This document shows positions 1 through 64,000 of a DNA stretch of 64,000 nucleotides, one piece after another. Source of the DNA: an uncultured Bacillota bacterium (GTDB lineage: Bacteria; Bacillota_I; Bacilli_A; RF39; UBA660); the NCBI GenBank assembly GCA_945867665.1, contig CAMBIR010000001.1:94168-158167 (forward strand). Direction: 5' to 3'. The notes under the pieces are model-generated. The model worked only from the letters and a program-made list of their open reading frames with translations. It was not told where the DNA came from and did not search any database. Numbering within the stretch: position 1 is the first letter of the stretch; the number at the start of each line of letters is the position of its first letter. Position numbers and translations under genes: made by a program.

Positions 1-86
1 TCACGTTTATTCTTTTTAAATTGTTCAAAAAATTGTTTTGTTTTTTCTTCTGGTGAATTATATTCATTTTCTTTCCAAAAACCCAT
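1..86 (-). CDS. N-terminal fragment of an unknown protein (runs off the left edge)
   Basis: An open frame reads leftward off the window from ATG at 86, behind a good GGGGG-type ribosome-binding site (AAAGGGGGTAAAATT). Only about 28 residues are visible; they begin MGFWKENEYNSPEEK and are hydrophilic and rich in Lys, Glu and Phe. No signal peptide or known motif can be seen and the protein is not recognised. It diverges from thiI across about 230 bases of very AT-rich sequence. Confidence 0.5.
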   Translation of the reverse strand, partial: MGFWKENEYNSPEEKTKQFFEQFKKNKR

Positions 87-264
87 AATTTTACCCCCTT
101 TTGTTCTTGAGTTAATATTTTAGTCTATTTTCTTCTATTTGTCAATAACAAATGGTTAATTTTGTTTGATATTCTTTTAATGAATTTAAAAATAGTTAGT
201 TAATTTTTAGTTATTTTTAAAAAAAATACTTCTATTTAATTTTGTCTATTTTAAGGATTATTGG

Positions 265-293
265 TTGACAGGGGGAAAATTTATTTTTATAAT
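265..293 (+). promoter_or_regulatory. Sigma-A-type promoter of thiI
   Basis: TTGACA (265-270) and TATAAT (288-293) are separated by exactly 17 bases, a full consensus housekeeping promoter. It lies about 20 bases before the thiI start. The rest of 87-264 is AT-rich with no gene seen. Confidence 0.85.
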
Positions 294-314
294 GAATAAA
301 GAAATGAGGTTTAT

Positions 315-1505
315 ATGATGAAAAAGGTTATTTTAATTCAATATGGTGAACTTACGACTAAGAAACAGAATCGTAATTTGTTTATTCAAACCCTATATAC
401 AAATATTCAAAAAGCACTTGGAGATGAAAAGGTTTTCATTGAAAAGAATCGGGTAAGGATGTTTTTAATTGTTCAAGATGAATCAAGAATGGAAGCAGTA
501 ATTGAAAAATTAAAAAGAGTTTTTGGAATTCATCGTATAGTTATTGCTTATCAAAGTAATAATAATATTGATGAGTTGAAGAAAAATATTTTACAGGTTG
601 TCCAAAATTTAAAATTTGCTACTTTTAAAGTTGAAACGAAAAGAAGTAATAAACAGTTTCCTATTCCTAGTATGGAATTTAGTTCAATGATTGGTGGTGT
701 TATTTTAAAAAATATTCCTGGTGTTTCGGTTGATGTCCATCATCCTGATTATACTTTAAAATTAGAAATTAGAGAAAAATTCACTTATATTTATGGAGAA
801 GAATTTGCGGGAGCTGGTGGATACCCTGTTGGTGTTCAAGGAAAGGGAATGTTGATGCTATCGGGTGGAATTGATTCTCCGGTTAGTGGTTATATGGCGA
901 TGAAAAGAGGAATTAAGATTGAATGTTTATATTTTGAGTCTCCTCCTCATACTTCGGCTATGGCTAAAAATAAAGTAAAAGATTTGGTAAGGGAACTTTC
1001 TTTGTATCAAGCAGATATTAAATTACATATTATTAATTTTACCAAAATTCAGGAAAGTATTTATCAAAAGATGGATCCTGATTATATGATTACCATTATG
1101 CGTAGAATGATGTATCGTATTGGGGAAGCTGTTATGAAAAAGCGTGGTGCTTATGTTCTTATTAATGGAGAATCGGTTGGGCAGGTCGCTAGTCAAACAT
1201 TAGCTAGTATGGCAGTAATTAATGAAGTTACGCATGTTCCTGTTATTCGTCCGGTTAGTTGTTTGGATAAATTAGAAATTATTGAGATTGCCAAAAAAAT
1301 TGGCACTTATGATATTTCTATTTTGCCTTATGAAGATTGTTGTACAATATTTTTACCCAAACATCCTGTTATTCATCCTATTTTGGAAAAAGCATATGAG
1401 TATGAAAATAGAGTTGACTACTCTACTTTAATTCAAGAGGCAGTAGACAATATGGAAACGATTTCTATTTGTAAAAATACTTCGTCAGAAAAGTTTAAAT
1501 TTTAG
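315..1505 (+). CDS. thiI: ThiI, tRNA 4-thiouridine sulfurtransferase
   Basis: ThiI adenylates and sulfurates uridine 8 of tRNA and can also feed sulfur to thiamine thiazole synthesis; it is cytoplasmic. The N-terminal ferredoxin-like and THUMP regions cover roughly residues 1-165, and the PP-loop ATP-binding motif LSGGIDSPVSGY lies near residue 180. The protein is 396 aa, the length of the Bacillus-type enzyme without the C-terminal rhodanese domain of E. coli ThiI. Cysteines occur in YEDCCTIF near residue 340. The start follows GAGG and a consensus promoter. It appears monocistronic. No cysteine desulfurase partner (nifZ/iscS) is next to it, unlike in Bacillus. Confidence 0.95.
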   Translation: MMKKVILIQYGELTTKKQNRNLFIQTLYTNIQKALGDEKVFIEKNRVRMFLIVQDESRMEAVIEKLKRVFGIHRIVIAYQSNNNIDELKKNILQVVQNLKFATFKVETKRSNKQFPIPSMEFSSMIGGVILKNIPGVSVDVHHPDYTLKLEIREKFTYIYGEEFAGAGGYPVGVQGKGMLMLSGGIDSPVSGYMAMKRGIKIECLYFESPPHTSAMAKNKVKDLVRELSLYQADIKLHIINFTKIQESIYQKMDPDYMITIMRRMMYRIGEAVMKKRGAYVLINGESVGQVASQTLASMAVINEVTHVPVIRPVSCLDKLEIIEIAKKIGTYDISILPYEDCCTIFLPKHPVIHPILEKAYEYENRVDYSTLIQEAVDNMETISICKNTSSEKFKF

Positions 1506-1578
1506 AAAAAATTACCAATTGTTTTTTTGTATTAAATTTTAAAAAGTTCACAACCTATTAGTGTAGGAGGTGAACATA

Positions 1579-1791
1579 ATGAACAGCCAAAACAATAACA
1601 AAATGGTAGTTCCAGGTGCAAAGCAAGCTATCGAAAGAATGAAATATGAAATCGCTAATGAATTTGGTGTTAACCTTGGACCAGATGCTACTTCTAGAGC
1701 TAACGGATCAGTTGGTGGTGAAATCACTAAGAGATTAGTTAAATTAGGAGAAAGTCATTTAAGTGGTTCTAACTATAACCAAACAAAATAA
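1579..1791 (+). CDS. Alpha/beta-type small acid-soluble spore protein (SASP)
   Basis: This DNA-binding protein saturates and protects the forespore chromosome and is degraded by the GPR protease at germination. The 70-aa protein has both family signatures: the GPR-site region YEIANEFGV and the second helix [17 protein letters not shown]. The longer frame from GTG 1570 overlaps the ribosome-binding site AGGAGG (1565-1570), so ATG 1579 is the start. Codon use is richer in C- and A-ending codons than its neighbours, as expected for a very highly expressed gene. It is monocistronic and followed by a terminator. Expression is expected under forespore sigma factors, but no convincing sigma-G promoter was found. 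Confidence 0.95.
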
Positions 1792-1818
1792 GGATAGTTA
1801 TATTGTGTATTAAAAATA

Positions 1819-1857
1819 AAAGAAGAATGGTATTTTTTGAATATTATTCTTCTTTTT
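1819..1857 (+). terminator. Intrinsic terminator of the SASP gene
   Basis: A hairpin with arms AAGAAGAAT and ATTATTCTTCTT is followed by a T run. It sits just after the SASP stop codon. Confidence 0.75.
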
Positions 1858-1885
1858 TGTACATAATGACATCGAGGTGATAATT

Positions 1886-2389
1886 TTGTATTCTTTTAAT
1901 TGTTTAATTATCTATTCTATTTTTGGATTTGTTTTGGAAAGCATGGTTTATAAAATAAAAGGAAGTAAGCGTCATAGTGGAATTTGTTATGGGCCAGTTA
2001 CTTATGTTTATGGATTTGGCGTTTTAGTTTTGAATTTGATTTATCAGTATTTTTTATTCCCGTTAAAAATAAATAAATGGCTTAAAATGTTCATTACTTT
2101 TCTACTTTCGGTGATTAGTCTTTCTTTGGTGGAATGGTTAGGTGGGGTTATTTTGTATCAGTTATTCCAAGTAAGATTATGGGACTATTCTGGGAAATCT
2201 TTTCATTTGGGCCGCTATGTTTGTCTAGAGTTAGCGCTCGTTTGGGGAATAATGGGAACGTTTTATTTAACCTACTTAAAGAAAAGAGTGGATGACTTAA
2301 TCAAAAGAATTCCTAAAAAACTATCTTATCTTTTTTTAGGAATTCAAATTATCGATATTGGGGCGGTATTCATTAATCAATTCTTTTAG
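1886..2389 (+). CDS. Small membrane protein, putative ABC-transporter type IV (CmpB-like) family
   Basis: A protein of about 167 aa with four or five hydrophobic segments. The N-terminal stretch, in which a Gly-Phe-x-x-Glu-Ser segment is followed by a CYGPV...YGFG block, matches the putative ABC transporter permease family Pfam ABC_trans_CmpB. The substrate is unknown. The ribosome-binding site GAGGTG (1874-1879) points to TTG 1886 as the start rather than the overlapping GTG 1877. Its 3' end overlaps the convergent gene at 2336-3496 by about 54 bases. Family assignment rests on motif memory, so treat the function as unknown. Confidence 0.65.
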   Translation: MYSFNCLIIYSIFGFVLESMVYKIKGSKRHSGICYGPVTYVYGFGVLVLNLIYQYFLFPLKINKWLKMFITFLLSVISLSLVEWLGGVILYQLFQVRLWDYSGKSFHLGRYVCLELALVWGIMGTFYLTYLKKRVDDLIKRIPKKLSYLFLGIQIIDIGAVFINQFF

Positions 2390-3496
2390 TGGGGCAAAAA
2401 ATTGTTTGATTTTTTCACTATATTCTGCCTTTTCACTTTGATTTAAGGAGCGATAAGGTTTCTCTTTACTCTCTGCTTCCTCTTTTAAGGTACTTGATTC
2501 TTGATTTAGAGTGATATTTATTGTATCCTCTTTTTTACTTTCCTCTTCTTCTTTTTTGAATACTATCTTATAGGTGGTTAGACTTTTTTCTTCTGTTTTG
2601 GTAAGAGAAATATTATAGATTTTGTTAATGATTTGGTAAGTCATTGTATAACTTTTTTCATAAGACTTTCCTAAAAGAATGCTATAAAGTTCTTCGTTTT
2701 TATAAATTTTCATATTTAAATCTTTGTGATTATTTACTAGAATAAATTTATATTTTTCATTTTTGAAATTTTGATAGATTAGAGATTGATTTTGGTATTC
2801 AAAAGTACTTCTTTGGTTTTTTGTTTTGTTATTGACTACTATTTTTATTGATTTGATTTCATTTTTTAAGGCATCGTTTTTTAGAGTAATAATGATATTG
2901 TATTTTTCTTTTAAGATAGTTGTGTGAAAAAGAGAATTAATGTCATTATCGGTTAGTGTAAAATTTATTTCTACGATTGGTGTTTTTTTATCAAAGTAAA
3001 AAGTTTTGATATATTTTTCTTCTTTTAAGAAAGTATTTAGTGTTTTTTTTAGCTTGGAATAATCGATTTTGCTTTCTTTCGTAATACGATTATTTTGAAA
3101 TGAGGATAGGTTTGTTTTAATCATTTTGGGTGTTATTTGGTATTGAAGGCTACTATCTTTAGTGGATAAGTCAAGATAGTAGTTATTTCCTTCTTTGATG
3201 AGGCCATAGTTATAATTTAATTTTTCTGATGCGATTGTTCCCTCTAGAGATGCACCTATTTGGGAGGGGATGATATTTTGATAGATATTTTCTAACTTTT
3301 TAGCAAGAGAAATAAAATCATTTTTAATGATGTTTATTGGAGATAGGACGGTATTATAGTAGATGATATAACTAGTTGTTAATAACATTGTGAATAAAAG
3401 ACAATAAATTATTATATATCTTGTATATTTACTCTTTTTTACAATAGGCTCCCTAAATACTTTTTCTTGTTTTAAAATTTTATCATACTTACTCAT
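2336..3496 (-). CDS. Hypothetical single-pass membrane protein
   Basis: A 386-aa protein with a positively charged N-terminus and one membrane segment at about residues 27-48, followed by a large external domain rich in Lys, Asn, Thr and beta-type sequence. The C-terminal 50 residues are very charged (Glu/Lys runs), suggesting a flexible tail. It starts at ATG 3496 behind AGAAGGAGGAG. No catalytic motif or known family was recognised. The topology (type II anchor, no Cys) fits a surface-exposed protein. Its 3' end overlaps the convergent small membrane protein gene. Confidence 0.75.
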   Translation of the reverse strand: MSKYDKILKQEKVFREPIVKKSKYTRYIIIYCLLFTMLLTTSYIIYYNTVLSPINIIKNDFISLAKKLENIYQNIIPSQIGASLEGTIASEKLNYNYGLIKEGNNYYLDLSTKDSSLQYQITPKMIKTNLSSFQNNRITKESKIDYSKLKKTLNTFLKEEKYIKTFYFDKKTPIVEINFTLTDNDINSLFHTTILKEKYNIIITLKNDALKNEIKSIKIVVNNKTKNQRSTFEYQNQSLIYQNFKNEKYKFILVNNHKDLNMKIYKNEELYSILLGKSYEKSYTMTYQIINKIYNISLTKTEEKSLTTYKIVFKKEEEESKKEDTINITLNQESSTLKEEAESKEKPYRSLNQSEKAEYSEKIKQFFAPLKELINEYRPNIDNLNS

Positions 3497-3537
3497 AGAC
3501 TCCTCCTTCTACTTTTCTTAATTATATCATAAAAGAT

Positions 3538-3588
3538 GAAAAAAAGAAGCAAAACTTACTTTAACATAAGTTTTAATGCTTCTTTGAT
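3538..3588 (-). terminator. Terminator overlapping the ruvA stop
   Basis: On the minus strand a long stem (arms around GAAGC...AAAACTTA and TAAGTTTT...GCTTC) is followed by TTTTTTT. The left arm is the last codons of ruvA, so coding and termination signals share sequence. Confidence 0.8.
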
Positions 3589-4116
3589 TTGTTCTTCTAA
3601 AGAGGTGTCTTTATTTACTTTATCTACAACCTTTTTAATGTCTGCTTGTTTGTATCCTAGACCAATTAATACTTCTGTTAATTCATCTTCTAAGTCTTCT
3701 TTTGCAAATAAGCCAGTATTGATAGCGTTTAGTTTTCCTTTTAAATCTAGGACCATTTGTTTTGCTACTTTATCCCCTATTTTTGGGAATTTTTTTAAGT
3801 AATTTAAGTTATTATTCTCAATCGCATCGGCGATAGAGGTTAATGTTCCTGTTGCAATGATGGGAAGAGCCATTTTGGGTCCTAGTCCTTTAACGGAGAT
3901 TAATTTTAAGAATAACTCTTTTTGTTCCCTGGTTTGAAAACCATATAGGGTATATTCTTCTTCTGCTACTTTGGTATAAGTATAAATTGTTGTTATTTCA
4001 TTTAAACGGTAAGAATAAGGATTGGGAACATAGATTAAATAACCGATATCATTATTTTCTAAAACAATATGATTAAATTCAATTTCAGTAATTTTTCCTT
4101 TGATGTATCCATACAT
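3556..4116 (-). CDS. ruvA: RuvA, Holliday junction branch-migration subunit
   Basis: RuvA binds four-way junctions as a tetramer and loads the RuvB helicase. The 186-aa protein has the OB-fold N-terminus (MYGYIKGKI, ...YTLYGFQTREQKELF), the helix-hairpin-helix pair (LISVKGLGPKMAL and LKKFPKIGDKVAKQMV) and a C-terminal RuvB-binding three-helix domain ending in LKLMLK. It starts at ATG 4116 behind AAAGGAGATG, which lies at the end of ddl; the two genes are two bases apart and form one operon. ruvB, usually next to it, is not in the window. Confidence 0.95.
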   Translation of the reverse strand: MYGYIKGKITEIEFNHIVLENNDIGYLIYVPNPYSYRLNEITTIYTYTKVAEEEYTLYGFQTREQKELFLKLISVKGLGPKMALPIIATGTLTSIADAIENNNLNYLKKFPKIGDKVAKQMVLDLKGKLNAINTGLFAKEDLEDELTEVLIGLGYKQADIKKVVDKVNKDTSLEEQIKEALKLMLK

Positions 4117-4118
4117 TG

Positions 4119-5276
4119 TTATTTCATCTCCTTTAGTTTAGCATTCGTTGTATTTTTGATGATATCATTATCTATTGTTAGTGTCATTTCTTGATGTTTT
4201 ATTGCAACTTGAGTAGCATCTTTCAACATGATGTTTAATAATTCTTGATAAGTGATATTTTTGGCTTCCCATAGATGATGAGCAAAACACCAAGGGATGT
4301 TGTTTATTTCATCAATATATAACAATTTCTTTTTGGTATCGTATAAAAAGTCAATTCTAGCAGTTCCACGCATATTTAACATTTTAAAAACTGCTAAGGA
4401 ATATGTTTCGATTTCTTTTCTTAATTTTTCAGAAATTTCGGCAGGACAAGTTCTGGTTAGACTGGAATCTTTTAATGCCTCTCCTACTAAGAATTTATCG
4501 CCATACTCTAAAATTTCTTTGCTGGTTTTGATTTCTTCAATTTCACTAGTAATATTTCCGTTTGGTGTTAATAAAACAGAACAGTTATATTCGATTAAGT
4601 CTTCTATTTTTTCTTCAATAATTACTTTGCTATCAAATTTGAAGGCTCTTTCAATGGTAGAGTCAATTTCTTCTTTTTGAGTTATGGTTTCAATTCCAAC
4701 ACATCCTCCTAGAGTTGCTGGTTTGATAATTAATGGATATTTCAATTCGTCAATTTGCTTAAATAATTCTTCTTTTTTATTGCGATAGAATCTTTCTCCA
4801 AACCAAACAAATTTAGTAACTGGAAGACCACTTGATGATAAGGCTTGTTTCATGAAAACTTTATCTTGAGCCATTACGGATGAATAAATATTACTTCCAA
4901 CGTATGGGATACCAATTAAATTTAGGTATCCTTGGATGGAACCATCTTCAATATTGGCACCATGCACCATAGGAAAAGCTAGATGTAAGCAACATACTTC
5001 ACTTTTGATTGGTCCTTGTTTTTGCAAGACATATCTTCCTGATTTATTTACTAGAATTACTTTTTTTGCATAACGTTTAATTAAATCAAAATCCTTGAAG
5101 GTATCAATGAATTTTAAACATCCTCCGGTATACCATTCTAAGTCTTTTGTAATATAAATGGGGATTACTTCGTATCTTTCTTTATCAATATGTTCCATTG
5201 CTTGAATAGCGGTTAAGATAGATGCTTCATGCTCAACACTTTTTCCGCCAAAGATTACCCCTACATTTAATTTCAT
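4119..5276 (-). CDS. ddl: D-alanine--D-alanine ligase (ATP-grasp)
   Basis: Makes the D-Ala-D-Ala dipeptide of peptidoglycan in the cytoplasm. Seen: the N-terminal VIFGGKSVEHEASI signature, the ATP-grasp core with KPATLGGCVGI and IIEEKIE, and a metal-binding C-terminal block ending YIDEINNIPW. The usual family motif is N-T-x-P-G; here it is NNIPW, followed by a HHLWEA segment as in a clostridial Ddl-like subgroup. It starts at ATG 5276 behind AGGTGATAAAGA and is in an operon with ruvA. The altered serine/omega-loop neighbourhood leaves room for a different second substrate, but Ddl is the best call. Confidence 0.85.
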   Translation of the reverse strand: MKLNVGVIFGGKSVEHEASILTAIQAMEHIDKERYEVIPIYITKDLEWYTGGCLKFIDTFKDFDLIKRYAKKVILVNKSGRYVLQKQGPIKSEVCCLHLAFPMVHGANIEDGSIQGYLNLIGIPYVGSNIYSSVMAQDKVFMKQALSSSGLPVTKFVWFGERFYRNKKEELFKQIDELKYPLIIKPATLGGCVGIETITQKEEIDSTIERAFKFDSKVIIEEKIEDLIEYNCSVLLTPNGNITSEIEEIKTSKEILEYGDKFLVGEALKDSSLTRTCPAEISEKLRKEIETYSLAVFKMLNMRGTARIDFLYDTKKKLLYIDEINNIPWCFAHHLWEAKNITYQELLNIMLKDATQVAIKHQEMTLTIDNDIIKNTTNAKLKEMK

Positions 5277-5481
5277 TCTTTATCACCTACTTGTTTTTAT
5301 TATAATATAAAAAATGAATCATGGGAAGTAGATTTTTCAATTATTGACACTAGAATGTAAAAGAGAGTTGTCATAGTAGATACTTATGGTGGCAAGTGAG
5401 GGAGGTGAAAAATTTATTTTAGTGTAACATGACGGGATAAAGTTTTTCTTCTTTTTAAATAACTAAATGTTAATTAAAGGG

Positions 5482-5510
5482 TATACAAAATTTATAAAAA
5501 TTGTTATAAT
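5482..5510 (+). promoter_or_regulatory. Possible promoter of the FemAB-type gene
   Basis: TATAAT at 5505-5510 lies 17 bases after TATACA (5482-5487), which matches the -35 consensus in four of six positions. It lies 25 bases before the start codon. The rest of the 258-base gap (5277-5535) contains no gene that I can see. Confidence 0.4.
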
Positions 5511-5535
5511 TATAACTGGTAAAAGGAGGAATATC

Positions 5536-6711
5536 ATGCATATTATTACTTTATCAGAATTACAATTTAAAAATTATTCGAAAATGCATAGTAGGAGAAA
5601 TTATAAGCAAAGTGTAGAATACGCTAAACTAAAGATGGAAAATGGGTATACTCCCCTATATCTGGGACTTATTGATGAGATGAATAATGTTCATGCTGCT
5701 ACTTTAATTCTAGAGAAAAAAATTAATAATAAACATAAGTATGGTTATGTTCCTAATGGTTATTTGATTAATTTTTATCAAATTGATTTATTAAGAGTTT
5801 TTACGATAGAGTTAAAAGCTTATTTAAAGAAATTAAATTATGTCTATATTCGGGTTAATCCTTTAATTAATTATCAAGTTTATGATAGTGATTTTATTTT
5901 AAAAGAAAACAATAGTGGTATTATTCAAGAGATTAAAAAGTTAGATTATGATTTTATTCCTAATACTTCTCGCTATAAAATGGTTTTAAAAGCAAATGAT
6001 ATTCACTCTACTTATAAGAATTTTAAAAGAAGTCTAAGACGAAATATTAATGATTGCTTAAAAAAAGGAATTGTTGTTTATCAAGGGTCAGAAAAAGATA
6101 GAGAAGATTTTTTGAATTTAATGGAAAATAAGGGTCGCTACCAAAGAATGATGGAATTATTTCGAACAAAAGATAATTATTTTGAGTTTTATTTAGCAAA
6201 AATTATGCCGGAGGTGTATATTAATAATTATCGTTATTTGATTAAAAGAGAGCAATTGAATAATGACAGGCTAAATCAAAAATTAAAAAATCCTAAAGTT
6301 AGAAAGACAAAGAATTTGCTTGAAAAAAAGATGACTTCTGATCATTTACTTACGGAGTATAATAATGAATTAATTGCTGGGACAGCCGTTTTGAAGAAAT
6401 ATCCTAAAGGTGTTGTTATTTCTGGGGTAGCTATTATTAAAAATGATCGAGAAGTTAGTTTTGTTAAGGAATGTTATACGAATGAATTTAAACAGATTAG
6501 AAGTGTTCCTATGATTAAATGGGAAATTATGAAGAAATTAATTACTGAGGGTTATCATCGTTTTGATTTGGGAGATATTGTGATTGCTAAGAATCAAATT
6601 ACTAAAACAGGTTATAATGGGAATATTGTTGAATATACGAATAGTTTTGATTTGGTTATTAATGATTTGTTGTATAAATTTAATGGATTTGCGAAAAAGA
6701 GGCCAAAATAA
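5536..6711 (+). CDS. FemAB/FemX-family aminoacyltransferase
   Basis: Members of this family use aminoacyl-tRNA to add amino acids to the stem peptide of lipid II, building interpeptide bridges on the inner membrane face. The protein (391 aa from ATG 5536, behind AAAGGAGGAATATC) shows two GNAT-like halves: the N-half with HAATLIL...YGYVPNG and the C-half with AGTAV...FDLGDI, separated at about residues 250-290 by the charged helical arm typical of FemX. An in-frame ATG at 5467 precedes the promoter and is not used. It converges on a GH25 lysozyme gene. Which amino acid is added cannot be told from sequence. Confidence 0.88.
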   Translation: MHIITLSELQFKNYSKMHSRRNYKQSVEYAKLKMENGYTPLYLGLIDEMNNVHAATLILEKKINNKHKYGYVPNGYLINFYQIDLLRVFTIELKAYLKKLNYVYIRVNPLINYQVYDSDFILKENNSGIIQEIKKLDYDFIPNTSRYKMVLKANDIHSTYKNFKRSLRRNINDCLKKGIVVYQGSEKDREDFLNLMENKGRYQRMMELFRTKDNYFEFYLAKIMPEVYINNYRYLIKREQLNNDRLNQKLKNPKVRKTKNLLEKKMTSDHLLTEYNNELIAGTAVLKKYPKGVVISGVAIIKNDREVSFVKECYTNEFKQIRSVPMIKWEIMKKLITEGYHRFDLGDIVIAKNQITKTGYNGNIVEYTNSFDLVINDLLYKFNGFAKKRPK

Positions 6712-6742
6712 GATATCGTTTTTAGACGGTATCTTATTTTTC
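6705..6742. terminator. Bidirectional terminator between the FemAB-type and GH25 genes
   Basis: Arms AAATAAGATA..CG and CG.TATCTTATTTTT form a stem with A-rich and T-rich flanks, usable in both directions between two convergent genes. Confidence 0.8.
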
Positions 6743-7924
6743 ATGCTTGTATAAAATATCAATATCTACTTTTTCTTCTATTCCTTCAATTACACCATCA
6801 CTGCAGAGTTGCCACATATCATATCTATTTTTGTTTTTGTCATCTAGTGTATAATGTGCAATCCAATTACTGTATTCTTCTTCATACCAAATATTTTCTA
6901 AATAATATTTGCTACTATATAAAATAGTTTTGTAATTTTTTTGTTCTAGAGTGGTGAAAAAAGTATTTGCAATATTATTTAATGAATGGATACTAATGTG
7001 ATAAGTACTATACTTACTCCAATTTTCCCAGTCAAAGGCAATTGGAAGATTAATTTCATATTCGCTTATATTTTTTAAAACCCACTTTGCTTGGTTTCTT
7101 GCTTCTTTTATATTTGTGGCATGGGAATAGAAATAGATGCCTACTTTTAAGTTTGCTGCAAGGGCTGAAGTAATATTTTGCTTAAATTTAGGGTCAATTT
7201 CAATTTTTCCTCCTTTTTTGGTTTGGCCGCCAATTTTAATCATGACAAATTCGACGCCTTCTTCTTTAATTTTATTAAAGTCAATATCTCCTTGCCATTT
7301 GGAAATATCAATTCCAATCAGGGTATTTGCTTTTTTATATTTTTGATAAATATCTTTAAAATCAGTTTTTGTATTGATTGGTTTTGTAGTAGATGCTTCT
7401 TTATTTTTTACTTGTAAGGTGAAACTTTTGCTGGTAATATTATTGGAATGGTCTGTTGCTGTTATTTTTAGAGGGTACCTCCCTACTTTGTTTAGATTAT
7501 AATCTCCAGTAATTTGACAGGAAACATTATCGTCATAGTCATCGGTACAAAAAATATTATCTTCAAGTTTGCTAATGCTTCCCTTTTCAATGACGTAAGG
7601 ATTATTTACAACAATCATTGGCGGGGTTACATCTTTTATTTCTACTTCGGCATATTTATTTTCAATAAAACCATAGTGATTATAATAAGTGATTTGTACT
7701 TTTTTTCTGCCTACAGTATTGGTATCAATCAAGGGGTCATTTAAAAGACGGCCATTTATTTTCTCTATTAAGTCACTGTTATAGGCTTTGGCTCTAAAAT
7801 TGATGGAAATATCTTTTTTTAAGATTAAATCTTCTGTGTTAGTAAAGTAAAGATAGACTGATATGAATAATAAAATAAAGAGTAAGAAAGATAGGATTAT
7901 TATTATCTTTTTTTTCTTTTTCAT
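6734..7924 (-). CDS. Membrane-anchored GH25 lysozyme with Ig-like domain
   Basis: A predicted surface muramidase. Residues 1-28 form a Lys-rich tail and a membrane anchor; residues about 40-175 look like a bacterial Ig-like/DUF5011 region (DVTPPMIVV, DDYDDNVSC, GRYPLKITATDHSNN). The GH25 domain runs from about residue 200 with the hallmark GIDISKWQGDIDF, the catalytic-type acidic cluster FDWENW, and a C-terminal MWQL...VDIDILY block. It starts at ATG 7924 behind AGAGGTGA. It likely cleaves peptidoglycan during wall growth or sporulation. It converges with the FemAB-type gene. Confidence 0.9.
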   Translation of the reverse strand: MKKKKKIIIILSFLLFILLFISVYLYFTNTEDLILKKDISINFRAKAYNSDLIEKINGRLLNDPLIDTNTVGRKKVQITYYNHYGFIENKYAEVEIKDVTPPMIVVNNPYVIEKGSISKLEDNIFCTDDYDDNVSCQITGDYNLNKVGRYPLKITATDHSNNITSKSFTLQVKNKEASTTKPINTKTDFKDIYQKYKKANTLIGIDISKWQGDIDFNKIKEEGVEFVMIKIGGQTKKGGKIEIDPKFKQNITSALAANLKVGIYFYSHATNIKEARNQAKWVLKNISEYEINLPIAFDWENWSKYSTYHISIHSLNNIANTFFTTLEQKNYKTILYSSKYYLENIWYEEEYSNWIAHYTLDDKNKNRYDMWQLCSDGVIEGIEEKVDIDILYKHEK

Positions 7925-7982
7925 CTAAGTTATCACCTCTTAACTTTATCTATTATATCATTAAATTAGAAATTTATGACAT

Positions 7983-8019
7983 AAAAAGTAATGCTTAAGG
8001 GTGGAGAGTTAAGCATTAC
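7983..8019 (-). terminator. Terminator overlapping the dacA stop
   Basis: A perfect 11-bp stem, GTAATGCTTAA against TTAAGCATTAC, is followed on the minus strand by TTTTTATG. The first arm includes the dacA stop codon. Confidence 0.88.
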
Positions 8020-9211
8020 GTCTGTTTCTTTTATAATTTCTAAGTTTTAGAATATGTTTTAGAGAATATAACATTAAAAAAGTTAAAATAATTATGATTC
8101 CGTAAAGGACGGGGTGATAAAACTCTAAGTTTTTTTCTAAGTAAACATCATACTGATATAGAGTATTATTTTCATAGACAATTTTTACGGTACCGATTTT
8201 ATCTCCTTTTTTATATTTATAATTTATTTCTTCTAATCCTGAATAAATATATTTTATTCTATTTTTTCTGATATCATTTGATAGATAAAGGGAAATATCT
8301 TGATTAGAAGTAATGATATAATTTTTTTCTTTCCCCCATTTTATGGGAAGAGTTTTTATTTTTTGATTTTTTTCAATTACGGTTTGATAACTGTAGTTTG
8401 TACTGTAATAGTCATAGATTTCTAAGCTATCTTTTACCGCGTTGGATCTTATTTTCGTACTTGCTCCTAGGGTTATTAAAAGATAATCTACATTATCTAT
8501 TGTTGCGGTTGATGCTAAGCATAAACCTGCGCCATCGGTAAAGCCACTTTTTGCCCCTGTTATGTTACTAACGTCCAATCCATACGACCTAGAATAACTC
8601 GTAAGGGTTGTTTTTACAGTTTTATTAATGGCGTCTATTTTATATTCTTTGGCCGTAAAGACTCCTTTGAAGGTTTTGTTTTTGAGACTATAAATTAAGA
8701 GCTTGGCAATATCAGAGGTAGTAGAATAATTATTATCACTATCCATCCCAACAGGGTTATCAAAATGCGTGTTTTTGAGTTTTAATTTGCTTGCTTCTTC
8801 ATTCATCAAGTCTACGAATTTGCTTATGCTTCCACTGGTAGATATGGCTAGTGCATTAACGGCATCTGCTCCACTTGGAAGCATTGAGCCATATAATAAG
8901 TCTTTAATTGTAGGGGTATCTCCTACTTTAAATCCTACTTGTGTATATTCTTCAATTCCTTGTAACATTTCTTTTGTAATTTCTACTTTTTTCTCTAAAT
9001 CGTCATTATTTTCAATGGCAGTAATTACAGTCATTATTTTGGTTAGACTAGCAATTTGTAATTTTTCATCACTTTTTAGTTGATATAAAATCTTTTCTTC
9101 ATTCATGTTATAGAGAATAGCACTTTTGGATGTAATATTAAATTCTTCAGCATAAGCAATATTGATATTGAATAAGAACACCAGAAAGATTAATTTTAAT
9201 TTCTTTTTCAT
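8009..9211 (-). CDS. D-alanyl-D-alanine carboxypeptidase (PBP5/DacF-type, peptidase S11)
   Basis: Trims the terminal D-Ala of peptidoglycan stem peptides outside the membrane. A signal peptide (1-21, ending AYA) precedes the S11 domain: nucleophile motif S55-L-T-K58, second motif S113-G-A115 and third motif K221-S-G. The usual second motif is S-x-N; here Asn is Ala, a variant I believe occurs in some Bacillota. A beta-rich C-terminal domain and a true membrane helix (about 367-386) with a basic tail anchor it. It starts at ATG 9211 behind AGAGGTGAATC. The next gene upstream is the repeat surface protein. Confidence 0.9.
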   Translation of the reverse strand: MKKKLKLIFLVFLFNINIAYAEEFNITSKSAILYNMNEEKILYQLKSDEKLQIASLTKIMTVITAIENNDDLEKKVEITKEMLQGIEEYTQVGFKVGDTPTIKDLLYGSMLPSGADAVNALAISTSGSISKFVDLMNEEASKLKLKNTHFDNPVGMDSDNNYSTTSDIAKLLIYSLKNKTFKGVFTAKEYKIDAINKTVKTTLTSYSRSYGLDVSNITGAKSGFTDGAGLCLASTATIDNVDYLLITLGASTKIRSNAVKDSLEIYDYYSTNYSYQTVIEKNQKIKTLPIKWGKEKNYIITSNQDISLYLSNDIRKNRIKYIYSGLEEINYKYKKGDKIGTVKIVYENNTLYQYDVYLEKNLEFYHPVLYGIIIILTFLMLYSLKHILKLRNYKRNRRNA

Positions 9212-9263
9212 GATTCACCTCTATTTTTTTATTGGTATAAAATACTCATTTAGACTTATCTAC

Positions 9264-11210
9264 TTATTTAGTACTATCTGGAGAAATGGTATATGGATCT
9301 TCATATGTCCCTGTTCCTCCTGTTACGATGACGGAAGACTTAAGACGTAGGACAGGGCGCACGCCGTACGCAAAATTCGAGTTGTAGTTGTACACGCCCC
9401 GGAGAGACGGACGCCAGGAGAACGCAAGCGTCGAGGAAGCACTACGAGGAGTGGCAAACCAATAATACCCACTATTATTAATAATTGCGTAGTCATTGTA
9501 ATAACCGTCAGCTTTATTGTAAGCAGTACTAATTGTATCTCCAGTAATTTTTTGAAAGTCACCATCACTCATATTCCAAGCACTACTATTATTACATATG
9601 CCTCCGTACGCATAAGTAGAGTTACAGTAAGTAAGCGATTTTGTATTTAAATTGGCTAAATGTTTTGGTGCTCCACCAGTTGTCTCATAACTGCTACAAC
9701 TAGTACTTGCATTCCCAGAAGAATCTGTACACATACATTCTGGAGAACCTCCTGATGTAAGATAAGCAGTTCCATCATTGATATAAGCAACACGCCATCC
9801 AGAAGCATTAAATTTATCATCAGAACTATAGCAATATCCCATATCACTACTATCAACATAATTGGCATTTTGCCCTTCGCATGATTTGCCTGAACAACCA
9901 TTAGTACCTGTATATTTGACATATGAGCCTGGAGCAACCTCAGATAATTTAGTTTTACCGCTGCTAATTGTATACGGGTCTTCATACGTCCCGGTTCCTC
10001 CTGTTACGATGACGGAAGACTTAAGACGTAGGACAGGGCGCACGCCGTACGCAAAATTCGAGTTGTAGTTGTACACGCCCCGGAGAGACGGACGCCAGGA
10101 GAACGCAAGCGTCGAGGAAGCACTACGAGGAGTGGCAAACCAATAATACCCACTATTATTAATAATTGCGTAGTCATTGTAATAACCGTCAGCTTTATTG
10201 TAAGCAGTACTAATTGTATCTCCAGTAATTTTTTGAAAGTCACCATCACTCATATTCCAAGCACTACTATTATTACATATGTCTCCGTACGCATAAGTAG
10301 AGTTACAGTAAGTAAGCGCTTTAGCATTTAAATTTGCAAGATGTTTAGGAATACCTGGTGTTTTTTCATAATCACTACAGCTAGTACTTGCATTTCCTGA
10401 TGAATCTGTGCACATGCATTCAGGTGATCCGCCCGAAGTAAGGTAAGCAGTCCCATCATTAATATAAACGACACGCCAACCATTAGAATTAAATTTATAA
10501 GAAGAGCTATAACAGTATCCCATATCTGTATTGCTTACATAGTTAGCATTTTGACCTTCACATGATTTGCCTGAACAACCATTCGTCCCTGTATATTTTA
10601 TATAAGAACCCGGTGATACCGTATTTAGATATTGTTTTGTTGTCGTTGTACCACAGTCTCCATAAGTAATGGTTGTTTTCATGCTTCCACTCATCATTGA
10701 TTCGGAGTTTTCCATATTTCCATCGATATAGACAACAAACATAAATGAATAGGTTTTATTCCCGGCTACTTTTATGGTACTGGATAAAGTATTTTCTTTA
10801 ATACCTAAGTTACTAAAATTTCCTGATAATAAAGGGGTTTTACTATAATCAAAATTATTTGTTCCTGTTGTATCTTGTAATAGAGCCCATTTAAAAGAAT
10901 CGGTTCTTAAGGAAGAACTGATGGAAGTAATATTTAAACCTAGAGTGATATTAATTTCTTCGCCACCAGTATTTTTGATATTAAAATTTGCTTTAACGCC
11001 ATCTTTTAAACTTAATATAGGGCCAATATTTTTAACTTCTATACTAGGGCCATTAGTACATTCGACCGAAGAATCTTTAATGGTTAAATTTACGGTATTA
11101 TTTCCACTTCTCCATTCATACCAAGCATAAGTAAAATAAACAAGGCAACTTATAAAAAATATAAGTCCTATAACAGTGCCAATTACTTTTCTTTTGTCGA
11201 TAGGTTTCAC
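9264..11210 (-). CDS. Surface protein with two tandem Cys-rich domains ending in GVRPVL (candidate DGR target)
   Basis: A 648-aa protein starting at GTG 11210 behind AGGAGAGTGATAAC. Residues about 8-28 are a membrane anchor/signal followed by TYAWYEW, then a beta-rich N-terminal region (about 30-190) of the TasA/camelysin-like sort. Two tandem copies of a 227-aa domain follow, each with NGCSGKSCEGQ, MGYCYSS, ECMCTDSSGN and YCNS cysteine blocks and each ending in a WFATPRSASS...GVRPVLRLKSS block. That end resembles DUF6273-like, C-type-lectin-like domains which are known targets of diversity-generating retroelements. The last ~96 residues of both copies are encoded by identical DNA. Function unknown; adhesion or ligand binding is inferred. 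No reverse transcriptase is in the window. Confidence 0.75.
   Translation of the reverse strand: MKPIDKRKVIGTVIGLIFFISCLVYFTYAWYEWRSGNNTVNLTIKDSSVECTNGPSIEVKNIGPILSLKDGVKANFNIKNTGGEEINITLGLNITSISSSLRTDSFKWALLQDTTGTNNFDYSKTPLLSGNFSNLGIKENTLSSTIKVAGNKTYSFMFVVYIDGNMENSESMMSGSMKTTITYGDCGTTTTKQYLNTVSPGSYIKYTGTNGCSGKSCEGQNANYVSNTDMGYCYSSSYKFNSNGWRVVYINDGTAYLTSGGSPECMCTDSSGNASTSCSDYEKTPGIPKHLANLNAKALTYCNSTYAYGDICNNSSAWNMSDGDFQKITGDTISTAYNKADGYYNDYAIINNSGYYWFATPRSASSTLAFSWRPSLRGVYNYNSNFAYGVRPVLRLKSSVIVTGGTGTYEDPYTISSGKTKLSEVAPGSYVKYTGTNGCSGKSCEGQNANYVDSSDMGYCYSSDDKFNASGWRVAYINDGTAYLTSGGSPECMCTDSSGNASTSCSSYETTGGAPKHLANLNTKSLTYCNSTYAYGGICNNSSAWNMSDGDFQKITGDTISTAYNKADGYYNDYAIINNSGYYWFATPRSASSTLAFSWRPSLRGVYNYNSNFAYGVRPVLRLKSSVIVTGGTGTYEDPYTISPDSTK
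9313..9600. repeat. 288-bp perfect direct repeat, copy in the C-terminal domain
   Basis: These 288 bases are identical to 9994-10281 (offset 681 bases, i.e. 227 codons). Mismatches begin at once on the left (9312, 9306); on the right there is one at 9601, then a further matching stretch to about 9637 before the copies diverge. The sharp edges suggest gene conversion or recent replacement inside an older tandem duplication. Confidence 0.92.
9329..9461 (-). other. GC-rich tract, candidate hypervariable region (copy B)
   Basis: This stretch is well over 50 % G+C inside a gene and genome near 30 %. On the coding strand it uses codons rare in the neighbours (CGT, CGG, CTC, TCC, GCG, GTC) and has few A residues. 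It encodes the segment from FATPRSASST to GVRPVLRLKSS. Few A residues and NNC/NNT/NNG codons are what adenine mutagenesis of a template repeat leaves behind. Function as a DGR variable region is inference. Confidence 0.5.
9994..10281. repeat. 288-bp perfect direct repeat, copy in the first domain
   Basis: Identical to 9313-9600. The rest of the two 681-base domain units is similar but carries many substitutions, so this block is younger than the domain duplication. Confidence 0.92.
10010..10142 (-). other. GC-rich tract, candidate hypervariable region (copy A)
   Basis: Identical in sequence to 9329-9461 and with the same anomalous base composition and codon use. It encodes the C-terminal block of the first of the two tandem domains. 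Confidence 0.5.
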
Positions 11211-11277
11211 GTTATCACTCTCCTACTTTGATACTATCATTTTAACATAACTGATGGTAATTTTTCAATGATTTATA

Positions 11278-11318
11278 GAAAAAAACAAGAACTATTTTCT
11301 TTTTAACGTTCTTGTTTT
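11278..11318 (-). terminator. Terminator at the end of the 91-aa gene
   Basis: On the minus strand AAAAACAAGAAC pairs with GTTCTTGTTTTT and runs into a T tract. It overlaps the last codons of the small gene. Confidence 0.78.
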
Positions 11319-11567
11319 TCTATTTTTTTCATACTTTTTATTTGCTACTTCTAAGTAAGTTTCCTGAGCTAAAATTCCATCTAAGTATTTTTTATGTTCT
11401 ATGGCACTATAATACTTGAAACGTAATTGTTGTAATTCATTCCATAACTCTTCATAAGAATTACCCTCGTTTAATAGTTTTAAATAATAGTTAATATTAG
11501 TTTCCTCTTCTTGTGAGATAGGAAGTAATATTTTTGTTTGGTTATTATAAAAATATTTTATTTCCAT
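11292..11567 (-). CDS. Small hypothetical protein (91 aa)
   Basis: A soluble, charged protein starting MEIKYFYNNQTKILL and ending in a run of Lys and Arg. The ribosome-binding site AAAGGAGGAG lies between the upstream in-frame ATG (11585) and ATG 11567, so the latter is the start. It looks mostly helical and has no cysteine, membrane segment or known motif. It lies just downstream of the MMPL exporter operon (about 60 bases) and has its own terminator, so it may be cotranscribed with that operon. Not recognised. Confidence 0.65.
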   Translation of the reverse strand: MEIKYFYNNQTKILLPISQEEETNINYYLKLLNEGNSYEELWNELQQLRFKYYSAIEHKKYLDGILAQETYLEVANKKYEKNRKTRTLKRK

Positions 11568-11630
11568 TTTTCTCCTCCTTTTCATTCGGAAGATTTATCA
11601 TAGCACGTTTTTTTAGAAAAGGCAAGGAGA

Positions 11631-13223
11631 TTATTTAATTACCGATACAAATGTTGTACTGTTTGTATTATTTGAAGCAAATCCTTTATATTGTTCACTT
11701 AAGTCTACTAATTTTTTTAGTTTATTGGTTTTTCCTTGGATGTTATTTGCATAGTTTACTAAGGTAGAAATTCCTTCTTTATTATAAGTAGAAATTCCTG
11801 ATTTTAAAGTAGTTGTTCCAGAGACTAGACTAGAAGTTCCATTCATTAGCGTATTTGTTCCTTGATATAGAGCATTTATGCCTTCTGTAATTTTACTACT
11901 GCTTGTATATAGGGTATTAGAGCCATTTTCTAACTCAACAAGGCCTGCACGTAGGCTACTTAATTGTGTTTTTACGGTTGATGCTGTTTCCATTAAGGTT
12001 TTAGAAGTTGTGTCAATAGCACTGTTATTCATTGAAAGTAAATAAATTAAATTGTTATTTCCTTCATAAGTATTTTTTAAAGTAATCAAGTTTTTGATTG
12101 TTGCTTTATCTAATGGTAGGGTCATAATTTCTTCAACTGTTTTTTCACTAAGTTGATATGTTGTGTAGGTTTCTTCTAAAGTACTATTTGTATTTGTTAA
12201 TTTATTAATGGCTTCGGTGTTCTTTTCTTTTAAAATACTTAATTTTTCAAGAGATGCTTGCATATTAGAATCTGATAAGGAAGCAGATGAGGCATCAATG
12301 GCAGCAATAATTTGTTTTACTCCCCCATTTAAATCATAAGTTCCTTTGGTTAAGGCTTGCATATAATTTTTTACGGTATTTAAGTTTTCATTAATTTCTT
12401 TTGTGCCATTTAATAATTGTTGAGCACCACTTTCTAATTCATTTGCCCCATTTTCAATCGCGTCCATATTGGTTTTTAATAGCCCTACTTTACTGTAGAC
12501 GTCATCTAATTTATTAAATACTTCTAAATCATTTTTCTCAATTAATTTAGGTGTTGCTACCGTATAGATGGTTGGTTGTTTATATTTTTTGGTATCGAAA
12601 GTAATGGTAATTTTATTCATTTCTTTAAAATTATCTAAGTTTGTACTTTCATATAGTCCTGGAGTTGCAACTCCTACTAGGATAAATTTATTTCCACTAT
12701 TGATGGCTTTACCATTGGAAATTGTAATATTAGAACTATTTTTATCTAACATCGCACCTAATGTTACAACAAATGGTGTATAAAGGGTTTCTCCATCAAT
12801 TTGGTGAGCATCGGTATTTTTTAAAGTTACTTCAATTTTTACTTTACCTGATGCACCAATTAATTCTTTATTGGTCACTTCTTTATCATTTAAATAGTAT
12901 TTTACATTTGTTTCGATAGGAAGTTCTTTTTCGAATTCTCCTTGATAAAAGATGTCCTTTCCACGAGATGTCCACGTTAATTTATTATTATCTAGGGTAA
13001 ATGTTTCCTTTCCATTGATATTTAGAATTTTCTTTAATTCTGTTGTATCTTCAATACTTGTTCCTTCTAAGGAACTTAAATGATTGGTTACAACCGTTTT
13101 AAATCTTGTTCCATCGGCATTTAAATTAGAATAGATGGATTCTTCTTTTTCTAAAGCAAAGACATTAAATGGCATTGTTATAATGCTAAGAGCTATTATG
13201 CTCGTTACTAATTTTTTATTCAT
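11631..13223 (-). CDS. Secreted coiled-coil partner of an MMPL exporter
   Basis: A 530-aa protein with a clear signal peptide (1-23, ending NVFA). The N-terminal half is beta-rich; residues about 255-510 contain repeated helical segments with the spacing of YhgE/Pip-type proteins (ANELESGAQQLLNGTKEI, ELENGSNTLYTSSSKI, LYQGTNTLMNGTSSLVSG). Its ATG overlaps the stop of the MMPL gene by one base (TAATG), so the two are translationally coupled. It probably acts outside the membrane as an accessory to the transporter, like the secreted or YhgE-like partners of other Gram-positive MMPL systems. Substrate unknown. Confidence 0.75.
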   Translation of the reverse strand: MNKKLVTSIIALSIITMPFNVFALEKEESIYSNLNADGTRFKTVVTNHLSSLEGTSIEDTTELKKILNINGKETFTLDNNKLTWTSRGKDIFYQGEFEKELPIETNVKYYLNDKEVTNKELIGASGKVKIEVTLKNTDAHQIDGETLYTPFVVTLGAMLDKNSSNITISNGKAINSGNKFILVGVATPGLYESTNLDNFKEMNKITITFDTKKYKQPTIYTVATPKLIEKNDLEVFNKLDDVYSKVGLLKTNMDAIENGANELESGAQQLLNGTKEINENLNTVKNYMQALTKGTYDLNGGVKQIIAAIDASSASLSDSNMQASLEKLSILKEKNTEAINKLTNTNSTLEETYTTYQLSEKTVEEIMTLPLDKATIKNLITLKNTYEGNNNLIYLLSMNNSAIDTTSKTLMETASTVKTQLSSLRAGLVELENGSNTLYTSSSKITEGINALYQGTNTLMNGTSSLVSGTTTLKSGISTYNKEGISTLVNYANNIQGKTNKLKKLVDLSEQYKGFASNNTNSTTFVSVIK

Positions 13224-15289
13224 TATATTTCCTCCTTCATTCCTTTAGTGGTTTTCATGATAATTTTATCAAATATTAATAATAGTGATGGTAAGATTAA
13301 GATAACCACTAACATACTAATTATTGAACCTCGTGATAATAATTTACAGATTGAACCAATTAAATCAATTTTGGAATAAACGCCTACTCCAATTGTTGCG
13401 GCAAAGAAACATAGGGCACTGACAATAATTGATGGAATCGTAAATTGTAAGGTTTCCTTCATGGCGTCGTATTTATCTTGTACATTTTTTCTTGTACTTA
13501 AATATTTTGATGACATTAAAATTGCATAGTCAATGGTTGCTCCTAATTGAATGGTACCAATGATTATTGATGCAATAAATGGTAAGGATGTATTAGTATA
13601 GAAAGCAACACTCATATTGGCTAGAATCGCAAATTCAATTGCACTAATTAAGATAACGGGTAGACTTAATGACTTTAAGACAAATAGCATGATTACAAAG
13701 ATTAAGCCAATGGATACATAGTTTACATTTTTAAAGTCGATATCACTAATTTCTGTTAAATCTTTCATTAGTGGTCCTTCCCCTGCAACAATGGATGATT
13801 TATCATATTTTTTGACAATTTTATTGACTTCATTAATTTGATTATTTAATTGTGTTGTTGCAATATCATAAGTAGAATTTAAAAGTACTAATTGATATTT
13901 ATCGCTTTCCATTAATTTGGTTAAATCATCTGGTAGCATACTAATAGGTAAGCCAAAATCTAGTACACTAGTTGGACTTAGGACTAAGTCAATTCCTTTT
14001 ACTTCTTTTAATTTTTCGACTAATTCTTCCTTTTCTTCGCTGTTCATATTTTTATCTAATAAGACAATTTCAGGAGAAACAATATTAAATTCTTCTTTTA
14101 AATTAGAATTTGCGATACTAGATGCTAATGTACTTGGTAATGACTTATCTAAGTTATAGTAAACTTTAACATTGTTATTTCCATAAATTGCAGGAATTAA
14201 AAGAATAATAAAGGTAAGAATAATCAGATTATGGTATTTAATTGAAAAGTTTTGTAAGCCCTTAAACTCTAGCATTAAGTTTTTATGATGCGTTTTTTCA
14301 ATTAATTTATCACAAACTAAGAGAAGAGATGGGAATAGAGTTAAAACACAGATTAGGCCACAGATTACCCCTTTTGCCATAACAAGCCCAATATCTTTTC
14401 CTAAAGTTAATTTCATCATACATAAGGCTAAGAAACCAGCAACTGTAGTTAGAGAACTTCCTAAAACAGAATGGAATGTTTCGGCGATGGCTTCTTGCAT
14501 AGCCTTATGTTTATCTTTTTCATGTGTTAGGGCTTGAATATATTTATGGTACAAAAAGATAGAAAAGTCCATTGTTACCCCAAGTTGTAATACTGCACTA
14601 ATGGCTTTTGTGATGTAAGAGATTTCTCCTAAGAAAATATTTGTTCCCATATTGTACAAAATAGCTACACCAATATTTCCTAATAGTAATACGGGGATGA
14701 TGAATGAGTCGGTTGCTACGGTTAAGACGATTAAGCAAAGAATGACTGCAATAACAATATAAGCTAGCATTTCACTATTGGATACATCTCTTGTATCTAA
14801 TACCATTGCACTCATGCCACTGACTTTTGAAGCGTCCCCTACTACTTTTCGTAAATCTTCAACAGCCTTCAATGTAATCTCATCAGAAGTCCCATTTTCA
14901 AAAGTTACGACAATGACATTTTTTTCATCTTTATGTAACTTTTGGGTTACTTCATCTGGTAAAATATCCATAGGGATAGTGGTATCCGTTACATCAGCAA
15001 GGCTAGCAACTAGATTAACGGAATCTATTTTTTCAATTTTTTCTTCTAGTTTTAGCATATCGTAATTACTCATATTCTCGACTGTGACAAAAGAGAATGC
15101 TCCAATGCCAAAATCAGAAGTTAAAATATCTTGTCCTTTAATGGTTTCAATATCACTTGGTAAATAAACTAAGATATTATAATTTATTTTTGTATTCACA
15201 TAACCAATTAAAGATGGAATCAAGAGAATTAGAGCAATTACTACCACTAAAACACTATTGTTCGTAATGAACTTATTGATTTTTTTCAT
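13223..15289 (-). CDS. MMPL/RND-family exporter
   Basis: A 688-aa polytopic membrane protein of the MMPL branch of RND transporters, which move lipids or drugs with proton energy. Two halves repeat the pattern of one helix, an external domain, then five helices. Typical blocks are AVLQLGVTMDFSIFLYHKY in the first half and IQLGATIDYAILMSSKYL in the second; the Asp in each is in the proton-relay position. It heads an operon with the coiled-coil partner and is divergent from a TetR regulator, which suggests induction by its substrate. It starts at ATG 15289 behind GGAGGTAAT. Confidence 0.9.
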   Translation of the reverse strand: MKKINKFITNNSVLVVVIALILLIPSLIGYVNTKINYNILVYLPSDIETIKGQDILTSDFGIGAFSFVTVENMSNYDMLKLEEKIEKIDSVNLVASLADVTDTTIPMDILPDEVTQKLHKDEKNVIVVTFENGTSDEITLKAVEDLRKVVGDASKVSGMSAMVLDTRDVSNSEMLAYIVIAVILCLIVLTVATDSFIIPVLLLGNIGVAILYNMGTNIFLGEISYITKAISAVLQLGVTMDFSIFLYHKYIQALTHEKDKHKAMQEAIAETFHSVLGSSLTTVAGFLALCMMKLTLGKDIGLVMAKGVICGLICVLTLFPSLLLVCDKLIEKTHHKNLMLEFKGLQNFSIKYHNLIILTFIILLIPAIYGNNNVKVYYNLDKSLPSTLASSIANSNLKEEFNIVSPEIVLLDKNMNSEEKEELVEKLKEVKGIDLVLSPTSVLDFGLPISMLPDDLTKLMESDKYQLVLLNSTYDIATTQLNNQINEVNKIVKKYDKSSIVAGEGPLMKDLTEISDIDFKNVNYVSIGLIFVIMLFVLKSLSLPVILISAIEFAILANMSVAFYTNTSLPFIASIIIGTIQLGATIDYAILMSSKYLSTRKNVQDKYDAMKETLQFTIPSIIVSALCFFAATIGVGVYSKIDLIGSICKLLSRGSIISMLVVILILPSLLLIFDKIIMKTTKGMKEEI

Positions 15290-15362
15290 TATATTACCTC
15301 CATTTGCTAAGATATCATATTACAAATTTTTAAAAAATTCACTAACAAACCGTTATTAATGT

Positions 15363-15420
15363 ATGTTATTAAACATTTGCCTATTAATTGTTGCATAAAT
15401 AAACAATTTTTGTTGCATAA
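15363..15420. promoter_or_regulatory. Candidate operator region between the exporter and tetR
   Basis: The intergenic region contains an interrupted palindrome ATGTT-N4-AACAT (15363-15376) and a direct repeat TTGTTGCATAA at 15388-15398 and 15410-15420, spaced 22 bases, about two helical turns. The second copy ends one base before the tetR -35 box. Such elements fit TetR binding and autoregulation, but the true operator is not proven. Confidence 0.45.
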
Positions 15421-15421
15421 C

Positions 15422-15450
15422 TTTACAAATGTATCTTAAGTTACTATAAT
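15422..15450 (+). promoter_or_regulatory. Promoter of the tetR-family gene
   Basis: TTTACA (15422-15427) and TATAAT (15445-15450) with a 17-base spacer, 19 bases before the ATG. Confidence 0.75.
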
Positions 15451-15468
15451 GTTAATAGGTGATGTAAA

Positions 15469-16041
15469 ATGAACAAAAAGACCGATTTAAGGGTAATTAA
15501 GACCAAAAATAATCTTTATCAGACTTTAATTGAGTTAATGAGTGATATGCCTTTTGAAGAAATCAAGGTTTCTGATATTTGTGATAAGGCATTAGTCAAT
15601 CGCTCTACTTTTTATTCTCACTATTCTGATAAATACGAACTACTTTCTTCCTATATTGATACACTTAAAGATTCCCTGGAGAAAGAGCTAGAGAAGAATA
15701 CAAGTATTAAGAATACAAAAGAATACTATTTAGAGATGATATCTTTATTTTTAGACCACGTTTCAGAAAAGCGAGAAATTTATATTGCGATTGGTAAGGC
15801 AAATAAAAATGGAATTATGATGGATATGATTTATGATACTTTTAAAAAGGAAATTATTGAGGGAATTGATAAATTTGATAAAAAGGTACAAATTCCTAGT
15901 AACTTCGTTGCAACTTTCTATTTAGGCGCGGTATTTAGCGCAGGAACAGAATGGATGCTTAATGATTCTAAATATACAAAGGAAGAAATGATTCACTATT
16001 TAGATATTTTAATTCCTGATGATTTGGAAATATCCAAATAG
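15469..16041 (+). CDS. TetR/AcrR-family transcriptional regulator
   Basis: A 190-aa one-component repressor. The N-terminal helix-turn-helix (about 10-55) has the family pattern: LMSDMPFEEIKVSDICDKA, then NRSTFYSHYSDKYEL. The C-terminal ligand domain is helical and ends in the TetR_C-like FYLGAVFSAGTEWML segment common in Bacillota YdgC/DhaS-type regulators. Divergent placement from the MMPL operon makes that operon its likely target. It starts at ATG 15469 behind AGGTGATG. Confidence 0.92.
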   Translation: MNKKTDLRVIKTKNNLYQTLIELMSDMPFEEIKVSDICDKALVNRSTFYSHYSDKYELLSSYIDTLKDSLEKELEKNTSIKNTKEYYLEMISLFLDHVSEKREIYIAIGKANKNGIMMDMIYDTFKKEIIEGIDKFDKKVQIPSNFVATFYLGAVFSAGTEWMLNDSKYTKEEMIHYLDILIPDDLEISK

Positions 16042-16074
16042 AAAAATACTTCTATTTATTAAATCTTATTACAA

Positions 16075-16119
16075 TTAAAAAGGAAAAACGTTTAATTTAG
16101 AGTTTTCCCTTTTTTAATT
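16075..16119 (+). terminator. Terminator of the tetR-family gene
   Basis: AAAAAGGAAAAAC and GTTTTCCCTTTTTT form a stem ending in a T run, 35 bases after the stop codon. Confidence 0.78.
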
Positions 16120-16152
16120 TATAAAATAATATTATTTTAATTCATCTTCCAT

Positions 16153-16488
16153 TTATTGTTTAATTTTGTCGATATCCGTAAAGAAAAAATTAAGACCTTT
16201 CTTTTTTAATTTTAACATTTGGAGAAAGTTATTGAAAATCTCATCACAGATTGAATCAATGACTTTAGCTGGGGCGCCATTTTCTAAAACATGAACATGG
16301 TCTATATATTTTTCTACTTTACTACTAAGAGGAATAAACCATAATATCTCTTTATCTTTTATTGTAAAATAAGTTGGGCGAGCATGTCCATTTTCATGAT
16401 TAGACATTAATCCTTTATCGTTTACTTTTTCAAAAAAGAATCTTTTATGTGGTAAATATAACCTGTTTGCACTTTTATTTAGTATCAA
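16153..16488 (-). CDS. Type III toxin (CptN/ToxN-like endoribonuclease), apparently shortened
   Basis: Family toxins are RNases that cut their own antitoxin RNA precursor and cellular mRNA. The 111-aa frame contains the family-like blocks GHARPTYF, ILWFIPLSSKVEKY and, at the C-terminus, FLQMLKLKKKGLNFFFTDID. From memory of the family, about 40 residues (a block like FLIQNMFPIT.KYI) are missing between SSKVEKY and IDHVHV, as if an in-frame deletion joined two KY sites. The only usable start is TTG 16488, because TAG lies two codons upstream; AGGAG almost touches it. It sits directly downstream of the antitoxin RNA and its terminator. It may be inactive. Alternative: an intact but divergent short relative. 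Confidence 0.6.
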   Translation of the reverse strand: MILNKSANRLYLPHKRFFFEKVNDKGLMSNHENGHARPTYFTIKDKEILWFIPLSSKVEKYIDHVHVLENGAPAKVIDSICDEIFNNFLQMLKLKKKGLNFFFTDIDKIKQ

Positions 16489-16519
16489 CTCCTATGAGTA
16501 ATTTTATCATAAAAGAAAA

Positions 16520-16548
16520 GAAAACTCTATCAATAGATAGAAGTTTTC
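16520..16548 (-). terminator. Terminator between antitoxin RNA and toxin gene
   Basis: On the minus strand GAAAAC..CTATC and GATAGAGTTTTC form a long stem followed by a T-rich tract. A leaky terminator between antitoxin repeats and toxin is a hallmark of type III systems, setting an excess of RNA over toxin. Confidence 0.85.
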
Positions 16549-16680
16549 AAACATTTTCGTTCGGGATAATTTATTACTCGCGCCACCCGAGAGCGAGAAA
16601 CATTGTCGACCGGAATAATTTATTACTCGCACCATCCGGGAGCGAGAAACATTTTCTTCTTAAAGTCTTCTTTCTAATGC
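16520..16680 (-). ncRNA. Type III antitoxin RNA with two pseudoknot repeats
   Basis: The predicted transcript contains two 49-nt repeats (16605-16653 and 16556-16604) plus a 7-nt start of a third (16549-16555). Each repeat has a stem CTCGC/GCGAG whose loop can pair with a site after an AT-rich spacer: CCGGA with TCCGG in the first, TCGGG with CCCGA in the second. These compensatory differences keep five base pairs and strongly support an H-type pseudoknot. Family knowledge: such RNAs are cut into single repeats by the toxin and inhibit it in a ring-shaped complex. Confidence 0.85.
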
Positions 16681-16686
16681 AATAGT

Positions 16687-16715
16687 AATATACTATATTT
16701 TATGTCCAAAGTCAA
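16687..16715 (-). promoter_or_regulatory. Promoter of the type III toxin-antitoxin locus
   Basis: On the minus strand TTGACT (16710-16715) and TATATT (16687-16692) are 17 bases apart. The predicted start of transcription near 16680 leaves about 27 bases before the first repeat. Confidence 0.8.
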
Positions 16716-16733
16716 TGCTTTGTCATAAAATTG

Positions 16734-16748
16734 GCAAATTTCATTTGC
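16734..16748. promoter_or_regulatory. Small palindrome upstream of the ZIP gene
   Basis: GCAAAT-TTC-ATTTGC, a perfect 6-bp inverted repeat with a 3-base centre, lies between the divergent antitoxin promoter and the ZIP gene. It could be a regulator site; no known metal box was recognised. Confidence 0.3.
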
Positions 16749-16784
16749 ATTAATAGGATGTGTTTTTTAATCAGATTTATTCCT

Positions 16785-16819
16785 AATACTTAACCCCCAA
16801 AAAAGTTTAAGTATTTTTC
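16785..16819 (+). terminator. Orphan terminator-like hairpin in the ZIP leader
   Basis: A perfect 9-bp stem AATACTTAA/TTAAGTATT is followed by TTTTCTTGTTTT. No plus-strand gene ends before it, so it could be an attenuator in the leader of the ZIP gene or the end of a short RNA. Confidence 0.5.
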
Positions 16820-16870
16820 TTGTTTTATCCTAATTTCTTTCTTTTTTCATATACTTTAGTGGTGAGGATT

Positions 16871-17620
16871 ATGGGACAAATGGGCATGGGATTTTTTCTT
16901 TCGACGATGGCTGGATTGGCGACGATGTTTGGGATGATTCCGATTTTATTTAAAATCAAAAACGAGGATAAAGTTATTGCCAGTAGTCTTGCTTTTGCTG
17001 CGGGGGTAATGTTATGTGTATCGATTACTGATTTAATTCCGGAATCTTTTTTAATGCTTAGAAATTATCACTTAGGCTTACTTTTACCTTGTTTTGTTTT
17101 TCTTTCTTTAATGCTTGGTGTTATCCTTACTTTTTTTGTTGAAAAAGGAATGCATTTGAAGAGTGAGGCATCTTCTTTATATCAAGTTGGCGTAATTTCG
17201 ATGCTGGCCATTATTCTTCATAACATTCCAGAAGGGATTGCTACTTTTCTTTCCACTACAAAAAGTACAACTTTAGGACTTTCTTTAGCGATTGCTATTG
17301 CCCTTCATAATATTCCTGAGGGAATTTCTATTTCTGTTCCAATTTATTATTCAACTAAGAAAAAAAACAAGGCTTTTCTCTATACTTTTATTTCAGCTTT
17401 ATCAGAACCTCTTGGCGCTATTCTTACTTATTTATTTTTGATTTCTTTTGTTAATAATATGATATTGGGATTGTTATTTGCTTTTATTGCTGGGGTAATG
17501 CTTTTTATTTCTTTTCGGGAACTAATTCCTACTTCAAAGGAATATGCTTATTTTCATCTTACTAGGATTTGGTTTATTATTGGTATTTTATTTATGTTGA
17601 TAAAATTTCTTTATTTTTAG
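16871..17620 (+). CDS. ZIP-family divalent metal transporter (ZupT-like)
   Basis: A 249-aa membrane protein that probably imports zinc or another divalent metal. It has eight hydrophobic segments and the metal-binding ZIP signature HNIPEG twice (about residues 118 and 144), as in the tandem metal-site helices IV and V. An additional acidic motif, DLIPES, lies near residue 54. GGTGAGG before ATG 16871 sets the start; a longer frame from 16820 overlaps the hairpin and is not used. It converges with spoVAE. Confidence 0.92.
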   Translation: MGQMGMGFFLSTMAGLATMFGMIPILFKIKNEDKVIASSLAFAAGVMLCVSITDLIPESFLMLRNYHLGLLLPCFVFLSLMLGVILTFFVEKGMHLKSEASSLYQVGVISMLAIILHNIPEGIATFLSTTKSTTLGLSLAIAIALHNIPEGISISVPIYYSTKKKNKAFLYTFISALSEPLGAILTYLFLISFVNNMILGLLFAFIAGVMLFISFRELIPTSKEYAYFHLTRIWFIIGILFMLIKFLYF

Positions 17621-17638
17621 AGAATACTGAAATAGCGA

Positions 17639-17989
17639 TTAGTGCTTCGGTTTTAAGATTAGAGCTAAGATAAAGGCTGATACTAAAGCAATACTAATGC
17701 CTGCGCTGGTTAAATTAAATACACCAAAAGCAAGACCTAGTGGGCCTAGTTTGGAAGCAGTATCCATTGCCCCGTGAATAAGTAAATGGCCAAAAGACGT
17801 GATAGGAATAATGGCACCTGCTCCACAATAGAGTACAAATTTATCATAAATTCCAAAAATATCAAGAAAGGCACCAATAATTACAAAAAGAGAAGTAACG
17901 TGACCTGGGGTTAACTTGGTATTATCTAAAATTAATTGAGAAATCAAACAAATGGTTCCGCAAAAAAGAAAGGCATTTAAATAAATCAT
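17639..17989 (-). CDS. spoVAE: SpoVAE (SpoVAEb), spore dipicolinic-acid channel component
   Basis: Part of the SpoVA complex that moves calcium-dipicolinate into the forespore and out at germination. The 116-aa protein has four hydrophobic segments and the family block GAGAIIPITSFGHLLIHGA. Its ATG overlaps the stop of spoVAD by four bases, so the genes are coupled. It is the last gene of the operon spoVAC-D-E; spoVAA, B, Ea and F are not present here, a reduced set common outside Bacillus. Confidence 0.95.
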   Translation of the reverse strand: MIYLNAFLFCGTICLISQLILDNTKLTPGHVTSLFVIIGAFLDIFGIYDKFVLYCGAGAIIPITSFGHLLIHGAMDTASKLGPLGLAFGVFNLTSAGISIALVSAFILALILKPKH

Positions 17990-18981
17990 TCTACCACCTC
18001 CAAACTAATCGCATGAGCAATCGCGGGAAGAGACTCTTTTTGAAAAAATAGTGTTGGAGAAAATAAGGCTCCTGTTGGTACTAAAAGGACACGTTTGAAT
18101 TTTTTTTCTTTAAGGGCTTGATAGATATATGCAAAGTTGACTAAGGCACTACATGCTGGACCAGAACCACCTGCAAAAACTGGCTGTTTTTTGAGATCAT
18201 AAATCATTGTTCCACAATCATTATATTGTTTTGAAATATCTAAATTATAGGCTGTTTTCATATAATCTAATAAAATTTCTTTTCCATAGATTCCTAAGTC
18301 TCCTGTTAGAATTAAATCGTAATAATCTGGGGCTCTTTTTAGGTCGGTTAAATGTCTATAAATTGTATCGGCAGCAGCGGGAGCCATCACAGCGCCCATG
18401 TGGTTAACATCCATTGTATTTTTATCAATCACCTTACCAATGGTTGAAGATGTTATTTTAATATTTGTCTTTTCATTTGTTAAAAGAATTGCCGCTCCAC
18501 CTGTTACAGTAAATGTTGCTGTATCTGGCTTAGGGGTTCCGTATTCTGTAGGATTACGATATTGCTTTTCGGCAGCTGTATTATGACTTGAAGTTGTAAC
18601 TAGACACTTTTTATAAATTTTTCCTTCGATGAAATTAGCAGCAATAATCATTCCTTCACTGCTTGTCGCACAAGCGTTATAAATTCCTAAAAAAGGAATA
18701 TCAAAATCTCTCATCGCATAGTCACTCGCAGCAATTTGATTGCTTAAATCGCCTGAGATAATGACGTCAACTTCTTTTTCTTTTAATCTTGATTTTCGTA
18801 AAATTAAGGCTGTTACATCTCTTAATAGTTTTATTTCAGCTTTTTCAAAACTAGTTTCTCCAAAATATAAATCTTTTGTGTAAGTTCTGTCGAAGTATTT
18901 TTTTAATGGCCCATTTGCTTCATATTCCCCAGCGATGGTGGCTGTTTCTTTTACATAAACATTTTTATAAATTGTTGTCAT
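17986..18981 (-). CDS. spoVAD: SpoVAD, dipicolinic-acid-binding protein
   Basis: A thiolase-fold protein on the spore inner membrane that binds dipicolinate. The 331-aa length and the blocks NACATSSEGM, TSSHNTAAEKQYRNPTEYG and AGGSGPACSALVNFAYIY are typical. The start at ATG 18981 lies two bases after the stop of spoVAC. Expression is expected from forespore sigma-G, but no confident promoter was found. Confidence 0.96.
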   Translation of the reverse strand: MTTIYKNVYVKETATIAGEYEANGPLKKYFDRTYTKDLYFGETSFEKAEIKLLRDVTALILRKSRLKEKEVDVIISGDLSNQIAASDYAMRDFDIPFLGIYNACATSSEGMIIAANFIEGKIYKKCLVTTSSHNTAAEKQYRNPTEYGTPKPDTATFTVTGGAAILLTNEKTNIKITSSTIGKVIDKNTMDVNHMGAVMAPAAADTIYRHLTDLKRAPDYYDLILTGDLGIYGKEILLDYMKTAYNLDISKQYNDCGTMIYDLKKQPVFAGGSGPACSALVNFAYIYQALKEKKFKRVLLVPTGALFSPTLFFQKESLPAIAHAISLEVVE

Positions 18982-18983
18982 TT

Positions 18984-19424
18984 CTATCCTCCCATTATTA
19001 ATATTCTTAATAAGCCAAAGAAATATACGGCAACTACTCCATACAAGATAACGGTACCGGCTAATTTAAAGATATTAGCCCCAATCCCTAAAACAAAACC
19101 TTCCGTTTTGTATTCTAGGGCTGCAGAAGTAATCGAATGGGCAAAACCAGTAATGGGAATAATTAGCGCACTTTTTACTTTAGCAACAGCTACATCAAAA
19201 ATACCTAACGCTGTTAAAATGGAGGCAATTAGAATCAATGTCAAGATGACCAAAACTCCAGCTTCTTTTCTTGGCATATGAAACCATAAGCCATAAAGTT
19301 CTTGCAGAAGTTCACTAAAACTTCCAAGTAGTCCTCCAATAAAAAAAGCAATCGCGGCATTTTTTCCTACTTTAGGTTTAGGGGTATGTTTTTTTACTAA
19401 TTTTTGATATTCTTTATTATTCAT
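18984..19424 (-). CDS. spoVAC: SpoVAC, mechanosensitive dipicolinate channel
   Basis: An integral membrane protein that forms the mechanosensitive channel of the SpoVA system. About 146 aa with four membrane segments and the family blocks GGLLGSFSELLQELYG and PITGFAHSITSAALEYKTEGF. GGTGAAG just before the second ATG indicates 19424 as the start rather than 19436. First gene of the operon. Confidence 0.95.
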   Translation of the reverse strand: MNNKEYQKLVKKHTPKPKVGKNAAIAFFIGGLLGSFSELLQELYGLWFHMPRKEAGVLVILTLILIASILTALGIFDVAVAKVKSALIIPITGFAHSITSAALEYKTEGFVLGIGANIFKLAGTVILYGVVAVYFFGLLRILIMGG

Positions 19425-19488
19425 TATCTTCACCATTACTATTATGGAATTATTTTACAGAAAATATGCAAAAAGAAAACAATGAAGT

Positions 19489-19743
19489 TTATTTATCTTC
19501 ATCGCCTATTCCTTTTACTAAATCTTCCAGCTTAATATTTAAAACGTTTGATATTTGCACTAATGTATCTACAGAGAAATACTTTTTCCCATTTGGTGCT
19601 TCAATGCGCCTTATAAACTCATGAGAATAATGTGCTCTATCTGCAAGTTCTGCTTGTGTTATTTTTGCTTCTTTGCGAAAACGTTTGATATTTGCTGCAA
19701 TTATTTCGTAAGTATCTTCATTTCTTCTATGTAAAGTCCCCAT
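19489..19743 (-). CDS. XRE-family helix-turn-helix regulator
   Basis: An 84-aa protein consisting almost only of a Cro/CI-type HTH: FRKEAKITQAELADRA, then SHEFIRRIE and VDTLVQISNVLNI. The recognition helix includes YSHEFIRRIEA. No ligand domain, so it probably acts as a dimer. A perfect palindrome lies 46-66 bases upstream of its start and may be its own operator. It lies between the sigma-factor gene and spoVAC on the same strand. Targets unknown. Confidence 0.9.
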   Translation of the reverse strand: MGTLHRRNEDTYEIIAANIKRFRKEAKITQAELADRAHYSHEFIRRIEAPNGKKYFSVDTLVQISNVLNIKLEDLVKGIGDEDK

Positions 19744-19788
19744 CTTTCATCACCTAGTTTTTATTTTCTCACAAAATCAAGCATTTTT

Positions 19789-19809
19789 ATGTAACCTATT
19801 CGGTTACAT
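19789..19809. promoter_or_regulatory. Palindromic operator candidate upstream of the XRE gene
   Basis: ATGTAACC-TATTC-GGTTACAT is a perfect 8-bp inverted repeat. On the strand of the flanking genes it is followed by A residues, not T, so it is a poor terminator for the upstream sigma gene and fits an operator better. Confidence 0.5.
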
Positions 19810-19826
19810 TTTTACCAAGCCTTTTA

Positions 19827-20507
19827 TTACAAGGGCTGGCAGAGGTTATTTTTTAATTTTTTCAAGATTTTTTTCTCATTTCTTGAGATTTGCACTTGAT
19901 TTGTACCAAAAAATTGGGCTATTTCACTTTGGGTTTTGTCGCAATAGTATCTTAAATTAATTAACTCTTGCTCTTCTTTGGTTAGGCTATTTAGACCTTC
20001 TTTTAGAGAAATGTTATCCAAATAAAGATTCGAATCATTGTATGTATCCGCTATTTGGTCTAGAAGCGTTAATGTTTTTCCGTCATCACTAACGACTTCA
20101 TCTAAACTTTTCACCCGCTCTTGGCATCTTAAAACATCGATTAATAAAGATTCATCTACTTCTAGGAATAAGGATAAATCTTTCAGGCTTGGCTCTTTCA
20201 TTAGTCTTTGAGTAAGAATTGTCTTTGCTTCTAATATTTTTTTATATAGTTTTTGATAGTCTCTTGAAGTTTTTACAAAATTTGAATTTTTAATAAAGGC
20301 TAAGACTTCTCCTAAAATATACTTATACATATAAGTGGTTATTTTTACATTCTTCCCCGCATCAAATGAACGATAAGCTTTCATTATGCCAATTATACTT
20401 ACTTGATATAAGTCATCTGCTTCATAATATTTGGTATATTTATTAATAATTGAACAAATTAATCCTTTGTTTTCTTTAATTAAGTCTATTAGTACGGTAT
20501 CATTCAT
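19827..20507 (-). CDS. Sporulation-type sigma-70 factor (SigF/SigG-like)
   Basis: A 226-aa RNA polymerase sigma factor of the sporulation group. Region 2 shows YYEADDLYQVSIIGIMKAYRSFD and the -10-binding TTYMYKYILGEVLAFI helix; region 3 follows with EPSLKDLSLFLEVDE; region 4 has the HTH LRYYCDKTQSEIAQFFGTNQVQISR. It lies 45 bases after a STAS protein gene, as sigF lies in the spoIIA operon, and the operon is preceded by two Spo0A-box-like sites; sigF is therefore my preferred identity. The sigma-G N-terminal signature is absent. No anti-sigma gene lies between the two. Confidence 0.85.
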   Translation of the reverse strand: MNDTVLIDLIKENKGLICSIINKYTKYYEADDLYQVSIIGIMKAYRSFDAGKNVKITTYMYKYILGEVLAFIKNSNFVKTSRDYQKLYKKILEAKTILTQRLMKEPSLKDLSLFLEVDESLLIDVLRCQERVKSLDEVVSDDGKTLTLLDQIADTYNDSNLYLDNISLKEGLNSLTKEEQELINLRYYCDKTQSEIAQFFGTNQVQISRNEKKILKKLKNNLCQPL

Positions 20508-20551
20508 AAAATATTCTCTTTCTTTGGAATTTATTTCTTATTTTGTGATTT

Positions 20552-20881
20552 TTAAGAATGATTTAATTTCTCTCTTAAAATAGAATAGACATCTATTTCT
20601 TTCTCAATCATCGGAAATTTTCCTTCAAATATTCTTGATTTATTTTGATTATAGATAAGAAATAAATTCTTTTCTTTTGATTTTTCTTTTAAGAATTCAT
20701 TTAATCTTTGTATCATTTCTAGAGAGAGGCTATTTAATTTGGTTAAATTAATGACAATATTATTTATTCCAAACTCCTCTATTAGTTCAATGATACTTTT
20801 TATCTCACTTTCATTACCGTTCCTCCCTACTAGTCTTACAAAAAAGACACCTTTTCGAAATTCTGTACTTATTCTTGCCAT
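20552..20881 (-). CDS. STAS-domain protein, divergent SpoIIAA-like
   Basis: SpoIIAA is the anti-anti-sigma factor that frees sigma-F when unphosphorylated. This 109-aa protein has the length and layout of a STAS domain: an N-terminal strand pair (GVFFVRLVGR) then a helix and INNIVINLTKLNSLSLEM. In SpoIIAA the corresponding position is DSSG with the phosphorylated Ser; here it is SLEM, so the phosphosite seems to be gone. It precedes the sigma factor without an intervening spoIIAB. It starts at ATG 20881 behind GGGTGA. Assignment depends strongly on context. Confidence 0.65.
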   Translation of the reverse strand: MARISTEFRKGVFFVRLVGRNGNESEIKSIIELIEEFGINNIVINLTKLNSLSLEMIQRLNEFLKEKSKEKNLFLIYNQNKSRIFEGKFPMIEKEIDVYSILREKLNHS

Positions 20882-20940
20882 TTGCTTGTTTCACCCTTTG
20901 CTATTTTAATTTATCATAAAATTATTTTTTGGGAAACTAT

Positions 20941-20949
20941 TTCGACAAA
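20941..20949 (-). promoter_or_regulatory. Spo0A-box-like site 1
   Basis: On the minus strand TTTGTCGAA, which contains the Spo0A recognition core TGTCGAA. It lies 60 bases upstream of the STAS gene start. Confidence 0.7.
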
Positions 20950-20976
20950 ACTAGTCAATTTTTTGGTATGCCTTTA

Positions 20977-20985
20977 TTCGACAAA
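20977..20985 (-). promoter_or_regulatory. Spo0A-box-like site 2
   Basis: A second TTTGTCGAA on the same strand, 36 bases further upstream of site 1. Two such sites before a STAS-sigma operon match the control of spoIIA by phosphorylated Spo0A. Confidence 0.7.
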
Positions 20986-21052
20986 TTATTTCCCTCTAAT
21001 TATATTATTCGCAGTTTTTCTTAAAAATCCTTCTTTATTTAGAAAATAGGAT

Positions 21053-21083
21053 AAAAAAAATACTTAATTTCTTCTTAAGTATT
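21053..21083 (-). terminator. Terminator overlapping the holA stop
   Basis: AATACTTAA-GAAGAAA-TTAAGTATT followed by T residues on the minus strand. The first arm contains the holA stop codon. Confidence 0.85.
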
Positions 21084-22019
21084 GTCTTTATAAAGAATAA
21101 ATAATCTAAGAGCTAAATTTTTTTGAATAAGTCCTAGTTTGATGTCATGATCCATTTTGGCTAATCTTTTAATATAACCAAGTATTTCGTCTTCTGTATA
21201 AGTATATAATTTTTTAATCGTATATTTTACCCGGTAAGGATTAACTTCTAATATTTTGGCAATTTCTTCTGCAGTTTTATTTTTGTTTAGAAGACGTTTT
21301 ACTTGAAAAAGAAAATGAAACTGAGAAGATAAGAGCATGATAATTTGAATTTCATCATAATTTAGGTTCAAAAATTCGTCTAATAAATGAAGAGCTTTTT
21401 TTGTATCTTTTAGAATAATCGCATCAGTTAGCGTAAAAATTTCTTCCTCTACAACTTTTGTTGTGACTTTGTTAACATCATCATTGGTAATGACTTTTTT
21501 CTCTATAGTAAGCATTTCTAATTTATCTAGTTCATTTTGGATATTAGATAAGTTAGTACCCGCTCGTTTTAGAAAAAAGGGAATATCCTCTATCTTGTAG
21601 CCATCTTTTTTTAAATATTCTTGTACAAAATGACTTAAATCTGTTTCGTTTAGAGTATTTAATTCCATTACTTTATGTTTTGATAGGAGTTTGTTGATTT
21701 TTTTTCTAGTGTCTATTTTTTCTAAATTACAAATAAAAATTAAATAACTATCGGGATTATAATGTTCAATATAGTCTTCTAATAATTTTAGGTTATCGAT
21801 ATTTTTGTTTGTTCCTAAAAAGAAGGAATCTTCTAAAATAATGACTTTCTTTTGTCCAAATAAACTAACGGTTCTAGCATCTTCAATGATGTTTTCTATT
21901 TCTGTAGTTGACATATCATATTTAATTAAGTCACAATTTTTAAACTTTTTTAAGAGTTTCTCTAATTCTATTTTAATTAAGCCTTTGTTTAAGCCGTATA
22001 ATACATAAAAATTTTCCAT
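21075..22019 (-). CDS. holA: HolA, DNA polymerase III delta subunit
   Basis: The clamp-loader subunit that opens the sliding clamp. The 314-aa length fits. Seen: MENFYVLYGLNKGLIKIELEKL (degenerate P-loop region), SLFGQKKVIILED, FICNLEKIDTRKKINKLL and the C-terminal segment LLDEFLNLNYDEIQIIMLLSSQFHFLFQVKRLL typical of the delta collar. It starts at ATG 22019 behind GGGGAG, immediately after the stop of the upstream gene (22021), so the two are cotranscribed. Confidence 0.93.
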   Translation of the reverse strand: MENFYVLYGLNKGLIKIELEKLLKKFKNCDLIKYDMSTTEIENIIEDARTVSLFGQKKVIILEDSFFLGTNKNIDNLKLLEDYIEHYNPDSYLIFICNLEKIDTRKKINKLLSKHKVMELNTLNETDLSHFVQEYLKKDGYKIEDIPFFLKRAGTNLSNIQNELDKLEMLTIEKKVITNDDVNKVTTKVVEEEIFTLTDAIILKDTKKALHLLDEFLNLNYDEIQIIMLLSSQFHFLFQVKRLLNKNKTAEEIAKILEVNPYRVKYTIKKLYTYTEDEILGYIKRLAKMDHDIKLGLIQKNLALRLFILYKDNT

Positions 22020-22020
22020 A

Positions 22021-22914
22021 CTACTCCCCTACTTTTTCCTCACAAGTATATCCTTCTTCTTTAATTTCTTGTAAGGCTTCTTCATAAGATGTCTTTTTGT
22101 TATAACTGACATCAATTTCTTTTTTGGTATAAGTTTCAAAGGTATGATGTGTCTCGCTTTGTTTGAAACTACTATCCGCATCATCTGGAATATATTTATA
22201 AATTAAGCCTTTATTGATAAAGTCTTGATAATTTTCAGCAGTTAAAAATTGATATAATTTCTTTTCTTCATAAAATTCTAGCCTTTCATTACTGCCAAAA
22301 TGATAAGTATTTTCTTCTTCTACTTTTGCTTTTAAATTATCGTTCTGGTATGTTTTTGTACACGTAAATGTTTTGACTACTTTAGAAGTTTTAAAAGAGA
22401 AATTAAAATAGAAGTATAAGCCTAAAACTAGAAGAAGAACAATTAAAACAAAAAATACTTTTTTCTTGCCACCTTTTTTTGATTTTATCTCTACTTTGGT
22501 AGTTGGAATTGTTTTTTCTTCTTCTTTTTTCTTTGGGATGGTTAAATCAGCTAGTGTTTGTAAAAGTCCTTCTTTTAGTTCTAGTTTATCGGAACTAATT
22601 AGTTCTATTCCTTCAATATTTTCTAGTGAAATCATTTCAAAATTCGTTAGTTCTTCATGAGAAGTTACTTTGAATATATATTCTTTAATGATTTCTTCTT
22701 CCTCTTTGTTATTTACTTTCATTGATAAAACGGACTGATTTTTGATATGGCTACTTCCATAGGAAACGTAATTATATTTTGTGTTGGTATCGGAATAAAC
22801 AATATATAAGTTATTATTCTTTTTATAACGAAATAGTCCATATACATTAATTTGTCTGGTAGTCTCTCCAAAAGTTAGGTTATATTCTACTACTTTTAAT
22901 ACTTTTCCATTCAT
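22021..22914 (-). CDS. Hypothetical membrane protein with cytosolic and external domains
   Basis: A 297-aa protein: residues about 1-135 are hydrophilic and probably cytosolic; a Lys-rich linker (KSKKGGKKK) precedes one membrane helix (about 152-170); a ~120-residue outer part contains two Cys (FTCTKTYQ and GYTCEEK) that could form a disulfide. The outer part looks like a lipoprotein-type DUF1307/YehR-like fold in size, but no motif is firm. Cotranscribed with holA. Not recognised. Confidence 0.65.
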   Translation of the reverse strand: MNGKVLKVVEYNLTFGETTRQINVYGLFRYKKNNNLYIVYSDTNTKYNYVSYGSSHIKNQSVLSMKVNNKEEEEIIKEYIFKVTSHEELTNFEMISLENIEGIELISSDKLELKEGLLQTLADLTIPKKKEEEKTIPTTKVEIKSKKGGKKKVFFVLIVLLLVLGLYFYFNFSFKTSKVVKTFTCTKTYQNDNLKAKVEEENTYHFGSNERLEFYEEKKLYQFLTAENYQDFINKGLIYKYIPDDADSSFKQSETHHTFETYTKKEIDVSYNKKTSYEEALQEIKEEGYTCEEKVGE

Positions 22915-22950
22915 TTTGAATCCTCCAATACTTTATATGTGTATTATAAC

Positions 22951-22992
22951 AAAAAAAGAAAAGAGTTACAACCAGAATAGTCATCTCTTTTC
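22951..22992 (-). terminator. Terminator downstream of mutL
   Basis: GAAAAGAG (minus strand) pairs with CTCTTTTC across about 19 bases and is followed by TTTTTTG. It separates mutL from the membrane protein/holA operon. Confidence 0.7.
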
Positions 22993-23052
22993 GTTTATTT
23001 TTTCCCTCTTCGTTTTACATAAAAAAGGATTGAAATAAGGCAAGAAAATTTA

Positions 23053-24849
23053 CTAGAGGCTTCTTTTAAACATTTTTTCTAATTCATAAATGGTAAACTC
23101 GATAATGGTGGGTCTTCCGTGAGGACAATTAAAGGGATTTGTGCATTGTTTTAACTGAGAAATAATGCTTTCCATATCTTCGTGAGTAATTCTAGTATTG
23201 GCTTTAACACTAGCCTTACAAGCAATAGTAGCAGCTAGATGATCTCTAAATTTGGCTAAATTAAAGTTAGATTCTTCTTTAATAATCTGCTCCATAATTC
23301 TTTTTAAAATGCCTTCGGCATTGTTTTTAGGAAACCAGGTAGGATGGGAAGTAACCCGAAAGGAAGTGGTACCAAATTCTTCAATTTCAATATTTAATTC
23401 TTTTAGGATATCTATATTTTTTTTGATGATTAAAAATTCGTTCATTGGAAATTCTAATACGATAGGAATTAGTGTTGAAGTTGTATTTTTACTAGGATGA
23501 GAAAGAAGATAAGAATATTTTTCATAGTTAATTCTCTCTTGGGCAGCGTGTTGGTCAATTAAATATATTCCCTTTTCGTTTTCACAGATAATATAGGTAC
23601 CTAGTGCTAAGCCAATGGGATATAATTCTGGTAATTTTTCTTTCTTTGAAGTTACTTCTTCTATATAAGTATTATTTTCTTCATTCTCTAACTCTTGTAA
23701 TTCTTGATTAGGGATTTCTCTAAAATTAATTAAATTAGAAAGTTTAGTTTGGTAATCTTCATCATTTTTTTCTTCTTCTTTTACGATATTTCTTTCTAAT
23801 TCTAAAGATAAATTTTGATAAGTAAAAGAGGGTAATTCTTTTTTTACTTCTATTTTAGGAATTAAGAGTTTATTTTGAATATTTGAGGTAATCATTTCGT
23901 TGATTAGAAGTTTTAAATCGTCAAAGTTAGAAAATTTAATATCTAACTTTGATGGGTGGACATTAACATCAATTAAAGCGGGGTCGGTATTTATGATTAA
24001 AACAACAATTGGGTATCTTGTATCCTCTTTAAAACTGCTATACGAGTCATTGATAGTTTTATTTAAAGCGGCATTCTTAATGACTCTACCATTAACGATT
24101 GTGGTCATATAATTTCTGCTAGAGCGATTTACTTCAGGCATAGAAATGTAACCCGTGATTTTATAATCATCATTACTAGCGGAGACGGGAATCATTTTTT
24201 TAGTGATATTCATTCCATATATTGCATGAATTACTTTTAATAACTTCCCAGATCCATCGGTTGTTAATAATTCTTTTTCATCATTAATTAGACGAAATTT
24301 TACTTTAGGATAAGATAGTGCCATTTTATTTACATAGTCTGTGATAGACGCTAATTCGGAATAGATACTGGATAAATGTTTTAGGCGTGCTGGTGTGTTA
24401 TAAAATAAATTACTTACTGTAATGCTTGTTCCTACACGAGCTTCTGTCGAAGTATTTTCGACCAAATGTCCGCCTTTTATATGAATGAGCGTTCCTTTTT
24501 CTTTTTGACAAGTTTTTAAGATTACTTCGCTAACGGAAGCAATAGAAGGAAGAGCCTCACCTCTAAAGCCAAGAGAAGAGATATGGAATAAATCGTCGGC
24601 ATCATACAATTTACTAGTAGCGTGCCTTTGAAAGGCTAATAGGGCATCATTAGAGTCCATACCAATTCCATTGTCGACTACTTTGATTTCACGAAGTCCT
24701 GCTTCTTTTAGTTCTATTTTTATTTCACTAGACTTGGCATCAATGCTATTTTCAACTAATTCTTTAACGATGGAAACACACTTTTCTACGACTTCTCCAG
24801 CAGCAATTTTATTGGCGAGTAATTCTGACATGACTTTTATTTTACTCAT
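23053..24849 (-). CDS. mutL: MutL, mismatch repair ATPase/endonuclease
   Basis: Couples mismatch recognition by MutS to strand removal. The N-terminal GHKL ATPase has IAAGEVVEKCVSIVKELVENSIDA, VDNGIGM and a SLGFRGEALPSIASV lid. The C-terminal domain carries the metal-binding nuclease motif DQHAAQERINYEKY and the Zn-site pieces ACKASVKA and CPHGRP. This is the endonuclease-type MutL of bacteria without MutH. 598 aa, starting at ATG 24849. mutS, often the neighbour, is not adjacent. Confidence 0.97.
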   Translation of the reverse strand: MSKIKVMSELLANKIAAGEVVEKCVSIVKELVENSIDAKSSEIKIELKEAGLREIKVVDNGIGMDSNDALLAFQRHATSKLYDADDLFHISSLGFRGEALPSIASVSEVILKTCQKEKGTLIHIKGGHLVENTSTEARVGTSITVSNLFYNTPARLKHLSSIYSELASITDYVNKMALSYPKVKFRLINDEKELLTTDGSGKLLKVIHAIYGMNITKKMIPVSASNDDYKITGYISMPEVNRSSRNYMTTIVNGRVIKNAALNKTINDSYSSFKEDTRYPIVVLIINTDPALIDVNVHPSKLDIKFSNFDDLKLLINEMITSNIQNKLLIPKIEVKKELPSFTYQNLSLELERNIVKEEEKNDEDYQTKLSNLINFREIPNQELQELENEENNTYIEEVTSKKEKLPELYPIGLALGTYIICENEKGIYLIDQHAAQERINYEKYSYLLSHPSKNTTSTLIPIVLEFPMNEFLIIKKNIDILKELNIEIEEFGTTSFRVTSHPTWFPKNNAEGILKRIMEQIIKEESNFNLAKFRDHLAATIACKASVKANTRITHEDMESIISQLKQCTNPFNCPHGRPTIIEFTIYELEKMFKRSL

Positions 24850-24911
24850 AATACTTCACACTTCTTTCTCTTTTTATATTTATTATAGCAAAGAATTAAA
24901 TTTTCGCCCAT

Positions 24912-24943
24912 AAAAAAAGATAAGATTTTTTTCTCTTACCTTT
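24912..24943 (-). terminator. Terminator after the SPFH gene
   Basis: AAGGTAAGA and TCTTATCTT form a stem (one G-T pair) followed by a T run on the minus strand. Confidence 0.7.
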
Positions 24944-25835
24944 ATTTTTCACTTTCTTGTTTTAATGTTTCTGTTAGACTAACCCCAAGAGTGGCAATGT
25001 TTTGGAAGTCAGATGGGACAATAATTTTGGTTGCTTTACCATCAGCGACTTTAGCAAGGGCGTCTAGACTCTTTAGTGCAATTACTGATTTATCAGCAGA
25101 TGCTTCTTTTAAAAGTTTAATTCCTTCTGCTTCGGCTTGTTTTAATTTTAGTAAAGCTTCCGCCTCTCCTTCAGCCATTTTAATTTTTGACTGTTTATTG
25201 GCTTCGGCTCTTAAAATAGCACTTTCTTTTTCCCCTTCGGCAATTAAAATACTCGATTTCTTTTCCCCTTCTGCTTGAAGAATTTTCTCTCTTCTTTCTC
25301 TTTCTGCACGCATTTGTTTTTCCATGGCTTCTTGAATATCTCTTGGTGGAATAATATTTTTTACTTCTACACGGTTGACTTTAATTCCCCATGGATCAGT
25401 TGCTTCATCTAAAATAGCGCGCATTTTTGAATTGATGATATCTCTTGATGTTAAGGTTTGGTCTAATTCTAATTCCCCAATTAAATTTCTTAGGGTGGTT
25501 GCTGTTAAGGTTTCAATTGCATTAATTGGATTTTCTACTCCATAAGTATATAATTTTGCATCTGTAATTTGAAAATAGACTACGGTATCGATTTGCATGG
25601 TAACATTATCTTTGGTAATAACGGGTTGTGGGGCAAAATCTTTAACGATTTCTTTTAAGGTAACTGTGCCAGCAACACGGTCAATAAATGGAATTAAAAA
25701 GTGTAATCCATTGCCCCAAGTTTGATAATAAGAACCAATTCTTTCAATAACATAATTTTTTGCTTGTGGTACAATCTTTATACAAGGTATGATAAAGACT
25801 ACAACTAAAATAAATAAAATAATTAATATAGGCAT
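24942..25835 (-). CDS. SPFH/Band 7 protein (QmcA/stomatin-like)
   Basis: A membrane-anchored scaffold protein thought to organise membrane microdomains and oversee membrane proteases. Residues 1-20 are a membrane segment; the SPFH domain spans about 20-180 (VPQAKNYVIERIGSYYQTW, ...IIPPRDIQEAMEKQMRAERERRE); a long Ala/Glu-rich coiled coil follows (about 180-250) with repeats of the form AEGEKES. It is four bases downstream of an NfeD gene, the standard partner, in one operon. 297 aa. Confidence 0.95.
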   Translation of the reverse strand: MPILIILFILVVVFIIPCIKIVPQAKNYVIERIGSYYQTWGNGLHFLIPFIDRVAGTVTLKEIVKDFAPQPVITKDNVTMQIDTVVYFQITDAKLYTYGVENPINAIETLTATTLRNLIGELELDQTLTSRDIINSKMRAILDEATDPWGIKVNRVEVKNIIPPRDIQEAMEKQMRAERERREKILQAEGEKKSSILIAEGEKESAILRAEANKQSKIKMAEGEAEALLKLKQAEAEGIKLLKEASADKSVIALKSLDALAKVADGKATKIIVPSDFQNIATLGVSLTETLKQESEK

Positions 25836-25839
25836 TTTT

Positions 25840-26259
25840 TTACTCCTCCCAACGCTCTACTTCTAATTTTACGCCTTTTATTTTAAGGACTTTAACAATA
25901 CTTCCCTTTTCTATGGGAACACTAGAGATAGCCGACCAACTTTTTCCGTCTACTTTGACTTCTCCAGTTTTCATTTCGTCAATATTCTCACTTACTATTC
26001 CCTTCATACCAATTATTCTGTCTAAGTTTGTTTTTTCTTTTTGCTTTATTAATTTTTGTTCTAGTGGCTTTTTGGTTAAAAGCATTAGAATAATTCCTAG
26101 TAAAACAAAGATGGCAAACTGGATGGTGAAATTATCCCAAAAGAAAGATAGAATCAAGGAACACAAAGCACTTATTACAAACCAAATACTAACTAGGTTA
26201 ATGGTTATGGCTTCTAATGTTCCAAGAAAGAGAATAATGAGTAGCCAAAAATAAAACAT
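25840..26259 (-). CDS. NfeD-like membrane protein
   Basis: A 139-aa protein with two or three N-terminal membrane segments and a C-terminal OB-fold: the segment GMKGIVSENIDEMKTGEVKVDGKSW is typical of short NfeD. NfeD binds or regulates its SPFH partner, encoded directly downstream. It starts at ATG 26259 behind AAGGAGGGAAGT. Confidence 0.92.
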   Translation of the reverse strand: MFYFWLLIILFLGTLEAITINLVSIWFVISALCSLILSFFWDNFTIQFAIFVLLGIILMLLTKKPLEQKLIKQKEKTNLDRIIGMKGIVSENIDEMKTGEVKVDGKSWSAISSVPIEKGSIVKVLKIKGVKLEVERWEE

Positions 26260-26297
26260 ACTTCCCTCCTTGTACTTCTATTGTATCATAATTTTTT

Positions 26298-26690
26298 TTA
26301 TTTAGAAGTCTTATTGGTTAATTTTTTGACATAATCATCATGAATACTTTCTAATTCTTCAATGATGGCATGATGAGGTTGTTTTCTTTCAAATCTTATT
26401 TCTTTATTACCAATATTATCTTCTACTAAGTTAATGTCTTTTATTTCTTCATAGGTATCTAATTTTAATTCTCCTGTTGCATCATATAATTTGTCTTGGT
26501 ATAAAAAGAAAATATGATTTCTTTTTTCATTGATGATGATTTTACCAGCTGGATAATAATGCTTTAATACTTTAGCAAGTTCTAGACATCCACCATTTAG
26601 GAAGTAATATCTAGCATGGACGGGATATAAAAACCTAGAAAACTCATCGTTTACTAAATCAATAATAAAATTAATCAACTCTTCAATCAT
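26298..26690 (-). CDS. Small protein with a possible Cys-His-Asp triad
   Basis: A 130-aa soluble protein. The order NGGCLELAKVL, then NHIFFLYQDKLYDATGEL gives Cys, His and Asp at spacings like those of papain- or transglutaminase-type peptidases, so a cysteine-hydrolase-like fold is possible. Similar small proteins occur in gut bacteria and phages. It starts at ATG 26690 behind AGGAGC. It lies between tRNA-Arg (upstream) and nfeD. No defined substrate or role. Confidence 0.55.
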   Translation of the reverse strand: MIEELINFIIDLVNDEFSRFLYPVHARYYFLNGGCLELAKVLKHYYPAGKIIINEKRNHIFFLYQDKLYDATGELKLDTYEEIKDINLVEDNIGNKEIRFERKQPHHAIIEELESIHDDYVKKLTNKTSK

Positions 26691-26711
26691 AATTGCTCCT
26701 TTTTGGTATAG

Positions 26712-26734
26712 AAAAAACTCCCAACAGGGAGTTC
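26712..26734 (-). terminator. Terminator of tRNA-Arg
   Basis: AACTCCC-TGTT-GGGAGTT followed by TTTT on the minus strand, 13 bases after the tRNA CCA end. Confidence 0.88.
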
Positions 26735-26746
26735 ATATTTCTTAAA

Positions 26747-26823
26747 TGGTGTCCCCAAGGTGATTCGAACACCTGACCGATCGCTTAGAAGGCGATTGCT
26801 CTATCCAGCTGAGCTATGGAGAC
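26747..26823 (-). tRNA. tRNA-Arg (anticodon TCT)
   Basis: A full cloverleaf: acceptor GTCTCCA/TGGGGAC, D arm with AGCTCAGCTGGATAGAGC, anticodon loop CTTCTAA, T arm GTTCGAATC and an encoded CCA. It reads AGA (and AGG), the main Arg codons in this AT-rich genome. Confidence 0.97.
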
Positions 26824-26845
26824 ATCTCTCAATCAAGATAGATTA

Positions 26846-26874
26846 AGTATACAACAATATTTTTGGTTATTCAA
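26846..26874 (-). promoter_or_regulatory. Promoter of tRNA-Arg
   Basis: TTGAAT (26869-26874) and TATACT (26846-26851) on the minus strand, 17 bases apart, 22 bases before the tRNA. It overlaps the last codons of gerM. Confidence 0.75.
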
Positions 26875-27823
26875 GTGTTTTTAATGATTTTTTATAAATT
26901 TCTTCATTATTTACTAAAAAGTCAACTTCTTTTACGTGATAATTATCATTCATGGATAAACTAATGGTATAAATTACTTCTTCTAAAATATGGTTTTCTT
27001 TGTCTTTTAAAATTTTGTCATTGAAGTTTAATTTTAATTGATCTTCTTCTAAGGAATAGTCAATTAAAGAAACGTTAGCGTCTAGATAGCTCATTAAGTT
27101 GGTTTCATAAATTGGAGAGGCGATAAGTTCATTTATGATAATTTTGATTTTATCAGAATTTGTGCTATTTACATATTTGGTAACGGGAACGTAATATTTA
27201 TTATCATTTATATTCGTAACATAATAGACGGTATAAGATTCGATGTTACTTGTATTTAATAAATCATATGTTTTGTTAATTCCATAACTTTTATCTAAAA
27301 GAGGAGGCAATTTTTCCTTTGTAATGGGTAAATATTCTAAGTTTTTTCCTTCTACTTGTAGACAAATTTGATTAATCCCATCGATACTAGTTAGAGAATA
27401 GACTAAAGACTCTATTATTTTTTCTTCGTATTTTTTGGACATCTTTAAGAAAGCAGAAGAAAAATTAATGGTTAAGATTTTATTTTCTAGGGATAAATTT
27501 AGGATTTTCGTGTTTTTGGGAATTAGAGGCTCAAAACCATCTTGAATGATGTTGCTTTTTTCGCCATCAATAATTAGGCTATTAATCACACTTCTGGCAA
27601 TATCGATGGGTGCGGTTGATTCTTCTTTAATGGTTGTTCTTGTTAAGTAGTTATTTTCTCCTAATAAATATACTACTTCTGTTTTTGCCTCTGTTACATA
27701 CTCTATGCTACTTTTTGTTATTGAAATATTATTATTGCTTGTTGGCATTAGATATAAGATAAAGAGAACACTTAAGGCTAATGTGGCCACTGTGATTTTT
27801 CGATAGTACATTTTTTTTAACAT
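26867..27823 (-). CDS. gerM: GerM-domain lipoprotein-like sporulation/germination protein
   Basis: GerM is a membrane-attached forespore-mother cell protein needed in Bacillus for channel complex assembly and germination. The 318-aa protein has an N-terminal membrane segment (about 10-27) and two GerM domains: first about 45-170 (ARSVINSLI...LNLSLENKILTINFSSAFL) and second about 195-315 (KIKIIINELIASP...LKLNFNDKIL). No Cys lipobox is seen at the end of the membrane segment, unlike Bacillus GerM. It starts at ATG 27823 behind AGGTGATG. Confidence 0.9.
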   Translation of the reverse strand: MLKKMYYRKITVATLALSVLFILYLMPTSNNNISITKSSIEYVTEAKTEVVYLLGENNYLTRTTIKEESTAPIDIARSVINSLIIDGEKSNIIQDGFEPLIPKNTKILNLSLENKILTINFSSAFLKMSKKYEEKIIESLVYSLTSIDGINQICLQVEGKNLEYLPITKEKLPPLLDKSYGINKTYDLLNTSNIESYTVYYVTNINDNKYYVPVTKYVNSTNSDKIKIIINELIASPIYETNLMSYLDANVSLIDYSLEEDQLKLNFNDKILKDKENHILEEVIYTISLSMNDNYHVKEVDFLVNNEEIYKKSLKTLE

Positions 27824-27923
27824 AGCATCACCTAATAATATATATGTTTTAAGGTCAAAAAAAATACTTATCTAGAATAAGACTATGTGAAAATAGTTTC
27901 CTTCTAAATCAGTATTTTTTGTA

Positions 27924-28127
27924 TTATAATTTGATACTACCTAAGCGAATTAATTCAACAACAGCTTGGGCTCTACCTTTAACTCCTAATTTTTGCATTG
28001 CATTAGAGATGTGATTTCTTACTGTTTTTTCGCTAATGCCCAAATAGATGCCAATTTCTCTTGTTGATTTATTCTCTACTAATAAGGAAAATACCTCTTC
28101 TTCTCTTTTGGTTAATATTTTTTTCAC
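27924..28127 (-). CDS. gerE: GerE, LuxR-type DNA-binding regulator of late spore-coat genes
   Basis: GerE is a free-standing LuxR-type HTH domain that tunes sigma-K genes in the mother cell. The 67-aa protein consists only of this domain: LTKREEEVFSLLVENKSTREI, then SEKTVRNHISNAMQKLGV and AQAVVELIRLG. It begins with GTG behind GTGAGGAATAAAT. A 21-bp palindrome lies about 30 bases upstream. Neighbours gerM, spoIIIAH and cotE support a sporulation role rather than another small LuxR-type protein. Confidence 0.9.
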   Translation of the reverse strand: MKKILTKREEEVFSLLVENKSTREIGIYLGISEKTVRNHISNAMQKLGVKGRAQAVVELIRLGSIKL

Positions 28128-28154
28128 ATTTATTCCTCACTTCCCAAAGGGGGG

Positions 28155-28175
28155 ATACAATCAATATTATTGTAT
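28155..28175. promoter_or_regulatory. Perfect palindrome upstream of gerE
   Basis: ATACAAT-N7-ATTGTAT, without a T run on the minus strand, so not a terminator for spoIIIAH. It could be an operator for gerE. Confidence 0.4.
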
Positions 28176-28200
28176 GTGAGAAATCAATTGTGGTGCCAGA

Positions 28201-28704
28201 TTAAGAAGAAAACTGAACTGAGATATACATCTTTTTATCAAATTCTGCTTGGACTAGACGCATGATATTATTTGCAAGGGATGAGGAAGATGTACATTTA
28301 TCGACTACTACTTTTACAGAAGTATCTTCAATTTTACTAAAAGCCTCACATTCATAAGTTGATTTAATTTTTTTCTCAATATTTTCTTCTATACCACTGG
28401 TGCTGTGAATGGTTTTGATTTTTTCATAAATGCTATTTTTCTCTTCAGTAGTCGCTTCTTTACTGGTTAATTTATCTTGTAACTCTTCTAGCGTATCATT
28501 TACTTTAGCGGTATTTTCAACTTTTAATGCGGCAATTACATCACTTTCATCAATACTTGTTTTTACTTCTTCTTTTTCTTTTGTCGTGGAAGTATCACTC
28601 ATTGATGATGCTAATAGATCACTTGGCATTGTGACATAATAAATACTTAAGACTAAAACTAGACTAAATAAGGTTAAAAACCATAGGTTCTTTTTATTCA
28701 TCAT
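28201..28704 (-). CDS. spoIIIAH: SpoIIIAH-like feeding-tube protein
   Basis: SpoIIIAH is the mother-cell membrane protein that joins SpoIIQ across the septum to form the channel feeding the forespore. The 167-aa protein has the family N-terminus NKKNLWFLTLFSLVLVLSIYYV as membrane segment, an acidic linker (about 40-60) and the ring-forming C-terminal domain with a Cys pair (YECEAF and VDKCTSS). The other spoIIIA genes (A-G) are not next to it, which is unusual. Start at 28704 or 28701 (two ATGs in a row). Confidence 0.88.
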   Translation of the reverse strand: MMNKKNLWFLTLFSLVLVLSIYYVTMPSDLLASSMSDTSTTKEKEEVKTSIDESDVIAALKVENTAKVNDTLEELQDKLTSKEATTEEKNSIYEKIKTIHSTSGIEENIEKKIKSTYECEAFSKIEDTSVKVVVDKCTSSSSLANNIMRLVQAEFDKKMYISVQFSS

Positions 28705-28738
28705 CTCTATTTCCCCTTTTCTAGTTAAATATATGTTC

Positions 28739-29215
28739 TTATTTTGAATAAATACCTAATAATTTTTCTTTTTCTTCTTTTGTAATTGAATTTAAAACCC
28801 ACTTATTTTGTTTGTTTTTGGTGAGACTTATCTTAAGGGTATAATTGATTCTTTCTTTTTGTTTTTTTATTTCGTCTTGTTTTTCTTCTTCTGTTAATTT
28901 GGTATTGTTTAATATTTTAGCATAATCATATACTTCAATTGATACTTCTACATTTGCATCTAGTCCATCTATTTTTTCATTCTTTATCTCATAGGTAAGA
29001 TTTTGATATTGGCGTTTAATTACTTTATCCTCTATTTTTTCTTTATCTAAATTAAGATAGGTAGATAAAAATTCTTTTTCTTTATCGAAATTTTTTTCTA
29101 ATCTTTGATATTTTGATAAATATTCTTCCACTTGTGCTGTTGGGGTATTTCCTAAATCACAAGCTGTTAGAAATAAGATGCTTATTGTTAAGAATATGAA
29201 TAATTTCTTCGTCAT
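28739..29215 (-). CDS. Putative lipoprotein
   Basis: A 158-aa protein with a short signal peptide and a lipobox LTAC (Cys about residue 18). The mature part is a single charged alpha/beta domain (KYQRLEKNFDKEKEFLSTY, EVSIEVYDYAKIL, KWVLNSITKEEKEKLLGIY). Position 29215 is preferred as start because GGTGATGAAA precedes it; the upstream ATG at 29227 overlaps that site. It lies between cotE and spoIIIAH on one strand, so a sporulation role is possible, but the protein is not recognised. Confidence 0.7.
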   Translation of the reverse strand: MTKKLFIFLTISILFLTACDLGNTPTAQVEEYLSKYQRLEKNFDKEKEFLSTYLNLDKEKIEDKVIKRQYQNLTYEIKNEKIDGLDANVEVSIEVYDYAKILNNTKLTEEEKQDEIKKQKERINYTLKISLTKNKQNKWVLNSITKEEKEKLLGIYSK

Positions 29216-29262
29216 TTTCATCACCATTTATAGTTTGGAAGAAAATTAGGCGTTTTATGTAA

Positions 29263-29297
29263 AAAAAAGAAACTTTTTTCTTTTTAAGTTTCTTTGG
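29263..29297 (-). terminator. Terminator overlapping the cotE stop
   Basis: AAAGAAACTT and AAGTTTCTTT form a stem followed by T residues on the minus strand; the first arm contains the cotE stop. Confidence 0.78.
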
Positions 29298-29841
29298 GAT
29301 TTTCTTCTTTTTTTAAGTAATTTTCTTTTATGGATGTATCAATTTCTTTAGCAACATCTTCTGTATATTCTGTATCTTCGATTACGTCCCATGGCTCTTC
29401 ATCATCTTCAACAGCAACTTTTACTTTTGTGTCTCCAACAATTTCGATTCCTAATTCTTTTTCGATATCAATGGTGATGGTTTTCCCATTTTCTTTTGCA
29501 TTAATACAGTTTGGTTGTTTTAGGCTTCTTACAACGATATCTCTTAGTGTAGAGTCAGTTGTTTCTCTTTGCCTAACCATTACTGATTCGCTATAAGGAA
29601 TTTTTTTGGTAATTACTGTTGTCTTGGTATCATTATCGTATGAATACCAAATATTTACATCAAAACTTCCATCTACAACAATTTTTCCTCCTACTTCAGA
29701 ACCTTTAAACTTATGATTGATAACCCAACATCCAAGTACGGTGGTCGGAATGTTTTCGGTTTCAATGGTATAAGAATTTTTATAATATTTTTTCCCTTTG
29801 CCAATAATTGCTTTTGTTACAATTTCTTTAAAAGCTGACAA
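29284..29841 (-). CDS. cotE: CotE, outer spore-coat morphogenetic protein
   Basis: CotE builds the outer coat layer around the forespore. The 185-aa protein matches Bacillus CotE along its length: FKEIVTKAIIGKGKKY, TTVLGCWVINHKFKG, FDVNIWYSYDNDTKTTVIT, LKQPNCINA and an acidic DDEEPWDVIEDTEY tail. The ribosome-binding site AGAGGGGTG points to TTG 29841 as start, which also aligns with the N-terminus of Bacillus CotE. First gene of its strand segment; mother-cell sigma-E control is expected but no promoter was identified. Confidence 0.93.
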   Translation of the reverse strand: MSAFKEIVTKAIIGKGKKYYKNSYTIETENIPTTVLGCWVINHKFKGSEVGGKIVVDGSFDVNIWYSYDNDTKTTVITKKIPYSESVMVRQRETTDSTLRDIVVRSLKQPNCINAKENGKTITIDIEKELGIEIVGDTKVKVAVEDDEEPWDVIEDTEYTEDVAKEIDTSIKENYLKKEENPKET

Positions 29842-30043
29842 GATTATCACCCCTCTAATCTAATTTATGTAAAACTTATGAAGAAAGAACTATAGTTTTT
29901 AAGAAATTATGGTAACTTTTTATACGCTATTGGTTAATTTATGACATTTAAGGAGTCCAATATTGCTATTTATATGCTTTTCAATCGATTTTTTTTTAAA
30001 TTTAGTAAAATAAATATTGCGTCTAAAGTTGGAGGTGACGACT

Positions 30044-30706
30044 TTGTTTTTAAAGAAAAAGAAAGAAAAAATTAAGAAAATTCTTGAAGAGAAATATACA
30101 GAGACCAATATTATTATTTATTTTTTGCTTATTAATCATAAGTTAGATAATATTATTGCTTCGCTAGATGATGTTATTGTTATTCCGGAAATTGCTAATA
30201 CCATTAAGAAGGGTTATTTAACTAGTGAGGAGCAATTTGTAGAAATGTTAAAATATATTATTGATACTTTTAATAACGAATTTTGGTTTATTCGCTCTAA
30301 CCGGAATATTATATTAGATTGTTTAATTAATTCAAAAGAAGCTAGAGAAATATTATATTCTAAAAAATATTTGGGTGATAATCAATATATTGATTATTTT
30401 TTTGGGCTATTTCAAAAGATGATGGTTCACTCTTTTCAGAAAATAATTATTCATTCTACAATTGATATGGATATGTTCTTGAGAGAAAGTCACTTGGATA
30501 GTTTACGAGATGAAAAAAAATTATATGCTGTATTAAAATTAATTTGTTTATGTAATTGTACTTCTTATCAGTTAATTTATTTGTTTGATTCAAATTTAGA
30601 TAAGAGAAATAAGCATTTTTATACGATGCAGTTGGAAATTATTTTAGATAGAACTTATCGTTTAAAAAATGAAGCCTTAGGCTTCATGGAGAATTGTTAT
30701 TTTTAA
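30044..30706 (+). CDS. Hypothetical helical protein (220 aa)
   Basis: A soluble protein starting MFLKKKKEKIKKILEEKY and otherwise largely alpha-helical with many Ile, Leu and Asn. GGAGGTGA at 30031-30038 makes TTG 30044 the start; the frame continues upstream to 30017 but without a better site. The region 29851-30043 holds no other gene. Its stop overlaps the end of the convergent gene 30703-31332 by four bases. Not recognised; a few aromatic/acidic blocks (FWFIRSNRNIILD, YFFGLFQKMMVHSFQK) could suggest a TetR_C-like helical bundle, but no HTH is visible. Confidence 0.6.
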   Translation: MFLKKKKEKIKKILEEKYTETNIIIYFLLINHKLDNIIASLDDVIVIPEIANTIKKGYLTSEEQFVEMLKYIIDTFNNEFWFIRSNRNIILDCLINSKEAREILYSKKYLGDNQYIDYFFGLFQKMMVHSFQKIIIHSTIDMDMFLRESHLDSLRDEKKLYAVLKLICLCNCTSYQLIYLFDSNLDKRNKHFYTMQLEIILDRTYRLKNEALGFMENCYF

Positions 30707-31323
30707 TTTTTAAGTTCATTGTTTTTTAGTTTTTCAATTAGTGTGTTTAAAGAAGCATCATCGTATTCTATGTTTTCGATAATTGTTCCTGTCTGGTAAG
30801 AGATAATTCCATATTTTTTCTCTTTTTTGACAATAATATTTTCAAAATTATATCCTGTTATTAGGTTATTTTCTAAGATACCAATTTCATCATAGATAAG
30901 AGGGACTATGATTTTACTATCTTTATCAATAATTCCCTGCTTTTTATTTTTGGATACGATAAAGTGATTGGTATCTAGTCGATAATAATTTTCATATTGA
31001 TTACTTACTTGTTTTCCTTCTCGATAGTCCCATAAAATTAAGTTGGAACTGTTTTTTTCTGATAGTAGAACATAATTATCATCTAAATTTTTTTGATAAG
31101 ATGGGCAATCATTTTCACCACAATTATATTTGGAATAAATTAGATTTTTTTCTTCTTTTGTATTCGATACACATAAGGTACCATCACATTCATAAAAATA
31201 TAGATTTTTTTCTTCTAGATATTGATAATTTATTTTATAATCCATTACCATGAATAAAATTGTAATTAGTAGTAAGAATAATGAACTTACCCATAAAATT
31301 CTTCCCATTTTTTGTTTTTTCAT
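30703..31323 (-). CDS. Membrane-anchored protein with WG-like repeats
   Basis: About 206 aa; an N-terminal membrane segment (about 7-27) followed by an external beta-rich domain with Cys pairs (FYECDGTLCVS, NCGENDCPS). The segments KKQGIIDKDSKIIVPLIYDEI and KKYGIISYQTGTIIENIEY resemble WG/KWG repeats. ATG 31323 or GTG 31332 could be the start; the gene overlaps or abuts the stop of the prepilin-like gene upstream, so they form an operon. Function unknown, possibly a surface partner of the pilin-like protein. Confidence 0.6.
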   Translation of the reverse strand: MKKQKMGRILWVSSLFLLLITILFMVMDYKINYQYLEEKNLYFYECDGTLCVSNTKEEKNLIYSKYNCGENDCPSYQKNLDDNYVLLSEKNSSNLILWDYREGKQVSNQYENYYRLDTNHFIVSKNKKQGIIDKDSKIIVPLIYDEIGILENNLITGYNFENIIVKKEKKYGIISYQTGTIIENIEYDDASLNTLIEKLKNNELKN

Positions 31324-31331
31324 TTGTATCA

Positions 31332-31769
31332 CTACTCACTTTCAAAACTATAGATATTCTTTAGAGTCATGGTTATTCCTTCTGCACTATTATTTTCGTT
31401 ATTAAAAGTATAATTATAGTCATTACAATCTTTAGGGGTGAATTTAATACTTCCTTTTTCTAGTATATCTCCTTTATTTAAATAAGAATAACAACTCACT
31501 TTCGTTCCATTGGAATCTAATTCAAAGACGTATTTTCCTTTGACAAGAGCCTTTTTTTCGCTAAATGCTTTTTCTATACCAACATTGCTATCATTTGTTA
31601 CGTCAGTTCCTTTATAACTCTCTTCTAGTTTTTCTGTATTTTTTTCTAGCATTTGTTTTTTGGTTTGTAGTCCTCCTAAGATAGAAACTAATATTAGAAT
31701 AAATAAAATGAATAATGTATATAAAATTCCTGTTATGGCAAAGCCTTTATTGTTTAATTTTCTTATCAC
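31332..31769 (-). CDS. Prepilin-like membrane protein
   Basis: A 145-aa protein with an N-terminus of the type IV prepilin kind: NNKGFAITGILYTLFIL, i.e. Lys-Gly-Phe followed by a hydrophobic helix. Unlike true pilins it lacks Glu at position 5 of the mature part. The rest is a small, charged external domain with two cysteines (VSCYSY and KDCNDY). Such proteins are seen in gut Bacillota next to envelope genes. Whether it is cleaved or assembled is unknown. Confidence 0.6.
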   Translation of the reverse strand: MIRKLNNKGFAITGILYTLFILFILILVSILGGLQTKKQMLEKNTEKLEESYKGTDVTNDSNVGIEKAFSEKKALVKGKYVFELDSNGTKVSCYSYLNKGDILEKGSIKFTPKDCNDYNYTFNNENNSAEGITMTLKNIYSFESE

Positions 31770-31857
31770 AAAAACACCTTCTATTCTACTAACATTATAA
31801 ACGATATTCTTATAAATGACAACTGTCTTGGTTTTAAAAAAGTTTTAAATTAACAAG

Positions 31858-31879
31858 AAAAATACTGATTTAGTATTTT
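31858..31879. terminator. Second, bidirectional hairpin after the alpha operon
   Basis: AAAATACT-GATTT-AGTATTTT with A- and T-rich flanks; lies just downstream of the rplQ terminator. Confidence 0.6.
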
Positions 31880-31885
31880 AATTAC

Positions 31886-31912
31886 AAAAAAAGATGCTTC
31901 TTTAGAAACATC
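31886..31912 (-). terminator. Terminator at the end of the ribosomal superoperon
   Basis: On the minus strand GATG-T-TTCT-AA-AGAA-G-CATC is followed by TTTTTTT, seven bases after the rplQ stop. Confidence 0.85.
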
Positions 31913-31918
31913 CATTTG

Positions 31919-32260
31919 TTAAACTAACTTTAAGATAACCATTAAAGCGTTGTCTCCACGTCTTTCTTCTGTTTTAATAATTCTTGTATATCCACCTTGT
32001 CTATCTTCATATCTTTTGGCAAGGTCATTGAATACTTTATTTACACATTCTTCATCGTTATGTAGGAATGCTAAAGCAAGTCTACGAGATACTAAAGTAT
32101 TTTTCTTTCCGTAAGTAACCATCTTATCGAAGCATTTTCTTACTTCTTTTGCTCTAGTTTCAGTAGTTGTAATACTTTCGTTTAAGATTAGTTGTTTTGT
32201 TAGGCTTGCTAACATGCTTCTTCTATGTTTGTTATCTCTACCTAATTTTCTATAAGCCAT
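31919..32260 (-). CDS. rplQ: Ribosomal protein L17
   Basis: Large-subunit protein near the exit tunnel. 113 aa with the family start [20 protein letters not shown] and the C-terminal [17 protein letters not shown]. Last gene of the superoperon, following rpoA by 16 bases. Confidence 0.98.
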
Positions 32261-32276
32261 AATTTCCTCCTTCTAA

Positions 32277-33233
32277 TTAATCATCATCTCTAAAGTTAAG
32301 ACCCATGCTTTTTACTTTATCGATAACTTCTTTTAATGATTTCTTTCCTAAGTTACGGATTTTCATCATTTCATTTTCACTCTTATCAACAAGATCATGC
32401 AACGTTAAAATACCAGCACGTTTTAAGCAGTTGTATGCTCTAACACTTAAATCTAAGTCATCAATAGAAGTCTCTAATGCCTTTTGATTTGGATCTTCTG
32501 CCTTAGAACTCATTAATCCTGTTTCATCTGCAATTTCATTTAAATCTGCTAAAATATTAAAGTGCTCAATTAAAATTCTACTTGCTAGGGCAACAGATTC
32601 TTCTGGAGTGATTGATCCATTTGTCCATACTTCTAATATTAATTTGTCATAGTTATTATCTTGTCCAACACGAGCGTTTTCTACTTCATAATTGATTCTT
32701 TCGATAGGAGAAAATAGACTGTCAATAAATATTGTGTTTTGTTTTGCTCCTTCGCCATATAAAGTTTTGTTTTCTTCTGCTCTATTGTATCCTCTTCCAT
32801 GACCAATTGTCATTTCCATATCGATACTAGCACCTTCTGCTAGAGTGCAAATTAATTGATCTGGATTTAGGATTTCGATATCTGTATCAGCTTCAATATC
32901 TCTAGCATATACTTCTCCTTCAGTGTCTTTATGAATTCTTAAAATATAGTCATAATTATCAGAATGATTTTTAATTACAACGCTTTTTAAATTTAAAACG
33001 ATTGCCGTTACATCTTCAATTACGCCATCTATTTTTTGAAATTCATGGGCAACACCTTCGATTTTTACGCTAGTGATTGCATCTCCTGGTAAACTTGATA
33101 ACATTACTCTTCTAAGGGCATTTCCTAGAGTTGTACCAAATCCTCTTTCTAAGGGTTCGATTTCAAATTTACCATAATTGTCGCTTTCAACATATTCTTT
33201 TACTTTATAATCAGGTTTTTCAAATTTTAACAT
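32277..33233 (-). CDS. rpoA: RNA polymerase alpha subunit
   Basis: 318 aa. N-terminal assembly domain (FEIEPLERGFGTTLGNALRRVMLSSLPG) and C-terminal UP-element/activator-binding domain with VRAYNCLKRAGI and IRNLGKKSLKEV. Normal length and order between rpsK and rplQ. Confidence 0.98.
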   Translation of the reverse strand: MLKFEKPDYKVKEYVESDNYGKFEIEPLERGFGTTLGNALRRVMLSSLPGDAITSVKIEGVAHEFQKIDGVIEDVTAIVLNLKSVVIKNHSDNYDYILRIHKDTEGEVYARDIEADTDIEILNPDQLICTLAEGASIDMEMTIGHGRGYNRAEENKTLYGEGAKQNTIFIDSLFSPIERINYEVENARVGQDNNYDKLILEVWTNGSITPEESVALASRILIEHFNILADLNEIADETGLMSSKAEDPNQKALETSIDDLDLSVRAYNCLKRAGILTLHDLVDKSENEMMKIRNLGKKSLKEVIDKVKSMGLNFRDDD

Positions 33234-33262
33234 TTAAAACACTCTCCTTTACTTATTTTATC

Positions 33263-33655
33263 TTATCCACGACGTTTTTTTGGTGGACGACAACCATTAT
33301 GTGGAATTGGTGTTTCATCAGTAATTTTCGTTACTTTTAAACCTGTAGCTTGTAATGAACGAATTGCCATTTCACGACCAGCACCTAATCCTTTTACTAC
33401 AACTTCAACTTCTTTCATTCCCATTTCTACTGCTTTAGCCCCTGCAATTTCTGCACTTTTACCAGCAGCATATGGAGTAGATTTTTTACTTCCTTTAATT
33501 CCTTGTGTACCACTTGATGCCCAACATAAAGCATTTCCTTCTTTATCTGTAATTGTTACTACAGTATTATTAAATGTTGATTGAATATGTACAACACCTG
33601 ATGGAACATTCTTCTTTACTTTACGTTTTCTTGCATTATATTTTCCATTTGCCAT
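33263..33655 (-). CDS. rpsK: Ribosomal protein S11
   Basis: 130 aa small-subunit platform protein with [15 protein letters not shown] and the conserved end [12 protein letters not shown]. Between rpsM and rpoA in the alpha-operon part. Confidence 0.98.
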
Positions 33656-33673
33656 AAAAGATTCCCTCCTTCA

Positions 33674-34039
33674 TTATTTCTTCTTATTAGCAACTACTTT
33701 ACCTTTACCTTTACGAGTTCTTGCGTTTCTTGATGTTCTTTGTCCTCTTACTGGTAGGCCTTTGATGTGTCTTTTTCCACGATAGCATCCAATTTCTTTT
33801 AAGTTTTTAATACTTAAAGCAACTTCTCTTCTTAAGTCACCTTCTACTGGATATTTATCGATTTCTTTTCTAATTGCTGCTAATTCTTCATCTGTTAAGT
33901 CTTTTGCTTTTTTATTTAAATCAACATTAGCATCACTTAAAATTGTTTTTGCTAATTGTCTTCCAATCCCATAGATATAAGTTAATGATACTTCAATTCT
34001 TTTTTCATTAGGGATATCAACGCCTTTAATACGTGCCAT
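33674..34039 (-). CDS. rpsM: Ribosomal protein S13
   Basis: 121 aa head protein contacting L5 and t[26 protein letters not shown] at the start and [22 protein letters not shown] near the end are canonical. Confidence 0.98.
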
Positions 34040-34055
34040 TTAAAATTACCTCCTA

Positions 34056-34169
34056 TTATCCTTGCTTTTGCTTATGTTTTGGATTTTCGCAAATAACCAT
34101 AAGCTTTCCATTTCTTTTAATAATTTTGCATTTATCACAAATAGGTTTTACTGACGCTCTTACTTTCAT
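34056..34169 (-). CDS. rpmJ: Ribosomal protein L36 (37 aa)
   Basis: A short gene between infA and rpsM. The frame starts [14 protein letters not shown] and ends KHKQKQG; it has Cys, Cys, Cys and His at the zinc-ribbon spacing of the zinc-binding L36 form (CDKC...C...H). It starts at ATG 34169 behind AGGAGGAA. Confidence 0.96.
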
Positions 34170-34180
34170 AATTCTTCCTC

Positions 34181-34399
34181 CTATTTTTTATTATAGATTA
34201 TACGCCCATGTGTTAAGTCGTAAGGTGACAATTCTATAACAACGGTATCACCTGGTAAGATACGTATATTGTTTACGCGCATTTTACCAGAAACATGGGC
34301 TACTACCTCGTGTCCTCCATCAAGTACAACCTTGAATTTACCACCGGGTATTAAATCTACTACCTTTCCTTGAGTTTCGATAACATCACTTTTACTCAA
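34181..34399 (-). CDS. infA: Translation initiation factor IF-1
   Basis: 72-aa OB-fold protein that blocks the A site during initiation. The frame is open from ATG 34408, but AGGAGATG overlaps that codon, and TTG 34399 gives the expected N-terminus MSKSDVIE with proper spacing. Core motifs [21 protein letters not shown]... are canonical. A TTG start on this highly expressed gene is worth noting. map, often next to infA, is missing. Confidence 0.95.
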
Positions 34400-34503
34400 A
34401 ATAATCATCTCCTGTTAATTAGTTATCACCTATATTTAAGTAATATTTATTTATTTTAAGTAAAGTACTGAAGAAGTATTTTACTTAAAACTTTTATCTT
34501 TGT

Positions 34504-35166
34504 TTAATTATTTTCTAATATCTTTTTTATTTTATTAAAAATATCTTCAGCAGAATCTGATTCTCCTACTATAATATCTTTCAAAATTCCCTTTTCGTGA
34601 TAGTAATCAATAATTGGTGTTGCTTCTTTTACGTAAGTAACAAACCTTGCATTAAAAGTCTCTTCACTATCATCACTACGAGTTGCTAGAGTATGTCCAC
34701 ATTTATCACAAAAACCATCAATTTTTGGTGATAAAGCAGGAACACTTTTATTATAACTTGCTCCACAACTAGAACAAATTAATCGATCTAATGAACGCTT
34801 TAAGGCTAAATTTTGGTCAATATCCATATGAATAACTATTCCTTCATCTAATCCTTGCTCTTTCATTAAATTTTCATAAACTTTTGCTTGTTCTAAAGTT
34901 CTAGGAAAGCCATCTAGGATATAACCATTATTGCAATCTACTTGTTGGATGCGATTTCTTAATAAGTTGACGATGACATCATCTGGAATTAATCCACCTT
35001 GATCCATAATGCTTTTTAAGTATTTTCCCATACTACTTCCACTGGAAACTTCATCACGAAGTAAATCGCCAGTTGAGATATGAGGAATATTATATAAAGC
35101 ACTAATCATTTTTGATTGCGTTCCCTTCCCTGCTGCAGGAGGGGCGATTAATATAATATTCTTCAT
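34504..35166 (-). CDS. adk: Adenylate kinase, zinc-lid type
   Basis: Balances AMP, ADP and ATP. The P-loop APPAAGKGTQ, the AMP site ISTGDLLR and DGFPRTLEQA are present. The LID (about 126-160) has CSSCG and CDKCG, a Cys4 zinc site typical of Gram-positive Adk. 220 aa. Its start overlaps the secY stop by four bases. Confidence 0.98.
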   Translation of the reverse strand: MKNIILIAPPAAGKGTQSKMISALYNIPHISTGDLLRDEVSSGSSMGKYLKSIMDQGGLIPDDVIVNLLRNRIQQVDCNNGYILDGFPRTLEQAKVYENLMKEQGLDEGIVIHMDIDQNLALKRSLDRLICSSCGASYNKSVPALSPKIDGFCDKCGHTLATRSDDSEETFNARFVTYVKEATPIIDYYHEKGILKDIIVGESDSAEDIFNKIKKILENN

Positions 35167-36428
35167 AGACTTTTCCTTCTTTTATTGTAACTTCTATTGA
35201 CAAGACTGCTTTCTAATTGACGCATTGTCTCTAGGGCAACACCTACAATAATTAATATACTAGTTCCACCTACACTTACACTAGTTGGTAAGTTTGTGTT
35301 CATGAAGCTTGATACAACAATAGGAAGTCCTGCAATAACGCAGATGAATATTGCTCCTATTAGTGTGATTCTACTAAGTACTGTTTTAATATAACTAATT
35401 GTTTCTTTTCCTGGACGAACACCTGGGATATATCCACCTTGTCTAGATAAATTTTTAGATAATTCTTCTGGATTAACTTGGATAAATGTATATAAGAAAC
35501 TAAATGCAAAAATTAAAACTAAGTAAACAATAAAACCAGTTGGTGTTGTATAAGTTACATATTTTTTTACAAATGTTACAAATCCATTTTCATTTTTCAT
35601 TAAATTAGCAATAAATGTTGGTACCGTAAAGATTACTGATGCAAAGATTACTGGCATAACATTTGCTGAATTTAATTTAAATGGAATATAGTTTTGTTTT
35701 GCTCCATAAGAGGAATTGGTTTGATTAGAATACTGAATAGGAATTCTTCTTTCTGAATTTTCGATAAATACAACGGCTACGATTATTGCAATATAAACTG
35801 CAATAAATAAGATAAATTCTAATATTCCAAGAAATAAACTTGAATTATCTAAAATTAATGCTTTAAATGTATCGACGAAAGTTTTTGGAATGGTAGATAA
35901 AATACCTGCCATAATAAGAAGCGATATTCCGTTTCCTAATCCTTTTTGTGTGATTTGATCTCCTAACCATAATAGAAAAGCTGTACCTGCAGTTAATATT
36001 ACTGTTATTCTTAAATAATCGATTGCCGTTGCATCTTTTACTAGAGCAAAAGACATGGCAAATCCTTCAATAAAAGCAATAATAATTCCAAGATAACGAT
36101 TAATTTGATTAATCTTTTGACGTCCTGCTGCACCACTTTCTTTTAATTCTGTAAAATATGGTAGGATATCCATTTGTAATAAACTAGTAATAATTGTTGC
36201 TGAGATATAAGGCATAACCCCTAAAGCAAAGATAGAAAATTGCTTTAGTGAGCCTCCAGTGATTGCATTTGCTAAATCACCAAAATCTACATTCTTTAGA
36301 GAAGTTACTCCTGGAACTGGAATCGTTGTTCCAACGATAAAAATAAATAAACAAAGTAATGTAAATCCTAATCTCTTTCTAATATCTTTATTCTTAGGAC
36401 TAAATATTAGCTTAAGATTTTTAAACAT
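35163..36428 (-). CDS. secY: SecY, protein translocase channel
   Basis: Central pore of the Sec translocon; 421 aa with ten membrane helices. Seen: plug/TM2 region GVMPYISATIITSLLQ, cytosolic loop RRIPIQYSNQ and the C-terminal loop GYIPGVRPGKETISYI. Standard spc-operon position between rplO and adk. Confidence 0.98.
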   Translation of the reverse strand: MFKNLKLIFSPKNKDIRKRLGFTLLCLFIFIVGTTIPVPGVTSLKNVDFGDLANAITGGSLKQFSIFALGVMPYISATIITSLLQMDILPYFTELKESGAAGRQKINQINRYLGIIIAFIEGFAMSFALVKDATAIDYLRITVILTAGTAFLLWLGDQITQKGLGNGISLLIMAGILSTIPKTFVDTFKALILDNSSLFLGILEFILFIAVYIAIIVAVVFIENSERRIPIQYSNQTNSSYGAKQNYIPFKLNSANVMPVIFASVIFTVPTFIANLMKNENGFVTFVKKYVTYTTPTGFIVYLVLIFAFSFLYTFIQVNPEELSKNLSRQGGYIPGVRPGKETISYIKTVLSRITLIGAIFICVIAGLPIVVSSFMNTNLPTSVSVGGTSILIIVGVALETMRQLESSLVNRSYNKRRKSL

Positions 36429-36429
36429 A

Positions 36430-36867
36430 TTAGATCACCTCGATTGTTCCGCCAACGCTTTCAATCTTTGTTTTTGCTGTTTTTGAGAAACTTGTTGCTT
36501 TAACTGTTAATTTTTTAGTTAATTCCCCGTTTCCTAAAACTTTAACGCCATCTAATTGTTTTTTTAATAAACCAGTTTCAATTAATAATTCTGGTGTAAC
36601 TACTGTACCATCTTCGAAACGATTTAAATCGCTTACATTAACTGTTGCATATACAGTAGCAAATCTAGTATTGTTGAATCCTCTTTTTCCTAATCTTCTG
36701 AATAGTGGTAATTGTCCACCTTCAAATCCTACTCTTACTCCACCACCTGATCTAGCGTTTTGTCCTTTTTCACCTTTACCAGCAGTTTTTGAATATTTTC
36801 CACCACGACCAATTCTCTTACGAGATTGTTTTGAACCGTATGCTGGACTTAAGTTTTCTAATTTCAT
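36430..36867 (-). CDS. rplO: Ribosomal protein L15
   Basis: 145 aa with Gly-rich N-terminus [21 protein letters not shown] typical of L15. Its start codon overlaps the last base of rpsE, leaving no room for rpmD (L30), which normally lies here. Confidence 0.98.
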
Positions 36868-37487
36868 TATCCTCTAATCTCCTCTATTGTTTTTCCTCTT
36901 AACTCAGCAACGTGAGATGGGCTTTTTTGTTCAGCAAGTGCTCTTAGAGTTGCACGAGCCATATTAATTTTAGTACTTGATCCAAGACTTTTAGAAAGGA
37001 CATCTTTAACACCAGCTAATTCTAATACATCACGAACAGGTCCGCCAGCTTTTACTCCAGTACCTTCTGTTGCAGGTTTTAACATTACACGAACTGCTCC
37101 TTCTTTAGTGATGATTTCGTGAGAAATAGTACGATTATCGATTAATTCAACATTGATTAGATTTCTTGATGCTGCTTGAGTTGCTTTTTTTACAGCATCT
37201 GGCATTTCTTTGGCTTTACCAACACCAATACCAACTTTTCCTTTTCTGTTTCCTACTACAACAGTGGCAGAGAAACGGAATTGACGACCACCTTTAACAA
37301 CTTTAGTAACACGTTTAATATCGATTACTTTATCTTCTAAATCTGTTTTTGGTTTAGAAAAATTATTGTTACGACGAGGACGTCTATTATTATTGTTGTT
37401 ACGTCTGAATTCTTTTTTATCAGTTTCAGATGAAGAAGTATTTTCTTCTGTTGTAACAACTTCTTTCTTAACGTTTTCTTCGTTCAT
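36867..37487 (-). CDS. rpsE: Ribosomal protein S5 with N-terminal extension
   Basis: 206 aa, about 40 longer than B. subtilis S5. The core begins near residue 48 ([21 protein letters not shown]) and contains [16 protein letters not shown] and the C-terminal domain [20 protein letters not shown]. The extension is low-complexity (Glu/Thr/Ser then Asn/Arg), like those in some Mollicutes-related species. Confidence 0.97.
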
Positions 37488-37502
37488 TAGTTATCCTCCT
37501 TA

Positions 37503-37865
37503 TTAGAATTCTAAGCCGTTTTCACGTGCTGCTTCTGCTAAAGCTTTTACACGTCCATGATATAAGTATCCACCTCTATCAAAAACAACTTCTTTAATAT
37601 TTGCTTTATTTGCTCTTTTAGCAATTTCAGCTCCAATGATTTTAGCAGCTTCTACATTTCCACCATTTTTAAGGTTTAATTCTTTTTCAAGACTAGAAGC
37701 ACTAACTAATGTTACGCCTTTTTCATCATCGATGATTTGAGCAGTAATGTTTGCGTTTGAACGAAAGACATTTAATCTTGGACGATTACTAGTACCAGCA
37801 AGATTTTCACGAATTCTTGAATGTCTTTCTTTACGCATATCATTTCTTGAAACTTTACTTATCAT
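37503..37865 (-). CDS. rplR: Ribosomal protein L18
   Basis: 120 aa 5S-rRNA-binding protein: [23 protein letters not shown] and [26 protein letters not shown] are canonical. Confidence 0.98.
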
Positions 37866-37889
37866 ACGAATTAGTCTCCTTTACTTTAT

Positions 37890-38429
37890 TTATTTAGATG
37901 CTTTCTTTCCTTCTTTACGACGGATATGTTCACCAACATAATGAATTCCTTTACCTTTATATGGTTCAGGTTTTCTTAATTCACGAATTTCTGCCGCAAA
38001 TTTTCCAATAGCACACTTATCAATTCCGGATAATTCGATTTCAGTATTGCTAATTTGTTTTACTTCAATACCTTCTGGGATATCTACATTATCTAAATGA
38101 GATTTACCATCTTGAACAGTCAATACTTTTCCTTTTACTGTAAAACGATAACCAACACCAACAATCTCTAATCCTTTTGTATAACCTTCTGTTACACCAA
38201 TTAACATATTTCTAATATTTGCATTAGTAGTACCATGCATTTCATTAGTATGTTTTAAATTATTTAATACTTCAACAGTAATTTCATTATCTTTAATGTT
38301 TACTTTAATGTTTTTATCAATTACTAAAGATAATTCTCCTTTAGGTCCTTTTACTGTTAAATTTTGTCCATTTAGTTCTACATTAACTTTTTCTGGTATT
38401 GTTAAAATTCTTTTTCCAATACGACTCAT
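37890..38429 (-). CDS. rplF: Ribosomal protein L6
   Basis: 179 aa; MSRIGKRILTIPEKV at the start and the C-terminal EPYKGKGIHYVGEHIRRKEGKK are the family signatures. Confidence 0.98.
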   Translation of the reverse strand: MSRIGKRILTIPEKVNVELNGQNLTVKGPKGELSLVIDKNIKVNIKDNEITVEVLNNLKHTNEMHGTTNANIRNMLIGVTEGYTKGLEIVGVGYRFTVKGKVLTVQDGKSHLDNVDIPEGIEVKQISNTEIELSGIDKCAIGKFAAEIRELRKPEPYKGKGIHYVGEHIRRKEGKKASK

Positions 38430-38447
38430 AGTAACCTCCTTTTGGGC

Positions 38448-38840
38448 TTACCAAATGTAAGCAATTACCTCTCCACCAACATTATTTTTTCTTGCAAGCT
38501 TATCTGTCATTACACCTTTAGATGTTGAAATAATAGCTATTCCAAGTCCGTTTAATACTTTAGGAATATTATTTGCCTCAGCATATACACGAAGACCTGG
38601 TTTTGAAATTCTCTTTAAGCCAGTGATTACTCTTTCTTTATTTTTACCATATTTTAAAGTCAATGTTAAGATATTTTGAACATCATTTTTTTCAATACTA
38701 AAATCAGTAATGAAACCTTCATCTTTTAAAATAGATGCAATTGTCTCTTTCATTTTAGAAGATGGCATTGACACTTCTTTTGCATGATTTTGGTTTGCAT
38801 TACGAATACGTGTTAGCATATCTGCGATTGGATCTGTCAT
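38448..38840 (-). CDS. rpsH: Ribosomal protein S8
   Basis: 130 aa; [17 protein letters not shown] and the C-terminal [26 protein letters not shown] are canonical. Between rpsN and rplF. Confidence 0.98.
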
Positions 38841-38871
38841 TAAAATCCCTCCTTCTTTTATTCAAATTGGA

Positions 38872-39057
38872 TTACCAACTAGATTTTTTTACACCTGGTA
38901 TTTGTCCTTTATACGCTAATTCTCTAAAACAAATACGGCAAATACCAAACTTACTCATTACAGCGTGTGGTCTTCCACAACGAGAACAACGAGTATATTC
39001 TCTTACTTTATATTTTTGTGGTCTAGATTGTTTTACAACCATTGATTTTCTTGCCAT
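38872..39057 (-). CDS. rpsN: Ribosomal protein S14, zinc type
   Basis: 61 aa with the zinc site [10 protein letters not shown]...CRICFRE. This is the short C+ form used when zinc is sufficient. Confidence 0.98.
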
Positions 39058-39068
39058 GTTTTTCCTCC

Positions 39069-39608
39069 TTATTTCCTAAAAGGAACTCCAAGTTCTTTTA
39101 ATAAATCATAAGCTTCTTCATTTGTTTTTGCGGTAGTAACAATAACAATATCCATACCTCTTACTTTTGTTACTTCATCAAAGTTAATTTCAGGGAAAAT
39201 TAATTGTTCTTTAATTCCAATTGTATAATTTCCTCTTCCATCAAAACTTCTTGGAGATAATCCTCTGAAGTCTCTTACCATAGGTAAGCTGATTGAAATT
39301 AACTTATCAAGGAATGTATACATTTTATCTCCTCTTAAAGTAACTTTGCAGCCAATTTTGTTTCCTTCTCTTAATTTAAATGAAGAAATTGATTTTTTAG
39401 CAGTTGTTTCAATAGGTTTTTGACCAGTAATTTTCTCTAAATCTTCAAGAGCTGCTTCTAATAATTTAGAATTCGATAAAGCATCTCCTACACCCATATT
39501 TACAACGATTTTATCAATTTTAGGTACTAGCATTACTGTGCTATAACCACGCTTAGACATTAAACTTGGAACAACTTCATTTCTATATTTTTCTTCTAGG
39601 CGGTTCAT
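39069..39608 (-). CDS. rplE: Ribosomal protein L5
   Basis: 179 aa 5S-rRNA protein: [32 protein letters not shown] and [17 protein letters not shown] are canonical. Confidence 0.98.
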
Positions 39609-39646
39609 TTGAAATCCACCCTCCTTCCAAAACGTTTATCGCGATT

Positions 39647-39892
39647 TTATTTTTCTTTTTTACTTTTTGATTTTTCTTTTACTTCTTCTAATTTTACATT
39701 TGAACGATGAATAGGAGCTTCTGTTTCTCTAATTTCTCCTGTACCGTTGTTGTATTTAGGTTTGATATGTTTTTTTACAATATTTACACCTTCAACGATA
39801 ACTTTATCATCAACTACTTTTAAAACTTTACCAGTTTTTCCCTTGTTTGCACCTGCAATAACAGTAACTTTATCACCAGTTTTTAATTTCAT
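39647..39892 (-). CDS. rplX: Ribosomal protein L24
   Basis: 81 aa; KOW motif [20 protein letters not shown]. The frame is open to 39910, but GGAGGGA falls inside it and sets ATG 39892 (MKLKTGD) as start. Confidence 0.97.
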
Positions 39893-39990
39893 GAATATCC
39901 CTCCTAACATTTATAAATGTATTGTTTCTTTCGTTAAAATACTTAAAAGTTTTGAATCTTTAAATTATAGTGTCAAACCCAAGAAGTATT

Positions 39991-40359
39991 TTATAGTACA
40001 TCTTTCGCTAAACTTACGATTTTCATGAAACCTTTTTCTCTAAGTTCACGAGCTACTGGGCCTAAAACACGAGTTCCTACTGGGCTTTTGTCATCTTTAA
40101 TAATTACGCAAGCATTATCATCAAATTTGATGTAACTTCCATCTTCTCTTCTTACACCAAATTTTGATCTAACAATAACTGCCTTTACAACTTTTCCTTT
40201 TCCAATATTTCCATTAGGAGTTGCTTTTTTTACAGTTCCTACAACAATATCTCCAATAGCACCAGTTTTTACTTTACTTCCTCCAAGAACTCTAATTACT
40301 AATAATTCACGAGCTCCACAGTTATCAGCCACTTTTAAACGGCTTTCTTGTTGTATCAT
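39991..40359 (-). CDS. rplN: Ribosomal protein L14
   Basis: 122 aa; [28 protein letters not shown] is the hallmark. An ~80-base gap with no gene separates it from rplX. Confidence 0.98.
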
Positions 40360-40386
40360 TTAAATTCCTCCTTCCAACAAAAGAGA

Positions 40387-40647
40387 TTATAATATAACAG
40401 CTTTTTCAATAATTTCTGCTAACTCATATCTTTTGGTTTTTGATAATGGTCTAGTCATAACAAGTCTTACCTTGTCACCAACGTGTGCTTGATTTTCCTC
40501 GTCATGAGCAGCAAACTTTTTAGAACGTTTTACTCTTTTTCCGTAGATTGGATCTTTTCTAAAGTAATCTACTCTGACTGTGATTGTCTTATCTGCCTTA
40601 TCACTTACAACTGTACCAATTAATTCTTGTCTTTTGCTTTCGTTCAT
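40387..40647 (-). CDS. rpsQ: Ribosomal protein S17
   Basis: 86 aa OB-fold protein: [17 protein letters not shown] and [20 protein letters not shown] are canonical. Confidence 0.98.
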
Positions 40648-40664
40648 AAGGACTATACCTCCTC

Positions 40665-40871
40665 TTAATTTTCTATTTTACGACTATTTAGAATTGTTTT
40701 AAGTCTAGCAACATCTTTTCTAAGTTCAGGAATGCGTGCTGGGTTCTCCAAAGTACCTGTTGCTTGTTTCATTCTTAATTTTAACAATTCTTCTTTTGCA
40801 TCTTTAATTTTCTTATTAATCTCTTCAGTGGTTAAATTTTGAAATTCTTTCATTTTGTCTTTATGCTTCAT
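40665..40871 (-). CDS. rpmC: Ribosomal protein L29
   Basis: About 68 aa; the core [20 protein letters not shown] and [15 protein letters not shown] is typical. GGTGATAAGA before ATG 40871 sets the start, overlapping the end of rplP by 11 bases; a shorter start at MKEFQNL would align better with Bacillus L29 but has a weak site. Confidence 0.95.
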
Positions 40872-41292
40872 TCTTATCACCACTTTCTTCTTTCTTTACA
40901 AATTTACATTTGATTGGAAGTTTATGAGAGGCAAGTCTTAAAGCTTCTCTTGCAACATCTTCTGTAACTTCGTCAATTTCAAACATAATTTTTCCTTCTT
41001 TAACAACAGCAACCCAAACTTCTGGTTCACCTTTACCTTTACCTTGACGAGTTTCAAGAGGTTTTTTTGTTAAAGATAGATTTGGGAATATATTTACCCA
41101 TACTTTTCCGCCACGTTTCATATATCTTGTCATTGCAACACGAGCTGCTTCGATTTGATTTGCTGTAATCCAAGCTCCTTCTTTGGCCATTAATCCATAT
41201 CTACCAAAGTGAAGTTCTGTATTACCACGTGATTTTCCTTCATATTTTAAACGGAAAGTTTTTCTATGTTTAGTTCTTTTTGGCATTAACAT
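40861..41292 (-). CDS. rplP: Ribosomal protein L16
   Basis: 143 aa; [14 protein letters not shown] start and the loop [14 protein letters not shown] are canonical. Overlaps the end of rpsC by 23 bases. Confidence 0.98.
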
Positions 41293-41944
41293 GAGAATTA
41301 CCTCCCTTATTATCTTTATCTAAGATTTCACCTTTATAAATCCAAACCTTTACGCCAATCTTACCATAAGTAGTATCAGCTTCAGCAGTAGCATAATCGA
41401 TATTTGCTCTTAGGGTATGTAAAGGGATTGTTCCTTCTGAATATCCTTCTCCACGAGCAATATCTGCTCCACCTAATCTTCCAGATACAAGAGTTTTAAT
41501 ACCTTTTGCACCTGCTTTCATTGTATTTCTAATTGCTTTCTTTTGAGCAACTCTGAACGATACACGATTTTCAATGTTGTGAGCAATTGTTTCTGCTACT
41601 AATTTTGCAATCATATCAGGATTTTTTACTTCAACAACAGAAATTTGCATATCTTCATTTACTAACTTAGAAAGTTCTTTCTTAACTTTTTCTATTTCTG
41701 CACCATTTTGACCAATTACTAGACCAGGTTTTGATACATACATAATTACTTCTGCTCTTTTAGCATTTCTTTCGATTACGATTTGAGAAATTCCAGCAGT
41801 TTTAAATTTCTTTTCTAAATATCTTCTGATTTTTACATCATTATTTAAATATTTAGAGAAATCTTTATTGTTAGCATACCATTTTGCATCCCAGTCTTTA
41901 TTAATTCCAATTCTAAGTCCAATTGGGCTAACTTTTTGTCCCAT
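41270..41944 (-). CDS. rpsC: Ribosomal protein S3
   Basis: 224 aa; [25 protein letters not shown] motif [18 protein letters not shown] and the C-terminal [11 protein letters not shown] are canonical. Confidence 0.98.
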
Positions 41945-41962
41945 CTATGGTCCTCCTTTACT

Positions 41963-42304
41963 TTATTTTTCTGCTACAATCACTGTAATGTGACTTGTTT
42001 TATGATCATTTCTTCCAACGTGTCCGCGTGAATCCATTTTTGCTCTTTTTAGAACCATACCTTCATCAACGAAACAAGTTTTAACATATAAATTTTCTTC
42101 ATTCATATTATAATTATTCACTGCATTTGCAACACTAGAGTTTAATACTTTTTCGATTACTCTAGCTGCGCGTTGTGGTTGATTAGCTAAAATGCTTCTA
42201 GCATCCATAACGCTTTTTCCTCTGATTAAATCAATGATTAATCTTGTTTTACGAGGGGCAATTCTTACAGTTTTTAAAACTGCTTTTGCTTCAGTATTTG
42301 CCAT
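41963..42304 (-). CDS. rplV: Ribosomal protein L22
   Basis: 113 aa; RIAPRKTRLIIDLIRGKSV and the tunnel-loop region ending GHVGRNDHKTSHITVIV are canonical. Confidence 0.98.
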   Translation of the reverse strand: MANTEAKAVLKTVRIAPRKTRLIIDLIRGKSVMDARSILANQPQRAARVIEKVLNSSVANAVNNYNMNEENLYVKTCFVDEGMVLKRAKMDSRGHVGRNDHKTSHITVIVAEK

Positions 42305-42330
42305 TCTTAGTTCCTCCTTACAACAGTTTT

Positions 42331-42600
42331 CTATTTCTTCTTATCTGCGCCGTGTCCACCAAATTTACGAGTCATAGAGAATTCTCCTAATTTATGTCCT
42401 ACCATATCTTCAGTAACATAAACTGGAATGAATTCCTTACCATTATGTACTGCAAAAGTGTGTCCAATAAAATCAGGATAAATTGTTGAACGACGAGACC
42501 AAGTTTTAATTACTTCTTTTTTTCCAGATTCATTTAACTTTTTAACCTTATCTAATAATCTATCAAAAACATAAGGTCCTTTTTTTAAACTTCTTGCCAT
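42331..42600 (-). CDS. rpsS: Ribosomal protein S19
   Basis: 89 aa; [42 protein letters not shown] and the [13 protein letters not shown] tail are canonical. Confidence 0.98.
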
Positions 42601-42622
42601 TTAAACTTTCAATCCTTTCTTT

Positions 42623-43453
42623 TTATTTCTTACGACGAGTCACGATATATTTATCTGATTCTTTTTTATTTTTTCTAGTCTTATATCCTAGTGCTGGTTT
42701 ACCCCATGGAGTCATTGGTCCACTTCTACCGATTGGAGCTCTACCTTCACCACCACCATGTGGGTGATCATTAGGATTCATAACAGATCCACGTACAGTA
42801 GGTCTTATTCCTTTATATCTTGTACGACCTGCTTTACCAATTTTAACAAGTCCAAAATCTTCATTTCCTACAACACCGATTGTTGCACGACAAGTTCCTA
42901 AGATTTTTCTTTGTTCACCACTAGCAAGTCTAATTAATACATACTTACCTTCACGGCCTAAAATTTGAGCACTATTTCCAGCACTTCTAGCAAGTTGTCC
43001 ACCTTTTCCAGGTCTTAATTCAATGTTATGAATTACAGTACCAACTGGAATGTTCACGATTTCCATTGTATTACCAGTTTTTACATCAACTTTACTGCCT
43101 GATTCTACAACATCACCAATTTTTAGTCCTTTAGGCGCTAAAATGTATGATTTTGTACCATCTTTATAAGTAATTAATGCAATGTTAGCTGATCTATTTG
43201 GATCGTATTCAATTGCATTTACAATAGCAGTAATTTCATCTTTTGTCCTTTTAAAATCAATTAGACGATATTTTCTTTTTACGCCGCCGCCACGGTGTCT
43301 TACTGTAATTTTTCCTTGGTTATTACGACCATTTGTTTTTTTCTTGGTTACAACTAAACTTTTTTCAGGAGTGGTCTTGGTAATTTCTTCATTTTTCAAA
43401 GTACTTTTTTGTCTTTGACCATTGGTAATTGCTTTATATACTTTTATAGCCAT
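42623..43453 (-). CDS. rplB: Ribosomal protein L2
   Basis: 276 aa; contains the peptidyl-transferase region [13 protein letters not shown] with the conserved His. Starts at ATG 43453 behind AAAGGAGGAAAATT. Confidence 0.98.
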
Positions 43454-43471
43454 TATAATTTTCCTCCTTTA

Positions 43472-43747
43472 TTAGTCGAAACTAATCGTATTTCCTTCTG
43501 CTAATTTTACAATAGCTTTCTTATAACGATTTGTTTTACCAGTATATCTTCCTACTCTTCTATCTTTTGGATGAACATTAATAGTACGAATATCAATAAC
43601 ACGTACATTAAAAGCATCCTCGATAGCTTGTTTAATTTGTGTTTTGTTTGCTCTAACATCTACTTTGAAAACGTATTTTCCTTCACTTTCCATAGATGCA
43701 GATTTTTCAGTGATTACAGGAGCAAATATAATATCATAATTATTCAC
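43472..43747 (-). CDS. rplW: Ribosomal protein L23
   Basis: 91 aa exit-site protein docking SRP and trigger factor: IIFAPVITEKSASM and ANKTQIKQAIEDAFNVRV are canonical. Its start overlaps the rplD stop by eight bases. Confidence 0.98.
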   Translation of the reverse strand: MNNYDIIFAPVITEKSASMESEGKYVFKVDVRANKTQIKQAIEDAFNVRVIDIRTINVHPKDRRVGRYTGKTNRYKKAIVKLAEGNTISFD

Positions 43748-44375
43748 GAGTAAGCACCTCCTCTAATTTGTTTAGAGCACTTTCTGTAATTAACATGTTG
43801 TCAGCATTTACAGTATCGAACGCATTTACTTCTTCAAATGTTACTAATTTTACATTTGGTAAATTACGACATGCTAAGCAAACATTTTCTGTTAATTCAT
43901 CTACTACTACTAGTACTTTATTATTTCTAATTTTAAGATTATCTAATAGATTAATCATATTTTTTGTTTTATTATCTTCAAAACTTAAATTTTCAAGAAT
44001 AATTAACTCTTTATCTAAGTTCTTATAAGATAATGCAGATAAAACAGCAAGTCTTCTTTCTTTTTTGTTTTGTTTCTTTTTATAGTTTTTGTTTGGAGTT
44101 GGTCCAAATACAATTCCACCGCCACGCCATTGTGTTGCGCGAATGCTTCCTTGACGAGCATTACCTGTTCCTTTTTGTTTCCATGGTTTTCTTCCACCAC
44201 CACGAACTTCACTTCTAGTTTTTGTTGATGCACTAGCTTGGCGTGCATTAGCCATATTTAAAACAATTGCATTATGTAACACTGCATCGTTTGGTTCGAT
44301 TGCAAAAATGTTATCATTTAATTTAATATCCTTAACCTTTTCACCGTTAATGTTTAATAATTCTATTTTAGCCAT
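43740..44375 (-). CDS. rplD: Ribosomal protein L4
   Basis: About 211 aa; tunnel loop RGGGRKPWKQKGTGNARQGS is the signature. AAGGAAG before ATG 44375 (MAKIELLN) sets the start; the longer frame to 44405 is less likely. Confidence 0.96.
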   Translation of the reverse strand: MAKIELLNINGEKVKDIKLNDNIFAIEPNDAVLHNAIVLNMANARQASASTKTRSEVRGGGRKPWKQKGTGNARQGSIRATQWRGGGIVFGPTPNKNYKKKQNKKERRLAVLSALSYKNLDKELIILENLSFEDNKTKNMINLLDNLKIRNNKVLVVVDELTENVCLACRNLPNVKLVTFEEVNAFDTVNADNMLITESALNKLEEVLTRE

Positions 44376-44462
44376 TTTCTTCTTCCTTTCTGCCATACTA
44401 ATCATTTAAGAATAACTTTTCTATATTATACTGTGTTCTTTATAAAATAATAATACTTAAAA

Positions 44463-45194
44463 TTATTCTTCTGTTTGTGATGGTACTTCTTCAGAAGTAT
44501 TTTCTTCTACTACTTCAGGAGTTTCAACTTCATAAGTAATTAATTCTAAAGTTTCATTTACTTTTCCTTCGTGTTTAATAGAAGATTTTACAAATACTAG
44601 TGAATTTTTAGGTCCAGGAACGTTTCCTTTAATTAATAAGCAATTGTTATCTAAATCAACTGAAATGATTTCTAAGTTTTGAACAGTTACTTGTTCTCCA
44701 CCCATTCTACCAGGCATTTTCTTTCCTGGTAATACTCTCATTGGTAACAATGTACCTAATGATCCTACACCACGGTGATATTGGCTACCATGTCCCATAG
44801 GTCCACGAGATTGGTTCCATCTTTTAATAACACCTTGTGTTCCTTTTCCTTTTGAAGTGCCAGTTACGTCTACAACTTCTCCTACACTAAATACATCAGC
44901 CTTTAATTCTTGGCCTAAACTGTATCCGCTAACATCAACACCTCTAAGTTCTTTTAAGAAGCGCTTAGGTGTAGTGTTAGCTTTCTTTAAATGACCGATT
45001 TCTGGTTTGTTACTACGACGTTCTTTTTTTTCTACACTAGCAAGTTGAATTGCTTCATATCCATCATTTTCTTTTGTTTTGATTTGACTTACGATATTTG
45101 GTTCAACTTCTACTACTGTAACAGGAACTAATTTACCATTTGTAGCAAAAACTTGAGTCATTCCTCTTTTGATACCTAAGATTCCTTTCATCAT
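44463..45194 (-). CDS. rplC: Ribosomal protein L3 with acidic tail
   Basis: 243 aa; [20 protein letters not shown] and [20 protein letters not shown] are canonical. The last ~30 residues are a Glu/Thr/Val-rich acidic extension not usual in L3 (Bacillus L3 is about 209 aa). Confidence 0.97.
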
Positions 45195-45208
45195 TAGTCT
45201 TTCCTTTC

Positions 45209-45517
45209 TTAATATTTGATTTGTATATCAACACCGCTAGGTAAATCTAAGTGACTTAATGCACTTATTGTTTCTTTACTTGGGTTATTGATGTCAATTA
45301 ATCTTTTGTGCGTACGAATCTCAAATTGTTCTCTTGAGTCTTTGTAATTATGAACTGCTCTTAAGATTGTATACTTTTGTACCTTAGTTGGTAATGGTAC
45401 TGGTCCTGATACTTCTCCACCAGTTCTTTTTACTGTTGCAACAATTTTAGCTGCTGCTTCATCAATGATTTGGTGTTCGTATGCCTTTAACGTAATTCTA
45501 ACCTTTGTACTTGACAT
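45209..45517 (-). CDS. rpsJ: Ribosomal protein S10
   Basis: 102 aa; [15 protein letters not shown] and [16 protein letters not shown] are canonical. AAAGGAGGAG before ATG 45517 sets the start; the open frame to 45568 is leader sequence. First gene of the superoperon. Confidence 0.98.
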
Positions 45518-45537
45518 ATCTAAACTCCTCCTTTCGC

Positions 45538-45617
45538 CTATATCTGGTATAGACATAGCTCCGAACAAATTACCTGATACCCTTATAAATATTTAACAAC
45601 TTAACCGGGTGTATCAG
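45538..45617 (-). promoter_or_regulatory. Structured leader of the S10 superoperon
   Basis: The 5' leader can fold two hairpins: CTGATAC(A)CCC/GGGTATCAG (45574-45617) and CTATGTC/GATATAG (45538-45558), the latter just upstream of the rpsJ ribosome-binding site. A role in ribosomal-protein feedback is possible but unproven; I recognise no known leader motif. Confidence 0.45.
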
Positions 45618-45652
45618 CAACTTTGCACATCTCTGCCATCTACACGATTGAT

Positions 45653-45681
45653 ATTGTACTATAGATTTTCATTATTTGCAA
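45653..45681 (-). promoter_or_regulatory. Promoter of the ribosomal superoperon
   Basis: On the minus strand TTGCAA (45676-45681) and TACAAT (45653-45658) with a 17-base spacer. It lies about 135 bases upstream of the rpsJ start. The rest of 45682-45827 holds only a terminator. Confidence 0.75.
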
Positions 45682-45747
45682 GTGTTTTTGAGACGTTTTT
45701 TCAACTTTTTTTGATCTAAAAAATACTGATAAAATTTTAGACAAAAG

Positions 45748-45792
45748 GAAAAAACTTTACTCAACAATTTTGGGTTGGGTAAAGTTTTTTCA
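45748..45792. terminator. Bidirectional terminator downstream of yfmH
   Basis: AAAACTTTAC.CAAC and GTTG.GTAAAGTTTTTT form a long stem with T runs on both strands. It ends the yfmF-yfmH operon before the S10 promoter. Confidence 0.82.
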
Positions 45793-45827
45793 ATTCATTC
45801 TTTTTTTAGATATTTTAATCTTTAGAA

Positions 45828-47099
45828 TCACTTTTTTAATATGACGACGGCTTTATTTTCTAAATTCAAATTACTTATTACTTCATTTAACTCTTCTATA
45901 TTTAGAGACTTTAATAAGTCAATCATATTATTTTCTATGGTATTATTAAAAATAATATTATCTACAATCATGTCATTGATTACTTCTATATTTTCAAAAC
46001 TAAATAATTCATTGCTAATTAATACTTTCTTTTTCCTATCTAAATCTTCTTCTTTAATGGAAATGTTTTTTAAAGTATTTTCTATCTTATCTACTAACTT
46101 ATCATATGAAATTGTTTCATTAATCAAAGAGACTAAGGCATGTGTATCACAGTTTAATAAATTAAAATATAGAGAATTAGTAATTAAATTTTCATTCTTT
46201 GCTTCGCGGTCAAAATCTGAAGTGTCATCAAAAAGAGAAGAAAAGATAATAAATAGATATAAGTTGTATTTTCTAATGTCCATTTTTTGATTTTCTAGCG
46301 GTATCTTTATATTATAAGAAACTTTAGGAACTGGGGTATCCATTTTTATTACTTCTTTTGATTTTACTACCCTATCTGGTTCTTTATATTCTTTTAATTT
46401 AATTTTTTTCTCATTTTTAAATTGCTTCTTCATTTGATTTTCTTTGATTGCATTTAATAATTCTTCTTCATTAAAATTGCCAGTTATTACTAAGAACATA
46501 TTATTGGGATGATAAAAGGTATTATAACATGTGAATAAAATTTCTTTTGTGATTTTGTTGATATCACTTGTTGTACCAATAATACTATCTTTAAATGGAT
46601 TGTTAAAAAAAGTATTTTTCCTGATATATTCATACATTACATCTGTTGGATTATCATCACACATATGGATTTCTTGGGTGATGATTCCTTTTTCACTTTC
46701 AACATTTTCCTCGGTAAAATATGGTGATTGAACATAGTCTAATAGATATAGTACATTTTCTTTTAAGTTGTTTGGTCCAGAAAACAGATATGTTGTATTT
46801 TTAAAGGTTGTATAGGCGTTACATAAAGCACCACTTTTAGAGAAGAATTCTTCTGGCTGGGGGTCTTCTTTTTGAGCAAAAACTTTGTGTTCTAAAAAAT
46901 GAGCAACACCATATGGTACTTTTTTCATTTTAGATTCACCTAGAGGGACGAATTCATTATATATTGAACCAAATTTTGTGGTAAATGTTACATAATTATT
47001 AGTGATACCTTCTTTATTATATAAATAAATATCGAGACCATTTTCTAATTTTTCATAAATAATCTCTTCATTAATTTGTTTTAATCTAATTCGTTCCAT
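45828..47099 (-). CDS. yfmH: YfmH-like M16 zinc protease
   Basis: A member of the M16 (insulinase/processing peptidase) family, annotated in Bacillus as EF-P modification-associated YfmH. The zinc site is intact: HFLEH (about residue 67) with the distal Glu in EKGIITQEIH. 423 aa from ATG 47099, preceded by GGGGGAAG; the longer frame to 47120 lies inside that site. It overlaps the end of yfmF by 14 bases. The pair probably acts as a heterodimer with one active subunit. efp itself is not in the window. Confidence 0.9.
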   Translation of the reverse strand: MERIRLKQINEEIIYEKLENGLDIYLYNKEGITNNYVTFTTKFGSIYNEFVPLGESKMKKVPYGVAHFLEHKVFAQKEDPQPEEFFSKSGALCNAYTTFKNTTYLFSGPNNLKENVLYLLDYVQSPYFTEENVESEKGIITQEIHMCDDNPTDVMYEYIRKNTFFNNPFKDSIIGTTSDINKITKEILFTCYNTFYHPNNMFLVITGNFNEEELLNAIKENQMKKQFKNEKKIKLKEYKEPDRVVKSKEVIKMDTPVPKVSYNIKIPLENQKMDIRKYNLYLFIIFSSLFDDTSDFDREAKNENLITNSLYFNLLNCDTHALVSLINETISYDKLVDKIENTLKNISIKEEDLDRKKKVLISNELFSFENIEVINDMIVDNIIFNNTIENNMIDLLKSLNIEELNEVISNLNLENKAVVILKK

Positions 47100-48369
47100 C
47101 GTTTTCTTCCCCCTTTCCATTTCCTTCTAGAAGATAGACTGTATGTATAGTAACTTTTTTTGATAGTTCTATCATGTCTTCTCGGGATACTTTTTTAATA
47201 CTTTCCATCCTCTTTTCAAAATCATCCGAATTTACTAAAACTTTTGCGTAATAAGTATTAATAATGCCATTAGGACTATCTGTACTTGCTTTGATGGAAG
47301 CAATAATAGTTGCCTTAGAATTTTCTAAAATCTCATCAGAAAATTTGCCTTTTTGAACATCTGATAGAGTTTTTTTAATTAATTTTAAGACATTTTCAGA
47401 GTTCCCACTTTCTATTCCTGAATAAATCATTAAAATGTTGTCATATGCCTTGGCACTTGAATTAATATAATAAGCATAAGAATTCTTTTCACGAACAGTA
47501 TCAAATAATAAGGAGTTTGAACTTCCACCTAACATTTCATTATAAACCAGTAATACATATTTTCTTTCAAATTCGGTTAGATGATTTAAAGTGCAAAAAA
47601 GTGTTAGTTGAGATTGATTAGCCTGATATTGTTCTATTTCTTTCTTGATTCTCTTTCGTGGTTTTAATTCCTCTACTAAAATATCTTTCTTTGTTTTTTT
47701 GAAAGTATTTACTTTGAAATATTTTTTGAAATATTCTTTGATTTGATTTGTATCAACATCTCCTACAACGAAAACGTCTACATCATCATTTGCTAAAACA
47801 GACTGATAATATTCATATAAATTTTTAGGTGTAATGCTTTCTAAATCTTCTAAGTAACCAAAAGAATTATAAGAATATGGCATATTTTTGGTTGTTTCTA
47901 ATAATTTAATTAATGTATATTTTAGTTTGTTATCGGATAACTTTTGGATACTTTTTTCTAATTTGCTTTTACATTTTTTAATATCTTCATCAATAAAACT
48001 ATCATCTTTTATATTAGGGGAAAATAAAACATCCATAAGAAAAGCAATAGAATATTCATTCATTGATTCTTCGGTATATTTTTCGTTTAAAAATCTTATT
48101 TTAAATGATAAATTAGAGTAATTTCCTATTCGCATATTTGAACTTACTAATTTTAAATCATATAGATTTTCTGTTTCTCGAATGAGTTCTTGCTCTGTTT
48201 TAAAATTATTCGTGGTATAAAGAAGGACAGACTTGAGCAAGTTTCGTTTGGTAATTTCTTCTTTTTTTAATTTTCTTCTAAAGTTTACTTCTACAGTTAT
48301 GGTTTTAAATTTTTTTGTTTGAATAACGTGCAAATTATAGGAACCCATATCAAATTGTTCAACATTCAT
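47086..48369 (-). CDS. yfmF: YfmF-like M16 protein, no active site
   Basis: 427 aa M16-fold protein lacking HxxEH: the position is occupied by ITKRNLLKSVLLYTTNNF. Other parts match the family (LYDLKLVSSNMRIGNYSNLSF, NSLLFDTVREKNSYAYYINSSAKA). It is the non-catalytic partner of the downstream YfmH. It starts at ATG 48369 behind AGAGGTGA. In Bacillus this pair also lies near spoIIIE, as here (ftsK two genes upstream). Confidence 0.9.
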   Translation of the reverse strand: MNVEQFDMGSYNLHVIQTKKFKTITVEVNFRRKLKKEEITKRNLLKSVLLYTTNNFKTEQELIRETENLYDLKLVSSNMRIGNYSNLSFKIRFLNEKYTEESMNEYSIAFLMDVLFSPNIKDDSFIDEDIKKCKSKLEKSIQKLSDNKLKYTLIKLLETTKNMPYSYNSFGYLEDLESITPKNLYEYYQSVLANDDVDVFVVGDVDTNQIKEYFKKYFKVNTFKKTKKDILVEELKPRKRIKKEIEQYQANQSQLTLFCTLNHLTEFERKYVLLVYNEMLGGSSNSLLFDTVREKNSYAYYINSSAKAYDNILMIYSGIESGNSENVLKLIKKTLSDVQKGKFSDEILENSKATIIASIKASTDSPNGIINTYYAKVLVNSDDFEKRMESIKKVSREDMIELSKKVTIHTVYLLEGNGKGEENDGTN

Positions 48370-48403
48370 GTTTTTTCACCTCTAATTATAGTATAACTAA
48401 TAT

Positions 48404-49138
48404 TTATATTTTTAAACAAGATTCTAACGCTAATAAAATCATATTATCTAATTTCTGCTCTCTTTCTTCACTTGTAACAATAATATCTTTCTGATATTTA
48501 GAGTCTACTATTGTTAATATGCAAGATGCCTTTTTTCCTAACATCTTAGCAATATAAAATAAAGCAAATGCTTCCATTTCACTTACTACAATAGAAATTG
48601 ATTTCGGAAATGAGGAGAATAAATCTTCTAATTGTTCACTAGTTAAGTAAACATCAAATGCCTCATTGCATAAACCATAGCCTTTTTTATAGTTAATATT
48701 TTTCTCTTGGGCTACTTCTTCAATAATTTGATTTACTGCTGGACTAGCATAGGAAAGATGTGTTTGATTATCCCGATTAATGGATAAGGCAAAATTACTT
48801 TCGGTATATGAACCATCTAATAATACGGTATCTAATATTTTAAAGTCTTCATTAAAACTTCCGCAGGTACCAATTCTAATCATAACTTCTACATCATAAA
48901 ATTTATATAATTCATAGGCATATATTCCCATACTTGGCATTCCCATTCCAACGGGAAAAACGGTTATTTTTTTATTCTTATACTCTCCTGTGTATGCACT
49001 CATTCCTCGAACAGAATTAACTAATACTACATTTTTTAAATATTTATTAGCAATATACTGGCATCTTTTAGGGTCTCCTGCTGTAATTACTATTGGGGCA
49101 ATACTCCCAACCTCTGCTTCAATATGCGGTGTTGGCAC
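48404..49138 (-). CDS. deoD: Purine-nucleoside phosphorylase DeoD
   Basis: Splits purine nucleosides with phosphate for salvage. 244 aa: PTPHIEAEVGSIAPIVITAGDPKR, FPVGMGMPSMGIYAYEL, RIGTCGSF and the purine-site SEMEAFALFYIA are canonical of the hexameric type. It starts with GTG 49138. It lies between yfmF and a hypothetical membrane protein in one direction. Confidence 0.96.
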   Translation of the reverse strand: MPTPHIEAEVGSIAPIVITAGDPKRCQYIANKYLKNVVLVNSVRGMSAYTGEYKNKKITVFPVGMGMPSMGIYAYELYKFYDVEVMIRIGTCGSFNEDFKILDTVLLDGSYTESNFALSINRDNQTHLSYASPAVNQIIEEVAQEKNINYKKGYGLCNEAFDVYLTSEQLEDLFSSFPKSISIVVSEMEAFALFYIAKMLGKKASCILTIVDSKYQKDIIVTSEEREQKLDNMILLALESCLKI

Positions 49139-49156
49139 ATGATCATCTTCTTTCTT

Positions 49157-49732
49157 TTAATTATTATTTTGATTTAAATCATTTATATTATCGCTAGATA
49201 TTTTCTTAGTTATATCCATTTGGTAGTTTATGATATTTCCTGATTTTTTCTTTTGGATTGCTTCAATTTCGACTTCTCCGTTTAAAAATTTTTCGATTTT
49301 TTCATCAATGATATCTTCATTTTGAATTCTTTTTTGGCAAGACATAATTAAAATTTTGTAAGCTCGATTAAATTTTTCTAGATTTTCTTTTTCATCTAAG
49401 ACATTGATTGATAACTTTAGATTGTTATACTTAAATTCATAAACAGTTCTATTTTCATTTTCTATATCAGTAATAAATAGTGAATAATTTTTTCTTGTTG
49501 CAGATAGTAAAATGTTTTCTTCTTTTAATGTGTTTAATTCTTCATTCGTATTAAAATTTTCAACAATGGTTGAAAGGGCAGTTTCTATTGCCCTAGAACT
49601 TGAATTTTCTACTGGCTTTTCTTCAATATTTGGATTTTTTTGTGAAAAAAATTTAATATAATTTAAGAAAAGAAGTAAAATTATCAAAGTTATCAAAGAA
49701 ATCCACGCTAAGAGATTTTTTTTATGTTCCAT
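49157..49732 (-). CDS. Hypothetical membrane-anchored protein
   Basis: 191 aa with a short N-terminal cytosolic tail, one membrane segment (about 8-26) and an external alpha/beta domain. No Cys pairs apart from a single Cys (MSCQKR), no known motif. It starts at ATG 49732 behind AGAAGGAGAATTCT. Located between ftsK and deoD; probably cotranscribed with ftsK. Not recognised. Confidence 0.65.
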   Translation of the reverse strand: MEHKKNLLAWISLITLIILLLFLNYIKFFSQKNPNIEEKPVENSSSRAIETALSTIVENFNTNEELNTLKEENILLSATRKNYSLFITDIENENRTVYEFKYNNLKLSINVLDEKENLEKFNRAYKILIMSCQKRIQNEDIIDEKIEKFLNGEVEIEAIQKKKSGNIINYQMDITKKISSDNINDLNQNNN

Positions 49733-49772
49733 AGAATTCTCCTTCTATTCTTCTTTATCCTTTTGTTATTTT

Positions 49773-51995
49773 TTACTGCTCACTAGATTCGTTTTTTATT
49801 AAAACTTCTCTTGGCTTTGAACCATTCGGTGGGCCAATTATTCCTCGTTCTTCTAATAAATCAATAATTCTAGCTGCTCTATTGTATCCTAGACGATATT
49901 TTCTTTGAATTAATGAGGCACTAATTTTCCCAGCTTGAATAACATAATCAACAATTTCATTATATAATGGGTCTTCATAATCTTCATCTGACTCATATCC
50001 ATCATTATGACTTTCAGCGTCATTTCTCATCTCTGTTAGAGAGGTATCATATTGTGCCTTTTGCTGTTCACAGACATAATCTACTACTTTTTGAATTTCT
50101 TGTTCACTGACAAATGCACCTTGAATTCGAACTGGGGAATTTTCTCCCATTGGTAAGAATAGCATATCTCCTTTTCCTAGTAGCTTTTCAGCACCAGTTG
50201 AATCTAATATTGTTCTAGAATCAATACTTGAAGATACCGCGAAAGAAATACGAGATGGAATGTTGGCTTTTACCACTCCGGTAATGACATCGGTTGATGG
50301 TCTTTGTGTTGCAACAATTAAATGAATTCCTGCAGCACGAGCCATTTGGGTAATTCGCATAATAGAATCTTCAACTTCCTTAGCCGCTACTAACATTAAG
50401 TCGGCCAGTTCATCAATAATTACTACAATGTATGGCATCTTGGGATATTCCGGATTGTTTTCACAAAATTCATTATAGCCTTTTATGTTTTTATTTTTTG
50501 TCTTTTCAAAGATATCATATCTTTTTTCCATTTCAACAACAATATTTTTTAATGCAACGGAAGCTTTTTTTGGGTCTGTTACAACAGGACATAATAGATG
50601 AGGAACACCATTATACATACTAAGTTCTACTTTTTTGGGGTCAACCATCACTAATTTTACTTGGTCTGGTTTCGTTCGCATTAGAATAGAGGTAATAATA
50701 CAATTCATACAAACTGATTTTCCAGAACCAGTAGCACCTGCAACTAATAGATGTGGTGTAGTATTAATTTCCATCCATTTTACTTTTCCCATAATATCTT
50801 TTCCAAGACCTACCGCAAGAAGATTTTTCTCAGTAACATCTGGCATTTTGGATAAGACTTCTTTAAAGGATACAGAACTATTGACTTGATTAGGTAGTTC
50901 AATTCCTATTGTGCTTTTTCCTGGAATTGGTGCTTCAATACGAACATCCCTAGCAGCCAAAGCTAGTGCAATTTCTCTTTGAATGGATAGTAATTTACTT
51001 ACCTTAGTTCCTGCTTTTATTTCTAATTCATATTGCGTTACTGTTGGTCCAATGTTTACTTGAACAATTTTTCCAGTAATATCAAAATCTTTTAAAACTT
51101 TTTCTAATTCTGCAATATTTTGTTTTGCTTTTATTTCATTGGCTTTATTGCTCACATTTTTTACTGTATTTAACAAATTAATTGGTGGTAGTTGGTAATT
51201 TTCATTAACACTATTAATGATTACTTCATCTTTTACTTCAATAGGCTCATTGGTATTGATTTTCGGAGGTGTTCTTACAATAGGAACATCCGCATCAATA
51301 TTTTCTACTCTAACTGGTTCCACTACAACTGCTGGTTCTTCAATTAAATTGTCTTCTTCCTTTTGTTTAGGGGAGATTATTGGTGTTTTTTTCTCCTCTT
51401 CTTCCTCTAATTCATTATCTTTTTCAAATATTTTTGCAATTTTTGGTTTAAATTTATTAAATACTTCTAAAATGCTTACATTAAATATTAAGATAACGCC
51501 AAGGATAAGCAAAGTGGAAGTCACAATGATGGCTCCACCGCCAAAGCAAGTTACAAACAAATAACTAAATATTGCTCCAATGATTCCCCCGCCAGAATTG
51601 GAAAGGGCTGTATTACTATTAAACGATATCATTAAATTATTAAAAGTTTCTGTAATGATTTTTACCCCTTCTGTACCATTTACTTCAATATATTTTACAT
51701 GAAATAATACTAATATAGAAATAACGGTTATATATACCCCAATCATTCTACTGGATAATAAATTTGGTGATTCTTTTTTAAAAATTAAACAAACACCAAT
51801 TACGCAAAATAAAATCAATAACATTAAATAGAGGGTTCCAACTAAAAAGATGGCGAAACTTCTTACAATATTTCCCACTATCCCGGTACCTAATATACCA
51901 ATGATACTAATTAAAATTACCATTACCCCAACAATTTCGTTACTATATTCAAATTTATTCTTATTTTTTTCTTTTTTTGTCTTTTTTTTTGCCAC
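49773..51995 (-). CDS. FtsK/SpoIIIE-family DNA translocase
   Basis: Pumps chromosomal DNA through the closing division or sporulation septum. 740 aa: four N-terminal membrane helices (about 20-175), a linker rich in Glu/Pro (about 185-265), the RecA-type motor with Walker A GATGSGKS (about 420) and Walker B YIVVIIDELADL, and the C-terminal winged-helix gamma domain GKISASLIQRKYRLGYNRAARIIDLLEERG. AAGGTG before GTG 51995 sets the start (an upstream GTG 52004 overlaps it). In a spore former it probably acts as SpoIIIE, but with one copy seen here FtsK and SpoIIIE cannot be told apart. Confidence 0.93.
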   Translation of the reverse strand: MAKKKTKKEKNKNKFEYSNEIVGVMVILISIIGILGTGIVGNIVRSFAIFLVGTLYLMLLILFCVIGVCLIFKKESPNLLSSRMIGVYITVISILVLFHVKYIEVNGTEGVKIITETFNNLMISFNSNTALSNSGGGIIGAIFSYLFVTCFGGGAIIVTSTLLILGVILIFNVSILEVFNKFKPKIAKIFEKDNELEEEEEKKTPIISPKQKEEDNLIEEPAVVVEPVRVENIDADVPIVRTPPKINTNEPIEVKDEVIINSVNENYQLPPINLLNTVKNVSNKANEIKAKQNIAELEKVLKDFDITGKIVQVNIGPTVTQYELEIKAGTKVSKLLSIQREIALALAARDVRIEAPIPGKSTIGIELPNQVNSSVSFKEVLSKMPDVTEKNLLAVGLGKDIMGKVKWMEINTTPHLLVAGATGSGKSVCMNCIITSILMRTKPDQVKLVMVDPKKVELSMYNGVPHLLCPVVTDPKKASVALKNIVVEMEKRYDIFEKTKNKNIKGYNEFCENNPEYPKMPYIVVIIDELADLMLVAAKEVEDSIMRITQMARAAGIHLIVATQRPSTDVITGVVKANIPSRISFAVSSSIDSRTILDSTGAEKLLGKGDMLFLPMGENSPVRIQGAFVSEQEIQKVVDYVCEQQKAQYDTSLTEMRNDAESHNDGYESDEDYEDPLYNEIVDYVIQAGKISASLIQRKYRLGYNRAARIIDLLEERGIIGPPNGSKPREVLIKNESSEQ

Positions 51996-52031
51996 TTTTT
52001 TCACCTTACTAACTACTTCTACTCAATAAGA

Positions 52032-52060
52032 ATTATATAATATCTTTTTTGAATAGTCAA
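52032..52060 (-). promoter_or_regulatory. Promoter of ftsK/spoIIIE
   Basis: On the minus strand TTGACT (52055-52060) and TATAAT (52032-52037) with a 17-base spacer, 37 bases before the GTG start. Confidence 0.82.
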
Positions 52061-52081
52061 TCAAATTCTAAGTCCAATAAT

Positions 52082-52191
52082 AAGGGGAAACTATTTCTAG
52101 ATTCCCCTTTATATATTAAACGCAAATTCGTAACACTTGCGAATTTACGGCAAGATGATGGAATATTTATTTCTTGAATATTCCGCTTTTT
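52082..52191. other. Three hairpins in the gap between the accessory island and ftsK
   Basis: The 52061-52400 gap has no convincing gene but holds AAGGGGAA/TTCCCCTT (52082-52109), then two mutually exclusive stems, CGCAA/TTGCG (52121-52141) and AAATTCG/CGAATTT (52124-52146), then GGAATATT/AATATTCC followed by GCTTTTT (52160-52191), a plus-strand terminator shape. A Lys/Asn-rich open frame on the minus strand (about 52200-52390) lacks a good start. Possibly a small RNA; not recognised. Confidence 0.4.
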
Positions 52192-52400
52192 ATATGCTAA
52201 CACTTTCTACCACTAGTATAGTTATTAATTTTATTTTTATTCGTTCTATTCTTAATTTTTTTCTCTCTCTTTAACCTATTATATTCTTTCGTATTATTGG
52301 CGTTATTTTTTCTTGATATTTTTTTATCTTTAGAATAATCTTTTATGAGAAATATGTGGTAACATATATTTTTCTTTTTAAGAAAAAATAATCTTATCTG

Positions 52401-52661
52401 CTATTGTAAAACAAGTAAAGTGATTAACCCACGTTTAATACTGTATATATCCTCATATAAAAAATCTAGCATCTCGTCTTCACTAAAATTTGCTTGTTTA
52501 TTAACATCATAATTTTTAACATTTAAGACTGAAGGTATTTTTAATTGACTTTCTTTCATTTTGATTAATAAAGCAATATATAGCAATTCATTACTTATTT
52601 GATTTCTCTTTTCGATTGTATTTAAGTTACTAAAATCATTTTTAAGATTGTCGGTAATCAT
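52401..52661 (-). CDS. Hypothetical protein of the accessory island (86 aa)
   Basis: A helical, acidic protein (MITDNLKNDFSNLNTIEK... FSEDEMLDFLYEDIYSI). Its ATG overlaps the stop of the upstream 270-aa gene by four bases, so the two are coupled. No known motif. It is the last gene of the island before the hairpin-rich gap. Confidence 0.55.
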   Translation of the reverse strand: MITDNLKNDFSNLNTIEKRNQISNELLYIALLIKMKESQLKIPSVLNVKNYDVNKQANFSEDEMLDFLYEDIYSIKRGLITLLVLQ

Positions 52662-53470
52662 CTTTTCAAGCCACCTTCTTCTAAATCTGTATTGGATATT
52701 AAATTTTTGTCATTAGCCAATGAAGCAAATTGTTGTTGTCTTATTGAATTGTCAATTTGTTCTTGCATTTTTTTTGATTCAAGTAATCTTTTTTTGCCAT
52801 CTTCCCAATGTTTTTTATATGCTGAAACAATTTCTGCTGGACTTTTATATTTTGTTCCATCTATTTCAAAGTTGTTAAATTTGCATAGATATCTTTGACC
52901 ACATATTTCTTGGGTTACATCGTCAATGGTCATTCCTGGCAACACTTCATATATTGCAATTGAATTTATTCTTTCTGCTCCATCAATTTCCGGCATTCCT
53001 CGTTTATCTGTTTTTGATTTCATAGATGTTGCTAAGGAGGATGCTATTTTATTTAACCTAGTCTGATTTTCAACATACTTCCTATATTCAAAAGAAGTTT
53101 TTTTAGAAATGTCCCTAATTATTGGTTCTATACTTTCTGGAGTTCCTTCTATACCAATACTATCTTCAACCCAAGGTTTTGCATTATCTTTATCCCAATA
53201 TAATTCATAGTAATTAGGATTTGTCGTAGCAACAAAGAGTTCTTTTTTATTATCATTCATTGAATATTGAATCTCTAAATATTCATTAGGAATCTTGTGA
53301 CTTGTCAAAGCAGCAATAGTACTTTGCATATCAGATGTTAATGAATCTATTCCGATGTCTAGTCCATTAGAAAGTTGTATTAACATGTCTTTAAAAAACT
53401 GGTCCCCCATATTTTTAGGAACTCCAATATCAAATTTTGAAATTTCTCCTGGTTGATTAACAAAAATCAT
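52658..53470 (-). CDS. Hypothetical protein of the accessory island (270 aa)
   Basis: A soluble protein beginning MIFVNQPGEISKFDIGVPKN. It contains a Gly/Asp-rich middle (EGTPESIEPIIRDISKK), one Cys pair (ICGQRYLCKFNNF) and a helical, Gln/Lys-rich C-terminus (ESKKMQEQIDNSIRQQQ). No membrane segment or known catalytic motif was recognised. It lies between a 78-aa and an 86-aa unknown gene on the same strand. Confidence 0.6.
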   Translation of the reverse strand: MIFVNQPGEISKFDIGVPKNMGDQFFKDMLIQLSNGLDIGIDSLTSDMQSTIAALTSHKIPNEYLEIQYSMNDNKKELFVATTNPNYYELYWDKDNAKPWVEDSIGIEGTPESIEPIIRDISKKTSFEYRKYVENQTRLNKIASSLATSMKSKTDKRGMPEIDGAERINSIAIYEVLPGMTIDDVTQEICGQRYLCKFNNFEIDGTKYKSPAEIVSAYKKHWEDGKKRLLESKKMQEQIDNSIRQQQFASLANDKNLISNTDLEEGGLKR

Positions 53471-53502
53471 ATTAACTCCATTTAGATTATAATAACGATT
53501 TA

Positions 53503-53739
53503 TTATCTTAATAATTGCTTTTCTATTTTTTCACTTAATTCAAATTGTAAAAATGCTGTATCATTTTCTTTATGACCAGTACAATAAGATTTGGTGATAA
53601 TTCCATTTTTTAAACAGTAAAGTAATAGTTCTTCAAAATTTTTACTACCTTCCGACCATTCTTTTGCAGCAATTTCATATTCGTTAACAGTCATTTCTGC
53701 TACGTCTATAACATGTCCATTATTATAATTTGTTTTCAT
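53503..53739 (-). CDS. Hypothetical protein of the accessory island (78 aa)
   Basis: A small protein with a central AAKEWSEGSKNFEELLLYCLKNGI segment followed by YCTGH. A Cys-x-Gly-His element after a short helix recalls small uncharacterised proteins of gut Bacillota with CxGH motifs; function unknown. First of three consecutive unknown genes between the frameshifted DUF1016 gene and ftsK. Confidence 0.55.
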   Translation of the reverse strand: MKTNYNNGHVIDVAEMTVNEYEIAAKEWSEGSKNFEELLLYCLKNGIITKSYCTGHKENDTAFLQFELSEKIEKQLLR

Positions 53740-53765
53740 TGATTATATCATATTTTTCCCTTATT

Positions 53766-54655
53766 TCACACCAATTCATATTCTCTAGCAATTATTCTCT
53801 CATCAGAGCAATATTTAATTACATACTCATTGTCTTGTTTACAAATAATTATTCCTACTGTATTATTTTCTTCAAACGTTTTTATATTCTTATCAATATA
53901 ATTCATATAAGTCATAATTTGTCCAGTGTGTTCTTTCTTTAACTCAGTTACTTTTAATTCTATAACTATGTAGCATTTATATTTAATGTTATATAGAAGT
54001 AAATCAATGTAATTGTATGTGTTACCTACTTTAATTTTATATTCATTGCCAACATAAGTAAATTTAGTGCCTAACTGATTTAAAAAATCATCCAGATTAT
54101 TTAATATTAATTGTTTTAACGCATATTCTGATAGTTCCTCATTTAATTCATTAGTTTGTATAATTATAGGATTTGGTATTAAATCATTAACTTTTAATTG
54201 TTCTTTAGTAATTAGTTTATTCTTAGTTTCTTCACTTAATCTATCATATTCTTGAGTTTTTATTCGTTCTTGTAATTGTCTTCTTGTTAAATTTTTCTTC
54301 TCACATATATCAATATAGTACATAATTGCATCTATGTTTTTAACTGTTAATAATTCTCTGAAATGGCTCCTACTCAATTTGGAACCCAGTGGGTTCCATT
54401 TTATGCTTGAAAAAATTTCATAAAATTGTCTCATGTACCTAAGATTTCTTTCATTATATTTTTTACCAACTTCAATCATTAGATTTTCAGAATATTGTTT
54501 AATTATATTTTTACCATATTCTTTACCTGCTTCACTTAAAAGTTTCCCAGTCTCAAAATATACACTAACTTTATGTCTATCTTTTGAATAGTCTTTTGCT
54601 CTATCATATATTTCACTTTTATTAGTTTTTCTTTTATCTCATTATAATAATTCAT
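53766..54655 (-). pseudogene. DUF1016/YhcG-type PD-(D/E)XK nuclease, N-terminal frameshift
   Basis: The intact part from 54479 (ATG) shows the family core: GKKYNERNLRYMRQFY, then the nuclease domain with YIDLLLYN and VIELKV (D and E-x-K). A good start with GGAGTAAG and ATG at 54655 opens MNYYNEIKEKLI but this frame soon stops; the expected continuation SEIYDRAKDYSKDRHKV...GKLLSEAGKEYG lies in a different frame, shifted inside an A-rich stretch near 54613-54620. So a single small indel splits the gene, unless it is a sequencing error or slippage site. Its first bases lie right behind the comEC stop. Confidence 0.75.
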
Positions 54656-54666
54656 CTTACTCCTTT

Positions 54667-56775
54667 CTATGGTATACATGTTTCTATTTTTAATCTATCA
54701 TTATTTATCTTAAACATTATGCTTCCATATTGATCCGTTCTATAAACTTTACTGTCTTGTAAATTATCTAATACACTATCATTTGGATGACCATACCGAT
54801 TATTCTTACCAACACTAATTATTGAATATTTGGGATTTATTTCATTTATAAATTCAATACTTGAGCTCGTTTTACTTCCATGGTGTCCTACTTTTAAAAC
54901 ATCTATATCTGGTAAATTATACTTATTTAATATTTCTTTTTCAGTAGTAATTGATGCATCTCCCATAAACATAAATTTATAGCCATTAAGTTCTGTATAA
55001 ATCACATTACTATTGTCATTTTCATTATCAAATTCTTTTGTTTGCAAAAAATATAATTTGTTTTTATCAATATTTAATTCTTTAATACATGAATAATATT
55101 TAATTTTCTTTTTATCTAAAACTTTAATTAGTTCTTTCTCTAAATCATTATATTCTCCACAATTAAAGATGACTTTTTCTATCTTTATATTATTAACTAA
55201 ATTAATTGCTTCACCCATATGATCAAAGTCACCATGAGTAAGAATTAAATAATCTAATTTTGTAACTCCTAGAGATTTTAAATAGGGAATGATTTTAGTA
55301 GAAGTGATTGTATTTGTTTCTTTAGTTGTTGCCCATTTTTCTTTTTGATAAGTTATTTTTCCTCCAGTATCAATTAAAATATTTGCCCTATTGTTTGGAT
55401 ATTTAATAAAAATGCAGTCGCCTTGTCCTACATCTAATATGGTTACTTGGAAATCATTTTCTAGATATGGATAAAAAAAGTGAAGCGATAATACTATAAT
55501 TAAAATCAATAAACATCCAGGCTTTTTGATAGCAAAAATTATGATGATGTAATAAATAATAACAATAATAATATTTGGTTTTAAAAAAATTAATTTTCCA
55601 ATATTGATTTGATAAAATAAATCATTTAAAAATTCTAAGATTTTAATCATAAAAGAATAAATAGGATAGATAACGGGAATAATCATTGTTATAAATGTTA
55701 AGGGAAAAACAACTGTACTAACCAAAGGAATCATGACTAAATTAAAGAGAATGGATAGAAAATTAATGCTCTGGAATTGATAAAGACAAATAGGAAGAGA
55801 AATTAAAAAACTTAAATATGAGACATAAAGACTTTGTTGCCATTTTTTAGAATATCCTGCTATTTTTCTTTTCTGTAAAAGAATAGATGTGCTAATTAGA
55901 TATGAGAATTGAAAGCCTACATCAAATAAAAGATATGGATTTAGTAGCGTAATTATTGATAATAGAAGAATGGATAAATCCAATTGTTTTATTTTCAGAT
56001 TAAAACAATAATTTATTCCTGTGATAATGAACGAAATGGTAGTTCGAAGAATTGATGCACTTTGATTGGTTAAATAAAGATAGAAAAGCAAAAATAAGGT
56101 AACAATACTATATTTTAGTTTGTTTTTATAGGTAAATTGACTCAAAAAATACATTATGATTCCAACAATAAAACTAACGTGCATACCAGAGACAGAAAAC
56201 AAATGAGAAATTCCACTTACCTGATATTTTTCTAGTTCATCTTTATCTAACGTTGTTTTATCTCCTAAAATAAAAGTTCGAAAATAACCAGTTTGATCTA
56301 TTTTGTCGATTCTTTTCTCTAAGATATTTTTTACTTTATAAAAAAGACTTTTATTTTTTTCTTGAATTTTTATTTCTTTGGCTTGAAATAAATAAAATAT
56401 TGATTCTTTTAAAAGATATTTTTTATAATTAAAACCATTCGGGATAGTATTATTCGCAGGTTCTTTTAAAGTGCCTACTAAAAAAATACGACTTCCTAAT
56501 TCTATTTTTTTCTCTTGAGTCAATTTTTCTAACTTGTTTTTAAAATAATAATGAACAATTACTTTTTCTCTTCCTTTTACTGTCATAGAAAGATGATCAC
56601 CATCAATTTTATATTTTAAAACGATTCCCTCTATCTTGGTTTCGTTAGGCTGATATTTGCTTGTTTTGGGAAAAAGATGGATTCTTAAAATTGCAAGGAA
56701 AAGGCAGAGAAGTAAAATTATTTTAAATAAATATTTAGACTGTAATATAGTCTTTAATTTTTTCGAATAAAGCAT
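54667..56775 (-). CDS. comEC: ComEC/Rec2 DNA-uptake channel
   Basis: Imports single-stranded DNA in natural transformation. 702 aa: N-terminal OB-like external domain, the competence helix bundle with FRTFILGDKTTLDKDEL and FSVSGMHVSFIVGIIMY, and a C-terminal metallo-beta-lactamase-type domain with LTHGDFDHMGEA, FMFMGDAS and VGHHGSKTS. Coding begins at ATG 56775 inside the end of comEA (41-base overlap) directly behind GGAG. ComEA precedes it as in other transformable Bacillota. Presence of both suggests competence ability, though other com genes are not in the window. Confidence 0.95.
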   Translation of the reverse strand: MLYSKKLKTILQSKYLFKIILLLCLFLAILRIHLFPKTSKYQPNETKIEGIVLKYKIDGDHLSMTVKGREKVIVHYYFKNKLEKLTQEKKIELGSRIFLVGTLKEPANNTIPNGFNYKKYLLKESIFYLFQAKEIKIQEKNKSLFYKVKNILEKRIDKIDQTGYFRTFILGDKTTLDKDELEKYQVSGISHLFSVSGMHVSFIVGIIMYFLSQFTYKNKLKYSIVTLFLLFYLYLTNQSASILRTTISFIITGINYCFNLKIKQLDLSILLLSIITLLNPYLLFDVGFQFSYLISTSILLQKRKIAGYSKKWQQSLYVSYLSFLISLPICLYQFQSINFLSILFNLVMIPLVSTVVFPLTFITMIIPVIYPIYSFMIKILEFLNDLFYQINIGKLIFLKPNIIIVIIYYIIIIFAIKKPGCLLILIIVLSLHFFYPYLENDFQVTILDVGQGDCIFIKYPNNRANILIDTGGKITYQKEKWATTKETNTITSTKIIPYLKSLGVTKLDYLILTHGDFDHMGEAINLVNNIKIEKVIFNCGEYNDLEKELIKVLDKKKIKYYSCIKELNIDKNKLYFLQTKEFDNENDNSNVIYTELNGYKFMFMGDASITTEKEILNKYNLPDIDVLKVGHHGSKTSSSIEFINEINPKYSIISVGKNNRYGHPNDSVLDNLQDSKVYRTDQYGSIMFKINNDRLKIETCIP

Positions 56776-57442
56776 CTCCGATACCTGATATTTCTTTTAA
56801 ATCTTCAATTTTGCTAAAGCTTCCATGTTCTTCTCGATACTGAATGATGGCTTCTGCCTTACTTGCACCAATTCCTGGAAGTTTATCAAAGTCTGAAGCA
56901 GTAGCAGTATTGATATTGATGATTTCTTGAATAGGTGTAGTGGTGTTAGACTCGTTATTTTCTTCATTTTTAGTATTATTATTGATACAAGCATCATTCT
57001 TTATTTTAGGACAAACACAAGTATTATCTATTTTGTTTATGGCTTGTCCATCCCGCATTGCTTTATTAATTTCTTCGTTGGTATAAACAATAATTACCAT
57101 TTCGTTTTGAACTTTTTTGGCTAAATTAATAGTTGTCGTATTAGCCTCTTCTAAAAGACCACCAGCAAGAGAGACGACATCAATTATTTTTTTATCTTTT
57201 TCTATTTCATATACTCCAGGGTTTAAAACGGCTCCTTTAATATCTACAAATACTTTAGTCTCCTCATCTAATGGTTGGTCTTTTTTTTCTTCTTGATTAT
57301 CTTTTTCTTCTTTAAAGATAAATTCTTCCTCTTTTACTTCATTTGTTTTACTTTCGTTAGATGTGATTATTCCAATTGAAATTACCAAAATTAGAACAAA
57401 TAGGATTAAACTAACCAAAACCCATTTTAATTTCTTTTTCAT
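56735..57442 (-). CDS. comEA: ComEA, competence DNA receptor
   Basis: Binds double-stranded DNA at the cell surface. 235 aa: membrane anchor (about 7-27), acidic linker, SLBB domain (VFVDIKGAVLNPGVYEIEK... about 70-130), a Cys-bearing spacer (CVCPKIKNDAC) and the helix-hairpin-helix repeat (ININTATASDFDKLPGIGASKAEAII... about 172-234). The three-Cys spacer is unusual for ComEA. Overlaps comEC. Confidence 0.95.
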   Translation of the reverse strand: MKKKLKWVLVSLILFVLILVISIGIITSNESKTNEVKEEEFIFKEEKDNQEEKKDQPLDEETKVFVDIKGAVLNPGVYEIEKDKKIIDVVSLAGGLLEEANTTTINLAKKVQNEMVIIVYTNEEINKAMRDGQAINKIDNTCVCPKIKNDACINNNTKNEENNESNTTTPIQEIININTATASDFDKLPGIGASKAEAIIQYREEHGSFSKIEDLKEISGIGDALFEKIKDYITV

Positions 57443-57624
57443 TTTTTACCTCCTCTAATTATATTATTCGCTTTTTTTTGACCAATTCCTTCTTGTTTAG
57501 TCAATTTTTTTATTTTTTTAAACTACTTTATTAGAATATTCTTTTTATGAAAGAGAAAATAATTGAAGTATTTTTGGTATAAAATAAAAATGCGGCTACA
57601 TATTATAAAGGGAGATGAAGATTG

Positions 57625-57780
57625 ATGAAAAAAACAAAAGTAAAATGTGATGTAGAAAATTGTAAACATAATGACTGTAATTGTTGTAATTTGGAAGAAT
57701 TAGATATTAGTTGCACATGTTCGGGATGTGATTGTCAGAATAAAGATGAAACAATTTGTAAAAGTTTTAAGGAAAAATAA
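57625..57780 (+). CDS. DUF1540 cysteine-rich small protein (51 aa)
   Basis: A short gene with GGAGATGAAG before ATG 57625. It begins MKKTKVKCDVENCKHNDCN and ends CKSFKEK. Ten cysteines in CxxxxC and CxxC arrangements resemble DUF1540, a family of probable metal-binding proteins common in spore formers. Role unknown. The region 57443-57600 upstream has no other gene, and a terminator shared with xerD follows. Confidence 0.85.
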   Translation: MKKTKVKCDVENCKHNDCNCCNLEELDISCTCSGCDCQNKDETICKSFKEK

Positions 57781-57807
57781 AAAAGTACATTAGTCGTGTA
57801 CTTTTTT
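57779..57807. terminator. Bidirectional terminator between DUF1540 gene and xerD
   Basis: AAAAAGTACA-TTAGTCG-TGTACTTTTTT with A/T runs on both sides, between convergent genes. Confidence 0.85.
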
Positions 57808-58723
57808 AGTGTCTTGGATGATATAAATTATAATTTTCTTTTAGAGTGATATTGTTTACATTCGTATAAATTTGGGTAGTAGAAAGATTGCTATGACCTA
57901 ATAATAATTGAATACTCCTTAAATCAGCACCGTTATTGAGAAGATGTGTGGCGAAAGAATGTCTTAAAAGATGGGGGGTAATGTTTTCTCTTAAATTTTT
58001 CTCTTGCGAAATTGTTTTTAATATTTTGAAAAATCCCTGTCTTGTCATTTCCCTTCCATGATTGTTTAAGAAAATAGAATCAGAAAAGCATTTCTTTTTT
58101 AGCGTATTTCGATAAGTATTTAAATAAAGTTTTAAATATTTTAAAGCAACATCTCCAATAGGAACAATTCTTTCTTTTCCACCTTTTCCTATTACTCTTA
58201 CAAAAGCATTTTCCATATCAATATCATTGATTTTTAAACTAACCAATTCGCTGACACGTAGGCCAGTTGCATATAATAATTCTAACATTGCTTTATTGCG
58301 ATAATCAAAGTTTGTTTTTAATGGGATATCTAGTAATTCTTCTACTTCTTCGATGGATAAAATGTTGGGAACCTTTTGATATGCCCTAGGAGAGGTTATC
58401 TGCTTGGTAATGTTTTCAAAGTGATAAGTTTTATTTAAAAAGAAATGAAAACTTTTAATGGCAGTGATTTTTCGCATAATACTTGCAACGGCATAATCCT
58501 CTTTATCTAATTTTTCTAAATAATCGATAAGATCATCTTTTTCTATGGTAGAATAGTTTTTATGTTTTTCTTTTTCTAGATAGTAAAGATAGTCTTTTAT
58601 ATCAAAAAGATAAGAGGAAATAGAATTTTCTACTAAATGTTTCATAGTGAAAAGATAAATTTGAAATTCTTTTAAAATTTTTTTATTTTCTTCTTTAAGA
58701 TTCATTTCTTCTATTTTTGGCAT
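57806..58723 (-). CDS. xerD: Tyrosine recombinase XerD/XerC
   Basis: Resolves chromosome dimers at dif. 305 aa: N-terminal SAM-like core-binding domain (about 12-105) and catalytic domain with all residues: Arg in TGLRVSEL, Lys in GKGGKERIVP, His-x-x-Arg in HLLRHSFATHLL, His in LLGHSNLSTTQIYT with Tyr as nucleophile. No integrase-type flanking att sites were seen, so a housekeeping Xer is likely. Divergent from tRNA-Ser. Confidence 0.94.
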   Translation of the reverse strand: MPKIEEMNLKEENKKILKEFQIYLFTMKHLVENSISSYLFDIKDYLYYLEKEKHKNYSTIEKDDLIDYLEKLDKEDYAVASIMRKITAIKSFHFFLNKTYHFENITKQITSPRAYQKVPNILSIEEVEELLDIPLKTNFDYRNKAMLELLYATGLRVSELVSLKINDIDMENAFVRVIGKGGKERIVPIGDVALKYLKLYLNTYRNTLKKKCFSDSIFLNNHGREMTRQGFFKILKTISQEKNLRENITPHLLRHSFATHLLNNGADLRSIQLLLGHSNLSTTQIYTNVNNITLKENYNLYHPRH

Positions 58724-58758
58724 ACTTCCATCTTCTTTCTAAAATTTTTTCTAAATTA

Positions 58759-58787
58759 TTGACAAGAGAATAAAAAAATAGTAGAAT
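58759..58787 (+). promoter_or_regulatory. Promoter of tRNA-Ser
   Basis: TTGACA (58759-58764) and TAGAAT (58782-58787), 17-base spacer, 17 bases before the tRNA. Confidence 0.85.
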
Positions 58788-58804
58788 GAGTACATAAGCG
58801 TTTT

Positions 58805-58895
58805 GGAGTGATACTCAAGAGGCTGAAGAGGCGCCCCTGCTAAGGGTGTAGACTGGGAAACTGGTGCGAGGGTTCAAATCCCTCTCACTCCGCCA
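58805..58895 (+). tRNA. tRNA-Ser (anticodon GCT)
   Basis: Class II tRNA with long variable arm: acceptor GGAGTGA/TCACTCC, anticodon loop CTGCTAA, variable arm near TAGACTGGGAAACTGG, T arm GTTCAAATC, discriminator G and encoded CCA. Reads AGC/AGT. Confidence 0.97.
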
Positions 58896-58908
58896 TATAT
58901 GTAGAAAT

Positions 58909-58934
58909 TTAATTCTTGGAAACAGGAATTTTTT
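58909..58934 (+). terminator. Terminator of tRNA-Ser
   Basis: AATTC.TG-GAAA-CA.GAATT followed by TTTTT shortly after the tRNA. Confidence 0.8.
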
Positions 58935-59007
58935 TATTCTCATTTTTCTTTTTTCATTCTAACATTGTTTTTTTTTGAAGTCAACTTAAAGAAAAGAAAA
59001 GGGTACC

Positions 59008-59568
59008 TTATTGATATCCTTTTTTCTTATATTCTTTATATAATTCTCGAAACCGATTAAAGTGAATAATCTCTCTTTGACGTAAAAATAGTAATGGGCC
59101 GATAATATCTGGATCCGTAGTTAAATTAATTAAATTTTCATAAGTTGCTCTAGCCTTTTCTTCAGCGGCCATATCTTCGGATAAATTCGCGATAGGATCT
59201 CCTACAGAAGCAAAATATCCAGTCGTAAAAGGAACACCAGTTGCATTGGTTGGAAAAATATCATTACCATGTTCAGTATAGAAAGTATCCAATCCTACTT
59301 CTTTTAATTCTTTTAAACTAGCACCTTTTGTTAATTGGTATAACATGGTACAAATCATTTCTACATGCCCGAGTTCTTCCGTTCCAATATCCGTTAACAA
59401 AGCCTTACCTTTATCATCCGGCATGGTAAATCTCTGGTTTAAATAACGCAAAGCAGCCGCTAATTCTCCGTTTGCTCCTCCATATTGTGTCACGATTAAA
59501 TGGGCCATTCTTAAATCTTTTTTCTTAATATTAATTGGATATTGCAAAGTTTTTATATATTTAAACAT
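59008..59568 (-). CDS. cotJC: CotJC, manganese-catalase-like coat protein
   Basis: A spore-coat protein with a ferritin-like Mn-catalase fold. 186 aa: YGGANGELAAALRYLNQRF, TEELGHVEMICTML and FLRQREIIHFNRFREL give the conserved Glu/His metal ligands. It follows the CotJA-CotJB fusion gene at two bases distance, the order of Bacillus cotJ operons. Confidence 0.95.
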   Translation of the reverse strand: MFKYIKTLQYPINIKKKDLRMAHLIVTQYGGANGELAAALRYLNQRFTMPDDKGKALLTDIGTEELGHVEMICTMLYQLTKGASLKELKEVGLDTFYTEHGNDIFPTNATGVPFTTGYFASVGDPIANLSEDMAAEEKARATYENLINLTTDPDIIGPLLFLRQREIIHFNRFRELYKEYKKKGYQ

Positions 59569-59569
59569 T

Positions 59570-60064
59570 TTATACTCCCTCCCATGGCCATGGACTATTA
59601 ATCCAATTCCAATCCTTACTATTTGGATTAATGTCTGATATGGTTAATGGGCCATACATATTTTCATACTTATTTTTTATTTGATTTTCAATTGCTAAGT
59701 ATTTTTTTAAAGTAGTTAACGTCTCTTTATCATTAGGGTTTGTATCTAAATAAAGATTTAAGTCAGTTATCGCAAATTTATATTGTAACAATTGATAAAG
59801 TAGAGCTTCTCTTTCATTAGTTGGATTTAATTTGCTTGGAGAATAATTTTTGTATTTATCATATAAATTATCAAAACTATTTCCTCGAATAAATCCTTCA
59901 TAAGGATCTAATAGCCTAGGACTATTCTTAGTCTCGCCTTTATCCAGATTCTGGTAATTAGGACTTACGCTAATATTGTTATAATTGGGCATTGCATTCA
60001 TGTAGTTAGGATTAGGTGTTATGTTATTCATGTAATTGAAATAATCAAATCCGTAATCATTCAT
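59570..60064 (-). CDS. CotJA-CotJB fusion, spore-coat protein
   Basis: 164 aa from ATG 60064 behind GGAAGTGATAAG. After an Asn/Tyr/Pro-rich N-terminus (about 1-50) comes a CotJA-like stretch (LLDPYEGFIRGNSFDNLY, about 55-72) and then a full CotJB domain (EREALLYQLLQYKFAITDLNLYLDTNP, ending NSKDWNWINSPWPWE). In Bacillus these are two separate genes upstream of cotJC. Fusion is my reading of the motif order. Confidence 0.8.
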   Translation of the reverse strand: MNDYGFDYFNYMNNITPNPNYMNAMPNYNNISVSPNYQNLDKGETKNSPRLLDPYEGFIRGNSFDNLYDKYKNYSPSKLNPTNEREALLYQLLQYKFAITDLNLYLDTNPNDKETLTTLKKYLAIENQIKNKYENMYGPLTISDINPNSKDWNWINSPWPWEGV

Positions 60065-60178
60065 TCTTATCACTTCCTAAAATAAAGTATGCTATTTGGA
60101 CTTTTGTGTATGGGCAAAAGGCTAAAAAGAAATTTACAATGAATGCCCTGCTGTGATAAAATGATGTTGAGGTGTAAA

Positions 60179-60757
60179 ATGAAAAGTGTTACTGAGAATG
60201 TTTATTCTTTTTTCATTAAAAATTCAAAATTTATTGGGTTAGTTTTTCCTATACAAGATAATAAAGATACTGTCTTTTACATAAATTATGTGAAAAATAC
60301 TTATAAGGATGCTACACATTACTGTTATGCTTATATCCTAGATAATATCCGATATGCATCGGATGACGGTGAACCTAGTGGTACAGCTGGGATACCTATT
60401 CTTCTTGTTTTGGAAAAACAAAATTTAAATCATGTTTTATGTATTGTTGTGCGTTATTTTGGTAAAATAAAATTAGGAGCTGCTGGATTAGTTCGAGCTT
60501 ATACAAAAGCAACAACAGAAGCTTTAAAAAACCATGTTATTGTTCTTGAAAAAGGATATTTAGTAAAATTAGTTTGTACATATCAAAATTTAAAAATGAT
60601 TGATTTCTTTTTAAAAGATAAAAAGATAGTTCATAAGGATTTTCAAGAAAAAATTACTTATGAAGTAGAGATTTCAGAAAAAGATTTTCCTAAGTTAAAA
60701 AGCTTAAATTATGAGGCGTTGGAAGTCATTCGAGAAATTTATTTAAATTCAAAATAA
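60179..60757 (+). CDS. yigZ: YigZ/IMPACT-family protein
   Basis: 192 aa. The N-terminal UPF0029/IMPACT domain shows FIKNSKFIGLVFPI, ATHYCYAYIL, SDDGEPSGTAGIPIL and VVRYFGKIKLGAAGLVRAY; the C-terminal alpha/beta domain follows. GAGGTG before ATG 60179 sets the start (longer frame from 60143 rejected). Family function is not settled (translation-control or protein-turnover roles were proposed). Monocistronic. Confidence 0.94.
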   Translation: MKSVTENVYSFFIKNSKFIGLVFPIQDNKDTVFYINYVKNTYKDATHYCYAYILDNIRYASDDGEPSGTAGIPILLVLEKQNLNHVLCIVVRYFGKIKLGAAGLVRAYTKATTEALKNHVIVLEKGYLVKLVCTYQNLKMIDFFLKDKKIVHKDFQEKITYEVEISEKDFPKLKSLNYEALEVIREIYLNSK

Positions 60758-60969
60758 TATGAATGAATTTAATTTTTCTACTTATAATATGTACTAATTT
60801 AAAAAAAATTATACGAAAGATAAAGATAAAAGTAAACTCTTCATCAGTACTTTTCAATTAAAAAAATATGTTCATTTTTTTGGAAATTATTGCGTATTAT
60901 ATTTCATTTAACTTCGTTTATACTAATAATGTAATCTGGTGAAAAAGATTAATGAAGGAGATGGATTTG

Positions 60970-61965
60970 ATGCAAAAGCAAAAGAAAATAACAACACTAT
61001 TATTGCTTCTTCTAATTAATATCATGATTCCTTTCAATGTCTTTGCTTATTCAGATTATATTATTGCTGGTGGTCAAAATGTTGGAATTGAATTAAAAAG
61101 TAATGGTGTATTGATTGTTGGCACTTATAAAATTGGAGAAATTGACCCAGCAAGGGATGCTTCTTTACAAAAAGGAGATAAAATAACACATATTAATCAA
61201 AAGGAAGTTCATTCTATCGAAGAGATGCTTGATGCACTAGATTCAAGAGTAGATAAATTAGAAATGGAAATTACCTATAAAAGAGGAAGTTCTACTTATC
61301 ACACAATTCTTACTTTAGTAGAAGATGAAAATAATGTTTTTAAAACTGGACTTTATGTAAAAGATAGTATTAATGGCGTCGGAACGCTGACATTTATTGA
61401 TCCTAATACTAAAATTTATGGTGCCCTAGGACATGAAATTATCGAGTCAACAACAGGACAGAGATTAGAAATGAAAGACGGAAAAATTTATCATTCTACA
61501 GTTACAGGAATCACTAGGTCTGATGATGGAAATCCAGGAGAAAAAAATGCCAAATATGATGTTAATGAAGTGTATGGAAATATTAAAAAAAATAGTACTT
61601 CTGGTATTTTTGGTACTTATACTAGTGAACTTCCTGATAAAAGGGCATATAAAGTTGCCCACGAGAAGGATATTCAATTAGGAAATGCTTCTATCTTAAC
61701 CGTAATATCCGGTAATGAAGTGGAAGAATTTAAAATTAACATTTTAAAACTGATGAAAAAAGACAAGAAGAATAAAAATATTTTATTTGAAGTAACAGAT
61801 GAAAGATTACTTCAAAGTGCTGGTGGAATTGTTCAGGGGATGAGTGGAAGTCCAATTATTCAAGGAGATAAAATTATTGGGGCTGTTACTCACGTGGTTG
61901 TTGATGATTGTAAAAAAGGATATGGTATTTTTATTGAAAATATGTTAGAAGAAGCAGAAAATTAA
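60970..61965 (+). CDS. spoIVB: SpoIVB, sporulation signalling serine protease
   Basis: Secreted by the forespore to trigger pro-sigma-K processing. 331 aa: membrane/signal segment (about 8-27), PDZ domain (about 45-115: IDPARDASLQKGDKITHIN) and S55 peptidase domain with catalytic His in YGALGHEI and Ser in GIVQGMSGSPIIQ, and GYGIFIENML at the end. AAGGAG before ATG 60970 sets the start. The 60758-60960 region has no gene. Converges with thyA. Partner SpoIVFB/sigma-K genes are not in view. Confidence 0.96.
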   Translation: MQKQKKITTLLLLLLINIMIPFNVFAYSDYIIAGGQNVGIELKSNGVLIVGTYKIGEIDPARDASLQKGDKITHINQKEVHSIEEMLDALDSRVDKLEMEITYKRGSSTYHTILTLVEDENNVFKTGLYVKDSINGVGTLTFIDPNTKIYGALGHEIIESTTGQRLEMKDGKIYHSTVTGITRSDDGNPGEKNAKYDVNEVYGNIKKNSTSGIFGTYTSELPDKRAYKVAHEKDIQLGNASILTVISGNEVEEFKINILKLMKKDKKNKNILFEVTDERLLQSAGGIVQGMSGSPIIQGDKIIGAVTHVVVDDCKKGYGIFIENMLEEAEN

Positions 61966-62002
61966 AAAAAGTTCCACTAGAAAAATTCTAGTGAACTTTT
62001 TT
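61964..62002. terminator. Bidirectional terminator between spoIVB and thyA
   Basis: AAAAAGTTC.ACTAGAA and TTCTAGTGAACTTTTTT form a near-perfect stem with A and T runs outside. Confidence 0.88.
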
Positions 62003-62903
62003 ATTTTGCTATAGGGAAATGAATTTTACCATGATGTTTGTAGTTTAAGATTTTAACATCTTTACAATTTTTAGAATTATCATAAGCAAAAAAGTCTGTT
62101 ATTTCTGGATTTAGCCATAATTCAGGTGCTTTAAAATCGCCTAAATTATCCATTCTTCGTATTTGCTCTTCGATTTTCGATATTTGATTGATATAAATAT
62201 GAGCATCTTTAATGCTCCAGTCTAAAGTCCCTGGAGTAAGGTTACAGGTTTTTGCTAGCATATTTACTAAGGTCGCATACTGTGTTACATTGAATGGTAA
62301 ACCAAGAGGCACATCACAACTTCTTTGATGAACCCACGCGTTTAATTTGCCATCAGTTACATCCCATTCACTTGACCAAACACAAGATGGTAATACCGCC
62401 GTATCTAAAAATTCATCTTGCCATAAGCTTAAAACCATTCTTCTGTCTTCTGGATAATTTTTAATTTTATCGATTAATTTTTCTGTTAAATGATAATGAT
62501 TAACAATCCAGCCATAGGCTGTTCCAATCGTGTGTGCCCACTCTTTCCCGTAGTTTTTGGTAATTTCTTTTTTTTCTAAAACTCCATCTTTAGTTTTAAT
62601 ATTTTGCTCTGCTTTCCATAATCCATCTTCACCAATTTCCCATTCATCCCAAATGTGAATTCCTCTTTCTTGTAACCAACGCACATCATTACTTTGAGCC
62701 TGATAAATCCAAAGCATTTCTAAAATAGCTTGTTTAAAAAATAATTGTTTTGTTGTTAAAACCGGATATTCTTCTTCAAGATTAAATTGAAAATGATAAG
62801 AAGGAATCTTAATTGTATTGATTCCCGTTCTATTTTGAACTTCCCTTCCTTCTGTTAAAATTTTTTTACATAATTTTAAATATTCATAATCCCACTTTGA
62901 CAT
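62001..62903 (-). CDS. thyA: Thymidylate synthase
   Basis: Makes dTMP from dUMP with methylene-tetrahydrofolate. 300 aa; catalytic Cys in VLPSCVWSSEW, phosphate-binding QRSCDVPLGLPFNVTQYA and the dUMP site KDAHIYINQ are present. The Cys motif is LPSC rather than the usual LPPC, and the segment after it (VWSSEWDVTDGKL) differs from HTFFQFYV of the E. coli type, as in a subgroup of bacterial ThyA. No folA next to it. Confidence 0.92.
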   Translation of the reverse strand: MSKWDYEYLKLCKKILTEGREVQNRTGINTIKIPSYHFQFNLEEEYPVLTTKQLFFKQAILEMLWIYQAQSNDVRWLQERGIHIWDEWEIGEDGLWKAEQNIKTKDGVLEKKEITKNYGKEWAHTIGTAYGWIVNHYHLTEKLIDKIKNYPEDRRMVLSLWQDEFLDTAVLPSCVWSSEWDVTDGKLNAWVHQRSCDVPLGLPFNVTQYATLVNMLAKTCNLTPGTLDWSIKDAHIYINQISKIEEQIRRMDNLGDFKAPELWLNPEITDFFAYDNSKNCKDVKILNYKHHGKIHFPIAK

Positions 62904-63039
62904 TTTTTTTCTTTCCTTTCTTATTTTTTTATTCTCTTTCTTTCATTTTAACATAAAAAAATAAGGAATTTTTTAGAGTTTACTAATAAAGTACATTTCA
63001 ATAAAAAAAAGCCTTATCATTAAGACTTTTGTATACACA

Positions 63040-63115
63040 TGGTGCTGAAAACAGGACTCGAACCTGCGACCTATTGATTACGAATCAATTGCTCTACCAT
63101 CTGAGCCATTTCAGC
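63040..63115 (-). tRNA. tRNA-Thr (anticodon CGT)
   Basis: Acceptor GCTGAAA/TTTCAGC, D arm TGGCTCAGATGGTAGAGC, anticodon loop TTCGTAA, T arm GTTCGAGTC, encoded CCA. Reads ACG. Confidence 0.97.
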
Positions 63116-63154
63116 ATAATTAGATTATATCACTAGCCTATCAAAAAAATCAAT

Positions 63155-63203
63155 CAAAAAGAAAGAGAAATCTGAATTTTTTATTCAAACTTCTCTTTTT
63201 TTT
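63155..63203 (-). terminator. Terminator of the bacteriocin operon
   Basis: On the minus strand AGAGAA.TTTGAAT and ATTCAGA.TTCTCT form a stem followed by TTCTTTTT, directly after the second bacteriocin peptide gene. Confidence 0.8.
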
Positions 63204-63357
63204 AACAATATCTGCCACTTACGGCTCTTCTAATGGCTGACCCAACAGCTTGTCCTACATTAAACATTACTGATACAGTACGCATCATAGCGTTTAATAA
63301 GGCACTGCTAAATCCTCCTTTTATTTGTAACATTTCTTCTTTTTTTAATTCTGTCAT
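63202..63357 (-). CDS. Double-glycine-leader bacteriocin peptide 2 (51 aa)
   Basis: A small gene with AAAGGAG before ATG 63357. The leader MTELKKEEMLQIKGG is of the ComC/class II type (Leu/Glu pattern ending Gly-Gly). The mature part of 36 residues starts FSSALLNAMMRTV, contains the helix-packing motif GQAVGSAI and is cationic at the end (IRRAVSGRYC). Processing by a C39-peptidase ABC transporter is expected. It is the last gene of the operon; the pair with peptide 1 suggests a two-peptide bacteriocin. Confidence 0.82.
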   Translation of the reverse strand: MTELKKEEMLQIKGGFSSALLNAMMRTVSVMFNVGQAVGSAIRRAVSGRYC

Positions 63358-63381
63358 ACCCTTTTTCTCCTTTCTTATGGT

Positions 63382-63525
63382 TTAGTTATTGCATTTTTTA
63401 GGATTCATCAGCCCATCAATGATGCCAATAATGAAGGATGCTGCGGCACCAATTCCGGCCATTAAGCCCCAGTTTACTGCGCCTCCTTTGACTTCCATTA
63501 ATTCTTTGTTTTCCATTTTTTGCAT
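63382..63525 (-). CDS. Double-glycine-leader bacteriocin peptide 1 (47 aa)
   Basis: AAAGGAG before ATG 63525. Leader MQKMENKELMEVKGG; mature part of 32 residues AVNWGLMAGIGAAASF..., hydrophobic and glycine-rich with GxxxG-like spacing, then the polar end NPKKCNN. This is the pattern of class IIb (Blp-like) bacteriocins. 24 bases before the second peptide gene. No immunity gene is visible between them; it may lie outside the window. Confidence 0.82.
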   Translation of the reverse strand: MQKMENKELMEVKGGAVNWGLMAGIGAAASFIIGIIDGLMNPKKCNN

Positions 63526-63539
63526 ATTTATGCTCCTTT

Positions 63540-63962
63540 CTATTCTTTAAAATATTCCATTATTTTTTTCTTCTTTTGAGGAATTTTTATGAGCAAATGA
63601 TATCCTTCTTTTTGATAGTTTTTTTCTAAATTGATTATTTCCAAGTAACATTTTTGATAATTAATATTATTTAGGTAAGTAATTTTATTGTCTTGTTTGA
63701 TTACTTTGTATTGATACTCTTTTTTTTCAATGATTATTTTTTCATTTGTTGTTATGTTAGAAACCTCCTTTTCCGGAATGAGTACCTCAAGATAAAATAA
63801 GGAGTTTTTGATTATTATTTCGGAGTGAAGTTGAATATAATTTTGATAAGTATAGGTATTCATTCCATATATGATATACATTATTAAAATAATTACGTTT
63901 AAAATAAAGATATAAATGAAAAAATTACATTTTTTATTTAAGATATAATAAGTATCAATCAT
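63540..63962 (-). CDS. Short HlyD-like protein of the bacteriocin operon
   Basis: 140 aa with one N-terminal membrane helix (about 13-33) and an outer part containing a lipoyl/barrel-sandwich-like stretch (YLEVLIPEKEVSNITTNEKIIIEKKEYQYKVI). It resembles a much reduced bacteriocin export accessory protein (HlyD/MesE type, normally over 400 aa and with a coiled coil). Its ATG overlaps the stop of the upstream gene (ATGA) and the bacteriocin peptides follow. Assignment is tentative. Confidence 0.55.
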   Translation of the reverse strand: MIDTYYILNKKCNFFIYIFILNVIILIMYIIYGMNTYTYQNYIQLHSEIIIKNSLFYLEVLIPEKEVSNITTNEKIIIEKKEYQYKVIKQDNKITYLNNINYQKCYLEIINLEKNYQKEGYHLLIKIPQKKKKIMEYFKE

Positions 63963-64000
63963 ATAATCTCTCCTTCAATAGATGGTTTATTTTTTTTGTT
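63959..64000 (-). CDS. C-terminal end of an unknown gene (runs off the right edge)
   Basis: Thirteen codons ending NKPSIEGEII and a TGA that overlaps the ATG of the HlyD-like gene. In such operons the next gene is often the peptidase-containing ABC transporter, but this is only inferred from position. Confidence 0.5.
   Translation of the reverse strand, partial: NKKNKPSIEGEII

Follow-up and report, generated by a model that had tools for sequence, protein, structure and literature searches.

Can a gene be the target of a diversity-generating retroelement (DGR), a known type of system that rapidly varies binding proteins, when its surroundings hold neither a reverse transcriptase (RT) nor a template repeat (TR)? 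The question is raised by a gene in the window, the 64-kb stretch of DNA analysed here (contig C1, 94168-158167; 29.4% GC), which belongs to a 90% complete draft genome of 1.31 Mb in 28 contigs (G000). The gene encodes a putative N-terminal membrane anchor, a presumed N-terminal extracellular part and two tandem ~230-aa domains, both of which end, in translation, in FATPRSASSTLAFSWRPSLRGVYNYNSNFAYGVRPVLRLKSS. The protein would lie at the cell surface and presumably binds something. The neighbours of the gene in the window are ordinary chromosomal genes.

The preliminary description drew attention to a GC-rich C-terminal tract in each of the two domains, and both tracts are present. The block at 9348-9442 is 60% GC, and among all 95-nt stretches of the window a GC content of at least 60% is reached only at 9342-9451 and 10023-10132. 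Adenine on the coding strand, described as scarce, makes up 12% of the tract versus 32-34% farther upstream in the same domain. In paralogues that lack the features of a variable repeat (VR), the tracts are AT-rich (33-37% GC). The span initially singled out, 9313-10281, corresponds to the two copies of an exact 288-bp repeat (9313-9600 and 9994-10281). The tract had been put at ~130 bases, which proved too long for the part that matches a template: that part is 95 bp, and the A-poor stretch continues for another 18 bp (CGTCTTAAGTCTTCCGTC) that have no counterpart in the template. Since the two tracts in the window are identical, they do not count as two independent variants.

Table 1 Features assigned in the window gene (window positions) and in the cassette on contig C7 (contig positions).
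Feature	Position	Strand	Basis or remark
DGR target gene, 648 aa, GTG start	9264-11210	-	ORF list; single-domain orthologue in G005
Hydrophobic membrane-anchor segment VIGTVIGLIFFISCLVYFTYAWY, putative	11121-11189	-	Inferred from translation
Lectin-like domain 1	9963-10640	-	Family alignment
Lectin-like domain 2	9264-9962	-	Family alignment; AlphaFold model mean pLDDT 87
Domain 1 copy of the exact 288-bp repeat, spanning VR1	9994-10281	-	79% identity upstream of repeat
Domain 2 copy of the exact 288-bp repeat, spanning VR2	9313-9600	-	Exact-repeat comparison
VR1, 95 bp, in domain 1	10029-10123	-	Matches TR C7:5755-5849 except at 19/30 A and 2/65 other bases
VR2 of domain 2, 95 bp, same sequence as VR1	9348-9442	-	TR match as VR1; 30/30 template-A sites shared
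Conserved A-poor element CGTCTTAAGTCTTCCGTC just 3′ of VR1, absent from TR	10011-10028	-	Near-identical codons in nine target domains
Conserved A-poor element following VR2 on its 3′ side, not in TR	9330-9347	-	Same codon comparison
Target gene	C7:2579-4297		C7 cassette
MSL-like ORF, diverged	C7:4330-4764		C7 cassette
MSL	C7:4742-5155		MutS_I (PF01624) E = 7.5e-7, above cut-off
Avd	C7:5145-5495		PHROG 3206 E = 2e-7; NF033474 E = 5e-8, below its cut-off
Small Avd-like ORF	C7:5476-5745		C7 cassette
TR, 95 bp	C7:5755-5849		198 bp upstream of RT
DGR-type RT	C7:6048-6989		PHROG 1423 reverse transcriptase E = 1e-71
Target gene	C7:6986-8950		C7 cassette

A DGR-type RT and a template, which the preliminary description expected elsewhere in the genome and on whose presence it made its reading depend, are both encoded on contig C7. 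A profile search of the genome with RVT_1 returned two RTs, one on C7 (66 bits) and one on C3. Used as a DNA query, the tract aligned over 96 bp with C7:5754-5849, next to the RT of that contig, and also picked up related tracts at C7:4095, C7:7797 and C1:166242. The cassette on C7 runs in the order target, two MSL-like ORFs, Avd, Avd-like ORF, TR, RT, target. Its RT finds its best PDB sequence match in 8ub7 (E = 3e-20), which we take to be the enzyme of the BPP-1 DGR complex, and reads IGFMTSQ versus IGSLTSQ at the IGxxxSQ motif. The RT and Avd ORFs are intact; Avd is assigned at scores below the curated cut-offs. As the preliminary description had anticipated, the TR encodes an Asn-rich peptide, SASSTNTFNWNPNNRNVNNNNSNNANGVRPFL. 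The window gene lies at C1:103.4-105.4 kb of a 237-kb contig. Because the cassette is on a different contig, 103 kb is the minimum distance between the two, so that diversification must act in trans.

The tracts match this template almost everywhere except at its adenines. Of the 30 template adenines, 19 are changed in the window VRs, compared with two of the 65 other positions (p = 1.9e-10). One of these two changes is at the 5′ border of the match, and the other is a T>G in the 3′ IMH. The same pattern recurs in the VR at C7:7833 (15/30 adenines, 2/65 other bases), in that at C7:4131-4228 (16/30 and 3/65; 98 bp, with one codon inserted) and in the far VR on C1 (16/30 and 7/65). Near its 3′ end the TR reads ...CGCCCATTCCTA versus ...CGCCC(A/T)GTCCTA in the VRs; the T>G is common to all five VRs and matches the difference expected between IMH and IMH*. 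Nearly all TR adenines (28 of 30) occupy codon position 1 or 2, mostly in AAC or AAT. The unusual base composition of the VRs follows from this arrangement, because the constant bases must match a GC-rich template while the adenines are randomised. No GC-rich stem of 7-10 bp, as in a BPP-1-type hairpin, lies within ~95 nt of any VR; a hairpin or cruciform 3′ of the VR belongs to a subset of DGRs and is not a universal DGR-defining feature (PMC3521204).

An ordinary family of paralogous lectin-like proteins could in principle leave similar traces, with a GC-rich tract that is horizontally acquired or codon-biased and a TR that is its decayed duplicate. All members do fall into one gene family, paralogues outside the DGR included. 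However, decay would have spread the differences over all bases, whereas those seen here are confined to the adenines of the TR in four distinct VRs, and in three more of the sister species G005, and the TR sits between avd and RT. We regard this account as extremely improbable. Instead, the window tracts are almost certainly VRs of a chromosomal DGR whose core (avd, TR, RT) lies elsewhere, combined with copying of the tract between the two domains. In the mechanism that we propose, reverse transcription of the TR RNA would introduce errors at the template adenines, and the resulting cDNA would replace the homologous tract of target genes in trans. In this way about 13 AAY codons would be rewritten in a membrane-anchored protein, where they would lie at the exposed end of one of its lectin-like domains. 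A single TR would serve five VRs in four genes: the two flanking the cassette, the two-domain gene of the window and another gene on C1.

The same signature is seen in a sister species. In G005 the cassette keeps its order, with an RT 88% and a TR 91% identical to those of G000, and the two templates differ at one adenine and seven other bases. Measured against their own TR, three G005 VRs are changed at 13/27 adenines and 1/56 other bases, 15/27 and 1/56, and 12/27 and 0/56. Compared between these sister species, with one genome for each, three orthologous VR pairs differ at 52 of 81 template-A positions versus 29 of 165 others (p = 6e-13). The G005 orthologue of the window gene, on contig C41, has the same neighbours and a single domain, and its VR is more drifted (17/27 adenines and 10/56 other bases changed). 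A second DGR RT of G005 (C55:28831-29532) contains an in-frame TGA and has probably decayed. In G004, a genome of the same genus that is 88% complete, VR-like GC-rich tracts occur on C204 (locus positions 265 and 9640-9875), and a search of that genome found no DGR RT; these tracts are either orphan targets or the result of an assembly gap. Across 60 related genomes, 18 hold an RT match at E <= 1e-20, all in the same family.

Some of these loci bear on whether the tracts are instead fossils, VRs that were diversified once and are now inert, in a gene no longer targeted or served by a dead system. The far VR on C1, with its seven non-adenine changes, and the C41 VR of G005, with its ten, imply that some VRs have gone long without homing; the internal TGA in the second G005 RT and the VRs of G004, where no RT was detected, point the same way. 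The window VRs behave differently: they hold only two non-adenine changes in 65, at the edge and in IMH*, though the paralogous domains upstream of them are just 79% alike. Their constant bases thus still follow the current TR, as recent homing predicts, and the RT and Avd ORFs are undamaged. A fossil origin of the window tracts is therefore unlikely in our judgement, and we infer that the C7 DGR is active now.

How, then, did the two VRs of one gene come to be identical? VR1 and VR2 agree at all 30 template-A sites, versus 10-13 of 30 for other VR pairs. The identity extends 158 bp upstream of the TR-matching part and 35 bp past it, to give the exact 288-bp repeat, and upstream of that repeat the two domains are 79% identical. 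Since retrohoming replaces only the part homologous to the template, identity beyond that part indicates copying by recombination. A mutated tract would have been copied between the domains of the window gene by homologous recombination, through a 288-bp gene conversion or an unequal crossover. Paralogous DGR targets with different VR sequences have been reported (PMC3521204), and against these the identical VRs of the window stand out.

A comparable pair occurs in a second, separate DGR on C3, located at positions 6672-10661 of C3:24000-40000 and around C3:22226-22359. Its own RT is 54% identical to that on C7, and the element also comprises a TR, three targets, an MSL ORF and an ORF resembling Avd. 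Its two flanking VRs are identical, with 19/47 adenines and 6/90 other bases changed versus the TR, and a third VR ~8 kb away shows 20/47 and 10/87. The paired C3 targets share a 641-bp exact repeat that spans the VRs, and their 5′ parts are diverged.

The 288-bp identity could also be an artefact of assembly, in which one real VR was pasted into both domains. Repeats of this kind are handled badly by short-read assemblers, and the genome is a draft of 28 contigs. Yet the contig passes through the repeat, with unique sequence on either side, and the C3 pair has its 641-bp identity between different flanks, although the same artefact could have arisen there too. Recombination among paralogous targets is, moreover, biologically ordinary. 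We consider an artefact improbable and retain copying by recombination as the explanation of the identical pair.

Such copying may reach beyond a single gene. Each of the two DGRs contains one VR pair that is identical at every A site and has sharp borders to diverged flanks, and orthologous domains differ in the presence of a VR (G000 C11 versus G005 C38). We tentatively suggest that in this lineage hypermutated tracts regularly move between VR-bearing domains by recombination, with retrohomed variants being duplicated and recruited into further domains and new targets originating by tract transfer; all this would form a second layer of diversification in addition to retrohoming. This proposal is possible rather than probable at present, and the identical VR pairs make it a testable case of VR spread through recombination. 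The orthologous targets concerned lie between rodA/ftsW-like and dtd-like neighbours: in G005 C38 a second domain carries a VR, and in G000 C11 there is a single domain without one. From these sequences it appears that VR-bearing domains are gained or lost. The family members on C11 and C18 were considered as further VRs and rejected, as they align to the domain and not to the template, and their tracts are AT-rich or unrelated.

The A-poor extension downstream of the VRs has a distribution of its own. Beyond the template end, all nine domains that are DGR targets in G000 and G005 carry the codon string GTC CTA CGT CTT nnn TCT/TCA TCn G(T/C)C, which seven family members without a VR lack. Within CGTCTTnnGTCTTCnGTC, the nnG codon (AAG, CAG, CGG, AGG, GCG) has the look of adenine mutagenesis, which would fit an older and longer template. 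The element may be what is left of such a template, or it may serve as the homing site.

The accessory ORFs may have a link with mismatch repair. In this bacterial family, most DGR loci have an ORF resembling MutS domain I next to avd and RT; in the C3 copy (positions 9191-9640 of C3:24000-40000) the MutS_I match (PF01624, E = 3.6e-8) is above cut-off. The residues of the MutS mismatch wedge are kept as F-Y-E in the C3 copy and read F-Y-R in the C7 copy. Such a protein might keep mismatch repair away from the mutated heteroduplex.

The variable domain was modelled from domain 2 with AlphaFold (mean pLDDT 87, pTM 0.86). Foldseek aligned the model with DUF6273 phage proteins (E ~3e-4) and, weakly, with solved C-type lectins, namely the C-terminal domain of Legionella Lcl (E = 0.12) and snake C-type lectins (E > 0.7). 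Among PDB entries, the model is matched best by an IgA peptidase of Thomasclavelia ramosa (E = 9e-5). A search of the PDB found no sequence relatives of the domain, and its sequence match to PF19789 is marginal. As modelled, the fold is likely lectin-like. A viral origin was also considered: scanning IMG/VR with the target-domain alignment returned no relative, RT relatives there are 28-55% identical (most about 33%) and the neighbours are chromosomal, leaving a phage source unsupported.

Metagenome surveys find DGR targets only beside an RT, and the approach of one survey would, by its own account, miss remote targets (PMC8144416). The target in the window was spotted solely by its base composition and its likeness to known template motifs, in a stretch without RT or TR, and was confirmed when both turned up on contig C7. 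With two DGRs and seven or more target genes given over to variable surface-type proteins, this 1.3-Mb gut bacterium is probably subject to strong diversifying selection in its contacts with its host, with phage or with neighbours.

Distal and multiple VRs, Avd or MSL accessories and DUF6273-like C-terminal targets have already been described for DGRs. Targets lie more than 370 kb from the RT in Pseudogulbenkiania NH8B (PMC3521204), and remote or distal targets are known from Treponema denticola (PMC4891356) and Trichodesmium (PMC8867640). As in those three, one TR and RT serve several VRs in paralogous genes, some of them distant from the core; unlike them, the host here belongs to a MAG group of small-genome gut Bacilli, and whereas T. 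denticola uses an HRDC accessory, Avd and MutS-domain-I-like ORFs are found here. MSL (MutS-like, PF01624) is among the listed DGR accessories (PMC10053308), and the MutS domain I ORFs beside avd (E = 7.5e-7 and 3.6e-8) conform to that type, although the C7 cassette has a second, diverged MSL-like ORF preceding MSL. With the Bordetella phage BPP-1 DGR (bRT, Avd, mtd) the system shares the RT family, Avd, an A-directed TR/VR pair and the IMH/IMH* difference; BPP-1, however, depends on a GC-rich hairpin downstream of its VR (PMC3240598), while the VRs here lack a 3′ hairpin, targets are reached in trans and there are extra accessory ORFs. Targets of Faecalibacterium prophages likewise carry a DUF6273 domain with a C-terminal VR (PMC11792537), a likeness seen here in the fold matches, the sequence match to PF19789 being marginal, but the window gene encodes a chromosomal, membrane-anchored cell protein and not a phage protein. 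In Marichromatium purpuratum 984, an ORF of three tandem FGE-type paralogues holds three VRs (PMC3521204). The window gene resembles it in having several VRs in one tandem-domain ORF and differs in that its two domains are of another family, its RT is remote and its VRs are identical to each other. That identity, at all 30 template-A sites and inside a 288-bp exact repeat, is the less expected feature of this DGR.
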